Source: Dermatophagoides farinae (lineage: Eukaryota > Arthropoda > Arachnida > Sarcoptiformes > Pyroglyphidae). Taken from it: 64,000 bases of DNA. Of the stretch, positions 1 to 64,000 are shown piece by piece. The position numbers and the translations under genes are program-made. Within the stretch, counting starts at the first letter, position 1. The number at the start of each line of letters is the position of its first letter. Where the stretch lies: NCBI RefSeq assembly GCF_024713945.1, contig NC_134678.1, positions 3,968,001 to 4,032,000 on the forward strand. The letters are read 5' to 3'. Under the pieces are notes generated by a model. The model saw only the letters and a program-made list of their open reading frames with translations. It ran no database searches and was not told where the DNA came from.

Positions 1-266
1 TCGCAAGTAGAGCTGTTCAGAGGACTAGATCGACTTTGACTAGATGAAAAATGACCATCAATCGAAGGTGAAGGTGATTCATCCACTTTGACCACAACCA
101 TCATCTCATCGTCAGCATTATCATGATTCGTAATTCGAGCTAAATTCTGATCACGATCATTTGATGAATTCTGATTCTGTGCCATAGTGATGGTGGATGA
201 CGCAGATCGACAACGATCACGAGCCTTTATAAATGGCTCATCACTAAGAAGAATTTCGATTGACAT
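1..266 (-). CDS. 5' coding exon of an unidentified gene, cut by the left edge
   Basis: Reading the minus strand from the ATG at 264-266, the frame stays open for 88 codons to the window edge. It begins MSIEILLSDEPFIKARDRC and continues with a Ser/Asp/Asn-rich, disordered-looking stretch including DDEMMVVVKVDESPSPS. Codon use is mixed rather than AT-driven low complexity, which supports real coding sequence. A TATA-like run (427-435) lies about 160 bp upstream. The exon lies downstream of the svp DNA-binding-domain exon on the same strand but does not match the next svp segment, which should begin AVQRGR. It is therefore a separate gene start, a gene nested in an svp intron, or an alternative first exon. 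The N-terminal SIEILL loosely resembles an eh1 repressor motif; that reading is weak. I do not recognise the family. Confidence 0.5.
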   Translation of the reverse strand, partial: MSIEILLSDEPFIKARDRCRSASSTITMAQNQNSSNDRDQNLARITNHDNADDEMMVVVKVDESPSPSIDGHFSSSQSRSSPLNSSTC

Positions 267-723
267 TTTTATGACTAGAGATAAATGATTGACCAGACTA
301 GAATAAACCAAATTCAGCCAGGATATCTGACGCGGGCAATGATCGACGCTAAACTAAAGTGACGCTTGGTTGTTGGATCTAATTTTAGCAGCAACATTCA
401 ATCTCTCTTTATCCTCTTTCCCTCACTATATATATGTTGTGAACGTGTTCCAATTGGAACCGTGGCCAGTCCTCTTTTTTGTATTCTATCTATCATACGC
501 TTGCGCCTGGATAACAATTATAGCGGATTCAAATATGGGCGGACCGTGTACCAATTGAACCAAGTTGATGTTTGTGTGTGTGTGGCCACATGTAAACTTA
601 CAATGTTATTCAACTTGATGAAATGTAACACGCATATCTAGAGTATATCTTTGATCTTTTTTTTAAGCTAACACCAGAATCTCGATATATTTGAGTATGT
701 GTATAAAATGGATACAAACTCAC
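267..723. other. Svp intron or intergenic sequence
   Basis: This stretch separates the left-edge exon from the svp DNA-binding-domain exon. It begins with the svp splice donor (GTGAGT on the minus strand, 718-723). It holds a minus-strand TATA-like run at 427-435 and a short TG tract near 571-583. No other coding signal is visible. Confidence 0.5.
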
Positions 724-2360
724 CTTCGCGACGCATACCCATCTTTAGGCACTTTCGTAGGCGGCAATATTGGCACTGATTCCTATGATGTTGATCCACC
801 GGACAATTACGACTACCACGACATGAATATGTTAGGTTACGGCGTACTGAACGTTTGAAAAATGATTTACATCCTTCACATGTGAATTGACCATAATGTT
901 TTCCTGAGCTCTTATCCCCGCAAACCACACACTCTACCGATATCTGATTATTGGTGGTACTACTAGCCGTAACTGTTGTCACACAGTTAGCTGACCCTTG
1001 CGGCTGTTGGACACTATTACCACCATTCATGGTGGCCATATTGCGTTGAGATTGATGTAGATTAACCCGGTTAGTATTGGATAATTTGCTTGTACTGCAT
1101 GTAGGCGTTGATGGTGATGCTTGACTACTTGTTGTACTCGATGCACGACTTGAACTGGATCGAGATCCTAATGGAACGGATCCTCCCAAACTTAACGGCA
1201 ACCCTAAATTCGTATGTGTTACACTAGTAGTCGTTAGACTTCCGGGCGAGCCATGTAGACCAGAACTAGCTGTAGATGATGTACCGGAAATTAAGGATTG
1301 ATGATGTGATGATGATGATGATGATGATGATGACCACTCACAGCCGTGGAACCCATCTGTGATATGTTAGAAGTGGGAAGAAGTTGAGTAAAATTGGCAT
1401 ATTGGCTGTATGCGTTAGTGGTCGTTCCATTTGTCATAATAGATGGTGGATGTTGAGAGGATACTGTGTTGGTCATTGCCAATTGGCCATTAGTTGTTTG
1501 ATGAGACCCGACTGGCTGAGAAGACTGTTGAAAGCCATTGGCTGTAGCATAAGCTACATGACTTTGCATCGATCCATTAGTGGAAACTGTTCCATTGGGA
1601 GGAGGAGCAATGGCAGACATTAGCAAACCCCCATCAAAGGCTTGACTTGGTATGGATGATGGAGATGAATACATTATCTGATGGGGATGATGGGGGTGCT
1701 GGTTATGACTTTGATGGTTTAGATGAGTTGTATTTCCACTTCCGCTGTGTGAATGAGATACGTAATGAGTTTGATGGCGGTGATGATGATTTTGACCAGT
1801 AGAATGAGTACCAGGATAATGTAAGGAGATGTCTTGAATATTTTGACTGCTACTGGGACTTGTTACAATAGGACTGATCGATGAGTTGGATGGTGATAAT
1901 GATGAATGATGATGAAAAGTTCCAAAAAAAGGTGCTAAGGCGGCTGCAGCAGCAACGGCAGCAGCTTGTGCTGCCGGTGCATTATTATTGCTGTTGCTGT
2001 TAAGTTGTTCCTGTTGGAAGATCTAATATTGAAGATTTAGTGCTCACTACAGCTTGTTGCTGTGTTTTTGAACCGTTATCTGCAGTCGTTGATACTTCAC
2101 CACTGGTGATCGTGGTGGCCACACCAACAGTGCGTGGATTTGCGTTTATCAGAATTTATCAATTGACAATCCGTTTTGACTAACGATGATGGATTGCCGG
2201 GTTCGTTTCCGGTAAAGGTAACAGCGCTCTTTGAAAAACTTGACTCAATGTCACTGGACGACGATGAAGATGATGTAGATGTCAGGTCAGTGCTTCTCGA
2301 TGACACGGAAGGTGTTGGAGGATGCCAAGGTTGTGGCTGCTTACTCACTGCCAAAGCCAT
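724..2360 (-). CDS. svp: Seven-up / COUP-TF nuclear receptor (NR2F), N-terminal part with full DNA-binding domain
   Basis: Orphan nuclear receptor and DNA-binding transcription factor. The DNA-binding domain (about 724-935) is complete: it begins [20 protein letters not shown], carries the P-box [10 protein letters not shown] and the second zinc finger CRGSRNC...CQYCRLRKC, and ends KMGMRRE, matching seven-up almost residue for residue. The exon ends at 724 before GTGAGT, in phase 1, so the next codon (Ala of REAVQRGR) and the ligand-binding domain are off the left edge. The likely start is ATG 2358-2360 ([18 protein letters not shown]). Between start and finger the protein is low-complexity: Ser-rich, poly-Ala (about 1940-1975), and His-rich. 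Coding-like sequence there occupies four successive frames, so small introns or base errors occur. Possible junctions are 2185/2102, 2048/2010 (only 37 bp) and a donor at 1336-1341. Identity is firm; the N-terminal exon model is not. Confidence 0.9.
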
Positions 2361-4306
2361 CAGATGAGAATAACACTTTGACACACACACACATACACAT
2401 TTAGAGAAGACGGATTAGATTCATCATAATGTCAAGCATTCACCTATCTTTCAATCAATAATTCAAATTTACAGACACTCACAATCACAAATTGTAACGA
2501 CAAACAGCAGCAAAAAATAGCAAGATACAATGGTACGATCATAACGACCAACAGGTCATAGGTCAACTAGAAAGGCAATACTATAGTTATCATCATCATT
2601 CATGATTCAGTGCTAGCTGGTCGTCATTGGCGTCGAATAGCATAGCAAGAGTCAGTGTTGTCATGTGCACAAATGGATATTTTGTCAGTGGATCAAGTGT
2701 CATACACAGAATGCAAACCGAAAATCTCATGATATTGGTGAACAGCAGCATCAAAATCAAAAGCCTGGTTTGTTCTGTTGTTTCGGGTACCGATAAGTTG
2801 ACTGACGCCCGACACCAATAAAAATGTTCAGCACGAACGAACGATGCTCTTGCTCTGGTCTGTTTTCGCGATTGACTTATTTGGCCTACGAGCGTGTGTG
2901 TGTGTGTGTGTTTGTGTGTGGTTGTTCATTGGGATCAAACAAACGGTGATGATCTTTTTTTTCGGAGACGATATCGACCATGGTCGATTTGTGTGTGTCG
3001 AGACCTTGTGAATTCAGTACATTAATGTGTATTTATGTGGTGGTAGCAATAAATGTGCGCAACCCTCCTCATCAATGTATCGTATGAGATCGTTCATGTC
3101 TCTAAAGAATGATGTCGTGATGATGGTGGTGGTGGTAAAGCGATTGCTCTTGTTTCAAACGTTAGGCCACACCTCTTTTATTTAATGCGGTATATTGGGC
3201 CAATAATTTTTATATACAAAATTTCACGATTTTGGCCAGCCCAAAACTGTGCTGATAGTGTGCTATCCATTCGGATGAATGATGGCTGGAATTCAATGTG
3301 ATGATCGTCATTATCATGAATATGAAGTATTATATGTCATTAAAAAAATGGCCATTATTATAACCATTAGATACAAAGTCCATCGCGCCCATATTTACAG
3401 TAAAAGAAATCGCCTAGTCTGACTGTTTGACCTTATCACAGTTGAAAGTAAGTAACCTTCCTAGGACAGCCTTAAAGCGGCAAATTTTCCAATTTTAACT
3501 TTGATTGTACTAAAAAAGACCCCTTAAATAAATTCTTTGATCAAATTATACTCACACCCACACACCTGGAACAAATTGAAATAGATAAAAATTAAACAAT
3601 TTTTAGCATAGTATTCGTACCTTGCTTTACTGATGATGATGATGATGATGGTCCAGTTAATCGACCTTTTTGATTCATGAATCTTCTTTTCATCTACAGG
3701 GAAAAACCAAACGCTTTAGAAATCGATAAAAAAAATAAAAGATAACAGATGTAGATTTTGATTTCATCATGACCAACAATATAAAGTAAAGAAAATGACA
3801 TGAAGCTATGGTTGACCAGAATCTTAACCTTAAGAATAATATCATAGACCAGGGTCCATATTATCTGCATGTGGGAAAACACATAGGAATTGAAAAAGGG
3901 GTATCAAATATCGAAACAAAATTAACATTGGATCATATCAAATTACCAGACCAAACTCTGATGGACATAAATCGAAAATTTCTTTGGTCAAAAAAAAACT
4001 TGTGAGTTTGTCTATGAGTTTTTCTTGTTCAAAACATTTGGTAACTTCATTTGTAATTCAATATGATTTTGGGATGGCCCCAATTTCTAATGTAACTGGG
4101 AAAGGAGAGGATTATCTTCAAGGGAATTATTTCCATACCGCAATCAATCACCACAAGTCATCGTGATATCAATTTCAATTTTGAATCAACTTTTCTGGGT
4201 CGGTTTTGTTTTGATGACCACACGCTGCTGCTGCTGTTGGATCAATGAACTAATGAACTATAGATGAATGGATGGTAGAGATAAGATAGCACCAGATTTA
4301 TATCCG

Positions 4307-4361
<55 letters not shown>

Positions 4362-7300
4362 GCGTGTATGCACTATGTGGCTTTGACGTACGTACCGTTT
4401 CGGACACGTGTTAATAAAGTTTTTTTTTTTGGTTATAGATAAACCGTTAAAAAATATAACGGTGACGACACGTGTTTGTTACCGATTATTATTGTAATGA
4501 TAGTAATGATGATGATGTGATGGTGGTCGTCTTCTTGATGGTGTAATCCTCACGAAGCTATTTGATTAATAAAAAACAATTGTGACAAATGGTCAAAGCG
4601 TGCATTCTCGGATCCCTAGGTTTATACTATTCATATTATATATATGAATTTTCATGAAAATTGTGAGAAAGTCAACATTATAACTACCACAATGTTTTAA
4701 TAAAATAAAGAGAAGAAATTATTCAAAATTCAACAAAAAAAACTTATTGTACATTGTAGATCCCATTCTACAAAAAGGTTAATAGGGCCCAAAACTCCAT
4801 AGCGAGTCAAAAACATCGATCTTGAAGTTTGTTTTGTCTATTAGGCTACCTGTATTCGAATTGTAGAGGACTGTTTGGATTATTGACAACAAAGTCAACC
4901 CGGTGATAAATTGATGAATCAGATCATCATTTATAACAAACGTCTGATAATGGCCTATAGCCGTCGTTAGAATTTAACACTTTTGTTTGATCTTTTCAAT
5001 TTCATTTTGTTAGTGGTTGATTAGCAACTACTAGCATATAATCATATGGAATGAATTCATGAATGACAATTGATCAATCGATCAATTTAAATCACGCTTG
5101 GTTTCAGACACTTCCGTTTGGTTCAATCATATTTTTGTTTAGATCATATGCTTATGATCTAGCTGATTGAGCAGGTCCCAACCATTTTTTTTGACCAGGA
5201 TCCATTTCTTCAATATGGAAATTCATCCAAATCTTTTTCGTGGTCCACGTTGGAAATCTCTGAGCTAGTGCTAGTATATCAAATGAGAACAAAAGGGAAT
5301 GCTGATAATTTGTACGGTACAGCCTGATCACATTCATTTACTATAAACTCTTTCCATTTTATTAATTGAATGTCCAATTGGGGAAAAAATAAGGTCAAAT
5401 GGGTTGTAACTTATGCATTGATAGACATTGAACATGTTAATGGTCATCGTCAGTGTATGGAAAAATGATTTTTTGTGCTGTTTTTTCAATACATTTATCC
5501 ATTCATTCAAATGTGACATTTTAGTTGACCTTCTTTTTTGGTCGCAATATGAAAGAGGTCAAATATATTCGCCGCTGACGTTTTTCCCTCTCTATTCGCA
5601 TTTAGTTTTTCGACTGGACAAACTTTGTTAAAAAAATTCTATTCCCAGAAATAATTAATTCTTCTCTGAGTTTTTTTTGGGAATCATGGCTCTAATCAAT
5701 AATTGCTGAAGATGTGTCAGATTTGGTAAACACACTTTATTCAATCGCTAACGGATAACGACTTAACGAAAATGAAAAACCACAATCTGGATAGGCCAGA
5801 GCAACATGTATTTGACAAGACTTACATTACAGACTATCAGATAGCATTAATTTATAATCCTCGACACTGGAGTCAGGCCCGTACGAATAATTTTTCTGGA
5901 ACCCTCTTATCGGTACCAAAACAGAACATTACTGAGACACAAAAAAACCTGACGAAAATGAATGTGAGCCATAGATTTTGTTTGTAAACACATACATTCA
6001 CATGAATGGTATCATTATTCTAATAGGATTAAAATTAGCATCAATAATAGCAATGAAATAACCAAAACTAAATAAACACAAACACCCTGGGCATAGCATT
6101 AATCCGGAATAATACTGATGATGATGATAATCATAACTGTACCAGTTGGTACTGGTTCAAGATTCTTATCTTGAAAAAAACCACAATTTTCAAAACCGAG
6201 AATATCACAAGAAGTATATTCATTGAATGTAGAAACATAGAATCATTTTTCTCCATACAGAATGACATTTCGGTTATCTGAGTTAACCCTAAAATTCAAG
6301 CAGAATTTTTTTCTTTGAAGTTAGTGTTTGAGTTGACGGCTATCATTAAAATGATTAATTATTCGTGATGAAAAGTAAATTTTTCTTTAATTAGAACTCA
6401 AATCATATAGAAAGCACTTTTAATTCAGTGGTGGTAACAAACGAATTGCAATGGTTCTTGTTGAATAATCAATTAATAAAATTAACGAGAGAATTCAAGC
6501 TGCTGCTGCTGTTTAAGGCATCCTGAACAAATTTGTAAAATTGACTGAATTCACTTATTCTGTAGACAGCAGACGGTCAAACATCTATCAAGATTAATGT
6601 TCACAGCTTCTGGGCGCCATTCTAATTTCCTATTTTTTAGACCGTTGTCAGACAAGCAAAAGGCAAACTAATCAAATGATCCTTTTGATTCATCCATAGT
6701 TGCCCAAAAAGAGAATTGAAAGTGAATCCAAAAACGGAAATATGTCAACCATTGTGTGATGGTCACTTGTCGCATCAGTTCTTTTTGTTTTGAAAAATCT
6801 ATAGCTCATCTATCAAATCAATTTTTCAGAGTTTGGTCATGCAAACCTTCTGGACGGAAATCCCCGAAATCCAACAATCACAATAATCTAGCAAAACAAT
6901 TGTCAAATACATGATCTCACTGGATATATTTATGGAAATCCGGTTTTAATTTATTTTTTGTCAAATAATGCAAAAAAATAACAACGATCAATGACCAGTG
7001 AAGTATAATGATATGAGCGCAATAACACAATGAAAACAATTCGAGTAATATTTTATTACTCTCACCCTCTCTATCGTAGGCAAGAAGAAGGCAATTATTA
7101 TCTATCTGGATTCAATATTGGGACGAATAGTAAATCTTGAAATCATATTCACTATCATAATATCGTATGTGAGATGTGTGAATTTAAACATAAATTCAAA
7201 CACAGAGGATTCAGAAATATAATAATTCAATATTTATATCTACAATGGGGATGCATTAAAAAAGAATGAGAATGATGCATGGTTTATGATGGCCGTCTAG

Positions 7301-9541
7301 AATGATGATCCACATTATCACCAATGAATGAATGAATGAATGAATGATAATCAAGTTAATGTTGCATCAATATATATTTTGTCCTTTTATAGTTTGCTCA
7401 TTAGACCAAAATTTTCTATCGATGGCTGGACAAAGCCTATTGAGAGTAAAAGAGAGAGAAAAAAAATAGTTGTTTGTACAAATGCGATACTCTCATTGAT
7501 GGATACGTGATCATGTGATTAGTCACGTGCTTACTATGTTCGATTCAATATTTATAACAATCATGATGGACATAACGATTGTTTTTTATTATACAAAAAA
7601 AGTTGGTCGTTTTTCGTTTTTTTCCATTGACGATATAGCATTCGTAGAACAATGAACAATTTTCTTGAATGCTAAAAAAATAAACCAAAGATCCAAGAGA
7701 TCAACAATAACAACAAAAATAATGATAATAATAATAATGATGATAAAAGAAATGAAACTCAAAACATGCTATACAGATTAATAATGACCATGTTTGTTGT
7801 ACCTGAAGGTCTGATGGGTCAATGAAGAACTTTCCATAACGGAATATTATATATATGGTTGGCAGAATCTCAAAAAAGTGATTACAGTCGAATATAAGAA
7901 CGCTTTGAATTGTTTTCATTTTGATAAAAATATTTTTCAAAATTAGATCAGAATATTTAATGAAAAGAAATGAGTGTACAATATTTCTAATTACTACAAC
8001 AATCATCATCATTAAATACATTGATGATGATGTCGACAATGACGATGGCAATCGAATGTGAACCAAACACTTCAAATTGTTGTTTTGTGATCCAATTAAT
8101 TGCATATCTTTGTCATCATCATAAACGCGGTTGAATGGAAATGGTATGTTCTTATTGTGGGTGTATGTATGCATGGTATACAATTTGTACCAACCATTTC
8201 TTATTGTCATAACCAAATTCGGGTTATGAGTTCCCGTAATAAGCGAATAAACGATGAACAAAAGCGGAATCTATGTAGGGGCCACGATCCATTATCTCAA
8301 TTTAACTTTTTGATTCAGAACAACATCTTTCTTTTTCCCTCAAATCAAGAACATCAGGAAATCAGTCGAATGATGATGATGATGATCATCATCATCATCA
8401 TTTAGTTCCACAATTTAATCGAATGGTTGCTAGTGACAAAAGGACTGAATTTGCCTTTCCCATTCAGTGGTTTGTTTGATTCCATTTGGATTCATTCATC
8501 CATTACCATGTTTGTATGTGTGTGGGTGAAGAAATGTATTTAATTTGCCAAGTTACTAATGGAGAGTACTCAATTCAACAGAATAGTAGTCAGTAGTTTA
8601 GATATTGAACGATACGTATGTGTGTGTGTGTTCAACGATGGTCTCAATCATTGTCATTTCAAAGAAATTAACTTACATTTAATGATAAAATTCTGAATTT
8701 GATTCCACTTTTCAATCGACAGTTATTCTATTATATTCATGAATTTGCTTTGAGCTCGAAGGTCTCGATTGATGTTGATTCATCATACATCGTAGGTTTG
8801 ATCAGATTTTTGTTCGTACGATCGTTATTCCTTATTTCAGCCAATTTCGTTATTGATTATCATTTGATTAGACCAAAATTCGATGACGCTTTTCCGCTAT
8901 CACCTTGTGAAGTATTGTTTAAAAAAATTGAAAAACTTGCTTTCACAGCTGAGAGTTAGATATACTTGAATGATATTCTATTCATTAAGATGCTTCATCG
9001 TTCAAACATTGGCTTGAGGCTTCATATATAACATTACATTTGGCTGATGCCACAAAAAAAAATTCTTTCGATATTTCTATTATCTTCATTTGACCATCAT
9101 TAAATTAATTTGCTTTATCCATTCTTATCTAGGCCATTATTTGACGCCGTTGTCGATTATGATGATGATGATGGTCGCCATTAAAAACACACTTACATCA
9201 AATAAATAATAATCTATTTAAAAAGAATTCTATTGCACTGCAAACGACATAGGCCTGTGACATCGCTAAAAAATCACAATTAAAACACAAATATACACAC
9301 ATATTTGTAGTTCTTTTGTTTTCATTTTTTTTCATTGTAACATTGATTTGCTTTGTTGCTGATTGCTGCCACAATGAAATACACCTCTGTGATTATATGG
9401 ATTCTCATCAAATTCCTGACAATGGAAGCTTAATAGGAAAAGAGAAAAAGAGAATAAAAAAAACGGTGTATGATGAAAACGGAAATTAAAACTGCTGTTT
9501 GATTGATGCTAAATCACGCCCGGATATGATCGGGTATGGCG
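2361..9541. other. Intergenic region without confident genes
   Basis: This holds the svp upstream region and then about 7 kb of AT-rich sequence. I see a CT then GT microsatellite near 4311-4361, an AATG tetranucleotide run near 7322-7346, and many short CAT/ATG runs. Open frames at 3808-4005, 5772-5987, 7701-8261 and 8699-8959 have no recognisable domain; the longest (7701-8261, minus) is built largely from CAT/AAT-type repeats at its end. No RNA gene was recognised. Confidence 0.6.
4311..4361. repeat. Compound (CT)n(GT)n microsatellite
   Basis: About seventeen CT units (4311-4344) run directly into about eight GT units. It is the longest uninterrupted dinucleotide tract in the left part of the window and a probable length polymorphism. 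Confidence 0.95.
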
Positions 9542-9724
9542 TATAAATACAACATCGATCCAACCGAGTTGTTATTTTTTTTGTCACCATTATTTGTTTG
9601 TTTGTTTTGCTTTGCTCATCGCAATTTTACTGGCAATAAACAAACGGAAACAACGCCATCAAAAAAGGTTTAAAATCTATTTCTCGCTCTCATTTTTGAT
9701 GTGTGTCTATCAAAATCGAAATCG
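9542..9724 (+). promoter_or_regulatory. Candidate plus-strand promoter with non-coding first exon
   Basis: TATAAATA at 9542-9549 sits in a locally more GC-rich context. About 180 bp downstream is a strong splice donor, ATCG followed by GTGAGT, with the exon ending at 9724. No convincing reading frame lies between them, so the exon would be 5' untranslated. The gene it would serve is unknown. TAF12, the next plus-strand gene, starts 6.3 kb further on and has its own possible leader exon. The signals are seen directly; the promoter reading is an inference. Confidence 0.35.
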
Positions 9725-12700
9725 GTGAGTGTTTTTTGTTGTTGTTATTGTTGAAGAATTTTTTTCTTTATGAAATCCTAGCCTCAAATAGAGTGAAAAA
9801 AATTCACACTTATATTCGATTTTTGTATATTCAATATTCAATTTCGTAACGAATGTCTCAGTTGGAACCCGAGATTTTTATGAATGATAACTACTCATTG
9901 GCCACCATGAAGATAATTCGGTTAGGCATTTTTTATCCGTCATTCATCATCATTAAGAGACAATATTTCTATGAGACATTGTTTGATGTCCAATACTGAA
10001 AACATAGTGTAAGTCGGTTCATGATGATGATGATGTTTATTCCAGAATAGTCGCATCGGATTTTTTTTTTTTTTTTTTTTGAAAGAGATATTCAATATTC
10101 CAAACCACAGATAGCCAAACAATTATTAATCATCACATGAACAAAATAAAGATGACCATTACATTCATAAGCCAATGTTAACCAGGACGTACACGCAAGA
10201 GAATTGATTTGCAAGAACGGACCGATGTTTTTGTTCACAATCTAAAGAAAGTCAAAAAAGTCGATTTATCATAATCAGGTTTTTCCCAGTGTGATCATCT
10301 CATTTACATAATTCGTCATCATCATCATCATAATCATCGATATTGGAGTTTTGGTCGCTAGGTTGACATCTACTGACTGGCCAATGGCCATGATGACAGT
10401 TTGCCAAAAAACTATAATTTATAAATCAATAATGGCAAAAAATTCTCTTCTTTCCTTAGATTCTATTCCTTATTCCGCGTCCGGTCGCATCATCTATGTA
10501 TTTTCATAGTGTGTGTGATTGATGATTCTGGAATCGAATCTGATCTTGCAATTTTTTCATGGATATTTTTTTGTCAAATAAATCGGTATCCAAATAAGCG
10601 AAAACCACATCCACACACACACAAATGATTTATGACGCCCTAAACTAATACAAAGCATTCTATTCACTATTAATGATCATATCGATGACACAACCATTGC
10701 TGTCATCAACAACCACCGCCAAAGAGAACGAAAGAGACAGTGACAGGGAAAGTGAAAAAATTGGAAATATTAAACACAGATTCAGAATACTTCAGATAGA
10801 AGGTTTCGGCAAATGAGGACCTGAGATCAAGCTACGGTCATATATATGGAATCGAGGCCATTGGTCAAAATCAACATCACATACATTGTCCTCAACAGCC
10901 AAATTGATATATCATCTATACTATACCCAAAAAAAGGAAATGACCAGCAATAATACCCTGAAGACATTATTGGTTATGATCATCATATTCGAGCAATAAA
11001 TATTAGGAATGTGTTTCTACTGCTTGATTGATTACATTATGAAATATCAAATGCACTAACAAACACACACACACACACGCCGGACATGGCCGTAAGGCTT
11101 TATTTATTTTAAATATCTTCATACATTAAATAGTCATGATGATTTTTATATTCCTAAAATATTTAGGTTCAATTGGACGGACACAAAAAGAAATTTCAAG
11201 TTATTCATCCGGTAGCCAGATACTTGCAACTCTGATTTAGGTACAAATTAGTTTTGCAATAGGTTTTTTTTCTAATATTTACAGTGAATATAATGAATAA
11301 TTATTATCATAAACCATAAGCAAAAGAATTTCATACACTTCAATGGATCTGGTGACTGCTGCATTTCAACATTTTAATTGTGTAATTTTATAAATTAATT
11401 ATCTAAATCATCATTCATTCGATATCAATGAGTATGGGTATTTTGACTCAGCGATTTATAATTAAGTTCACTCATACATTTCAAGTTTCAATTCTTGATT
11501 TTTTTATTTTGTCAAATATGCTATCTACAACAAGCAGTTCATACATATACTTTTGTCGCTGATATCGTTAGTTGTTGAGAGCACATAGCCGTTAATTGAA
11601 TGAACGAATTGGAGGCTGCCAAATATGCAAATTTATTTGGATCAACAAAAACAGTAACAACACCCCACCGACACGATGTTCATGACATACACTTGCACAA
11701 ACTTATATTCAATTTTGGCCAAAAAAAAAATTGTCGGTCATGTAATCGCGTCATTGCATTCAATCGAAACGAATCTCGTGTTCTGAATAAAATGAATCGA
11801 ATAGAATTGAATCATGTGTGAATTGATATATTGACGACACCGCAGCAATTCATTGTATATGTCATCCAATACAACAGCGACAACAATGACTAACAATAAA
11901 TTCAATGACAACAACAAGAATTGGGCGCCTAAAAGAAAAATCAATTACATTCGCTAGCCATGATGATGATGATTTTGTGTGTGTGTGTGTGTGTGTGTGA
12001 TGAAGATGTGACTTTTTCTCACAAAAGAATGAACTGAGTTCGGAGAGAAAAATGTTCCTTATTCGGTCGGTCAAAAAAAGTTGCATGTTTTGTTGCCGAA
12101 TTCATTACCACTAAGAGAGTAAGAGAGACACTTGAATCTTGACAATCAATTCTTGTTCATTGAGTCAATTCAACTATTTTTGTTGGCCAATGTTTAATAA
12201 TATTTCACCGAAAAATTGTTTTTGTATTTGTAACTAAACACTTGCACACATACACGCACACATTCAACCTTAGTGAAATTCACACGACGACTGATCCATT
12301 TTTGTGGAACAAATTGTCACACTCTAGATTCATTCACAAATAGTCAAGTGTCGGCCGTTTAGACTCATGGAGTGTCAGTAACAATCGATCTGTTATTGAC
12401 ATCATTGAATACATGATCAAGAGATGAAACGATAGAACGTTTCGAATTTAAAAGAATTCTATTTTTACTTCATACAATGACAACCATTGGTTTTGACTTT
12501 TTGAAATACCAGAAAAAGACAATAGATCATCATCTGTACAAAAAAAAACACATTAAAGAAAAAACGAAAAATTCAGAGGGTAAAAGTGAAGAAAAGAAAA
12601 TTAGTCTTGAATTAGTAGGTCTCTACAAAATATTATTATGATGATGATGACCAACAACCGAGAACAAAACCGACCACAATCTAAGAATCGGATAGATGGA

Positions 12701-15700
12701 AACAATGGCTGCGTTAATAACAAAAATAAGAGAACATTCTTTTGGAACATTGAAAACATTAGGCCGATCATTGGTTAGAATCAGACCAACTGCTGTGTTT
12801 ATTAATTTTCATGAAAACATTCTCATGAAATCAATATCAATGGGAACCAGAATCGATCTGTAATATAATATCAAAATATTGTCTCTGATCAATATTTCAG
12901 TTGTTCGACGGTGACATAAACATTTGGTAACATCTGGCCGGTCAAGGTACCTCAGAAAAAAAGAATTCTTACCGTCCTCATTACAATCATTGTGGTTTAA
13001 ACTAGAGGATACACATATATGAAAAAAAATCGCGTAAATTTAAATCATTTCTGAAAAATTCTCAGTAAATCTGACCAAACTTAAGCGATGAAATTATAAC
13101 TCGATAATCTTTTGTCCTCAGATTTTATTTGTTGTTGCTATTGCTGTGTAGAATATAATGACTTTGTGTGACAAAAAGCCTGAACATCCCCAGCGAGGAA
13201 CTTTGTTTGCACAATTTAACATTGACACCATCATGGTCATCATCATCAACCATAGAACCGTACATAAACTATTTTTGATGCTATGGTCATCGGCTGATAA
13301 GATCAAACATCCAAAGCATCCAAGCCTCAACCAAAATTGTATGCAAGAGTGTAATTTTTCTCGTCCATCATCATTAAGGTTTGGACCTATTGTGTATGTG
13401 TGTGTGTGTGTGTACGAATCTGAAGATCTATGTGGGTAAAAAAAATTGTGGTCACACACACACACATGAACACACAAGATTCCCGGGTCTTGTCGGGTAT
13501 ATAATCATTATCTGGTTTGATAGCTGTTTTTTACTGTTAAAAATAAAAGACCAAAAGCAAGCAAACGGACCGAATAAGCCTGGCGGCTTTGGTGATTGTG
13601 GTCGCGTTATCAGAATCAAACCAGAGAGAAAGAAAAACCAAAAGAAAAAAAAAGATGAGGAAAGAGAAAGTAGTCCGTGTGGTGAATGTGTCGATTATTC
13701 GGTTAGTTATCGTGCAAGCAAAAAAAGAAAAAAATTTGTGTGTGTACATGTTCCGATCAATGTTGGCCGATTTTTCATATACACACATTTATCCGAACGA
13801 AAAATCTAAATGTTATTTCAATGGTCGAACCAACAAAAAAAAAGAATTTTTCGGTCATTTAAAATTTAAATTATAAAATGTCGACAATGATGATTATGAT
13901 TTTCACATTGTGTGTGTTTGTCTTTTGTTCAACGATTACAATGATGACCGTTTTTTGACAAAATTCAGGCGTCATCGTGTACACAAAACACAATCAGATG
14001 AAATCCATTTAACAGCCGTTACCAAAGCATCCATGAACTACTACTATTGATGGCCACAGATATTCGTTTGTCATATAATGACCAAATGAACATTCAGATC
14101 TATTCGAATCAAACTTTTGACAATTGGAAAAAATTTAAATTTCAAATTCCAAATTCAAACGAAACTACAAATTATTTGATACGATTAGAATAGTATGACT
14201 TTTGTCCGATTTTTTCTCGATTAATGACTCACTATGATGGAAAATATTTTGTCATTAGTTGCAGCCTCAGATTCCTAAAAAAAATCCAAATGTCATGTGT
14301 CCAAAGAAAAATTCAAAATAAATTGTCGATCCAGGTGTGCCAAAAATACCGTAGATATATAATTTGAGCAGAATCAAGCCAAAACCAAATTTTATAGGTA
14401 CTATTCCTGACGTTCTTGAGTGTTAAAACTGTTTGTGTGGATGGATGTTAACCTTTCAAGAGCTTCAAATCACGGGCACTAAGGCAGATATAGTTTTCAT
14501 ATTTTTTCAAATTAGAAAAATTGAAAATTAAACTGCAAATTCACTTGTCTTAAATACTACTACTTTTTTTAAAGATACTAAATTCACAATCTGTTTCGTA
14601 TTTAGATAGCTAGTGTGTATTGGTCAACAGTATCATTCATTGACTGATCACCATTTGGATTTGTTTCATCAAACCAATAGTTTTTTTGCATTGGACCAAA
14701 AGATGACACTTTGATAACTTTGGTGAAAGTAATTCGACACTTTTTTGAATTGCAAATTAGTCAACTCTTCAATTGAAATCATTATGATCAGACGTTCACT
14801 CAAGTAGCTCTACATTGAATTCATTATCAGTTCATCATACAAGCGCATTCATCTGTTAGGAATACATTTGTGCGTAGATGTGTGTGTGGTGTTAAGTGAT
14901 AATTTTTTATGTAGATTTTTATTCACTCAAAGTTAAGGTGATATGCTAACAAAAGTGTCAGTTTCAAAAGAGGTGCACACATTTGGGATATTGAGAAAAA
15001 ATTTACATTGATAATTCGGACGAAATTGAATAAGAAGAAAATTGCAAAATTTTGAAAAATACCACATTCTGTTTGAGATGATTTCTTTGATTAGATTGAA
15101 ATAGTTATCCTTGGTTCGATTTATGATGGATTCACCGGCATGATTCACTTGACTTTTTTGTGTTGTCAATGTTTGATGACAATAACATATATATCCAGTA
15201 CAAATGCCGATCATCACCACCATCTAATGATGATAATCATGAAAAAAGCAATGGTGTTTTTGTCGACTCTGTCAAAATCGTTTGACAAATAGTGAAAAAA
15301 AAAATGAAAAAAGTGTTTTGTGGTTAACCGCATATATAATGGCAATTGATGTCATCGTTAATAGTGAATGATCACATCATTTAGGCAACATGAAAAAAGA
15401 ATTCATTCTTCAACATACAATTCCATCCCATCCATTAGGGACAATTTGCTTGTTTGTCTCTGTGTATTAAAGACTTCACCTATACGTTCTGAATAGAATG
15501 TTGCAAGAATTGAATGATAGAGGATTTAAAGTGCAAAAGCATGTCATATCATCATCATCATCATCATAAGAGTAATAATAAAAGCGGCATAGAATTCGTG
15601 AGTAAAAATATAGCATAGTTTAGTGACAAAATTGACAACAGTGTCTTTCAAATGCAATTTAGATTGTATCCTGTAACCAAAAATGGAACCAAAAATTATT

Positions 15701-15795
15701 CAACTAACAAAAGTAACGGCATATGATTTATTAATTGTACTTACTGATTTTATTCATTCGAAAATTTAAAGAATCTGAAATGCGTTAGAATTATA
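9725..15795. other. Intergenic or intronic region without confident genes
   Basis: AT-rich sequence with several CA/TG microsatellites (near 11066-11080, 11977-11999, 13393-13412 and 13454-13466). A locally GC-richer patch at about 13540-13720 contains long frames on both strands, but they are rich in Lys or in repeat-coded residues and match no family. No transfer RNA or ribosomal RNA signature was seen. Confidence 0.55.
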
Positions 15796-15810
15796 CGCCA
15801 TCTGTTGGCG
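15796..15810. promoter_or_regulatory. Palindromic CGCCA-N5-TGGCG site upstream of TAF12
   Basis: A perfect 5-bp inverted repeat with a 5-base spacer stands out from the AT-rich background about 230 bp upstream of the TAF12 start codon. The left half, CGCCATCT, resembles the YY1/Pleiohomeotic core (CCGCCATNTT). Assignment to a factor is an inference. Confidence 0.35.
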
Positions 15811-15946
15811 AGAATTCAATATAACTATTGAGCAACCAATATTCTGTAAGGCTTGATTCACACACGCCGATTATTTTTTATTTATTATTATTATTATTAT
15901 TTTGAGTTTTGTTGTTATCATTTGTCATATGTAACGGCTGATCTTT

Positions 15947-16021
15947 GTAAGTTGATTTGTATTGATTTTTGTATTGACAATTGATTAAATGTTTACTTTT
16001 CAATTATTTGAAAGGTAATAG
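15947..16021 (+). other. Probable 75-bp leader intron of TAF12
   Basis: A donor GTAAGT at 15947-15952 pairs with the AG at 16020-16021, giving a 75-bp intron typical of the sizes in this window (51-110 bp). The start codon would follow 18 bases into the second exon. An alternative acceptor AG lies at 16013-16014. There is no homology support because the segment is untranslated. Confidence 0.4.
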
Positions 16022-16039
16022 GATTCGATTGTGAATAAA

Positions 16040-17062
16040 ATGTCTTCATCACATCAAAATGATGGTGCACAAGCCAATGCTAACATTCCCATAAGTGTAT
16101 CGTTGAATCCTGGGGTTGGTTTGCGACAATCAACTCATCAACAACCAGCTGGTGCGACGACATTCATTTTAAATCCATCACCTAGTACTACGACTGCCGC
16201 TGCTCATCAACAAAGTACCATGATCCATAGTGGTAATTTTGGCTATCAACAGCAGCAACAACAACCACCAATAAATTCAATGATTGGAGCACCGATTATG
16301 AATACACAACAACCACAGTTTCATCCCAATCAATCCCAACCAATGGTTATGGTCAAAACAGAAATTCTTGCCAATCAAAACAACACTGGATCATTCACGA
16401 CCATGCCACCAGTGACCACAGCTGCCCTTTTACAACAAACAAATACATTCACAGCTAAATCATCGGTTGCAACCCCTAATGGACAACAGAAAATCGATAA
16501 CGAAGCGATAGATAAGAACAACAAGAGCATTCAAAACAATGAATCGAAATCACCGGTGCCACCACCACCACCACCTGTAGTTGCTCTAGATAAACAAAGA
16601 CTCAAAGAATTGGTTGAGCAAGTAGATCCAAATGAACAATTGGAAGAAGAAGTGGAAGATGTGCTGCTATCGTTGGCTGATGATTTTATCGAATCATTGG
16701 TTTCGCAAGCATGTATGCTAGCTAAACATCGAAAATCCAATCATTTAGATGTGAAAGATGTTCAACTAGCGTTAGATATGAATTGGAATATGTGGATACC
16801 CGGATTTGGTGTTGATGGAGTCGTTGGTGTATATAGTGGTGGTGCCGGCAGTAGTTCATCATCTAACGTAGGTCAGCAGCAACAGCAACAAATATCAGCC
16901 GCAGGCTCTGGTACTCCTCATATTTCCGGCAGTAACAGTGTCGGATCCGGTAACAGTGCTGTTGCCGGTATGGCCATGAATCGTGGTCCTAAAAAATGTC
17001 TTATCACTGAAGCACATAAACAACGTTTGGCATTGATTAAAAAAGTCATGAAAAAGTTTTGA
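16040..17062 (+). CDS. Taf12: Transcription initiation factor TFIID subunit 12
   Basis: Histone-fold subunit of TFIID (and, in animals, SAGA-type complexes) that pairs with TAF4. The 340-residue product has a long Gln/Pro/Thr-rich N-terminal region (about 1-180), including a poly-Pro run near 173-180. The conserved histone fold is at about 185-257: KELVEQVDPNEQLEEEVEDV, then LADDFIESLVSQAC, HRKSNHLDVKDVQLAL and WNMWIPGFG. The family's C-terminal motif, TEAHKQRLALIKK, ends the protein. A low-complexity Gly/Ser/Gln insertion of about 60 residues separates WIPGFG from this motif, where human TAF12 has only about a dozen. I chose ATG 16040; the frame extends upstream only to a GTG. One uninterrupted coding exon, with AATAAA at 17100-17105. 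Confidence 0.96.
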   Translation: MSSSHQNDGAQANANIPISVSLNPGVGLRQSTHQQPAGATTFILNPSPSTTTAAAHQQSTMIHSGNFGYQQQQQQPPINSMIGAPIMNTQQPQFHPNQSQPMVMVKTEILANQNNTGSFTTMPPVTTAALLQQTNTFTAKSSVATPNGQQKIDNEAIDKNNKSIQNNESKSPVPPPPPPVVALDKQRLKELVEQVDPNEQLEEEVEDVLLSLADDFIESLVSQACMLAKHRKSNHLDVKDVQLALDMNWNMWIPGFGVDGVVGVYSGGAGSSSSSNVGQQQQQQISAAGSGTPHISGSNSVGSGNSAVAGMAMNRGPKKCLITEAHKQRLALIKKVMKKF

Positions 17063-17099
17063 AATTCTTATCACATGAATGCACAGTGAAAATAATCAT

Positions 17100-17105
17100 A
17101 ATAAA
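17100..17105 (+). terminator. Polyadenylation signal of TAF12
   Basis: AATAAA lies 38 bp after the TAF12 stop codon, a plausible distance for a short 3' UTR. Other AATAAA copies occur further on in this AT-rich sequence, so use of this one is not certain. Confidence 0.55.
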
Positions 17106-20100
17106 TTTTGTCCTTAATCATTTTCATACACTATATCATAAATTGGTTGTTATTTAGCATTTGTACTCTTTTTCTTATTTCTATTTTTTTTCAATTTATT
17201 GCTTTATGATATTAGTGATTCGATGAGGTTTCGATGGATGAATGTAAATTCGTTATTTAACTTGGTGAAACGAAATGATATTTCATATAAAACGTAGCAA
17301 TCGATTCTATTATTGGTCATTGCTGAGTCAGACTATGCATGATTAGAATCCATGAAAATCATTTACAACACAATTACTAAACATTTCAATCCAATCACCA
17401 ATTTTTCAAAATATTCTATCATTCGCCTTAATGACTGAAGCATATTTCGATGATGAACTATAATTTGAGAAGAAATGTGAATTTATTTGTATGAATGAAC
17501 GTATTGGAAAAAAAGAAAGACCCACTTTCATAGATGAAATAGCATTCACATCTATGAAATGATTTTATTGGTAGTAAAACTGCTGTTTGAACATTTAAGA
17601 CTGAGGTTTGATTGTTATTTTTCGATTAAAAAAATTGAAAACTTTTGTACATAATGGAATGTACATTTTAAATATTTTTTTCAGAATGATTTTATCGTAA
17701 CTGGAATTCTATGAATTAGAAATAAAGATCATATACATGTCGGTTTTTAATGGTAATGGGTAGTCATTATAAAAGAATTGTATGTTTTGATCGGATGTTA
17801 TGCCGCTAGAATGAAAATCATTTTACTTTCTTTCTTATCACAATGGGTGTAAATATGTGTAGAGATTGTATACAATAAATACATTGTTTATACTGTAAAG
17901 GCTGTTGCTTTTATCGTGTAATTTAATCCATTTGTAGTCAAAGAATGTATCAACAAATCATGTTTCATTGCTAGCTAGTGTATGATGCCAATGGAATTTA
18001 AGGATTCTTTCATCTAGGCAAGCAATAATATGCATCATAAGAATGATTGATATAGTAAATGATCATTATTGGTCTCATATACGTGCTTATGTTGAAATAT
18101 TATCTTCATACGCTTCAATCGAGCCATATCATATAATTGATTAATGACAACAAAGTGCATAATCAGTCAGATCGACCAAAAAAAAAAAAAAAGAATTGCT
18201 CAAGTGACAGAATTTAGTATTTTTTGTTTGCTTGTCACACACACACACACACACTAACACATTTACCGAATGCATTATCCATAGAAAAAAAAAGTTTTCG
18301 GGAATTGGATAGCATAGCCTGTTGTTTATTTTGGACTTGACATTTTATCTAATGTTATTCTCGTTTCCATTCTATCTAGTCCTTATGATCATATACAAAA
18401 ACAACGACTACCAAACAAAAGTGAGGAAAAATGAAAATTCTTAGATTCCGAAGCAACAATGATGCTTCAGCAAATGATTGGATTATAAATAAATGACTTG
18501 ACAATATCTGTACAGTTGAATTATCATTTCATTTAAATCTTAGAAATAAAGAAAGAAATTGTTTATCTAATTGAGTTTAGACAACGCTTTCCATTCTTAA
18601 GTGGATGTTTGTATTCATTATCATCATATGTGTGTGTGTGTTTATGGTCATTTTGGTTTTATGCTGATTCAAATATCTTTGTAAATGAGCTTGCGCGTTT
18701 TGTCATAAATTGTAATATTATATTATTTCGACCATGACATATATGGTCTACCATTGATTGTTTCAAAATAACAATCAAACTATATATTAGGTTTGAAATA
18801 AAGTTTCCTCAACAATCATCTATGCTTCAATTCATTACAAAAGCTCAAATAATACAATTTCTCCAATGATTAATTGGGACAATTCGCATGTATACCAGCC
18901 CAAGGCGTTTAATCAACAATGGATAAAATATGTCCAACGACAATGAACGAAAGTAGATATAAAAGAGAAATTGATAAATAATTCTAGTCACATTTCATCA
19001 ATTGATGTAACACAACAATTCTTTCGATTGAATAATGACAGTGAAGTCAACTTTTAAGTTATTTACATACGCGCATACATTGAATTTTTAATTTCCGGTC
19101 AATTCAATATTCTTACACATGGAAAACTCTTAGAAAACATGTAGTCGTTATTTGTTGAAAGCAGGAACGACAACAACAACAACAACAAATCCAAAAAAAA
19201 AATCATAACACATTGTGATAGTTTATTTAAATTAATGAATATGTTAATGGATTGTTTGGTTGCATACATGGTTGGCTTTAATATAATAGCCAAATGAATT
19301 GAAATTCATTTTCTGGATTATTCACAATCTGATTCCATGTAAACACTTTTTTCTTTTAAAAAAAGATCAATATGTAAAAACTGGCTGGCTGGCTGTCAAT
19401 TAGACGAATTCATTGAATTAATGATGAATATGCAGCAAGAGATTTTCGTGGGAGAATTATCTCGTCGATCTTTTAGCCTTTGCTATTTATAATATGAATG
19501 AATACAAAAACAAAAATAATCGATACCACCTGCATTAAACTTTTCATATAAAATCAAAATTTCAAAAATTTTTGTTCCACTCACAAATATAGTTGAAATT
19601 TGTAATTAGAAAAAAAAGATATACACGCAAAAGCAAATTTTATATAATGAAAATAAACTTGAAGTAAAATATCAACGGTTTGGTCTCAATGTCCTGGCTT
19701 CAATCATTAATTAATCGAGCAAACTTTTTTGTTGTTTGTTGAATCGTCATTCTTTTGAATGGAAAGAATAACAAAAACAACGAGAAAGTTTCTTTTATGG
19801 ATGTTCAAAATCTGATTTGATGCTAGATCATTGATGATGATTGTTGTGGTGCCCGGTAGTAGCTAGGTCAGTTATTCTGGATTTTTAGAAAAAATGACTG
19901 AATGTATACGGAATTTTTTCAATTTACTAATTTAAAACCGTACATGTTGATGTTAAAATAATTGTACTAATCATTATAATTAAACATTGACGCACAATGT
20001 TGTATAAACCATTCAATTTATAATGACTAGAATAGACTATATATAGAATTGTCATTTATGTCATTTATATACTATGGAAATGAATAAGAAAGATCAATTT

Positions 20101-21915
20101 TTAACGAGCTTGTTTTTGAGAAAATAAAAACATCAAAAAAAAGGAAATATTTTGATTTTTTTCTTCATTCACCCACATTGAAATGTATGGTGACTTACAA
20201 AGTGTTTAAAAACATGAAACAAATCAAACATTGATTACTTTTGCCTGTTTGTTTGTTCGTTATATCCAATGTACATTAGTATTGGCTAATCATTTCAATT
20301 TTAGGTTTCGAATTTTCCTTCTTAATTTGTTTTGAAAATTTAATCAACAAAGTGAATAGATAATGGCAGCCATGGGACCTTAGCAGATCGAATACTTAAA
20401 AACTCTAGGACTTGATTGTTGACATATAGATGAATGAAACAGAACTTTTGTTGGCAAATCTTTGTTTTTTATTTTAAAAACAAGATCAAATCTCATCGAA
20501 ACATCACAAATTAAAATTAAATGCGATTAATTATTGACGAATCAAAATAAACATAAAAAATCTGCTGGTAATCTTTGAATTTTCATTAAACAATCGAAGA
20601 AAAAAGAATAGACTAATCCCTTACCTAGTTGATCATAAATATCCGTTCACAACTAGCTGGTGTGTATTAAAATTTTCATTCGTGGTGACACATTATTTTT
20701 TTCTGATTGAAAGCAGATATTGACAAATGCATATGCAGGGTAAATATTGAGAAATTCATATTGATTTGATTCACTTCAATTGTTATTGTTGCTACTGAAT
20801 CATACAAAGCGTAAAAAAAATCCTTTTATTAATAATTTCTATTATCATAATGAAAAATCAACAGTAGAACAAAAATTTTTTATGAAATTGAATGTTACAA
20901 TTCCAGAAATAAATTCTCCGGAATGAAAATGAACTAGAACAATCAGCATTTTGTTTGATTCATTTCAATTGTATTCAACAATATTTCTCACCTACATTTT
21001 TTTTTGTGTGTGAAAAAAAAAACAAACATTGATTGTATTGGTCTAACAATCGGAATTTTGGCTATTTTACACTACCCAATGGGCCTTGACACATTCCTAA
21101 GAGGAAATCATCAATCAGTTCAAAATTATACGATTGTTTCACAGTACACACGCACAAAACAGAAGCAGCACTTTGGTTTTTGATTAATATATTCTATATA
21201 TTCAGATCTCACATATCTACATTGAATAAATTTTTTTTTTTATTTTGTTAAAAATCATAAAACAACAATTGAATGAAAATAACCAGAAAATTTAATTCAT
21301 GAAAAATGACAAATATTTTTTTTCCACAATAGATTAATTGTTGTTGTTGTTGTTGTTGTTGTTATAATAATAATGGTTTCCGTTTTTTGAAGAGAATAGA
21401 AGAATGCATCAGTAGATAATGTTTGATCAATCATCATCATCATTATTGTCATGGCCGTTTGTTATTATAATCATCATCAGTGTTTCATCATAATATCATC
21501 AAAGAGAACAAATACATCCATAATATTATTATATATTAGGTAATAGTAAATTTGAGTAAACAACAAGAAAGATCAAGAGGGAGAAAGAGAGAAAGGAAAT
21601 AAAATTCCACATCAACCGGAATTTAAATCCGAACCCTCATTCCTGTGCGTGTGTCAGTGTATCTATCATTCAATGAATGTCTGCAATAGTATGTGTGTGT
21701 GTGTGTGTATGTGTTCGCACAAAGAAATAAAATTATTTGGTAAAAATCATAATTTAAAAATAAATGACACAATGAATTAAGAACAAAGAATGATTGATTG
21801 AATGATGCGATAATACTTGAATGTCTGAAATTGATCAAGTTTTAAGTATATATGTATTTTGTGTGTTTGGGTGATTTGAATTTCTGCCGTTGGATATCAT
21901 TATTTGATTATTTGA
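17106..21915. other. Intergenic region
   Basis: About 4.8 kb of AT-rich sequence between TAF12 and the neuropeptide gene, which converge. It holds an 11-bp perfect inverted repeat at 17526-17559, a CA tract near 18237-18254, a TTG run near 21338-21361, and TG tracts near 18630-18641 and 21691-21711. No coding signal was recognised. Confidence 0.6.
17526..17559. repeat. Perfect 11-bp inverted repeat (hairpin)
   Basis: TTTCATAGATG (17526-17536) and its exact reverse complement (17549-17559) flank a 12-base loop. It lies about 460 bp downstream of TAF12. It is shorter than a usual microRNA precursor, so its role is open. Confidence 0.6.
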
Positions 21916-22636
21916 CTAGCCAAAATGCATAAAAACTCCACGACTTGTTTCAAGATTTTCTGCCGATTTTTTACTTAGATAATGTCTAAGCGCATCATTA
22001 GCAGTTGAGGATGATGATGGCTGAGATGAATACGGATGTGATGATGCTGATGATGGTACCATGACTGGTACCAGAATGTAACGTACTGATGATCCTTTAT
22101 TGCCACCATAATAATCATCGGCAAACGAAGAACCAGTATCTGGAACTTGATTGGCCATTGCTTCCAGCTGACTTGCAGCAGTATCTTCATCATTGTTTGA
22201 TCGTTTACCGAAATGCATGATGTTATGTGGTGCACGACCAAATCGCATGATTGAATGTCCAGCATATGCAGCAGTATTATCATCACCAATCGATCGTTTA
22301 GTTAGTACAATTCGGTTACCTGCTAGTTTAGATGTAGTTCCTGTCATTTATTAACATTATGAACAAAATGATACTAATATTATTAACCAAAAAAACTTTG
22401 TCACCATTTATATCATTACCATCCCAAAGTGGTTCACCAGCTATTGTTGATCGCCGTTGACGGACATTGCTACTGCTGGAATCTTGACGCTGTCTTTCAG
22501 CTTTCAACCGTTGGCTTTGAGAATCGGGAATGACTAACGATTGACAAATGGATGACTGTACGATTATCATAGCCATCACTAGTGAGAGCATTTTGATCAA
22601 CATGTTGTTATTGTTCACTATGATAATTGACGACAT
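21916..22636 (-). CDS. FMRFamide-like neuropeptide precursor
   Basis: A secreted prohormone of 213 residues. Exon 1 (22420-22636) encodes the signal peptide, with core MLSLVMAMIIVQSSICQS, and ends in phase 1 at GTAATG. Exon 2 (21916-22340) restores the frame after a 79-bp intron, joining PLWDG to TTSKLAG. Cleavage sites RQRR, TKR, FGR and FGKR release two amidated peptides ending GHSIMRF-amide and APHNIMHF-amide. The precursor stops directly after GVFMHFG, so a third amidated peptide, VFMHF-amide, needs no C-terminal cleavage. The long spacer between them is Ser-rich. The endings resemble FMRFamide-related peptides, but two of three have His for Arg, so the exact family is uncertain. Such peptides usually act on G-protein-coupled receptors. 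The first ATG (22634-22636) is assumed; a Met 11 codons later also fits. A TATA box lies at 22971-22980. Confidence 0.82.
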
Positions 22637-22970
22637 TATTTTTTCTGGAATTAAGTTGAGATTTTATGTCGATAAAATCGATAATTTTTAAACAAATATT
22701 TCGTCGATGAATTTTTGTTGGCATGAGATAGAGCTGTAAATAGAGAATTCAATATTTCCGGTTCCAGCTACAGAAACACAAAGTTGACCAGAGTAAAAAG
22801 GCTTTTTTTCCAAGATTCGAGTGTTTGTTGAATGTGATCCTTGATGATGAGAATGGTTATTAAGTAGTTCAAGTCAAAGACAGGAAGTTGCTTATTGTTG
22901 ATCAAATTTCGTTTGGAATCGAATTCAGTTCAAAACAAGTGAATAATGTCTAGAATTCAATGGTTGCATG

Positions 22971-22980
22971 CGTTTTTATA
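22971..22980 (-). promoter_or_regulatory. TATA box of the neuropeptide gene
   Basis: The minus strand reads TATAAAAACG about 335 bp upstream of the start codon, in a GC-richer context than its surroundings. This would give a 5' UTR of roughly 300 bases unless a leader intron shortens it. Confidence 0.4.
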
Positions 22981-25900
22981 CCAAAAAAAGCGCCACAATA
23001 TGAACCACGAATAAAACATAACAGCGCATAGATATCACGAAGACTGAGCCTATGACAAGCCTCTTAAAGACACGCCTTATGTTGATGTTTGCGTATATGG
23101 ATAACGCCAATGAGCAGATTCATCACATATTTGCTCTACATATGGTCTCTAAGACAAATTAAAAAACTACAGGAAAAAAATACTTGTTATTTGGCCCGCT
23201 TGATCTGATTTACCCTCATAAAAAAGTGGGAAAAATTAAACTAACAAAACGCCGAAACTAAACATCCATTGAATCCATAATAGAAATTCTAACACTGTAT
23301 ACTATTATGGACAAAATACTATGGTCATTATATATCGACACTGATTTTATCTAGGTTAAATTAATGAATAATTCCTCAAAGAAAAAAGACGTAGATAGAA
23401 TCGATTCATTCACTTGAATAATTCTAGCATACTATAAATCTCATATAGTTTGGTTATTTGTACGTTTTTTCTTTCTTTAGTGTGAATTATCAAACTTTGA
23501 TATTGCAAAAATATGATTCAATAATTGCAAAAGGGAAAAATATTGATTTCTTTTAAAACAGTGTTTGTGTACGAAAAAAAAATGGTAACTGAATCAACAC
23601 AACATAAATGATTGCCATGATGACATGGTGAATTGTAACGATAGGCAAGCTATTATATTGTATATAATGAACAGCCATAAATGAAATTATCAATGAAGTT
23701 TTATTCATGAAAAAAAACCGTGTTTGCCCGTTACACATCTATAGACGTAAGCAAGATACACGCTGTGAGAGAAATTTATCAATATTTGATGATATTAACA
23801 TATCGACAAACAATAACATTATTATTAATATCATTGCAATGTGCCAAAAGCAGCAACACGTAAAATTGAAATTCTGATAATTTGTCCTAAATTGAAATAT
23901 AATAATTTGGAATATATAGCGACATGAAAAGAGAGTGAGAGTTAGCAATCATCATATCATTTAAAAATGGTTTTTGTTGTCTATTTCTGTTTGTGTGCGT
24001 GTGTGTGTGTGTATGTATTAGGAAATTAAACATTGGAAAATAAGTGAATGTAAACAAGCATTTTGTATGAAAATTTCAAATGAATCGTTTTTTGCTCAAT
24101 TTTCTGAAATGTTTGCTTTGAATATTGGTTTTTGATATTCTCGAAAATCCTTTTTTTTGAAAACATGATGATGGCGATTTTGTTTTCCAAAATTTCCAAT
24201 TGATAGACGATTGATTGACGCATTTGGATTGGATTGGATTATATTGTTTATATACAAAGAAAGTATGCCGCCCAAAGCGACCTAAAGAGATTTTTTTTTG
24301 CCAATGGAACGCATCATTCTGTACATTATATGTCATTGAAGATCGAATTGCAATTAATTATCGTCCGTTTATGTGTGAATGCTTGTGAATTCTTCATTGT
24401 AATCGAATATCAATTTGATGATGACATTAATAAAGCCTGCTGTCATCTGATTTGAATAATAAACTTCTTTATTATAAATATTGAAAAAAAAACTGCAAAC
24501 CGTGTCACGTTTCTCATCATTTTAATTTGAATTCCGTTTAAAAATTAACCAGTCTGTTTTCATTTTATTCTATAATAATAAAAATTCTAACAATGTTGCC
24601 GATTAAATTGCCTTCGTATTGAATATAATAACCTGGGAATATTATTCATCATTATCAACCGCCATCATTATATTCTAAATGAAAAAAAAATCAAAATTTT
24701 AAAATTTCCGGACTGCCAACAATGATCAATGAATAGATTGTATATGTGGAATTAAGTGAAGCTGTTCAAAAATGTTCAAGAACGAATTTAAAAAATTTAA
24801 AAAAATTATTTTTATTATTTAATATCAACCAGCCTACAAGCTACTAGATTGGCTCTCGTGCACCCAAATACTATAGACACACTTTACGCATTACATTTTT
24901 TTCATGTGGGTGTATGATCTGGTTTTTTTTATTGTACGACCGATTGGCTATGATTTCCATCAATAAGAATCAAAATCAAATTTAATAAATCATGCAATGG
25001 TGTGATGTCTAAATCAAGCAACAAACACAATAACAACACAACAACACAGACAACAACAGAATGCTAACAGCGATATTTACTGTACAAACAAATCTTATTT
25101 GTTTATAGTCAAATAAAAATACAATGATGTAATATGAGAATCGGTTAATGGTTATTATCAAAATTGTTTCCGGTCGCCAGTTTTAAAATCGAAATCTAAT
25201 TTTTTAAGTCATTTGGACATCATACTCATCATACATGAATGAACATCAAGCAGATTATAAAAAAAATCAAAACATTCATACAGTTCTTGTGAATTTGTAC
25301 AATTCGGATCGTCAATCATTTATTTTTTGTACATTGAGAACACAATGATTGTTTAGTGAAACTTTTTTTCGGACATTTCTTGCTATATAAAGAATCAAAA
25401 CATGTGTATTCAAATGATTCGCGAACCACAATTGTTCATCATCATCATCATCATCAAAAAAAAAAAAAAAAAAAAACAAACACAAAAATCAGCTCATGTC
25501 CTACGCAAAAGTTCATTATAATTGGAAGAGACAAAGTTATTAACCATCATCATAATCATTATATAAATTAAAATAATAAATAATTGATCATGAACAATAA
25601 CCAAAAAAAAAAAAAAAAAGAGTTGATCATCATCATCATCATACTGATTAACGATTAGAGCGAAACTCTGTAAAGGTTAATATTGTAGAAATTAGAATTC
25701 TTTTACTCTTTTTTTTTGTTACAGTGAACAATTTGTTGAAAATTAAACAAAAAAAAAGTTTTCAAATATCTTTGTTGTTGTTGTTGTTACTATTTGGATG
25801 ATAATAGTGAACAAAAAAAAAATATCATATATAAAATAATAAAATATCGAGTGAAATAAAATGAAATGGAATTTTATTTCAAACATACACATAATGTGTA

Positions 25901-28900
25901 GCATTGAAAAGTAGATAATTAAAATAAAAATAAAAATTTTTTTTTTTATTTTTCAAATCCCTTGAAATTGTTCACTATTATTTGCTGCATTATAATCATC
26001 ATCGTCATCATTATAACATATAAAATATAAAAGGGAAATACACATATACGATTCCAGAGATTAGCTCCATAACAATGATTATCATCATTGGATATGATGT
26101 TGATTACACAATTTGGCAATTCTGTTCCGTTTTTTTTAAAGAAAAAAATGGTTTTTTTTGTTTGTTTCAATTCATTGATGCAACAAACGAAAAGAAAAAA
26201 AAAGCAGTTAAAATCTTTAAGCGATTCGTATTGAGTGAGCATTGAATATATTGCCGTAGGTGGTGCTAAAACTAAAGAAAAAAATAGATAAATAAATTTT
26301 CTCCCTATTTCTGTAGAATTTTTTTTTCTCGTTCTTAAAATAAAATGAAAACAAAAAATGTCTACATGCTTATTTTGATGCTTAAAATAAGTATATATAA
26401 TTGAAAGTTATTGTAATATCATATAATTGATTGTTATGATGGGTAGGGGACAAATATATTAACAACTGATCTAGAATGATAATATTAAAATTATGTGAAT
26501 ACTAAATTCTCAACGATTGTTCAATTCGAGAATCTAAGAATTTGAAAAAAAAGACAAAGCCACTAAAAAAAAGAACCCCTACCGAAATGCAATTTGTCAG
26601 CCACAGTTGGTGGGCTCAAAATCTAATCATATAAACAAGAAGAAATAGTATTGATTCATATGTTTCGAATTGTTATGGCACAAGATATGTTGAATGCCTA
26701 TTCAATAATCAAATGGCCATAAGCTTTTATAATAGAGTTTATAGAAATTATCATTTTCTGAATGGATTTAAAACACAAATAAAATTGTATATATTTATGA
26801 TTCGAAAAAAAAACAAACGTAATGGCTTAATTGATAAACTGCAAATTGTGTTGGTTTTGCCAGTTGATTGATGAATATCAAGTCAATTTTGACCAATGAA
26901 TTGATCAGAACAAAAATACATTCACCGGAAATTGAAATAGTTTTTCTATTCGGATTGTGTCAATTAATTTCAAAGCATGAAATAATTTTTTTTTTTTTTT
27001 TTGGTAAAATGAAAAAAAACCATTAATATTATTTTTATTCGCTTACTAAGCTTAGATCATATTCATATTCATATTCATATATTAACATTTTTATTTGGAA
27101 CACACACATCATATACATCAGAAACCGATGCACTATGCAACCAAGCAAAAAAACTTTTCAATTTTTAAAAGTTTGAATGACGCTTTATCCATTATCTTTG
27201 TCACTTTTTCCAACGAATTGAGTGAATGATGCTAATCAATTTGTTTTTACATAAATTGAGCTACTGGAGTGAAATGAATAAAAAAAATTGCGAAAAGAAT
27301 TTAGTCAATTTAATGTCATAAAATTGTTGATGATGATGATTGAATTAATTTATGCTCAATTATTGTCTTTGCTTTCAACTAAGCATCTTATAATTCATGA
27401 AAAATTATGACTTGATCTCTCTATCGTTCTGTCGTCGAGCATAATAATACGGCATCGAAGCAAAAGCAAAACCGTAATTTAAATTCCATTTAAGCCTTAA
27501 TTGACAATTTTTTTTGATCTTAGCATTAATTAGACCGAAAAAAAATATTTGATTGTTCAAATGGACTCATAAACTATTATTGAAATATTTCTTCTATAAG
27601 TACCTAAATTAGAAATGAATTTGCATAACAACTAAAATTTAAATGTCATATGGATCAAGCGTTTGTTGATATCGAAAAAAAAATTTTGACATTATCATCA
27701 ATGAAAGGAATCGGTAAAACGACTAGAAAACAATATAGAATATGAATTGACATAAACACTTTGATGATATCTGCTATAATTAATGAAGTGAAGCCAACAT
27801 TAGATCGATATATATATAGAAGAAAGTATATGCTTAACAAGCTTGGTCGATCGATATTGATTGATCATAGGAATAATACAAACATGATCATAATTTGTGT
27901 GAAAAAAATCATGACGCCAAATCAGAATCAATTGATTGACTACAATTATTGCAGCCAAAAAAAAAATTGGCGATGCATTTATTGATGCTCCCTTGGATTG
28001 AAATGTTAGGGCGAAATTTTCTAAAAAGAAACATGAGATCTAATTGCACCGTTTTTTTTGGCTCATTGGTATATATAGAGTACCTGTATTGACTTTATTG
28101 ATAATTTTTTGCAATGTAATTTTCTGCAGGTTGTTCACGATACTTGTGTTTGAAAGTACCATACACACATGATTCTTATACCTTACAAACAATCAAAATA
28201 TATATATTTCTCACATAGATAGATTGTATAGATAGTGAAACTAATCAAAAATGCAATTCAAATAACATAGTCATGTGTATATGGTGATATTTGATATTGT
28301 TTGTTTATTTTTTATTTTGATTTTTTGTTTATTTATCTTTTCAAAATCTGGACATTTTAGTTGTCAAAAAATTTAAATTGTCATTCACGTGAAACAAAAG
28401 CTAACAGTTTGTTAAGCTTTTAAAAAAAAATTTTTTTTCTGCAAAACATCTAGAAGAGCTCGACATTAAAAATTATTATCATCATTATTATAGCTCCCAT
28501 TTTTGAGAACAGTTCGTATTTCCAACATTCAAGACTGATCATATAAGAAAAAAAAAATTAACAGAGAATAAACTTTTTTGAATGTAAATCAACAGAAAGA
28601 AATTGTCAAAATAATTTTCATTTCAGTGATGCGAGCATTTCATTTCAAGTCAGTCTTCATAACACTTTGAAAATGACATTTGAGTATGTTTGTTTGTGTA
28701 TGTGTGTGTGTTATTATTGTTCTAAATTTTTTCATATAATAAATGCATATACAGATAGGAGTAATCGGGCGTTTAGGTATTTGGAATTGGATAGCCTAGC
28801 AACCTTATGTGTACCACATAATAATTAAACTGCTTCATTTGACAAAAAAAAAGCTTTGCCAGATTATTTTGTTTTTTTTAATCTAAGCAATAATTTCAAA

Positions 28901-29169
28901 CCTGAATTCAAGAGAATTGTAAAATGTAAAGTAGAAAAAATTTTGATCGAGATTTATATAATAATTTATTCGTTTAATCTGCTACAATGTAATGTCAATT
29001 AGGTACTGATCTCTAGAAAAAAAAACAACAACAAAATGATACAAGATTGTTTCCTAAACATTAGGATATCCTCTTCCAAAAAAGCTCAATCAAAATGGCC
29101 ATTATAGAATATAAAAATGTCTGCTCAAAATATTGGAAAAAACATTAGATAGATGATAAATGTAAATAC
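22981..29169. other. Intergenic region
   Basis: About 6 kb of very AT-rich sequence with poly-A runs (for example near 25457-25476, 25602-25619 and 26987-27002 as poly-T), CAT runs, and four ATTCAT-type units near 27059-27081. Open frames on both strands are short and repeat-coded. I see no gene, RNA or element here. Confidence 0.6.
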
Positions 29170-29175
29170 TTTATT
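29170..29175 (-). terminator. Polyadenylation signal of the downstream receptor gene
   Basis: AATAAA on the minus strand lies 91 bp past the stop codon of the receptor gene ending at 29267. The position suits a compact 3' UTR. Confidence 0.5.
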
Positions 29176-29266
29176 TTAAAGTTAGAATATCATATATATT
29201 GTACGTTTTTGTGTAACGGAAAATTGAAACAATCAGATACAATATTTAGAAAAGAATATTATTTGG

Positions 29267-32020
29267 CTAAACAATCAACTGAGGAGCAGAAATGAGACAT
29301 ATGGCCAATGATAATAAGGTAAACAAAGTAAACAATATAAGACAAAGACGATCAAGAACCGTTGCACCATAACGCCATTCGGCAATCAGCTCTTTGATTT
29401 GATCTTCTTCACGCAGACGATCTGTAATAAAACGCATTTCGATCAATATTTCTAGTAATTTATGTCGACGTTTCATGCTCATATATTGATGTAGGCCATA
29501 ATGTTCTGGATCGATTTCATTATGGCTTTCATCCTGTTCGCCATCATCATCATCATCATCATTATCATCATCATCCACATTATGGCCACCTTTATCCGTT
29601 AAATTGTTACGAGATTCATTAATTTTATTGAGGCCATCTTTTTTATTGTTTATTAGACGAGTTCTAGACCCAGTCATTGCAATCGATACTTCTACATCGA
29701 GATCCTCGTCCAATAGACAATCTTCAGAACCGGGGCCATCATCTTCGACGCGAGTATCATCGCGACAGCTAAATAAATCGTCTGTTTTTGTCAAATCAAT
29801 TGAATCGCTGTTATTGACTAGAGGCAAATTATTATGATGATGGTTATTCGATGTTGACTTATCGACTGAATCATTGGTTCGCTGTAAAAAAAGGCAGTTG
29901 GATTCATGTTCATGGAGAACGTCGTCTGCTGATTCCATGTATAAATTTGGATGAAAAAGATATCTATGGTCAGCATTGTTAGTAACGTTCTCGATTTGAT
30001 GAGGAATTCGGTCATCATCGCAATCTAATGGAACAACAGTTGGTGGACTATTGAGTTTAGGAATCGAATTGCATGTTAAATTAGCATTGCCAGTCAGACC
30101 AGTTGTCTGCATCATGAGCATTACTTCATCAGCAGCGGCAAGATTTAAATCAGGATTTTCCGTAGCAAAATTTTGCTTATGAATGTTGTTGTCATTATCG
30201 TGTGGAACAACAGCGCATCCTAATGCAGCCACTAATTTTTGTGTAGATGAGACTTTTTTCAGTATACACTGTTTTGGTGGCTTGATGCCTGGTCGATCCA
30301 TGCCCAACAAACGTGGCAACCAATCCAGTAAAAATTTTCGTAGTTTAGGTCCCATTTCTTTTGTTTCTGATGAACGATGATGAAAGTTGAGCACAACAAC
30401 AGTCATCACAACTGATACAGCAACCATGACCATGATCGATCCAAAATACAAAGCGATGATTGATATAGAATCCGAAGTGGCAGGCAAAATTTTGCTCAAT
30501 TGAACGAGAAATACAGTCATCGAAAGCAGAATGGTTACACCTAGGTGCAATTTTTCACCTGATTCTGGTGGTGATGAAAAACTTAATAATGTCATCGAAG
30601 ACAATATTATACAAGGTATTATTAAATTGAAGCCATAATACAGCGTACGGCGTTTGATGTGTATAATAAATTTTATGTCAACAAATGGTCCAGGACAGCA
30701 TTCATAATATTGTGATGTTCGAATCGATGGAACATCAACAAGTACCCATTCGCTATTTACTTGATAATCAGACGTATCGGCTGAGACATTTTCCGGCAAC
30801 AAATCCACTTGTAACCCATCATACCTATCAGGAAATGTAAATCATAATATAAGTATAATATGTCATGAATTTTTTAATAACACCTACGTCCAGGATCCAA
30901 ATTTAAGTTCACAACGTTGATCATCAAATGGAAACCATGTAATATCTATACGACAAGTACTTTTAAATACACCCGGTGGTACATACAAACATCCTCCAGT
31001 ATAGTTGACAACAACATTGGTGCGAAATGTACTATCGAATCTTTCGTCAGCACTATTATACATTAATACATCCGGTATCCAAATACGATCGGTCATTATA
31101 CGTAGAGTTTCAACGCCACCATATTCTTCTGGATTCCAGCGAAGATTTATGTCTACCCATTGCTTTAAAAAATTAGGAAAATTATCAAATTTTCAGATTA
31201 AATATCAAATGTCTACTTATCGAATACATACGAATTTCAACCATAGATTTGAAATTAATATCTGATTCTTCTCATCAACATCGATTATTTGTTGTAATGT
31301 AATGCCGAATATAACATTTAATGTGTCATTCTCATTTTCTACTGGCCGTTCTAATGGATTATAATTGTTTAGAAGGTGGTTGATCAAGTGGCGCTCATTG
31401 ATGCCTCCATAGACCAGATCACAGATCATCAATAATGACAAACATAATGTTTTTTCAATTTTAACAACTGATTGAAAAGGAATAAATTCTCGATAAAAAG
31501 TTTCCTTCATGGCCACCAGATGTCCACTGTAGAGTAGTTGAGAATGTTGAGAGTTATATGAAAATTTTTTCGAATTTGTTATCAAGCTTTTTTTGAATAG
31601 AAGCTCCTTGTGTTCAGTTTGACTTAGTTACCACGACTGAAGAAAAAACTGTTTGGCCATCGGAAATTTACAATTTATAGCAATGTCTTGGCGAAATGGA
31701 TGCGGCGTTATCCTAAATTCGAGATGCTGCTACCACTTCGAAACCAATGTGAATGGAGCAGGCGTATGGATATTCAAAATTGTCATGAGATTGAATGCGC
31801 AAGACGATTTAGTTGCAAATTGATTAGTGAATATCACATTGGATTATTAACAACAAAAAAAAATAGGTAACTTATCCAAGCACATACTAGCAAAAAAAAA
31901 TAACCATTTTCTGGGTTGCCAATTAATTTCAAAACCCATCACTCACCTGAGGATTTGATTTGTTCCAGAAACTAGGATATATGATAAATGAAATTCGCTT
32001 GTAGTTGATTTACAACACAT
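29267..32020 (-). CDS. Nicotinic acetylcholine receptor alpha-type subunit, divergent pore
   Basis: A Cys-loop ligand-gated channel subunit. Exons: 31947-32020, 31232-31526, 30888-31162 and 29267-30824 (introns 420, 69 and 63 bp). All phases agree and give 733 residues. If translation starts at the inner ATG (31508-31510) the product is 703 residues, and that numbering is used here. A hydrophobic signal segment (about 21-36) is followed by the ligand-binding domain with [12 protein letters not shown], the 13-residue Cys loop (C163-C177, [15 protein letters not shown]) and vicinal cysteines C227-C228 marking an alpha subunit. M1, M2 and M3 are at about 246-267, 277-296 and 304-330, then a long acidic loop and M4 ending APQLIV. 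Oddities: His at M2 2', Lys at 20', and Phe instead of Tyr after the cysteines. It lies downstream of a second subunit gene on the same strand. Confidence 0.92.
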
Positions 32021-32064
32021 ACAGCACAAATTGATGACCGAAACACCTTTACAGGCAAGAACTG
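31947..32064 (-). promoter_or_regulatory. First exon and probable transcription start of the downstream receptor gene
   Basis: A near-ideal donor (CTCAG then GTGAGT, exon end 31947) pairs in phase 2 with a strong acceptor before 31526. Upstream, a TCAGTT arthropod initiator lies at about 32060-32066. The first ATG after it (32018-32020) is in frame through the splice with the receptor. The exon could therefore add 30 residues before the inner Met, or it could be mainly leader sequence. The start site is inferred. Confidence 0.5.
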
Positions 32065-32066
32065 AC

Positions 32067-35063
32067 TGGAAAAGTTGATTGAATGAACAATGTTTTAGAA
32101 CTCAAAAAAAGTTTGATTAGTTTTCTTTTCATTGTCTATCACTCTCAGTCTTATTTATTTACACATTTGAAGTACCCCGAATCAATGATATTTACAAACG
32201 AATATATAGACACAAACATGGAAAGTAATTCAAGTGAGATCAAGCAAGCAAACCGGCAAAACTTTAAAGCCACAATTATTTGAAATCTAATTAAAATTTA
32301 AACTCAAAAGTTGAATGAACATGATCATAACCAAGACTATTACAATCTTTAGTGCATTATTCTATATTGAATTTTTTTCTTGTAAAATCGTCAATTTCAA
32401 TGAATGAAGTGGTAATAAAGAAAATAATAAATTAATAAAATTCACCGAGACATACTAGATAGAAAACTAGAATGCGTCTTATATTACCAATCGATAGCCA
32501 AAATTTTAACAACAAATTCCTCCCGCATATAATTATCATAAAGTTTATTTTAAAAAAATGAGATTCTTAATAAATACAGAATCACAATGTTAGCAATCTA
32601 AGTCTTGCCATTTATTTTTTTTTTCACAACTGAGTTGATGGATTCGTTAGTTATCAAGATGATTCATTTTCAATTTTTCTTTCGGAAACAACAAAACCAC
32701 CAAATTCATATATACACTTACTAACTTTTATTTATTTGATTGAAATTCGAATCGCTTAGTTACAAATAACAATAACAACGACGATCCCCACTACGTTTCC
32801 CCGAGACATTCAAGCATGAAATGAGTTGTTGTAGTTATTATTGATTAACATAAACCAAAAAAAAAAAGAATGCAAACAACATTCTTATTTGAAATAGAAG
32901 GTTTTCATCTAACGAAATTTACCATTCTTCCTGCTTTGAGCTTGTAAAAAAAATTAGATGTAATAATAGAATAACAACGATTAATAAGAATGATCATAAT
33001 CATCAACGGTTTAAATGAATAAGACAACTTATCAAAATAATCCTTTTGTTGATTAATTTTAAACATTATTACGTTTCATCATAAAATGACGTAATAACAA
33101 TAACTATGAAGATATCATTAGTTCTTTAAGAAAATGTAATGAATTCAAATCATACACATCACACCATCGAAACCTTTTTTCTTTTCTTTTTTTAGTTCAA
33201 ACTTTTTCGTTCAAATATTTGATTTGGAAAGAATTTTTTTTCAACTCTTTTTCCATTTTATAATAAAAAGGGTAATCAAGATTTACATACCAAAATAGAA
33301 TAATGAAAAATTGACATGACATAATGTTTGAGAATTCATTTCTAATAATGCATTTTTTTATGCAATTGAAATTTACATTCATTCGTTAGTATATATACTC
33401 TCTAATTACCATAATCCGTATAGGCATAAAAAAAACCTTATCGACGACAATATGAATTGGACATTTCTTCAAATATTTCATCATTAATAGAATGGAGGAC
33501 AAAAATCATAATGTGTTAATAAAATCAATCTCAATAATAAAACAACAGTTCCATTCTGATCTATGTGTGAAGTGGTCTCCGAAATATGCTAAAGTGTCAT
33601 TATGCTGCTTCTTTTTATGAACGGTTTGATATAATCTAATTTGTTTGTTATCATGCCAAATGAATGTCATACGAAAGATGTGCGTGTATGCCTATGTTTA
33701 CATTTGTTCTAAAAACGCTTTAGCCGACAATCCAAATCGATGCTGTCATGGATGAAACCGATAGTTGGCCTGAGGGTTACCGTAACCATCAAAAGCGAAA
33801 CTTTTTTTTTTAAATTCTTGTTTAGACAATTTTTATTGAAATTGTGGAGACAATTTTTTTACATTCCAGTCATTTTATCATCAACAGCAACAAAAGGATA
33901 AAGTTTATCATCATTAATTCAAAATGAATGAAATATTTTGTTCTATACGATTAAATAGAAAAAAAATCGCAGCCTATACAATGCTTTTGTTTTGTTCTAT
34001 TCAAATATAATCAAATTAAATGAAATCGGCTATTATACTTCATATCAAAGGTCACGTAACTGAACTTAGTAAAAAATAAAAACGAGAAAAGTTTTCACGT
34101 TTCAATCAATATAAACAACAAAATCGACATTGAAACGTAGACATTGAAATAATAGGAAGGGAAAATGAACAGAAAAGTTTTTGACAGGTGTTGATTATTC
34201 ATATATTGGAATAATGAAATGTTTTTATAGAAATTAGAGAATATTTATATTTTTATTAAATGTTATTTTATTTTATTTGTTCCATTTTTTTTATCGCTCA
34301 ACTCATCATTGGTAAAGCGAACGAAACCGAAAAAAAACAAAATATATATTACAATCATATTAATAGACATATATATAGGTATAGAAAAATAATGAGCAAA
34401 AGGAAATGGATAACAATGAAATGGAAGTTGGGATTCATGGAGCAGTAGCAGTTGACAATAACAACAACAACAACAACAAACAAACAAACAACGGCAAGCA
34501 TCAAGATCTAAAAAAAAATTTAAACAAAAAACATAGGCAACGCAAAAATGCAAAAACGTGTATCAATACAAGTTAAATTCTATATTTAAACAGAATATAT
34601 ATTGTCGTGAATGATTAAGATATAATTTATATTATGAACTAAAAAAGTAGATTGATAAAAATAAAATCGCAATAACTGAATCAAAATTTGTGTCATAGAC
34701 TTTTAAATTACTAAATTAACAGGTATAGCATTTAAATGAGAAAATGCAAAAAAATATGGTAATGATTGAAATGATAATAATGGAATTGTCTTAAGAAATG
34801 GTGAAATATAATTCTAACAAAAAAATTTACCATTCTGATAATTAGGAAATTTTTGATCGGTCAACAGGGATTTGCTATTCCAATATTTGTCGAAAAAGTG
34901 ATATACAAAACTTCAAGAAACAATAATATTGACTTTTTTTGTATTGGAGTATTTGGGTTTGATCAGTCTTTGTTTTACATCAAAAACAATACAATAATGA
35001 TGATTACAGCAATAGTAAAATGAACAGATTATATCAATGATAAAAGTAAAAATGAAAAAAAGT
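32067..35063. other. Spacer between the two receptor genes
   Basis: About 3 kb between the two same-strand receptor genes. It should contain the 3' UTR of the upstream gene and the promoter of the downstream one. It holds a CAA/ACAA run near 34460-34490 and poly-A tracts. I could not fix a polyadenylation signal for the upstream gene; the nearest clear minus-strand AATAAA cluster is near 34252-34276, about 800 bp past its stop. Confidence 0.5.
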
Positions 35064-38000
35064 TTAAGCCAACAAATGTGGAGCTGATGCTAAACACATA
35101 ACTAATGACATTACGGCAAACGTGCTGAATACAATCAAACAAAGGCGATCAATAACAATGGCGGCATATTTCCATTCACTTATTATATCAGCCAAATCAT
35201 CTTCACGTCTATAGCGATTGGTCATGAAACGAAGCTCTTGCATTATTGAATTAAAATAATCGATTGTTTGATGTGATCCAGTTCCGGTACAAGTACAACA
35301 ACAACAAGGATTTTGTTGAATATAAACAGAACTGACAGCAGCATCATTGTGCTGAAGATGAAAATAATTTTGTTGCTGACTTTGCTGATCAAAATGATGG
35401 ATTGCTTCATCCGAGGCTAACAATCCGCTACACTGGCGACGTTGCTGTTGTTGTCCAAGAAATTGTTCATTCATTGTTGATGGCGATGGATGATGATGAC
35501 TCATATGACCAGGGGGCGGCGGATATGTAGAATAAGCATATGGACAAATTCCACTCATTGTTCCACAACCATTCGATTGTCGATTGGCTCGATCAAGATT
35601 CTGCTGTTGAGATCTATGGGCACAACCACGTTTATGGCATAATGATTCATATTCTTTCATCTTTTCAGTCAAACGCATCAGTTCCAAATGCGTCGGTGAT
35701 GATGGTGTGTTGAAATGATTGGTTGTCAAAGATGATGCTGCGGTAGCGCTAGAACGTAAGTTATTAATAGCAACACCTGGAGTGTTCCAAGTGTCTGATG
35801 GCACATGATTCTGATTTTGGTATGGATTATTCGTTGCACAATAGGCTTGATGCTGAGTATGAAAGTTATTGGTTGATTGATGTTGCTGCCTATGCTGTTC
35901 AGTACGTAGCAATTCGGGTGGCCTTTTTATTCTTAATATTATTGGCAGCCAAGTAATAATTACTTTTCGTATCTATAAATTTTCGACATAGAATATATCC
36001 AAATCAATTAAAAAATCAAATAAAATGGTCATCATAAGTCTTCATTATATAACTTGGATATACTTACCCAAGTAGGCATCTCCTGTTGTTGTTCGGTGGT
36101 CCGATGATGAAAGTTGAGCACAACCACAGTCATAACAACAGAGAAAGCCACCATGACCATAATGCAAGCAAAATAAGATCCTACAATGTATCAAAATCAA
36201 ATCAAACCAAACAAAGACAAACGCGGCAAGTGGCCCGATTAGTGTTAGGATTTTTGACAAGATAAAAAATTACCCAATTTACTTACCAATAATAGAAACA
36301 GAATCCGATGTAGCTGATTTCAATGAAAAAGCAAATATAATGAAAATGATGATCGATAAAGTACAATAAGATTGAATATGATAAACATGTTTCCGAAAAG
36401 GAAATCATTGTCGTCCACTCTCATTATTAGTTTATATGGAATGACTTTCAATGTTGAATTCATCATCATGAATTGTTGAATAGATAAAGTGGCCGTAACA
36501 CCCACAAAATAATAAAATAACTCATACTGAATGTTGATATTTTGATAACTAAAATGATTCATTCGATATTCTATGAATGTATTGTTATATTCATTCTAAT
36601 TGAACATTCATACACAACAATTCAGAATCATTGAATTTTGTAACAATGTAACCAATGCTATCATGTTATCGAACGAAAAAAAAGTCAAACGAATTGTAAT
36701 GGTACAAATAAACATAAAATCAATTTAATTATAAAACAAAAACAACACGATTTCTACACGACTACGCATCTATTGGCATAATATCACTGCAACATGATTA
36801 CAAAAAAAAAAAAAAAAAATACAATGCAATCATGGTGATCATAATCATCGAGATTAGATAACTTGATTGATGAGTGAAAACTTTCATGAATATCAAATAG
36901 AATGATTCATCATTATATGGCTCAATCGATTCGTAAAAAATTTTACATTTATGCCCAAGTGTGATGGTAAATCTCTAAGTTAGTTTTTGGGAACATTGAT
37001 TAAGAAATTAATAATTTTCATTTTTTTAAATTCAAAAAAAAACTTAAAAATTTTCAAGATTAGAGTTTTCTTTACATTATAGCAACATTATTCTTAAGGT
37101 AATCTACTTTAGAAAAAAAAATCTCTATAAAATCTAGTTGAATATTCACAGCCAATAGGAATTTGTTTCAAATTTCAAAGAAAAAATCCGTTTCTTGAAA
37201 TAAAATCAGTACAAGTGATAGAAAAAATATGTGAAATGTATATTTTCAAGATTGCTCATCATCATATACAGGATAAAAAAGCAGTCCTGAAACGGCACAT
37301 CATACTAAGTATGATTGAATTGGAAAATGATGAACAACGAATAATAAGAAATAATAATGTTAAGTGGATTGCATGGTCGAATAACGTCAGTAATATCCTA
37401 TGCCATCTAACTCTAGAAACTATTTCTTGTTGTATAGCATCTCAAAAAAAACCTATTTTATTAAAATGCTAAACGATTCCTTTGTTATATATTGAAAACT
37501 CATTCTTTTTACCACTCTCTTTCTCTCAAGAGTTTATTATTCTCTCGAAATGTCTGTACCATCAGTATTAGTGCCGAGTAACGTTATATCTTAGCAATTA
37601 GAATTCAAGAATATCGAACCCTGTGGTCGTTGTTATTGATGCTTATATAAGTAAACGGTTGCAAACATCTTTTGTTTTTCATTGAGAATAAAATGATTTT
37701 TTCAAATAAATGAATTCAGAACATAACCGGAAAATCCAAAACGAGTTAGAAAATTGTTCTACTCTACCTAAACAATGGCAAAGACAAAAATAAAAAATAA
37801 AAAATTGAGCCAAGTCATGAGCTGATGGCCTATCGGATAATGATGTTATCATGGCTTTTGAACAAAACAACAGACCAAACAATAATTCACATCAAAATTC
37901 TAGAATAGTTTGCCATGCTGCAAAAACAAACTTACGAAGATGATCACAGCAGATCTATCATCAGATAAAACTTATTATCCAAGTTTACGAAGAAAACATG

Positions 38001-41000
38001 TATAAAGTGAAGCATATATTAATGAATTCTAAAACATTGTTACGATTTGTTTGAATAATAATAAAGAACAACAAGAACGAAGACCTATTTTGTTTATAAA
38101 TCGCATTTCTCTTTTTTTCGGAATTATTTTCACTTGATTGAACAACGAATGAATCGGAAGATAGCCAAGATAAATCTAATTCCATTAATTACAAGTATAT
38201 AAAAAGAATCAAACAAGGTAACTTACCAGGCATAATTTCGGCCAACTGCATCATGAACACCTAAACATTTTGAATCGATAATAAAGTGCAATAAGATTAA
38301 GTTCAAGGTTTTTCTATATTTGTGAAGATAGAGTTTGATAGACTTACAATCATGGAGAGCAATATGGTGACGCCTAATGTTAATTTCTCTCCAGAATCTG
38401 GCGGTAAAGTAAAACTGAGCAATGTCATCGATGAAATAATGACACTAGGCACTATTAGATTGAAGCCATAATATAGGGTACGTCGACGGATTCCAATCGT
38501 ATAGGTAATGTCGATATATTGTTCAGGACAACATTCATAGCTTTGAACGTTACGAAGACCGGGTACTCCTATAGAAAGCAATTAATTCATACAAATTATC
38601 TATGAAAAAAATACAGTGTACATACCGAGCAAAACCCATTCACCATTGGGAATGTACGGCGAGATATCACCATTGCTGCTATCATTTAGGAATCGTAAAT
38701 CCATTGCTGATCCATAGTAAGTCCACGATCCGAATTTAATATCACAAAATTGATCGTCGAAAGGGAACCAGGTGATGTCAATTTTGCAAGTACTTTTAAA
38801 AATACCAGGCGGTATGTAGAGACAACTGCCATTATGATTGACCACCACATTCGAATGATAGGTTCCATCAAATTTTTCATCGGCACTATGATAAAATGTC
38901 AGATGATTAAAATAAATGTCAATATAATGTACTCACCTATTGTAGAGCAATATATCCGGACGCCATACTTTATCGGGTGAAATTCGAAGATCAGTGATGC
39001 CACCATAGTCATTGGGGGACCATCGAAGATTTGAATCGTTCCATTCCTTTGAAATGATATGAATAATTAATAAACAAAAAAAAAGGTTTGAAAGCAATAA
39101 ACATACCAATCTAAGCCACATGTTGGTGATTATGTTTTGATTCTTTTCATCTACATCGATTATCTGCTGCAATGTGAGGCTAAAATAAACGTCTAATATT
39201 TCTGATTCATTGGCAACGGGACGTTCAAGTACATTATAATTGCTGAGTAAATCATTTAACAATCGACGTTCATGAGAACCACAGATCACTGATGATTATG
39301 ATGATGACGAACAAATCAAATATGAATGAATCAAGATAGAGAGAAAGAGAGAGAGAGAGAAATTGAACAAAATAATCTAGTTAATTCATTCATTCAATAA
39401 TTATGCAACACAAAGTTCATTCTTTTAATTTTTATTGAAAGAATTGGAACGTGATAGACCTTATTCAGTTTAAAAACATGTCCGGTGTTTGCAAGTATGC
39501 AAAAAAAAAATTGTTTGTTGTTCTATTGTCAGCTTATTTTCTGGCCCTTATTCGCAAATATTTATCCATCGTGTTACGCATAAATTCATGTAATGCAGTG
39601 TTTATGAATAGGAATTCTTTTTTCACCTTTTGAATATGTAACATACATATAAAGTTGAAGTATTTCTCTATTCGAAAAATGAAAACAAATCTTCCGCCAT
39701 GAACACATCATCAATATGTACTCATCAACATAACATCGAAGACCAAATGTTTGTTTTTCACTTTTTTTTTGGAATCAAACAATGAATTTCAACAAAATAA
39801 AACGATCTTTTTATCAATGAAAATATCTTTATAATAAACGATTATAATATATTTCTAGAGTAAAATTCTAGTATGAGTTTAAATTTTGAAAAAAAACCGA
39901 TCAACAACCAGAACAATGATGATAATCTCTTTACAGACAATTTTCACTTCATAATAACTAATTTTAAAGCCATAAATTTGAAAAAATAAAATTTTTATGA
40001 GCTACAACCAAAAAAAGACGATTATCATTGTCTTGAAAAATGTCACAAAAAATTTTAAATTTTACACTAATCCATATATTGATATATATCTTAATAATAA
40101 GTCCCATAGGTCTCATCAATACATTCGTGAAAGTCTATAAACGTTCATAATGACCACTATGACTCAGTAATAACTATTATTATTATTATTATCATCACCA
40201 CCATCATTATCATTATTCGTATGGAAAAACTTGGTAGTTTTGAGATAAAAATACAGAAAAAAAAGAAAGAAAACATCTGTTTTAACCCTTTTTTTCCAAA
40301 CTAAATTGTACCAGAATAAATGAATGAATAAAGCACACAGCATGCCATCGTTGCCATTTTTTTTTTAATATTAAGGTTATTAATTTAATTCAATTTAATA
40401 AAGATTTACACATACATACATTTTTTTCCTAATGTAAGATTGGTCTTTATGAATTTCTTTCTTTTCTGTTTTGACAATAAAGAAACTTCACCAAAAAAAA
40501 AAAAAAAAATGATATATAGAAAAAAATAATTACCAATATATCTAAGCGTAAGAAAGTTTTTTCTTGTTGAAGTGTTCTTTTATATTTATTCATGTTTATG
40601 TTTGAAATAATAAGAAAAAAAAATTCATCATCATCATCATCATTCGTTTTGTATGTATTTTTTACAGTGTTTAGAAAAATCTATAATAGTTATAATACAA
40701 AAAAAAAGAAAAATAAAGATGAAACACAATGTAGACGACAAACAAAGAAAAATGAGTATAAAAATTTATTTTTTCAATTTAATTCAAAGTAGACAGAAAC
40801 GAAAACAAAACGACTTAGTCATAATAACGTTATTTTATTCAACAACAACAACAATAACAACAACAACAACAAAACATCATACAGAATGCATGAAAGATTC
40901 ATTTTCTCACACACACACACACACACACAAACAAACAAACTGGCAAGCTTATTTATTCAAAACATTTACGTTGGACGCCAAATGAAAACAAAAATTCAAT

Positions 41001-44000
41001 TTTCTTTTCTTTTCTTTTTTTTTCTTACTCGGCCAATGTGTTTTTTGTTTTCGTTTCAATATTTTAAACACAATTATTATATGGTAGCAATTCAACAGAG
41101 AGAGAGAGAGAGAGAAAAAAAAATGATAAACACTTGAAAACTTATTTTTCGTTTATTTGTTTACTTATGGCTAAAACTTGAATGAAAAATAAAAATAAAA
41201 AAAAAACGATGTTTCGATCAATATTCCATTTTTTATCATTATTTTATTAAAATCTTCATTTTAATTCAGTCTTTTTTTCTTCTTGTTCGCAAAAAGGGGC
41301 TAGCAACCTATTTTATGATTATGATCAGCAATGAAAAACAATTCAGTTTTTTTTGTTGTTGTAGTTGTTATTGTGATGATGACAATGATGAATTTTTTAT
41401 ATTTTCATTTGATAACAATCCAATTGTTACAAAATGTCAAACTACAAACTAAAAAAAAAAAAATTGAAAATTCGAATGTCTATCGATCATTTTTTGTATC
41501 ATACAATAATTTCGTTCATACACACACACACACACAAACACAGACATCTAAATGAAAAAAAATGGAAGAAATGAAAAAATTCAATGACAAAATCAAAAGA
41601 GAAACAAAACAAAAAAAAAAGATCGAAACTTTTCCTACTAACAATAATAGCTGAGCAGCAGCTAGAATGATTTATTGAATTTTTTTTTCATGTTTCAATA
41701 GAAAACTCACTACCATGTATACCTGTCACTATAATGTATTACATATGTATAGGACCCATTGTTATTGCAGTTACAAAGTTTTCGGTTTGGGTGACAAGAA
41801 CATGATGTACAATGAAATAAATTTTTTTTTTCTAGCAACCAAAGAATCTTGAATAGAATCCATTTTTGTTTTGTTTTCTCATGAAATTAAAATTTCTAAA
41901 TGATTAACAATATAAAAGAATTGTAGATTTGAAAAAAGTAGAATAGCTGAATAGCCTAAGAAAAATTGTTCACTGTTTCTTATTGACATTGAAAAGTAAA
42001 TGAATTTTTAGCTTATTCAGCTTATACATCTATATCGGCTTCATTTTGAGAAGCCAAAAGACAATGTCAATGTTCAGAAAAATTGAATTTGTGAATTAGT
42101 GGATTAAACAAAAGCAAGAAGCATTATTTATTGGATTTTATCTGATTATATAACAGCAATAGCTCAATCTTGTATAAAAATGAACGAAATATAAAGTAAA
42201 TAAATATAACAACAATGGCTAAACCAAATGCCAAAATATAGAGCAATTTCTAAGAAACACTCGAATCTCAAAAAAAATCGACTGATTAAAGCTATGTAGA
42301 ATAACTAGACAAGTATAATGGCCTCGGTATCTTTGATATTACCAACTTTTCGGTGTTTACGTTTGCTGCTACTTGACTGGATGATATTTTTCTACAAATT
42401 TGATCAAAAAAATCCATCTACGAATTGAATCGCAGATGAATGCTAGTAAACAAAAAAAAACACAATGAAGTAGATATAGAATTTTTGTCAATGAATAAAA
42501 ATCTTCTTATAGATCTTAACATAGACAATATTTGCCGTCACAACAGAGTACAATCATTTTTGTATGATTTGAACAAAAGAATTTTTTCTTAAGCTATTCG
42601 TATAGAAAAATAAGAATAGAAAAAAGAAAGAAAAAATCGGATAAAGAAACCTAATCGAGAATCAGGTCAAAGCATACGTTTTTTTTTATTTTGCATACCA
42701 ATAATACATGACATACTATGGCACATGTGGATCAAAAGGAAGCGATCAATTGAAGGCAAACCAATCGTTTTTGTTTGTCGAACAAGATGCATAAACACAC
42801 AAACACAAACCCAAAAAAAAATAACAATCCATCATCTGGTATTTTTCTCTTACATGCTAGATTACCTATAACAGCAACAACGACAATGATTCAAACAGAT
42901 AGGATAGTACAGAATCAACTGATCCAAGAAATGGAAAGAAAAACGATATACTTTAGAATAATAACTAATGGCTGCAGCATCTGAGTCACCGTTTAACGTT
43001 AACGTATATGCCGAAAATTTGCAGTTATAAGATACATTCCTGTTTCGTTTATTGAGTATTCTGTATGCATGATGCATTCTCGTTCTATTTCTTTTACTTT
43101 CTCACGAGACCACAAAAAATTGTTTTGCCATTGTTAGTGTACTAAAAAGTTAGATGTTGAAAATGGAAGAAAGTCATGTCTCAATTTGTCAATTTTTTTT
43201 TTTTTTTTGGTCTTTGTGAATTCATAAATATAACAATGACTTACAATGATGGCTAAGATTAGCCTGGCACGTCTCATTTGTTGCTGTTACAATAATCGGT
43301 AGCGAGACGAATTATTTATTGATTTTTCATCTATCTTTGATACTAATCATTTATTGAGGAAATTTCACAGGCATAAAGAGAATTATTTTGGCTGAAAAAA
43401 ATGATTTTCATTATTATGAACAAAATTTCTTCAGTCTTCATAGATTGCTGTGTTGAATCGGCTACGTGAACCGTCTAACATTAGTAGTTTATATGAAAAG
43501 TAAGCTTCCCTACCCAAATTCATCATCATTATTACCTAGGCATAATCATTGATGTTGCAGTCACGATTCTTATTTGCAATGTCTTGCATTCAACTATATC
43601 GAACACAGTTGAATATATATCGTTCATTCTTTGATTTTTCTTCAGTTTTTACGGTTGGAATGTGTTTATTATATTCATTTAACTAATGCCAAATAATATG
43701 TTTGGACTCGTATTTTGTCTATAAGATCTTGTGATCGATTTAACATGAATTAACATGAATGCCAAACATCAAAAGTTTCTTCAGGCATGTATGGAGACAA
43801 AAAAAAGTTAGATACCTTTGTCTGATACACCAAAAATAATAGTCCAATGATTTTTGTGCGTGTGCGTCTGTCTGTCCGTATGAGTTATTCGTATTAACAA
43901 ACTGCTTAAAAATGTTTCAAAAGATGTGTACCATTAACAATGACATTGAAGGCAATAAAATTGGGAACTTTTTCATGAGTTGCAAGAAAAAAATTTTTGT

Positions 44001-47000
44001 CTTCAAAGCCAATGTAATTATTTTTTTTTCTACACACACACACACATAGACACACACACAAACATCACAATGCTTCATATATGTTGAAGAGAAAAAAAAA
44101 TGAAATGAGAAATTTAAGCGGAAAAAAAAATCTGTGAACGTTTTACACACTGGTGATTTTCAAAACTTGTTAAAAAAAATTCTTTCAATAAATCCTAACC
44201 TATAAGCCTATAGGGAGAAAAATCCATCCATACAGTAGACAAAAAAAATTTTCAAATATTTGCATTTATTTTAAATATAAATGCAACGTTTTCTCACTAT
44301 ATCGTGTTTTTTTTTCACAAAGATTTATTCATGATGATGATGATGATGACGATGATCAGGAAATATGACAAGAAGACTGGGGCAAAAAATACAATGTTGG
44401 CAATTATAACTATACCAGTTACCTCTTTATAGCCTAGATTCGCCAATTTCTTAGGTATCATATTATAATGGGTAAATTTTTGATTAGCTATTAGCATTGT
44501 AAGCAAGAAATAATCACAACAAATTATTTATTTACAATCATTAATATTACAATTATATCAAGTCACAAATCTGTTTTGTTTAATTTTTCTGATGAAAAGA
44601 TTAACAAAAATGGTAAATTGATTTGTATGGACATGTGATATAAAACAGGAGAAAATGCGAGAAAAATATTAAAAAAAACACAAGAATGTTACTGCAAGAA
44701 TTTTCAATTAAGCTCTCCAATGTATAAGACGATGGTATTTTTTATTTTATTTCACTATTTTCGCCACAAATTGGTTTGCATTATGTAGTAATGTGCAAAG
44801 AGAATTCAAAATTCATCTCACAAAAACAAAACAAAACAAAAAAAAAATATTAGGGACCAATAAAAGTGAAAACAAAAAAAAAAATTTTTTGTATTCTCTC
44901 ATGTATTGTAAGGTCTGTCATCGAAAGAATTTGATTAAACTTTTAGTTGTTGCATCAGCCAAATATAGCTACTGCTGCTGCTGCTGTAGGGTTTTATGTT
45001 TGCTTTTTCTATTCAGTGATTAATGTCAATGCAAAAAAAAGTGAATCACAAAATGGAGAAAATTTTTTCATATAGATTTTCTCAGACGAGCTATCATATA
45101 AGAAACGGTGGTTATCAACCTACTTTTTTTGTGCAAAACTTGTAAGCAATCTAACATTTTTTTTTCACAGATCGCAGATTATATTCCCAATATATGTGTA
45201 AATATTAAATTTATGAAATACGTGACTATGTTATTATTAGTTAACGAAATCCAAAAAAATTCTTATATATGTTTGCTAATCAGCCAAAAAAAAATGTATA
45301 ATTTGTTGACCAAAGGTTGGAGATCACTGTTATATATTAATAGTAGATTATATACAGCTACTATTCAGTTAGTTTATTTTCTGCAGATGTTCAAATTTTA
45401 TATATAAATTTTCCAATCTGTCAGTCGATTTTATAGATACACATGTATCATCAATTATTAATATGTGATTGATTGATTAGAATCATATCTAGTGTCAGAA
45501 TTCAAACATATATACAAGCAATGAATCATCAGTCAATACAGTATGTTTTTTTTTTATTATATTAAACATTTTTTGTTCAAAATGAATTAGATTCTCAAAA
45601 AAAAATAGTGAAAACATTTTATCAAAATTGATGGTAAAAAAAAAAATTTTAATTCTGTTTTTTTCATCGAAATTAAACTTTCAAACAAAAGCTCAAACAA
45701 TAACAATGTTATTATTGTTTTCAAAGAAACAATCATGGCTATGCAAATGGAAAATTATTCCATTTATTTGGTTTTATTCTGGTTTTTATTATGGTTTGAC
45801 GTGTACTCACAGCAGGAGAAACAAAAAAAAACAGAATTGAATGAATAAATGAATGAATGTAGAAGATGACATTTGTTTTGCTATGCAAAACGACAAAACG
45901 GATTCAAAAAAAAAAAAAAAGAAGAAACAACCAAGCTCAACACATAATCGGCTTTTTTCTCTCTTGTTTTGCATTTTTGAGTTGTAGTGTTGGTCGCTTG
46001 TCATTTTAATTCGGATATATACAGAAAAAACATCAGAAATTGAATTTATTGATGAACACACATATATACAACAACACTCATATAGCGTATATATTGTTAG
46101 ATGTGTGATTGTCTGTCTGTCTGTATGTGATTGAATTTCATTATCAACAGACACAAAATAAGTGAATGGCTGATCCATGATGAAATGCAACGAACAAAAA
46201 AAAATGATGATGATGATGATGCTGATGAGTTTGATTATTATTTTTTTTTTTTTGCTTTCATCGTCATCAACACAGAAATTGTATTGTTGACACAATTCTC
46301 TCATTCATTCATTCATTCATTCATTTTTTCTGTATTTTTTTTTTTTGAATATTGGATATAAGCACAAAATTGACATTGAATCTATCTATTGATTTTTTTT
46401 TCACTATACTCAACACCTTCAAACAAATACACAAGATATACACACTTGAACGAATACATAATTCATCTTCATCGAATAAAATTTCATAAACAAGTAAATT
46501 TATGGGAAAATAATCGGAAAAAACACTGTATACACTATCCATTTCATATCTATCTGTATATTACTAGTTATCATCAAAATAGAAAAAAAGGGAAATTTAC
46601 ATTTCATAAAATTAATAAATCAAATTCAAATACATGGGAAAAATTTACTCGCTAATGTTTGTTATCAAGAGATTTAGCTTTTTGAAAAACATTTACTTAG
46701 TAAAATGGAAATATAACTAATAAACATAAACTATAATAATCATGAAGAATGTTTATCAATATTTTTCAGTTGAAATTTGTCACAGATGGTGAATCAATAG
46801 CAGATGAATAAATAACAAACAAAAATACTTGTACAAGTGTCAATATTTCTTATATTGGTACTTTTAAAATACATATTATGGTCCTTTTTGGAAATACTTT
46901 TATTTCCAACACAACATGTGCATGATCAAATTAATCAGGTGTATAAGATCTAAAAAAATGTGAAGTATATTATGATTTATGTTATCCAGATTATTCAAAA

Positions 47001-47395
47001 TTATTGTCAACATAAGCAATATTCGTGCAACAATGCAAAAAAAATGATAATAAAAAAAACTCACCAAATGTAGGCAACAAAAACATCATTATAATGGCAA
47101 TGATGAAAATTATTAAAGATGGCAACGATTCTTGTTGATGTCGCCATTTTAGATTCTGATTTTCATAATGTAAATGACAGCTTTTCGTTGCTAGTTTTGC
47201 ATCTGATGATGATAATGAATTTGAATTCGTTGTAATAAATGCAAAATAAGATGATAATAATGATGGATTCTTGAAAAGAGATACATGCTTAGAAGGAGAT
47301 TCACATTGTGAATGTAATCGTTGTTTTGACGACATATTCGTTTGTATTTGAATCAATGAAGTTGCCCTTGAAGATGTCAACTGCATAGTAATCAT
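35064..47395 (-). CDS. Nicotinic acetylcholine receptor alpha7-like subunit
   Basis: A Cys-loop channel subunit. Nine exons fit splice sites and phase: 47065-47395, 39107-39288, 39046-38937, 38885-38626, 38568-38348, 38260-38227, 36313-36287, 36180-36068 and 35972-35064. They sum to 2187 bp, or 728 residues. Exon 1 encodes about 88 residues and then a hydrophobic signal segment ([17 protein letters not shown]) that joins [14 protein letters not shown] across a 7.8-kb intron. Downstream come [12 protein letters not shown], the Cys loop C241-C255, vicinal C307-C308 in [12 protein letters not shown]1, and M2 as [13 protein letters not shown] + [12 protein letters not shown]3 follows, then a Gln/His-rich loop with a Cys run, and M4 ending APHLLA. 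The match to insect alpha5/6/7-type and vertebrate alpha7 is strong (ATSD after M2, NFHHRT after M3). Two micro-exons split M2 and the M2-M3 loop. Confidence 0.93.
36287..36313 (-). other. 27-bp micro-exon encoding the M2-M3 loop
   Basis: The exon follows ATCAG, supplies the rest of an Ala codon, then TSDSVSII plus one base, and ends at GTAAGT. It encodes the coupling loop between M2 and M3 that links agonist binding to gating. Its length is a multiple of three, so skipping it would keep the frame while removing nine residues' worth of sequence. Confidence 0.9.
38227..38260 (-). other. 34-bp micro-exon encoding the outer half of M2
   Basis: The exon follows TTTAG, encodes [11 protein letters not shown] plus one base, and ends at GTAAGT. 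It carries pore positions 13' to 20', including the outer-ring Glu. Both junction phases agree with the neighbouring exons. The intron downstream of it is 1,913 bp; the one upstream is 87 bp. Confidence 0.9.
39289..47064 (-). other. 7.8-kb first intron of the upstream receptor gene
   Basis: Bounded by GTGAGT (47059-47064) and an AG at 39289-39290. The sequence is AT-rich and holds CA tracts (near 40908-40928, 41521-41535 and 44034-44060), an AG run near 39338-39360 and 41098-41114, and an hAT-like miniature element at 45106-45329. No open frame in it shows a recognisable domain. Confidence 0.75.
45106..45329. mobile_element. hAT-like miniature inverted-repeat element (candidate)
   Basis: The left end reads CGGTGGTTATCAACCT followed by a T run. 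The right end, read on the minus strand, is CAGTGATCTCCAACCT, giving 11 of 16 matches. Both resemble the CAGTGGTTCTCAACCT-type termini of hAT DNA transposons. The 224-bp interior has no transposase. I could not find a clear 8-bp target duplication, so the boundaries are tentative. It lies inside the first intron of the upstream receptor gene. Confidence 0.5.
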
Positions 47396-50300
47396 AAAAT
47401 AGCAACGATAAAAGAAACCAGATCATCAATGAATGTTGATGATTATGAAAATGATGATACTGGTATTGGCGGTAGTGGGCGAATCGATCATTTGGTCATA
47501 TGTTAACAATAATAATAATGAGCCTTAATAAGGATCCTTGTTTCTTGAGCGCTTGAATTGAGCTAACAAATTCTTTTTGGCTGTTGTATGGCCGTCGTTT
47601 AAATGATTATGATGTCTATTTGCTTGTCGTTATCGTAGAATTTTCACAACATTAAGATGATTATTGTTGAGCATTCATCATTAAGAATAGTAAAAATAAA
47701 GATGTAAAATGGGAAACTTTTCGAATCATCAAATCTAATCAATCTGGTAGAACTTGTGATGTTTCAATTTTTATGAATCTAAAATAGGAATTTACAAGAA
47801 AAAAAAACATGAAATTAAAAAAATTGAACAAGACTAACATATATTTGCATATATGTGGAATTCAAAAAAAAAATCAAATGAAAATTGCTGAAAAACCAAA
47901 ATTTCAAATGTTATAGACACACATATTGAATTATCATCTTGGTTTATGTTTTTCAATTTATTCACACTTGTACTCACCAGTATCTCATGTGTAAAAAATG
48001 AGAAAACGAATTTACAAGTGTATCCTTGCACACATATAATAATAGAATATATATATGCAACGATGCATAGCTACGGAATGGCATATGGAATCGAAAAAGT
48101 TAATTAAAAAGAATATTCACTCATTTCACGTCATACAACGCCATACATATATCTAGTCTTTATTATTATGATTATACACACACACACACACAAAAACATA
48201 CACATCACAAATGCAATTGCTTTTATTCATTTCAACCTCATTTATATATGAATAGTTTTGTTTCAGAATCGGACTTAACTTTTTTCTATAATTTTTTTTT
48301 CATAATTATCATCATATTACCCGGATACAATAACCGATATATTGCATTTGTCTTTGTTTATTGAGTCTAAAGTATAATTGATTCAGAAAAGAAAAATATA
48401 TGATTTAGGTTAAAATAGTTGATTATTTATTTTGGTGTAAATAGAGAAAAATTTAATTACAATTTCACAGAATAAAGAATTAAAAATTTCAGCTTTTCAT
48501 ATATATAGTTTTTATTCCTGTAATCGTTTTGCCACAACAACAACAAAGTACCAATCAACTAACCAACAGCAGGATAATTTTTTTTTTTTGAATTCCGTTT
48601 AACATTCTTGTTGAAATCCTGTGTTTATTGCTTCAAAAAATTTTGGGCCAGCCTAACAAAATGAAAATCTATTTTTCATAGTTACAAAAAGAACCAATAT
48701 AAATGAGATGTTGTCAAATTCCAAAAAAAAGAAAGAATTTTAGAAATTCTATTCGGTATTTATTGTGAAAGTCTTGAGGTTTCATTTGACTGTCATAGCT
48801 TGTTTTATTTTTTTTTTTCATTTTGTTTTTTCTTTTGTGCAATGTCCCCTGGAAAATAGTTTATATATTAGAAGTTATGGTTTCATTCTTCATTATTCTC
48901 ATGGATGATATGTAACCGAAATAAGCTCCAATCACCGAATCCATTCAATCATCAAATGCAAAAAAAAAACAGATTCAATGGACTATGTGTTTTTTTTGTT
49001 TAGTATGAAATTGCACATGAAAACAAATGGAAGCTAGTCTCAAATGAACAAAAAAAAAAAAAAAAAGAAGACAAAAACAAGAAAATAAAAAAAAAGAGGA
49101 ACTCCTGAGAGAATTATACAAATACACAAACAAACATTGGCTTCGATTAGGCAGAAAAAAACAGTTTTCAAAATCAAAAACAATAGCTAGAATCCAATAA
49201 ACAACGGTCGAACTCTATTCAAACACACACACATAGTGTGATTACTGAGATTCAAACTATTCTGTTAGTCTGATTGAGCAATAAAACGAATGTATGAGGA
49301 GAAACAAAGCGGGTTATGGAATGGTAGAAACAAAACCGAAACGATGATGTTGATGTTGATGTTGATGATGAAGTTGGTAACTATTATGATTGCAATAATA
49401 ATCCATTCAATGAAAACAAATTTGTTGACATGAACTTATTATAATATTAATAATGAAAGTTTGGTAAGTTGTTCCTGTACGCTTCAATAAATGAAAAGAA
49501 TGAAAACCGTTCTAATTTTTTTTTGTCCCGATGGATATATGGATATGAATTATTAAAAATCACAAATAATAATCAGTTGAATGTTTGTTTGTTAGTTTAA
49601 TTTTCATTCTACTACACATTAAGCCTATCATAATTATTCTTGAATGGAATGATAATAACAACGAAAAAAATCAATTTTATTCAACTAATCATTAGAATTT
49701 TATGTTCACTAAAGCCAGTCTCAAGCATGATTAGTATAGAAATATCGATCACATAATCGAATCAATGTCTAAAAGAATATTCCAGGGCCTTTTCATCAAT
49801 GATTAAATGATCAATTATTTTTTTTTTGTTTAACTGCTTTGTATCCAAATTGATAATCAACATACATAATTGCTGAGAAACGCCTATTTGTTTCCTGAGT
49901 TTAAAGGAAAGATATCCGATGAAAAACCACCAAACCAATATCATAGAAAGAATGGATGAATGATTTTCTGATCAATTTCGATAGATTCATATCCTAAATA
50001 TAAATTGATCGCAAAAGCCAATCAATACTTATAGATATTTTCACCGCCTTAGCAAATCGGAATCTATGATAGAAATAGAAATTTCTCAAAAATATCAAAT
50101 TAATCATGCTTCAAACAGAATTATAATTATCTACAATAATTTAATTAGTTTTGTATATGCGTGTACATTTATGGTTTGAGTTGTAAAAATGAAAAAAAAC
50201 CATAATAAAAAAGAGACAAAAATCTTGAAAATCCAAAAAACAATATATTGTAAAGAATATAATGAAGAGAAAATTACAATACTTTTTTTATGTAATGATA

Positions 50301-52656
50301 TCACACCGAAAGTGATAAAAGTTTGATTTTTAATTTGAACAAATCAATAATATAAATAACAAAATCAGCTAAAGTTTGAGCAATTTGGTCGATTCTTGGT
50401 GAGGTTAATGTAGATGAGCAGTAGGGACAGCAATGCACTAATAACATAATATTATTTCTATATAATGAAACTAATTGTTACTATATTTGGTTCAATAGAT
50501 ATATGATTTTTCAGTAAATTTCCAAGTTTATGAAAATCATTCAAATATATATATCAAAACTATGGAACACTCTGAAATGGTGTTTGTTGTTTGTTGAAAA
50601 TACCAAGAACTATTGAATCTTGCCTAAACCCATTTCATCTCATCACTATTCAACGCTACTCATTTGTATAGTTGAACGAACATTATTCATTTTTTTTTTC
50701 ATTATGATGCATCATCGTTATACTAGATTCATATCACCATCGTACCTCATCATCATCATCTATCTCTATCTTTCCATTTTATTCTAGGAAATTATTTACC
50801 CTATCACCCATTTGAAAAAAAATTTGTTAGCTCAATGGTCCAAAATGCTTCAATAAAATACAAAAATAAGCAACGATGATGTTGTATGGAAAAAGAAGGG
50901 AATTTTTTTTTATTTTTAATTTCATGTCCAAAAGTTTTTCTGGTCAGCATAATTTTTTTTGCATTCATTCTGTCTCAATTTTGAATACCAACATCATCAT
51001 GATCAAAAAATGTGCGAAAAACGAGAAAAATGGGGATACAAAAAAAACGGTGATGAAAAAAGTGATAAATCATACAATAACAAAGAAAAAATTAAAATTC
51101 CAACAGAGTGGGACTAAAATTTTGTTTAATATTTATCTGAGGTTTTTTTTCGAACGAAAATGGCATCATATTTCCGATAAAAGAAAACACACACACACAC
51201 ACACACACACGCAAACACACAAACAAATGAAGCGATTTTATTTCATTACATTATTAACCTGAGATCTTTTTGATTGAGACAAACAAAAAATGATAACGGA
51301 AATTAATGATTTTTATATCAGAACAATAATAAAAACAAGAAATAAAAAAAAAGTTATCCAAAGTCTCAAAGGAAATAGAGATATTTCTGAACAACAAAAT
51401 CTTCATGATGATTAAACATCAATCAATGAAAATATTTCAATCAAATTAATGCGCTTTATATTTAATCGAAAATATATTCTATTTTTACAATAAATGAATT
51501 TTTGTCCTTCCATTCAAATACAACTTTATCATTTTTTTATTTTATTATTCATGTTTGATGACAAGTTAATCGGTGAAACGAAAAATTCCAGCCAAAAAAA
51601 AAATGTAACTAGAAACAATGATGGAATGACGAAACAAAAAGATCTGATACATGTATGGTTTGTGTATGTACAATGACTTCGATCAATATTATTATTATTA
51701 TTAATATTAGAAAACAGAAAATCATAATAATGAAGAATCATAAAAACTCGTTAAATTTATTGATGATGATGAATAATGAGATATGGTTGTTCTTTCAGTC
51801 AAACAAACTAACATTGGCATCATGAAAAATCGATTTTTTAAATAATAAAGTCAACAAGAAAGAGAATAAAAAAAGGGATAGTTGAAATGAAAAAAAATGG
51901 ATTGAATAGTACCAAAAAAAAGGATCAATGCCTATGTTGGGAAATGAAAAGTCGATAACAAAATATCTAAAAAAACAACGTAAAATCAACGTAAAAAAAA
52001 TTGAACAGTAAAACACTTAACCAATATGTATAAGAAATTAAGATACCATGGAAATTTTTTTTTATAGTTTCAGTCCCATATTCGTTTTTTTTCCATAAAC
52101 ACACCAATAACATCTTGACTTTAGTAAGAATATTTGAGATGAGCTTATTTTTCATACATACTATTAACGTTAAAAAAAACTATGACGCCTATGGAAATGG
52201 AATATGTATTTTGCATGTGCATGAGATGAATAAAGTGGTTGTTATCGTTTAGCATGAATTCATGCCGAAAAATATGAAAAAAAACCAAAAAAAAAAAATT
52301 GTAGGAGTATTAATGCAACTGAATGAATAAATTACTTTAAGCTCATGTAAATCAAAATGATAACATAGAATAAGAATTTCAATCAATCGTAGTGGTGTTA
52401 ATTGAAAATAAGCAAAAACAATTTTAAAAAAGTAAAAACAAAAATGTCAAAGACATGTACAGAGTTTAGTTATTTTTATTTATTCTTCGCTAAATCGAAG
52501 TGTAAATCTTTTTAAAGAGTGTAAGAATCATTCAAGTGTGTGATTTGAATGAATATTGTTTTTCATATTATGGAATAAAACTTTTTGCAAACTAAAACCA
52601 GAAAAATTAAGTAGGTATACGAAGAGAAAGTGATGAAAAAAACGATTCAAGTCTCT
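47396..52656. other. Upstream flank of the receptor gene and intergenic sequence
   Basis: This begins with the probable promoter region of the upstream receptor gene; a somewhat GC-richer patch lies at 47460-47640. Beyond that it is AT-rich, with CA tracts near 48177-48192 and 51187-51210, a GATGTT run near 49346-49368, and poly-A or poly-T runs. No coding sequence was recognised. Confidence 0.55.
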
Positions 52657-52809
52657 AGACCTGGAGGCGATAAATATTTAAATCGATGGTCCAGATCATA
52701 TTTGTCAGCAAAAACAGTGAAATATAACAACAACAACAACAACAACAAATGCATCATTCAAAAGAAAAGGTGTAAAGATAATAAAAAATAAATGTTTTTT
52801 CCTCGAAAA
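52657..52809. repeat. 153-bp direct repeat, copy 1
   Basis: The sequence from AGACCTGGAGGCGATAAATA to CCTCGAAAA is identical to 53471-53623, at a constant offset of 814 bases, including an internal CAA run of equal length. The two copies flank a 661-bp unique segment. Ends do not read TG...CA as in a typical LTR. Confidence 0.93.
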
Positions 52810-53053
52810 GGCTATCATCGGGTAACATAGAAAAATCGGCCGTCCAATCTAGCCTATATTTTTTTTGATTGAATCTTCCTCGTGGAAGGGTCAATAACGC
52901 ATTTTCACCATTTTTATCCAACCCCACCCACTTCCGCTATAGCCATACACGCCGCTTTTCTTCAAATTGATCCTGAACAGCCGCCACTTGGAATATTTTC
53001 GTGAAACTTCGAACAATTATACGTCGCACCACAAGGTACAAGAATCCTGACAT
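52757..53053 (-). pseudogene. Coding-like frame with one in-frame stop, between the direct repeats
   Basis: On the minus strand a frame starts at ATG 53051-53053 (MSGFLYLVVRRIIVRSFTK) and meets a TAG at 52937-52939. It then stays open for another 60 codons, including DKNGENALLTLPRGRF and YRLDWTADFSMLPDDSLFEE, before stopping inside repeat copy 1. GC content is higher than in the flanks and the residues look non-repetitive. It could be a decayed gene fragment, an exon whose boundary uses the TAG as an acceptor, or chance. No family was recognised. Confidence 0.3.
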
Positions 53054-53470
53054 ATGAACTTTATACCTCTAGTCTCTAGAGGTCAAAGGGCAAAAAATTG
53101 TCACTCCTAACAACGAAGAGGAAATATTCCATTTTTCTCTCAACTGAAATTTTGATCAAAACAATTAATGGAAAATAGTTTTCCGACCCAAAAACCACCA
53201 AAAAATCGACCAAGATAGCTGTTCCGTTTCCTGAAATTACACGTAGGAATGATCTACTACAGAACAACCGATAGTATATCTTTATTTTTAAATATATTTT
53301 TTTTAAACAAAAAGAATAAAGCATGATTCATCTATTTATTGCAAAAAAATCAATGATGAAAATAAACAGGAAAAGGAAAGAAAATGTACAACTTCATATT
53401 AAAAAAATAACTGCAGTTATATATACAATATTTGAAAAATCATGATCCAGATCACTATCGTCTTCCTCAA

Positions 53471-53623
53471 AGACCTGGAGGCGATAAATATTTAAATCGA
53501 TGGTCCAGATCATATTTGTCAGCAAAAACAGTGAAATATAACAACAACAACAACAACAACAAATGCATCATTCAAAAGAAAAGGTGTAAAGATAATAAAA
53601 AATAAATGTTTTTTCCTCGAAAA
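53471..53623. repeat. 153-bp direct repeat, copy 2
   Basis: Identical to 52657-52809. Flanking bases differ at both ends (TCAA before and TTTC after, against CTCT and GGCT for copy 1), so the match stops sharply. No target-site duplication around the whole 967-bp unit is obvious. Confidence 0.93.
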
Positions 53624-56600
53624 TTTCAAATGAAATTCTCATCGTTTCATAAATGAGAAATTATTACTTGGGAAAAATACCTAAAAATCAACAAGAGAAC
53701 TGTAAAGAAAAAGAAAGAGCAAATTCTCAAGCATATTATCAACAATAAGACTATGATGGCATTAATTATTGATTATTGACATGGACAAATATATTATTAT
53801 TATTATTATATATGATAGTAAAGCTCAAAACCCATTGCAGTAACCATTTGTAGACAACATTTGAAAAGTCAAATGATGTCGGTTAGTTGTTTGGTTTTGT
53901 GTTTGTTTCCGTTTATCAATGTTTCGTTTTATTTATTTTTTCTAATGTTGTTGGCTGGTTGAAATTCTTTCCACTTGACTTTTTGGAATTCAATATCATC
54001 ATCATATTCTTTTGATATCAATTTTCTTATTTTCGATTGTTGTTGTTGTTGTTGTTGCTGTTTATTTTATGGAATAAAATCTAGCAAGACTTGTTCCAAT
54101 TTCATCAAGACGAAGAAAATGAAAATGTTTTTTTTTTCGTTGACTGTTGTTATTTTTCAAATCTAACAACGTTCCACACACACACACACAAATACAATCA
54201 GAGAATTAAATCATTTTTTTCATGTTGTAAGTGATGACTTTTTCCTTCATTTTTATTTCACTTTTTCTCTGTCCATGTGTATGCACTTATTTACTCTAGT
54301 AGTAGTAGATTATATTTTATTTCTCACTAGGGAAACATCCTATCATAATAATTTCTATAATTCTTTAGAAAAAAACGGAGGCCAAGAGTTTTTTTTTCTC
54401 ATATACAAAAGGCAACCATCGTGAGTATACAATCTTGTAGATTAAGACATATATTACATAAATAGAGTCAAAAAAAAGAGACAAAACTAAAAAAAATCTA
54501 ACATCAAATAAAAATCATTGTGTTTTTTGGATTGTCAACAGATTTTGGTGCTCACCCCCTTTCATCAAGAATGTACTTTCACTTTACAAGCATTAAAGGT
54601 TATATTTTTCTTCAGTGGTAGTTTTTACCATTTTTTTTAGTAAAACTAAAATGAGATTACCATCTTATGTTTGTAATCAAAATTATATGAAACAAATAAC
54701 GAATAAATCATTGCATCTACTGCAATTTTTTTTTTGTAAATTTTCTGTAATTTCTGTAATTTTGTTAACATAGGGGACAGGTGCTGGCAAAGTGAAGATA
54801 AAGTTGCAAAAATGTTTGGCCCAAATATCAAAATAATCATTACAGAATAATTTATTATAACTTTAGTTTAATGATAGAAAAAAAGCGAACAACAATTTTC
54901 TGAACAACATATTAAAATACATGATGTGAGCAAAAAGAAATGAAAATTGTTTGAAAAATGTTTTATAATTCATTGCCACTTAAAATAATTTTATTTTCTA
55001 TTTCTCTTGATAACGTTTTTTAAAAGACAAAAATCTGATTTAAAACATATATATTTGATTGATAAAATCTTTTTCTGGTTAATGTGGTGTTTTTTTTTGC
55101 TAAAAAAAAGTTATTATAAATGTATGTGTGTGTGTGTGTGTGGCTGAAAATTAGTAGGGAATTAATAGTGGAAAAAAGTTTGAAAGAAAAAACAACAAAA
55201 CATGGATAAAATCATCATTTATAATTCATATGATGACGTTAAATTTGTCAGTAAAAAAAAATTTAACATATAAATAATTTGCCTGGTTTAATAGCCACAA
55301 GAATAGAGCATTAGTTTTGTGCTTATTCTTAATCGCAGCTTCATTATAAACGAGATGACAAAAAATAATGGGAATTGCAATTTTTTTTTCTGAAGTCGAG
55401 ACCATTCAAAGAAACATCAATCATATTGTATTGAATTCATATATAGTATGATTTGTTTTCGAATAAAATCACCCATAAACAAACAACAAAAAAAGGTCAT
55501 GTGCAAAATTCCGAAATTCTTTATTCAATTGGAAATATGATATCTGGTCTATGATGAACTCAAATACAATGTGATTTGAAACAAAAAAATTTCGCAATGA
55601 ATACTTTTGTTTCTACATATACAGTAGCAGTTGACAAATAGAAATAAAATAAATATCTTGTTTTTTGTTCGAAAGAGATTATGTTTGCCAACTGAAAACT
55701 TGGCGAACAAGATTATGTTTTAATTTACTATTGAATTTATCTATGACAGTGAATGTAATATATGCTATTTTTTCTACATTCTATGCCAGGCCGAATTAAA
55801 TCTAAATGAAGAAAAAAAAAAGAAAGAAAAAACTTATTTTGATTCGATCATCAATTTCAATATACCTGTGATGTGTGTATTCAATATGAATGATGGATTG
55901 AATCTCATGATAGAAAGAATCAATATCATAATTTAAACGTCATAAGTTTGATTTTTTATAAAACCAACAAGTACCGGTCAACATTAATAAATGAACCATT
56001 TTTTTGAGTTATAGAATATCAATGCCAAAAAAGTACATTTATTTTTTATTTTTGATCATGTTATCCATCCGTTTAATGTAATTCTTATTTATTTTTCACA
56101 CAACTCTTTTTTTTAAAATACAAAAACATCTGCTGTTCGTTTTGTGATAATAATGATATAGCATATGACAATTTTTTTTCCAATACGATTCCGATGACAA
56201 ATTTAGATTTGCAAATTTTTCTCCTTTATAAAAGTTTTGTGCCATGTCAACGATGAAAACGGAAAATAACGAATATTGTAATCGATATATAACAACAATA
56301 ATATCACACCAGAAAATTTGTTTCATCAATAACCGTGAACCGATTCATCAGATATGCGCCGTGTTTATGTTTATTTATTCGTTGTTATCATAAACTCAAT
56401 TCATATAGTCTGAAAAACACGCAAATGATAAATTAATAGGCAACATACGAAGAATTTCAAAATATTTATATTCACGAACCAACTCTTAATAAATACAATA
56501 TGGAAAAAAAATGAAAATGTTGAGAAAGTAGCAATTGATGAAACGCTCAAAGGTGATTGAAAAAGAAACAGTAACATTCATTCACCTGTTTATATATATA

Positions 56601-56883
56601 TAAAAAAACCGTTCATTATTATTGACTGAATCTTGAGCGATTTTCTATTCTCACCAGATAAGAATAAGCATCAGTGCCTTAATGCATCTCCCATGATAAT
56701 TATAATGATTATATATTATGATGATCATGATTAAGAATTGTGAGTGGTTCAAAAAAAATATTCTCATTGAGCTTTCTTCAGCTATCACATCATCATCATC
56801 TACTGTATAGGTACATTATTAAAATAATACAGTATTATTCCGCCGATAACCTGTGGGTTTTATTTCATTGCCCATAGTTTAAT
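53624..56883. other. Intergenic region
   Basis: AT-rich sequence with a TTG run (54038-54057), a CA tract near 54176-54190 and a TG tract near 55125-55141. Open frames are short and homopolymer-driven. I see no gene. Confidence 0.6.
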
Positions 56884-57006
56884 CAGCGATATTCAATATT
56901 TTTTTTTGTTCGGGGCCGTTAAACAAAAAAATACGTCATGAAAGTAAGTTTGTATAAAACTTCAGACGTAATGACCACTTACTTGAACGGTGGTTGAAAA
57001 TCACTG
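56884..57006. mobile_element. hAT-like miniature inverted-repeat element
   Basis: The left end is CAGCGATATTCAAT followed by a T run and GTTCGGGGCCG, a layout typical of hAT ends. The right end on the minus strand is CAGTGATTTTCAAC, matching the left at 11 of 14 positions. The 123-bp element is immediately flanked by GTTTAAT on the left and GTCTAAC on the right, a possible worn target duplication (5 of 7). It has no coding capacity. Its right end closely resembles that of the element at 45106-45329 (CAGTGATTTTCAACC against CAGTGATCTCCAACC). Confidence 0.6.
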
Positions 57007-58650
57007 GTCTAACTGCAAAATAATAGTCTTTTTTGTATATATTCTTTATTTTCGTTTTTATCATCATTGGTAATGATCATTAGTTTCATATTCTACACAT
57101 TTTCAATAGTTTTATTTTTAAAAAAATTTGATTCGGAAGCTATTCAGAATTTTCACGATCATCGCTATTCGATGATGGTCTATTATGATGGCCTATATTT
57201 TTATGAAGGCAATGTCATACCAACAAGAGCCAATGTCATTATCACTAATAGTCATAATATGCGAATATGATTACGCTGTTTTTGTTATGAATAGGAAAAA
57301 CATTTTAAAAAATTTGATATAAGAATGTCTTGTCAATAAATGGTGAACTTTCATTTGTAATCTATTATAAAATGAAAGGAGTTTTTTTTTCTCTATATCG
57401 TCAGATTGACATTTCAATAAACATTTTTAATATCAGATGGATTTTCTAAACTACACAAACAATTCATAAATTTAGTCGAATTAAATCATAAGACGTGATC
57501 AAGATAGAAAAGTGGTGAACTAGACTAATGAACAAAGTCGTTTCATACGATCATGATTCAAATCCAACTATGATGCTTCATTATCATTATTTAATCTAAT
57601 AATTAGTGTGTATGTGTGTCTCACACAAAAATTGTAGTAAATAAATGACTGAATGAGACAGATTCTCTTTAAATAAAATTATAGAAACAGTGAACATATA
57701 CATTTACTCACACATTCATTTCACCATGACCACATATCCCCACAAGAATTTAGCACACAAACAAAAGCATGTATGGAATTCATTATACACAAACGAATTA
57801 TAAGAGAAGAAAAAGTGAATCATGATGATGACATAATAGAATAGGGATCAAAGAATAGGAAAATTATTTCATGAGTTTAGCCAATCCAATAGCCAACAAA
57901 GTTTGCTACTCTGTATCCTGTATATACGTGTATATATCTGATGATGGTGATGATGATATTTAAAATTCACTTGGGAAAGTTTTAATTAATAATGACAAAC
58001 ATACATGATTTGGAAGAAATACTCCATAAACGAGAAATGCATGATAAAAGGAGTAAAAAAAACTTGCTTTATGATTCAAATTTTCCTCGCTTATGCCTCC
58101 TATTTCTCCAATAGACCTCTCCTCTCCTATTTCCTGATTTGGCCAGAAAACAAGCGGTTCTGTAAAGCAGAGGAAATCTGCATCTTTTATGGAATTCTAG
58201 AATTTTATGATTCCAAATTTTGGTAATGAACTGCCGTCGGTAGCGATTTTTGTTTTCATACAAACACAAACTCATATCCAGATTAATATAATTAAAAACA
58301 CATTGAAAATATTTGCTAGATAAACATATACCGTAATGTACGATGATTATATGGAAAATTCATGTTCAACGGTTGAAGTGAAATTATTGTTTCGTCCATA
58401 TATGAATGATATTCTAGATTCAATCATGACGCCTGTGCAATGGAGCAATAAAGAAATGAATGAAAGTGAGAATTAATTAAAGAATGAACCAGTGAAAAAA
58501 AATAACAAAAAATGAATGAGATTTTGAAAAAAATGATAGCAAAACTTAATGGATTTTATCCAAAACAAAATAATGTATATTTTGCGAATGAGTATAAAGA
58601 AGAGGGAGAGAGATGCAATCATCATCAAGAAGAGTTTAAGAGCTGAAATC
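57007..58650. other. Intergenic region
   Basis: Mostly AT-rich. A locally C-rich, repeat-free patch at about 58085-58250 has open frames on both strands without recognisable domains. It may be a remnant of an element or an unrecognised exon. Confidence 0.5.
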
Positions 58651-58919
58651 TATAAAAAGAGTAGCACAAATAACGACAAAGAATCAATAGCATAACAACT
58701 ACCACTATTATGAACGAAAAAACTCTGCTTCAAATGTTTTTAGTTTTGGTTGTGGTTAGTGAAATTGGTACAATAATTTATCAATGTCCAATGGTTGAAT
58801 GGAGTTTTATTCAGAGAATTGAAGCAACTCGTGTGTCCATACAACAATCATCAGTAGAAAGTTTATTGTTGCTCGATGGATCATTTCAAATAAATACGAT
58901 TCTATTGAAACCAATCTAA
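58651..58919 (+). CDS. Candidate small secreted peptide gene
   Basis: The frame 58710-58919 encodes 69 residues from a true ATG. The N-terminus has a basic start and a hydrophobic core (KTLLQMFLVLVVVSEIG) that could be a signal peptide, followed by about 45 residues with a single Cys. A TATAAAAAG box at 58651-58659 lies 58 bp before the ATG, which would give a very short leader. The frame could also be the first exon of a longer gene. No family is recognised, and in AT-rich DNA a frame of this size can arise by chance. Confidence 0.3.
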
Positions 58920-59530
58920 TTTGACAAAATTGGTGTATCGATTTAATCGAATTTACAATTTAGTGACTGAAAAAAAAGAAGGAATGGATAAAATTTTGAA
59001 TTTATTTTAAAATCAGGTAGATCATAGTGTATGTCCTTGTTGGTTAGTGTTATTTTTTTACAAAAAAGTAATTCACCATTATACCATCTGTGTCTGTGGG
59101 TCGGTTAGATGTAGGATTCTTACTTACTTTTTTTTAACTCGCCACATCTATTTAAAATGTAAGCGTTGCATATAAAAAGCTGTGACCAAATATTATCAGC
59201 ATCACAAATTCAGAATGAAAGTTGGTTTGGTAATGATTTAAACACAGAAATTGATTTCAAATTGAAATATATTTCGAAAAAAAATCTTGGTTCTGTATAT
59301 GGATTTGAGAATGAATTTGAATAAATGAATTGCATGAACATCGTGACAAGCATCATTATGATGCAAAATTAAGATTCAATTCAATCGATCCATGAGAGCC
59401 TGAATTGGCAATAATAAAACAAAAAAAAAATGGACCATTTCCATCTATAATCAAGAGATGAAAATGTTGGATAGGCAGAATTTGTTTTCTTCATATTTTT
59501 TTTCGTTTCTCATCGTTAATTTTATTTTAG
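58920..59530. other. Intergenic region or intron
   Basis: AT-rich sequence with no coding signal. It ends in a long pyrimidine-rich tract leading to the TTTTAG acceptor at 59525-59530. Confidence 0.5.
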
Positions 59531-59768
59531 TTTTAATCATAATGAAAAAAAGATTCACCATTTTATATTATTTAACATTATGGACATTATAAATCGATTA
59601 TCTAATAATAAAAGTGCACACACACAAGTTGGTTGTTTATTTAAAAATCGTTCCAAATTGGCATCAATCAATAAAAAAAAATCTTATCATAAAAAAATGA
59701 AACCATTGGATAGCAATTATATACGATGGTTTCATGAAACAAAACCAGAAAAAATTCCTAGACCCTAG
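59531..59768 (+). CDS. Candidate terminal exon, unknown gene
   Basis: A strong polypyrimidine tract and TTTTAG precede a frame that is open from 59532 to the TAG at 59766-59768. An internal ATG lies at 59580. The product is basic (KNRSKLASINKKKSYHKK) and ends YIRWFHETKPEKIPRP. I do not recognise it. No phase-2 donor that would join it to the candidate frame at 58710 was found. It could be a short independent gene, a last exon, or chance. Confidence 0.25.
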
Positions 59769-62700
59769 CCAGAACAATTTTTCTTTCTCCGTGCACACGC
59801 CAACGCATTAATCACAAATGGAACAAAACCAGTAACCAATAAGTTGATGAATAAAATGATGAATAGCAAAAAAACTAAGAAAATAATGGCGCGATAATGG
59901 TACTATATAGTCTATAGTCATTTTAGAATTCATAAAAAGGCAATACAAGTCAATTGATTTTGGCAGTCAGAATGAAAATGCCATACATATCATATGTGGG
60001 AAAAAATATATGGACATTATTTGCTGATAAGAGAATAATGCGGTAAATATTGTCTTCTGGGAACAATAAAAAATGGTATATTTTGGTTTATTCATTTCAT
60101 CATTCATATACAATGCCACCATCATCTTGATCATTATGGTCATGCATAAATGAATGAGATGGTCGAATAAAGAAAGTTATTGGAAAAAAAGCAGACAATC
60201 AAAAAAAAAAAAAAAAAAAAATGAAGTTTAAAACTATTTTTCATTACGTATAAAGTCTTTCAAAAATCGATTGTCGTCGTTATCAGATCTAATAGCCAAC
60301 GACAATAACAACAGAATCTTTGCCATAACCAATGTGTTTGTGTGTATTTGAGTCTATTTATTTATATCTTAACTTATTATAATCAGTCAAGACTATTGGA
60401 TCGAAACGAGTAAATCAATGATGACAAAATCGATTACACTATCTGTTGTTATTGATAGCTCAATAATAACAAAAATAAGAAAAAAGTGAATTCTACAAAT
60501 ACTAACAACAAATACGTTAGCATTAGCATTATCTTTATCACAAAGTCATTCTCAATAATTCGCATTTGATGAAAATGAAATCGACCTCATTATCGATCAT
60601 CATCATCATCATCATCATTATTGAATTGAATGAATGGAAAAATCAATAGAATAAAAATTTAGTATAGAATAAAACGAAAATGCTAGGTAAATTATGGTAA
60701 GTTATTATTCCTATATTGAATAAAAAGACTTACATCTCTAATTGCAATTGATTTTCAAACAAACAAACAAAAAAAAATCTTAATTTAATTACAAATCAAA
60801 AGAAAATTTCTCAAGATGTATCATCATAATCATATTCGTTAGCAACTAAAACAAGCATTTATATTATTTATTCCATCCAATGTTGAAAAAAAGTGTGATG
60901 AGTTAAAAGACAAAAATTGTAAACGACTTCGTGAATTAAATTGATTGAATGAGATTGAAAAATTCAATTTCTAGTTGCAAAAAATAATAATGAAAAAAAA
61001 ACTCGAAAAAACCAACCAATTTGATGAACTGTAACGAATTTTCATCACGCTACACAAAAACATACGAAACATAGGAAGCATTTTTTTTCCCAACTTTAAA
61101 CTTCGTACAAACTAAACACCATCATTATAAAGTTTGGAGGTAAATTTCCTTCCGAACTACATCGGCTATGTAGAAATTTGAAAATTAAATCGGTACCGAA
61201 TTTCTTGTATGGGTGTATGTGTGTGTGTATATAAATAGGAATGTGTCAAGATCTGCCACCATCGTCTTTCTCATGAAATAGAGATGATAGTGTGTTTGTA
61301 TGCGTGAAAATGTGAGACAGAAAATTTAATCAATTCTTTGTCGATGTACTAGATGTCGATGAAGAAATCTTGTATCTCTTTACTTATTCTTAGGTGTATT
61401 GAATACTTTTTTCTAGGTTTTCATTTTGATTTCTATGAAAATGAAAAAAAAGTGAATTAAGTGAATTAAATTTTTTATCAGGAAACGATGTTGCGGATAT
61501 GTTATCACCGTTATTATTAAGATGAAGATTTTCTATTTTCTACTACTAATGTAACCACTACTACCTAGAATCATTGGCCCATTCATCGGAAAAATTTTGA
61601 AAAAACCATCATCATTATTATCAAAAATTTTGCGTAACGACAACATTGAAAAAATATCGTACAAAGATGATGGAAAAAAATGAAAAATAACTAAAACCAG
61701 AAATTCGGTCATCTTCGTCTTTTTCAGAACCTCATTACATATCACTGATAATGAAAGATCAGTTATGAGAGAAACAAACAAACAAAAAAAAACATACACT
61801 TTTATAGTCTTGAAAACAAAATTTTGATTCTATAAAAAACAGAATTTCACTTTAGCATCATAGTTAACACCATCTTCATCATCGTCATCAAAAATATATT
61901 CCATTTCAATTTTTTCTCACTCTTTTATGCGTGACATTTCGATTCAATTCGATGAAATAAAAAATCAAGGAAAACAACCATCAATATTAAAATAAAAATT
62001 GGAAAAAAATTGAATAACATTGCGATATGATCCAATCTTTTTCCAATAAAGATTGTGTCGAGGGAATGTAAGAAAAAAATTCTATGATAGATTCAGGAAC
62101 CGACTCACAAACAAAATGAGTCAACAATGGAAAAAATGAGAAAATATTCAGCAAAAATAAAAACGAATAAGAAATTGCAAAAAAAAAACTATTCATTCAG
62201 ATACGAATGATTATTATAATGGTAACTGAAATATGACGAAACACACAAAAAACAACTTTACAAAGAATTGGAAAAAAATTGAAATAAAATATTCCCTTTG
62301 TCAGTTTTGTCCAATTTCTAAAAAAAAAAAAAAATGTGAACAGTCATATACAAATCAATGGGAAGTCAAAAACTTATTGGATAGTTGATTCTGTTCATGA
62401 AAAAAAAACGCCAATCGAATCGACCATGGCAGTGCTGAAAAAATCAATCGGCCATTGGCAGGTCTTTTCAGTCTGGTTTCGATTTATTCTGATTTTTTTT
62501 TCTTCGTGAATCAACCAATCACTTGGCCATCCAGACAAAGCGTCGACCAGAAGAAAGGTGATTTGTTGTAGCCCATGGTTGCTGTTTCACATATACAGAC
62601 AGTCAGCGTAATTTCAAATGGATTCGATTTTTTTGCTACAATCAATTTTCGATTCTTCTAGGAGACCATCAAATTTGGATCGAAATAAAAGGTAAAAGAA

Positions 62701-64000
62701 AACTTCTTTTCATTATCCAAAATATTGAATGGCAACATGGTTCATTTTGTAGAATACTGAAGTAACATCTATTTTCAATCAAATAAAATATCGTCTCAGC
62801 CTAAAATATCAAAAATCTCGACTAATTGATCGGAACGGCTGTCAATACTTCAAGCATTAAGAAATTTTATCAAGAAAACAGTATACACTCGAATGTTTTA
62901 TCATCAAAATTAAGCCGGCCGAGATAGATTCGATAGAACGCACATTACCACCACCCCCACTATCAACTGAATTTTGGCTCTTGAGAGAGATCCATTAATC
63001 ATCGATAGTTTATTCGATTGAAATGCAATTATATATAACTCAATATATGTTCACTCAATTGACCGCTACTAACATCATCAACATCATCGTTGTTTGATAT
63101 TTCAAACAGTTTCACATTCGTTAATTTCTATACAAGCTTTCTTGACTTATATATGTGTTTACGCCATATGGATTCAGACAATCCGTTGTAAGTAGTATTT
63201 GAATGCAAGTCTAATCGATCGGCAAATCTTATAGAAATGAATTCAGTCATTAAACATAAGTGTGGAATATAAAAATTGACTTTCAATAAATCAAATTCAT
63301 AGATGTGGTGTGAAACACTGCTAATATGTATGTTACATTTGTTTGTATAATGATTGATGTCGACGACCAAAATAGAGTGCTATCAATTGAATTAGTTTAA
63401 TTAAATCTTAGTTTAGCATACCTGCTCACTGATTTAATCATCTTTGTCAGAAAAAGAGAAAAAAAATTATTTTAAACATCAACCATCCATACAATATCAA
63501 GAATATATAATATATAAATACATTCTTGCCTGCAAGGATATTTTACAAAATTAAAAAAAAAACAGAAAATATCATCCAAGCTTCAATGAATTCAAGTTTA
63601 CCATTGTTAAAACAAAGAAAAGAACATATGTATAATGTAAGAGAAAAAACAAATTTTACTATACTGACGATCAAATCCGTATGGTGAAAAAAAATGTTCT
63701 CATGTTTCTCACATGAAATATAGCTGAATGTAATCCAAATAGGATTCATGATCACATTTCTTTACTATTCTTTTTCTACCGTTATCATTTCGATTAAAAA
63801 TTTGATCAAGATGATAATAATAATAGAATTATCATGATTATTATTGAATGTTTACTGTTTGTTATAAAAACATTTGCACAATTAAAGAAAAGAAAAAAAA
63901 ATTATAAATACAAAAATCAATTAAAGAAATTTCATGATTCATTCTGTTTTTTACATAAATAATAATATTCCGAAATAAAAATAAACAATGGACAAAAATG
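59769..64000. other. Intergenic region to the right edge
   Basis: AT-rich with poly-A runs (for example near 60200-60220), a CAT run near 60597-60617 and a TG tract near 61218-61228. Two slightly GC-richer patches at about 62400-62620 and 62915-62990 could be regulatory or the 5' region of a gene beyond the window, but no frame supports that. No gene recognised. Confidence 0.55.

Follow-up and report, generated by a model that had tools for sequence, protein, structure and literature searches.

Among nicotinic receptors, alpha7 of vertebrates is homomeric and alpha6 of insects is the target of spinosad. The pore of the muscle acetylcholine receptor (AChR) was reportedly scanned along M2 by Cymes in 2005. 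As regards the pore positions of interest here, 2' is pore-lining in Cys-loop receptors (PMC4569296); the adjoining glutamate ring at -1' has the largest effect on current (PMC8011927) and forms the intracellular constriction of the open alpha7 channel in simulations (PMC12393385), and when -1' is mutated in simulated alpha7, selectivity comes to depend in part on the 20' ring (PMC8011927). A histidine engineered at 9' of the muscle AChR is described as having a near-bulk pKa and as giving pH-dependent current sublevels and a lower single-channel current, visible at pH 7.4 (PMC12749857). In the mite Psoroptes ovis seven nicotinic subunits have been described, among them two close pairs, one of which is Dalpha6/Dalpha7-like, and transcription of every cys-loop channel but GluCl is low, in the range of 1-50 reads per million (PMC12364353); the word histidine is absent from the main text of that paper. 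A natural histidine at 2' is already known in mites for a GABA subunit (PMC4261083), and no report of one at 2' of a nicotinic subunit was found in the parts of the open-licence literature that were searched.

The gene considered here (the focal gene) lies in a 64-kb window, this being the whole stretch of DNA that was analysed, and consists of three exons with GT-AG introns which together yield an intact 703-residue open reading frame for an alpha-type nicotinic subunit (Table 1). That the gene encodes a nicotinic receptor subunit, as an initial annotation had proposed, is borne out by Pfam, NCBIfam and PDB matches that agree with one another: the ligand-binding and membrane domains are recognised by Pfam (PF02931, E 6.5e-69; PF02932, E 2.7e-48), the NCBIfam model TIGR00860 for neurotransmitter-gated channels matches above its cut-off, and the best solved relative in a PDB search using the first 342 residues as query is alpha7 (E 2.1e-117). 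A Cys-loop with 13 residues between the cysteines and vicinal cysteines in loop C (YYECC) are both present, and the binding-site aromatics of loops A, B and D and the first of loop C, at their usual places, align with those of alpha7. The second loop-C tyrosine is replaced by phenylalanine at 30683-30685 (YECCPGPF, as against YECCKEPY in alpha7), a replacement that may lower agonist affinity; the tyrosine is retained in the neighbouring receptor gene. The intracellular loop is long and poorly conserved. The gene is present in a single copy, the genome giving one match at 100%, no relatives of it were found in the viral and prokaryote genome collections, and it looks like a maintained, working subunit gene. 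Judged by its nearest relatives, which are alpha7-like, the subunit appears to belong to the alpha7-like group (Drosophila alpha5/6/7).

Table 1 Positions of the focal gene, its tandem neighbour and two divergent nicotinic-like genes. Plain numbers are positions in the window; for the last two rows, positions in the genome assembly are given.
Feature	Position	Strand	Description
Exon 1	31232..31510	minus	Signal-peptide-like N terminus and start of ligand-binding domain; donor GTATGT
Exon 2	30888..31162	minus	Ligand-binding domain with Cys-loop; acceptor AAAG, donor GTAGGT
Exon 3	29267..30824	minus	Loop C, M1, M2, M3, long intracellular loop, M4 and stop; intronless; acceptor ATAG; Pfam PF02932
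Cys-loop of focal subunit	30911..30955	minus	15-residue stretch
Loop C of focal subunit	30683..30709	minus	Vicinal Cys of alpha subunit; Phe at alpha7 loop-C Tyr position
CAC codon, His at M2 2' (residue 278 of 703)	30545..30547	minus	Read in spliced open reading frame
M2, E-1' to K20'	30491..30556	minus	Gapless alignment to alpha7
AAA codon, Lys at 20'	30491..30493	minus	Glu in neighbour and alpha7; Lys also in beta1-like subunit
Tandem paralogue	35064..39288	minus	Eight coding exons identified, 5' end missing; Thr 2', Glu 20'
Neighbour exons with loop C, M1, M2	38227..38568	minus	Intron splits M2 after 12'
L050	G000:C5:3082200-3092100		Divergent non-alpha nicotinic-like gene; ligand-binding match C5:3087137
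L051	G000:C8:4342000-4351900		Divergent non-alpha nicotinic-like gene; ligand-binding match C8:4346873

Within M2, the codons on the minus strand read GGT GAA AAA TTG CAC CTA GGT GTA ACC, and numbering as in alpha7, with E at -1' and K at 0', places the histidine at 2'. M1 to M3 align to alpha7 (GEKISLGITVLLSL; human chains in the PDB) without gaps, so that the CAC codon, the spliced reading frame and this alignment all agree with the initial annotation in putting histidine at M2 2'; its statement that alpha7 has Ser and the neighbouring receptor gene Thr at that place is likewise confirmed. The features of cation-type channels are otherwise found in this M2, namely Glu at -1', a hydrophobic residue at 13' (V13') and a GEK rather than a PAR motif; the Ser or Thr at 2' that is usual in cation-selective Cys-loop receptors, without being required of them (a nicotinic subunit of this genome, L016, has Ala), is replaced by His. 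At least two substitutions separate CAC from any Ser or Thr codon, and three separate it from the ACA of the neighbour. When the window was scanned with an M2 pattern, no alternative M2 exon came up, the only other M2-like stretch being that of the neighbour; since, in addition, M1 to M4 lie without introns in exon 3, the histidine looks constitutive. It is a genuine amino acid replacement, and for the focal gene the sequence, the position, the intactness of the gene and purifying selection on the surrounding codons are all directly supported.

The tandem neighbour is the nearest paralogue in the genome, being 75% identical over M1-M2 as compared with 47-58% for four other paralogues and 56% for alpha7, in a comparison that left out the beta1-like subunit L005 and the divergent L050 and L051. 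Identity between the two tandem genes is 60.5% (124/205) in the ligand-binding domain, 78% (25/32) in M1, 82% (32/39) from the end of M2 through the end of M3, and 24% in the intracellular loop. From -2' to 10', ten of 13 codons differ silently, two are identical and a single one, that for 2', is replaced; this pattern speaks against decay or a one-base error. Over 361 conserved codons, dN is about 0.28-0.29 and dS 1.5-2.3, and as dS is saturated the ratio is a rough one. The two genes also differ in their introns: the focal gene has two and the tandem paralogue at least seven, including one within M2 and one just past it, so that the M2 of the neighbour is made up of a 15-residue part and a 34-base mini-exon encoding 11 residues. 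The focal intron after GSWT is absent from the tandem paralogue, and the focal M1-M4 region has none.

Position 2' was then compared across the window's own assembly (62.4 Mb in 22 contigs), in which searches with the Pfam membrane and ligand-binding domains gave 43 and 46 exon matches, respectively, and a search with the focal exon gave 22, these exon counts being lower bounds. Seven nicotinic subunits of GEK type were found, all seven with Glu at -1'; at 2' there is His in one of them, the focal subunit, Ser in L001, Ala in L016, and Thr in the neighbour, L004, L017/L019 and the beta1-like L005. Lys at 20' is shared within this group by the focal and the beta1-like subunits. Counting duplicate loci once and reading 2' by eye, the focal subunit has the sole 2' histidine among the 27 M2 segments of pentameric ligand-gated ion channels (pLGICs) listed, a figure that becomes three in 29 listed segments (at the aligned 2') when L050 and L051 are added; histidine at 2' may thus occur in three of nine nicotinic-type genes of the genome. 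The combination of Glu at -1' and an alpha-type binding site with a 2' histidine is found, among these three, in the focal gene alone. The subunit with Ala at 2' (L016, G000:C6:4320542-4320799) has YPCC in loop C, and for its likely counterpart in P. ovis FxCC has been reported (PMC12364353). The mite itself is almost certainly the house dust mite Dermatophagoides farinae: an open reading frame for a group-21 allergen agrees with Der f 21 of the PDB, with no mismatch across query residues 22-133, and both EF1a primers of D. pteronyssinus match with 0 mismatches. P. ovis was considered as the source, since its two published actin primers (each in two copies) and its EF1a forward primer match exactly and either species has seven such nicotinic subunits; it was rejected on the allergen match, the D. 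pteronyssinus primers, one mismatch to its EF1a reverse primer and the YPCC of L016. The best hit of the Der p 2 family, L031, is probably the MD-2-like Der f 22 and does not argue against Dermatophagoides.

L050 and L051 are divergent. PF02931 recognises the ligand-binding part of each (E 7.8e-28 and 1.5e-27, respectively), the best matches for that of L051 being muscle-type AChR alpha chains (E 1.6e-22), and their membrane parts are missed by the M2 profile and by the Pfam membrane model. No cysteine pair was seen in the loop C region of either, and they are classed as non-alpha for that reason; the best other match of L051 is L050, at 30% identity. In a joint alignment the start of M2 reads I-R-F-H-L in L050 and L-R-F-H-L in L051, so that Arg occupies 0' and His 2', with Ile or Leu in place of Glu at -1', and the R-F-H-L of both aligns with the K-L-H-L of the focal gene. 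For L050 the placing comes from the joint alignment alone; for L051 it is also obtained by counting on from the proline of M1 without gaps and from one of the two PDB alignments listed, that to a delta chain. The other, to the best-matching chain, an alpha-6, has two inserted residues and would move the histidine to 4'. With His at the aligned 2' in both genes, the 2' histidine is not unique to the focal gene; and because it occurs in L050 and L051 without Glu at -1', a histidine at this position is no sure sign of a tuned cation pore.

Several other channel loci of the assembly may be mentioned here. Two RDL-like GABA subunits, L009 (G000:C3:3509255-3510112) and L015 (G000:C4:5321452-5321736), have Gln (CAA) at M2 2' (PARVQLGVTTVLTMTT), which is the dieldrin-resistance position, and a third, L006, has the usual Ala. 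With three nicotinic-type His and two RDL-like Gln in one genome, there are signs that the ligand-gated channels of mites vary to an unusual degree at 2'. L024 (G000:C4:2437500-2442500) holds three divergent anion-type pLGIC frames, two of them with a proline in mid-M2 (e.g. PARVTVMLVPLMDLISED), and its ligand-binding-domain matches extend to C4:2445797. L013 and L014 (G000:C3:5291938 and C3:5314736) are anion-type pLGIC loci, separated by about 23 kb, whose M1-M3 letters are identical where both are visible, a likeness that points to recent duplication or gene conversion. In loci L025, L028 and L030 the M2 search found no M2.

What, then, might the histidine do? The direction of the change, the assembly of the subunit, the lowered conductance and the effects of pH and metals at the histidine are all matters that we infer, and the explanation that we regard as best, to which taken jointly we would give about an even chance, is that of a genuine replacement in an alpha7-like subunit which enters mixed pentamers, the resulting channel being cation-selective, of lower conductance and partially blocked by protons. 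The replacement most likely arose after the tandem duplication, in the copy that also carries Lys at 20'. The focal subunit would most likely co-assemble, for instance with the Thr2'/Glu20' neighbour, giving one to three histidines per pore. A cation channel is to be expected because Glu at -1' is kept, and cation selectivity should accordingly persist; on the same ground a switch of charge selectivity is unlikely, though this subunit does have Lys in the 20' ring, which in the alpha7 simulations affects selectivity once -1' is mutated (PMC8011927). A bulky, titratable imidazole placed just above the selectivity glutamates should reduce unitary conductance, and its protonation at mildly acid pH should reduce it further, amounting to a partial proton block whose extent would scale with the number of focal subunits per pentamer; transition metals may also bind at the 2' histidine, and Lys at 20' would give the outer mouth a permanent positive charge. 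Lower conductance together with a partial proton block is thus the likeliest effect in mixed pentamers, and the 2' histidine could make the focal current acid-sensitive. The initial annotation had raised pH-dependent conductance from a titratable residue, and the general principle stands, given the 9' histidine of the muscle AChR as described (PMC12749857), while its transfer to 2' is a matter of analogy. The functional precedent does sit at 9' and not at 2', and a single histidine in five subunits may matter little at constant extracellular pH. A more elaborate proposal, and one that we consider rather improbable, is that tandem duplication gave rise to a partner subunit tuned to pH and conserved in dust and mange mites alike, through which acid lowers the cholinergic current and Lys at 20' cuts calcium entry, with L050 and L051 acting as further non-alpha partners that contribute to a fuller histidine ring.

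Other readings of the locus have to be set against the proposal of mixed, partially proton-blocked pentamers. An error of assembly or base calling, a pseudogene, or recoding of the mRNA might mask a normal Ser or Thr, and it must be borne in mind that the sequence comes from one assembly and that insect nicotinic transcripts are known to be edited. Such an artefact is nevertheless very unlikely: the two or more changes between CAC and the Ser and Thr codons, the intact reading frame and splice sites, the low dN/dS and the outcome of the pattern search for an alternative M2 exon in the window all argue against it, and A-to-I editing of CAC would yield Arg, not Ser or Thr. Slightly less probable still is that the histidine together with Lys 20' makes the channel anion-permeable or proton-activated. 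Two extra basic or titratable residues in the pore would favour this, as would the weight that the charge of the 20' ring acquires in alpha7 simulations once -1' is mutated (PMC8011927); however, the GEK motif of cation type and its -1' glutamate are retained, the -1' ring is the one with the larger effect on current in those same simulations (PMC8011927), and the beta1-like subunit has Lys at 20' as well.

A more serious contender, which we hold to be possible if somewhat doubtful, is that the histidine is real but functionally quiet, tolerated in an accessory subunit of which each pentamer holds one or two copies, and having no physiologically relevant effect on pH dependence or conductance. 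The Ser, Thr and Ala already seen at 2' among the GEK-type paralogues and the aligned histidines of L050 and L051 are consistent with such tolerance, and Lys 20' and the loop-C phenylalanine would fit a relaxed, accessory role; on the other side, the codons flanking 2' encode the same residues in both tandem paralogues, and 2' is a residue that lines the pore (PMC4569296). It is also conceivable, though unlikely, that the replacement chiefly alters sensitivity to pore blockers such as natural toxins or acaricides, as changes at 2' of GABA receptors do, and that the histidine has been kept on that account. In this respect RDL1 of Tetranychus urticae is described as having His at 2', and its low sensitivity to fipronil as likely due to differences in M2 (PMC4261083), and the Gln at 2' in two RDL-like subunits of the present genome makes the position seem variable in mites; but what blocks RDL is no guide to what blocks a nicotinic pore, and the literature examined yielded no blocker data for mite nicotinic receptors of the focal group.

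Overall, then, the observation is confirmed and the mechanism of mixed pentamers with lowered, proton-sensitive conductance is plausible. If the histidine works as expected, it would parallel, in nature, the pore histidines that have been engineered to probe permeation through the AChR, and would be a mite-specific pore feature in the receptor group that includes insect alpha6, the spinosad target.

It remains to place the focal subunit among the known systems. In common with the Drosophila Dalpha5/6/7 group and the P. ovis pair PSOVI69g00580/00600 (PMC12364353), it is an alpha7-like subunit, and from this pair's paired place and likeness to Dalpha7 we infer a counterpart of the focal gene in that species. 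The spider subunit Cupiennius nACh1 is another arachnid nicotinic subunit with an unusual M2, but there it is Lys at -1' and Ser at 20' that are reported (PMC4569296), whereas the focal subunit keeps Glu at -1'. It likewise keeps both the -1' glutamate and the loop-C cysteine pair that are missing from L050 and L051, whose unusual M2 segments share the aligned 2' histidine. T. urticae RDL1 shares with it a natural 2' histidine in a mite pLGIC, but is GABA-gated and has Ile at 6', where the GEK-type focal subunit has Thr (PMC4261083). With the histidine-bearing muscle AChR it has in common an imidazole facing the pore of an AChR, the difference being that in the muscle receptor the residue was engineered, and at 9' (PMC12749857). 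To alpha7 (PDB 9vix, 7kox and others) the likeness extends through a gapless M1-M3, the Cys-loop, YxCC in loop C and the pore residues E-1', T6', L9' and V13', and the difference lies in the Ser at 2', the Glu at 20' and the Tyr following the cysteine pair of loop C that alpha7 has in their place.
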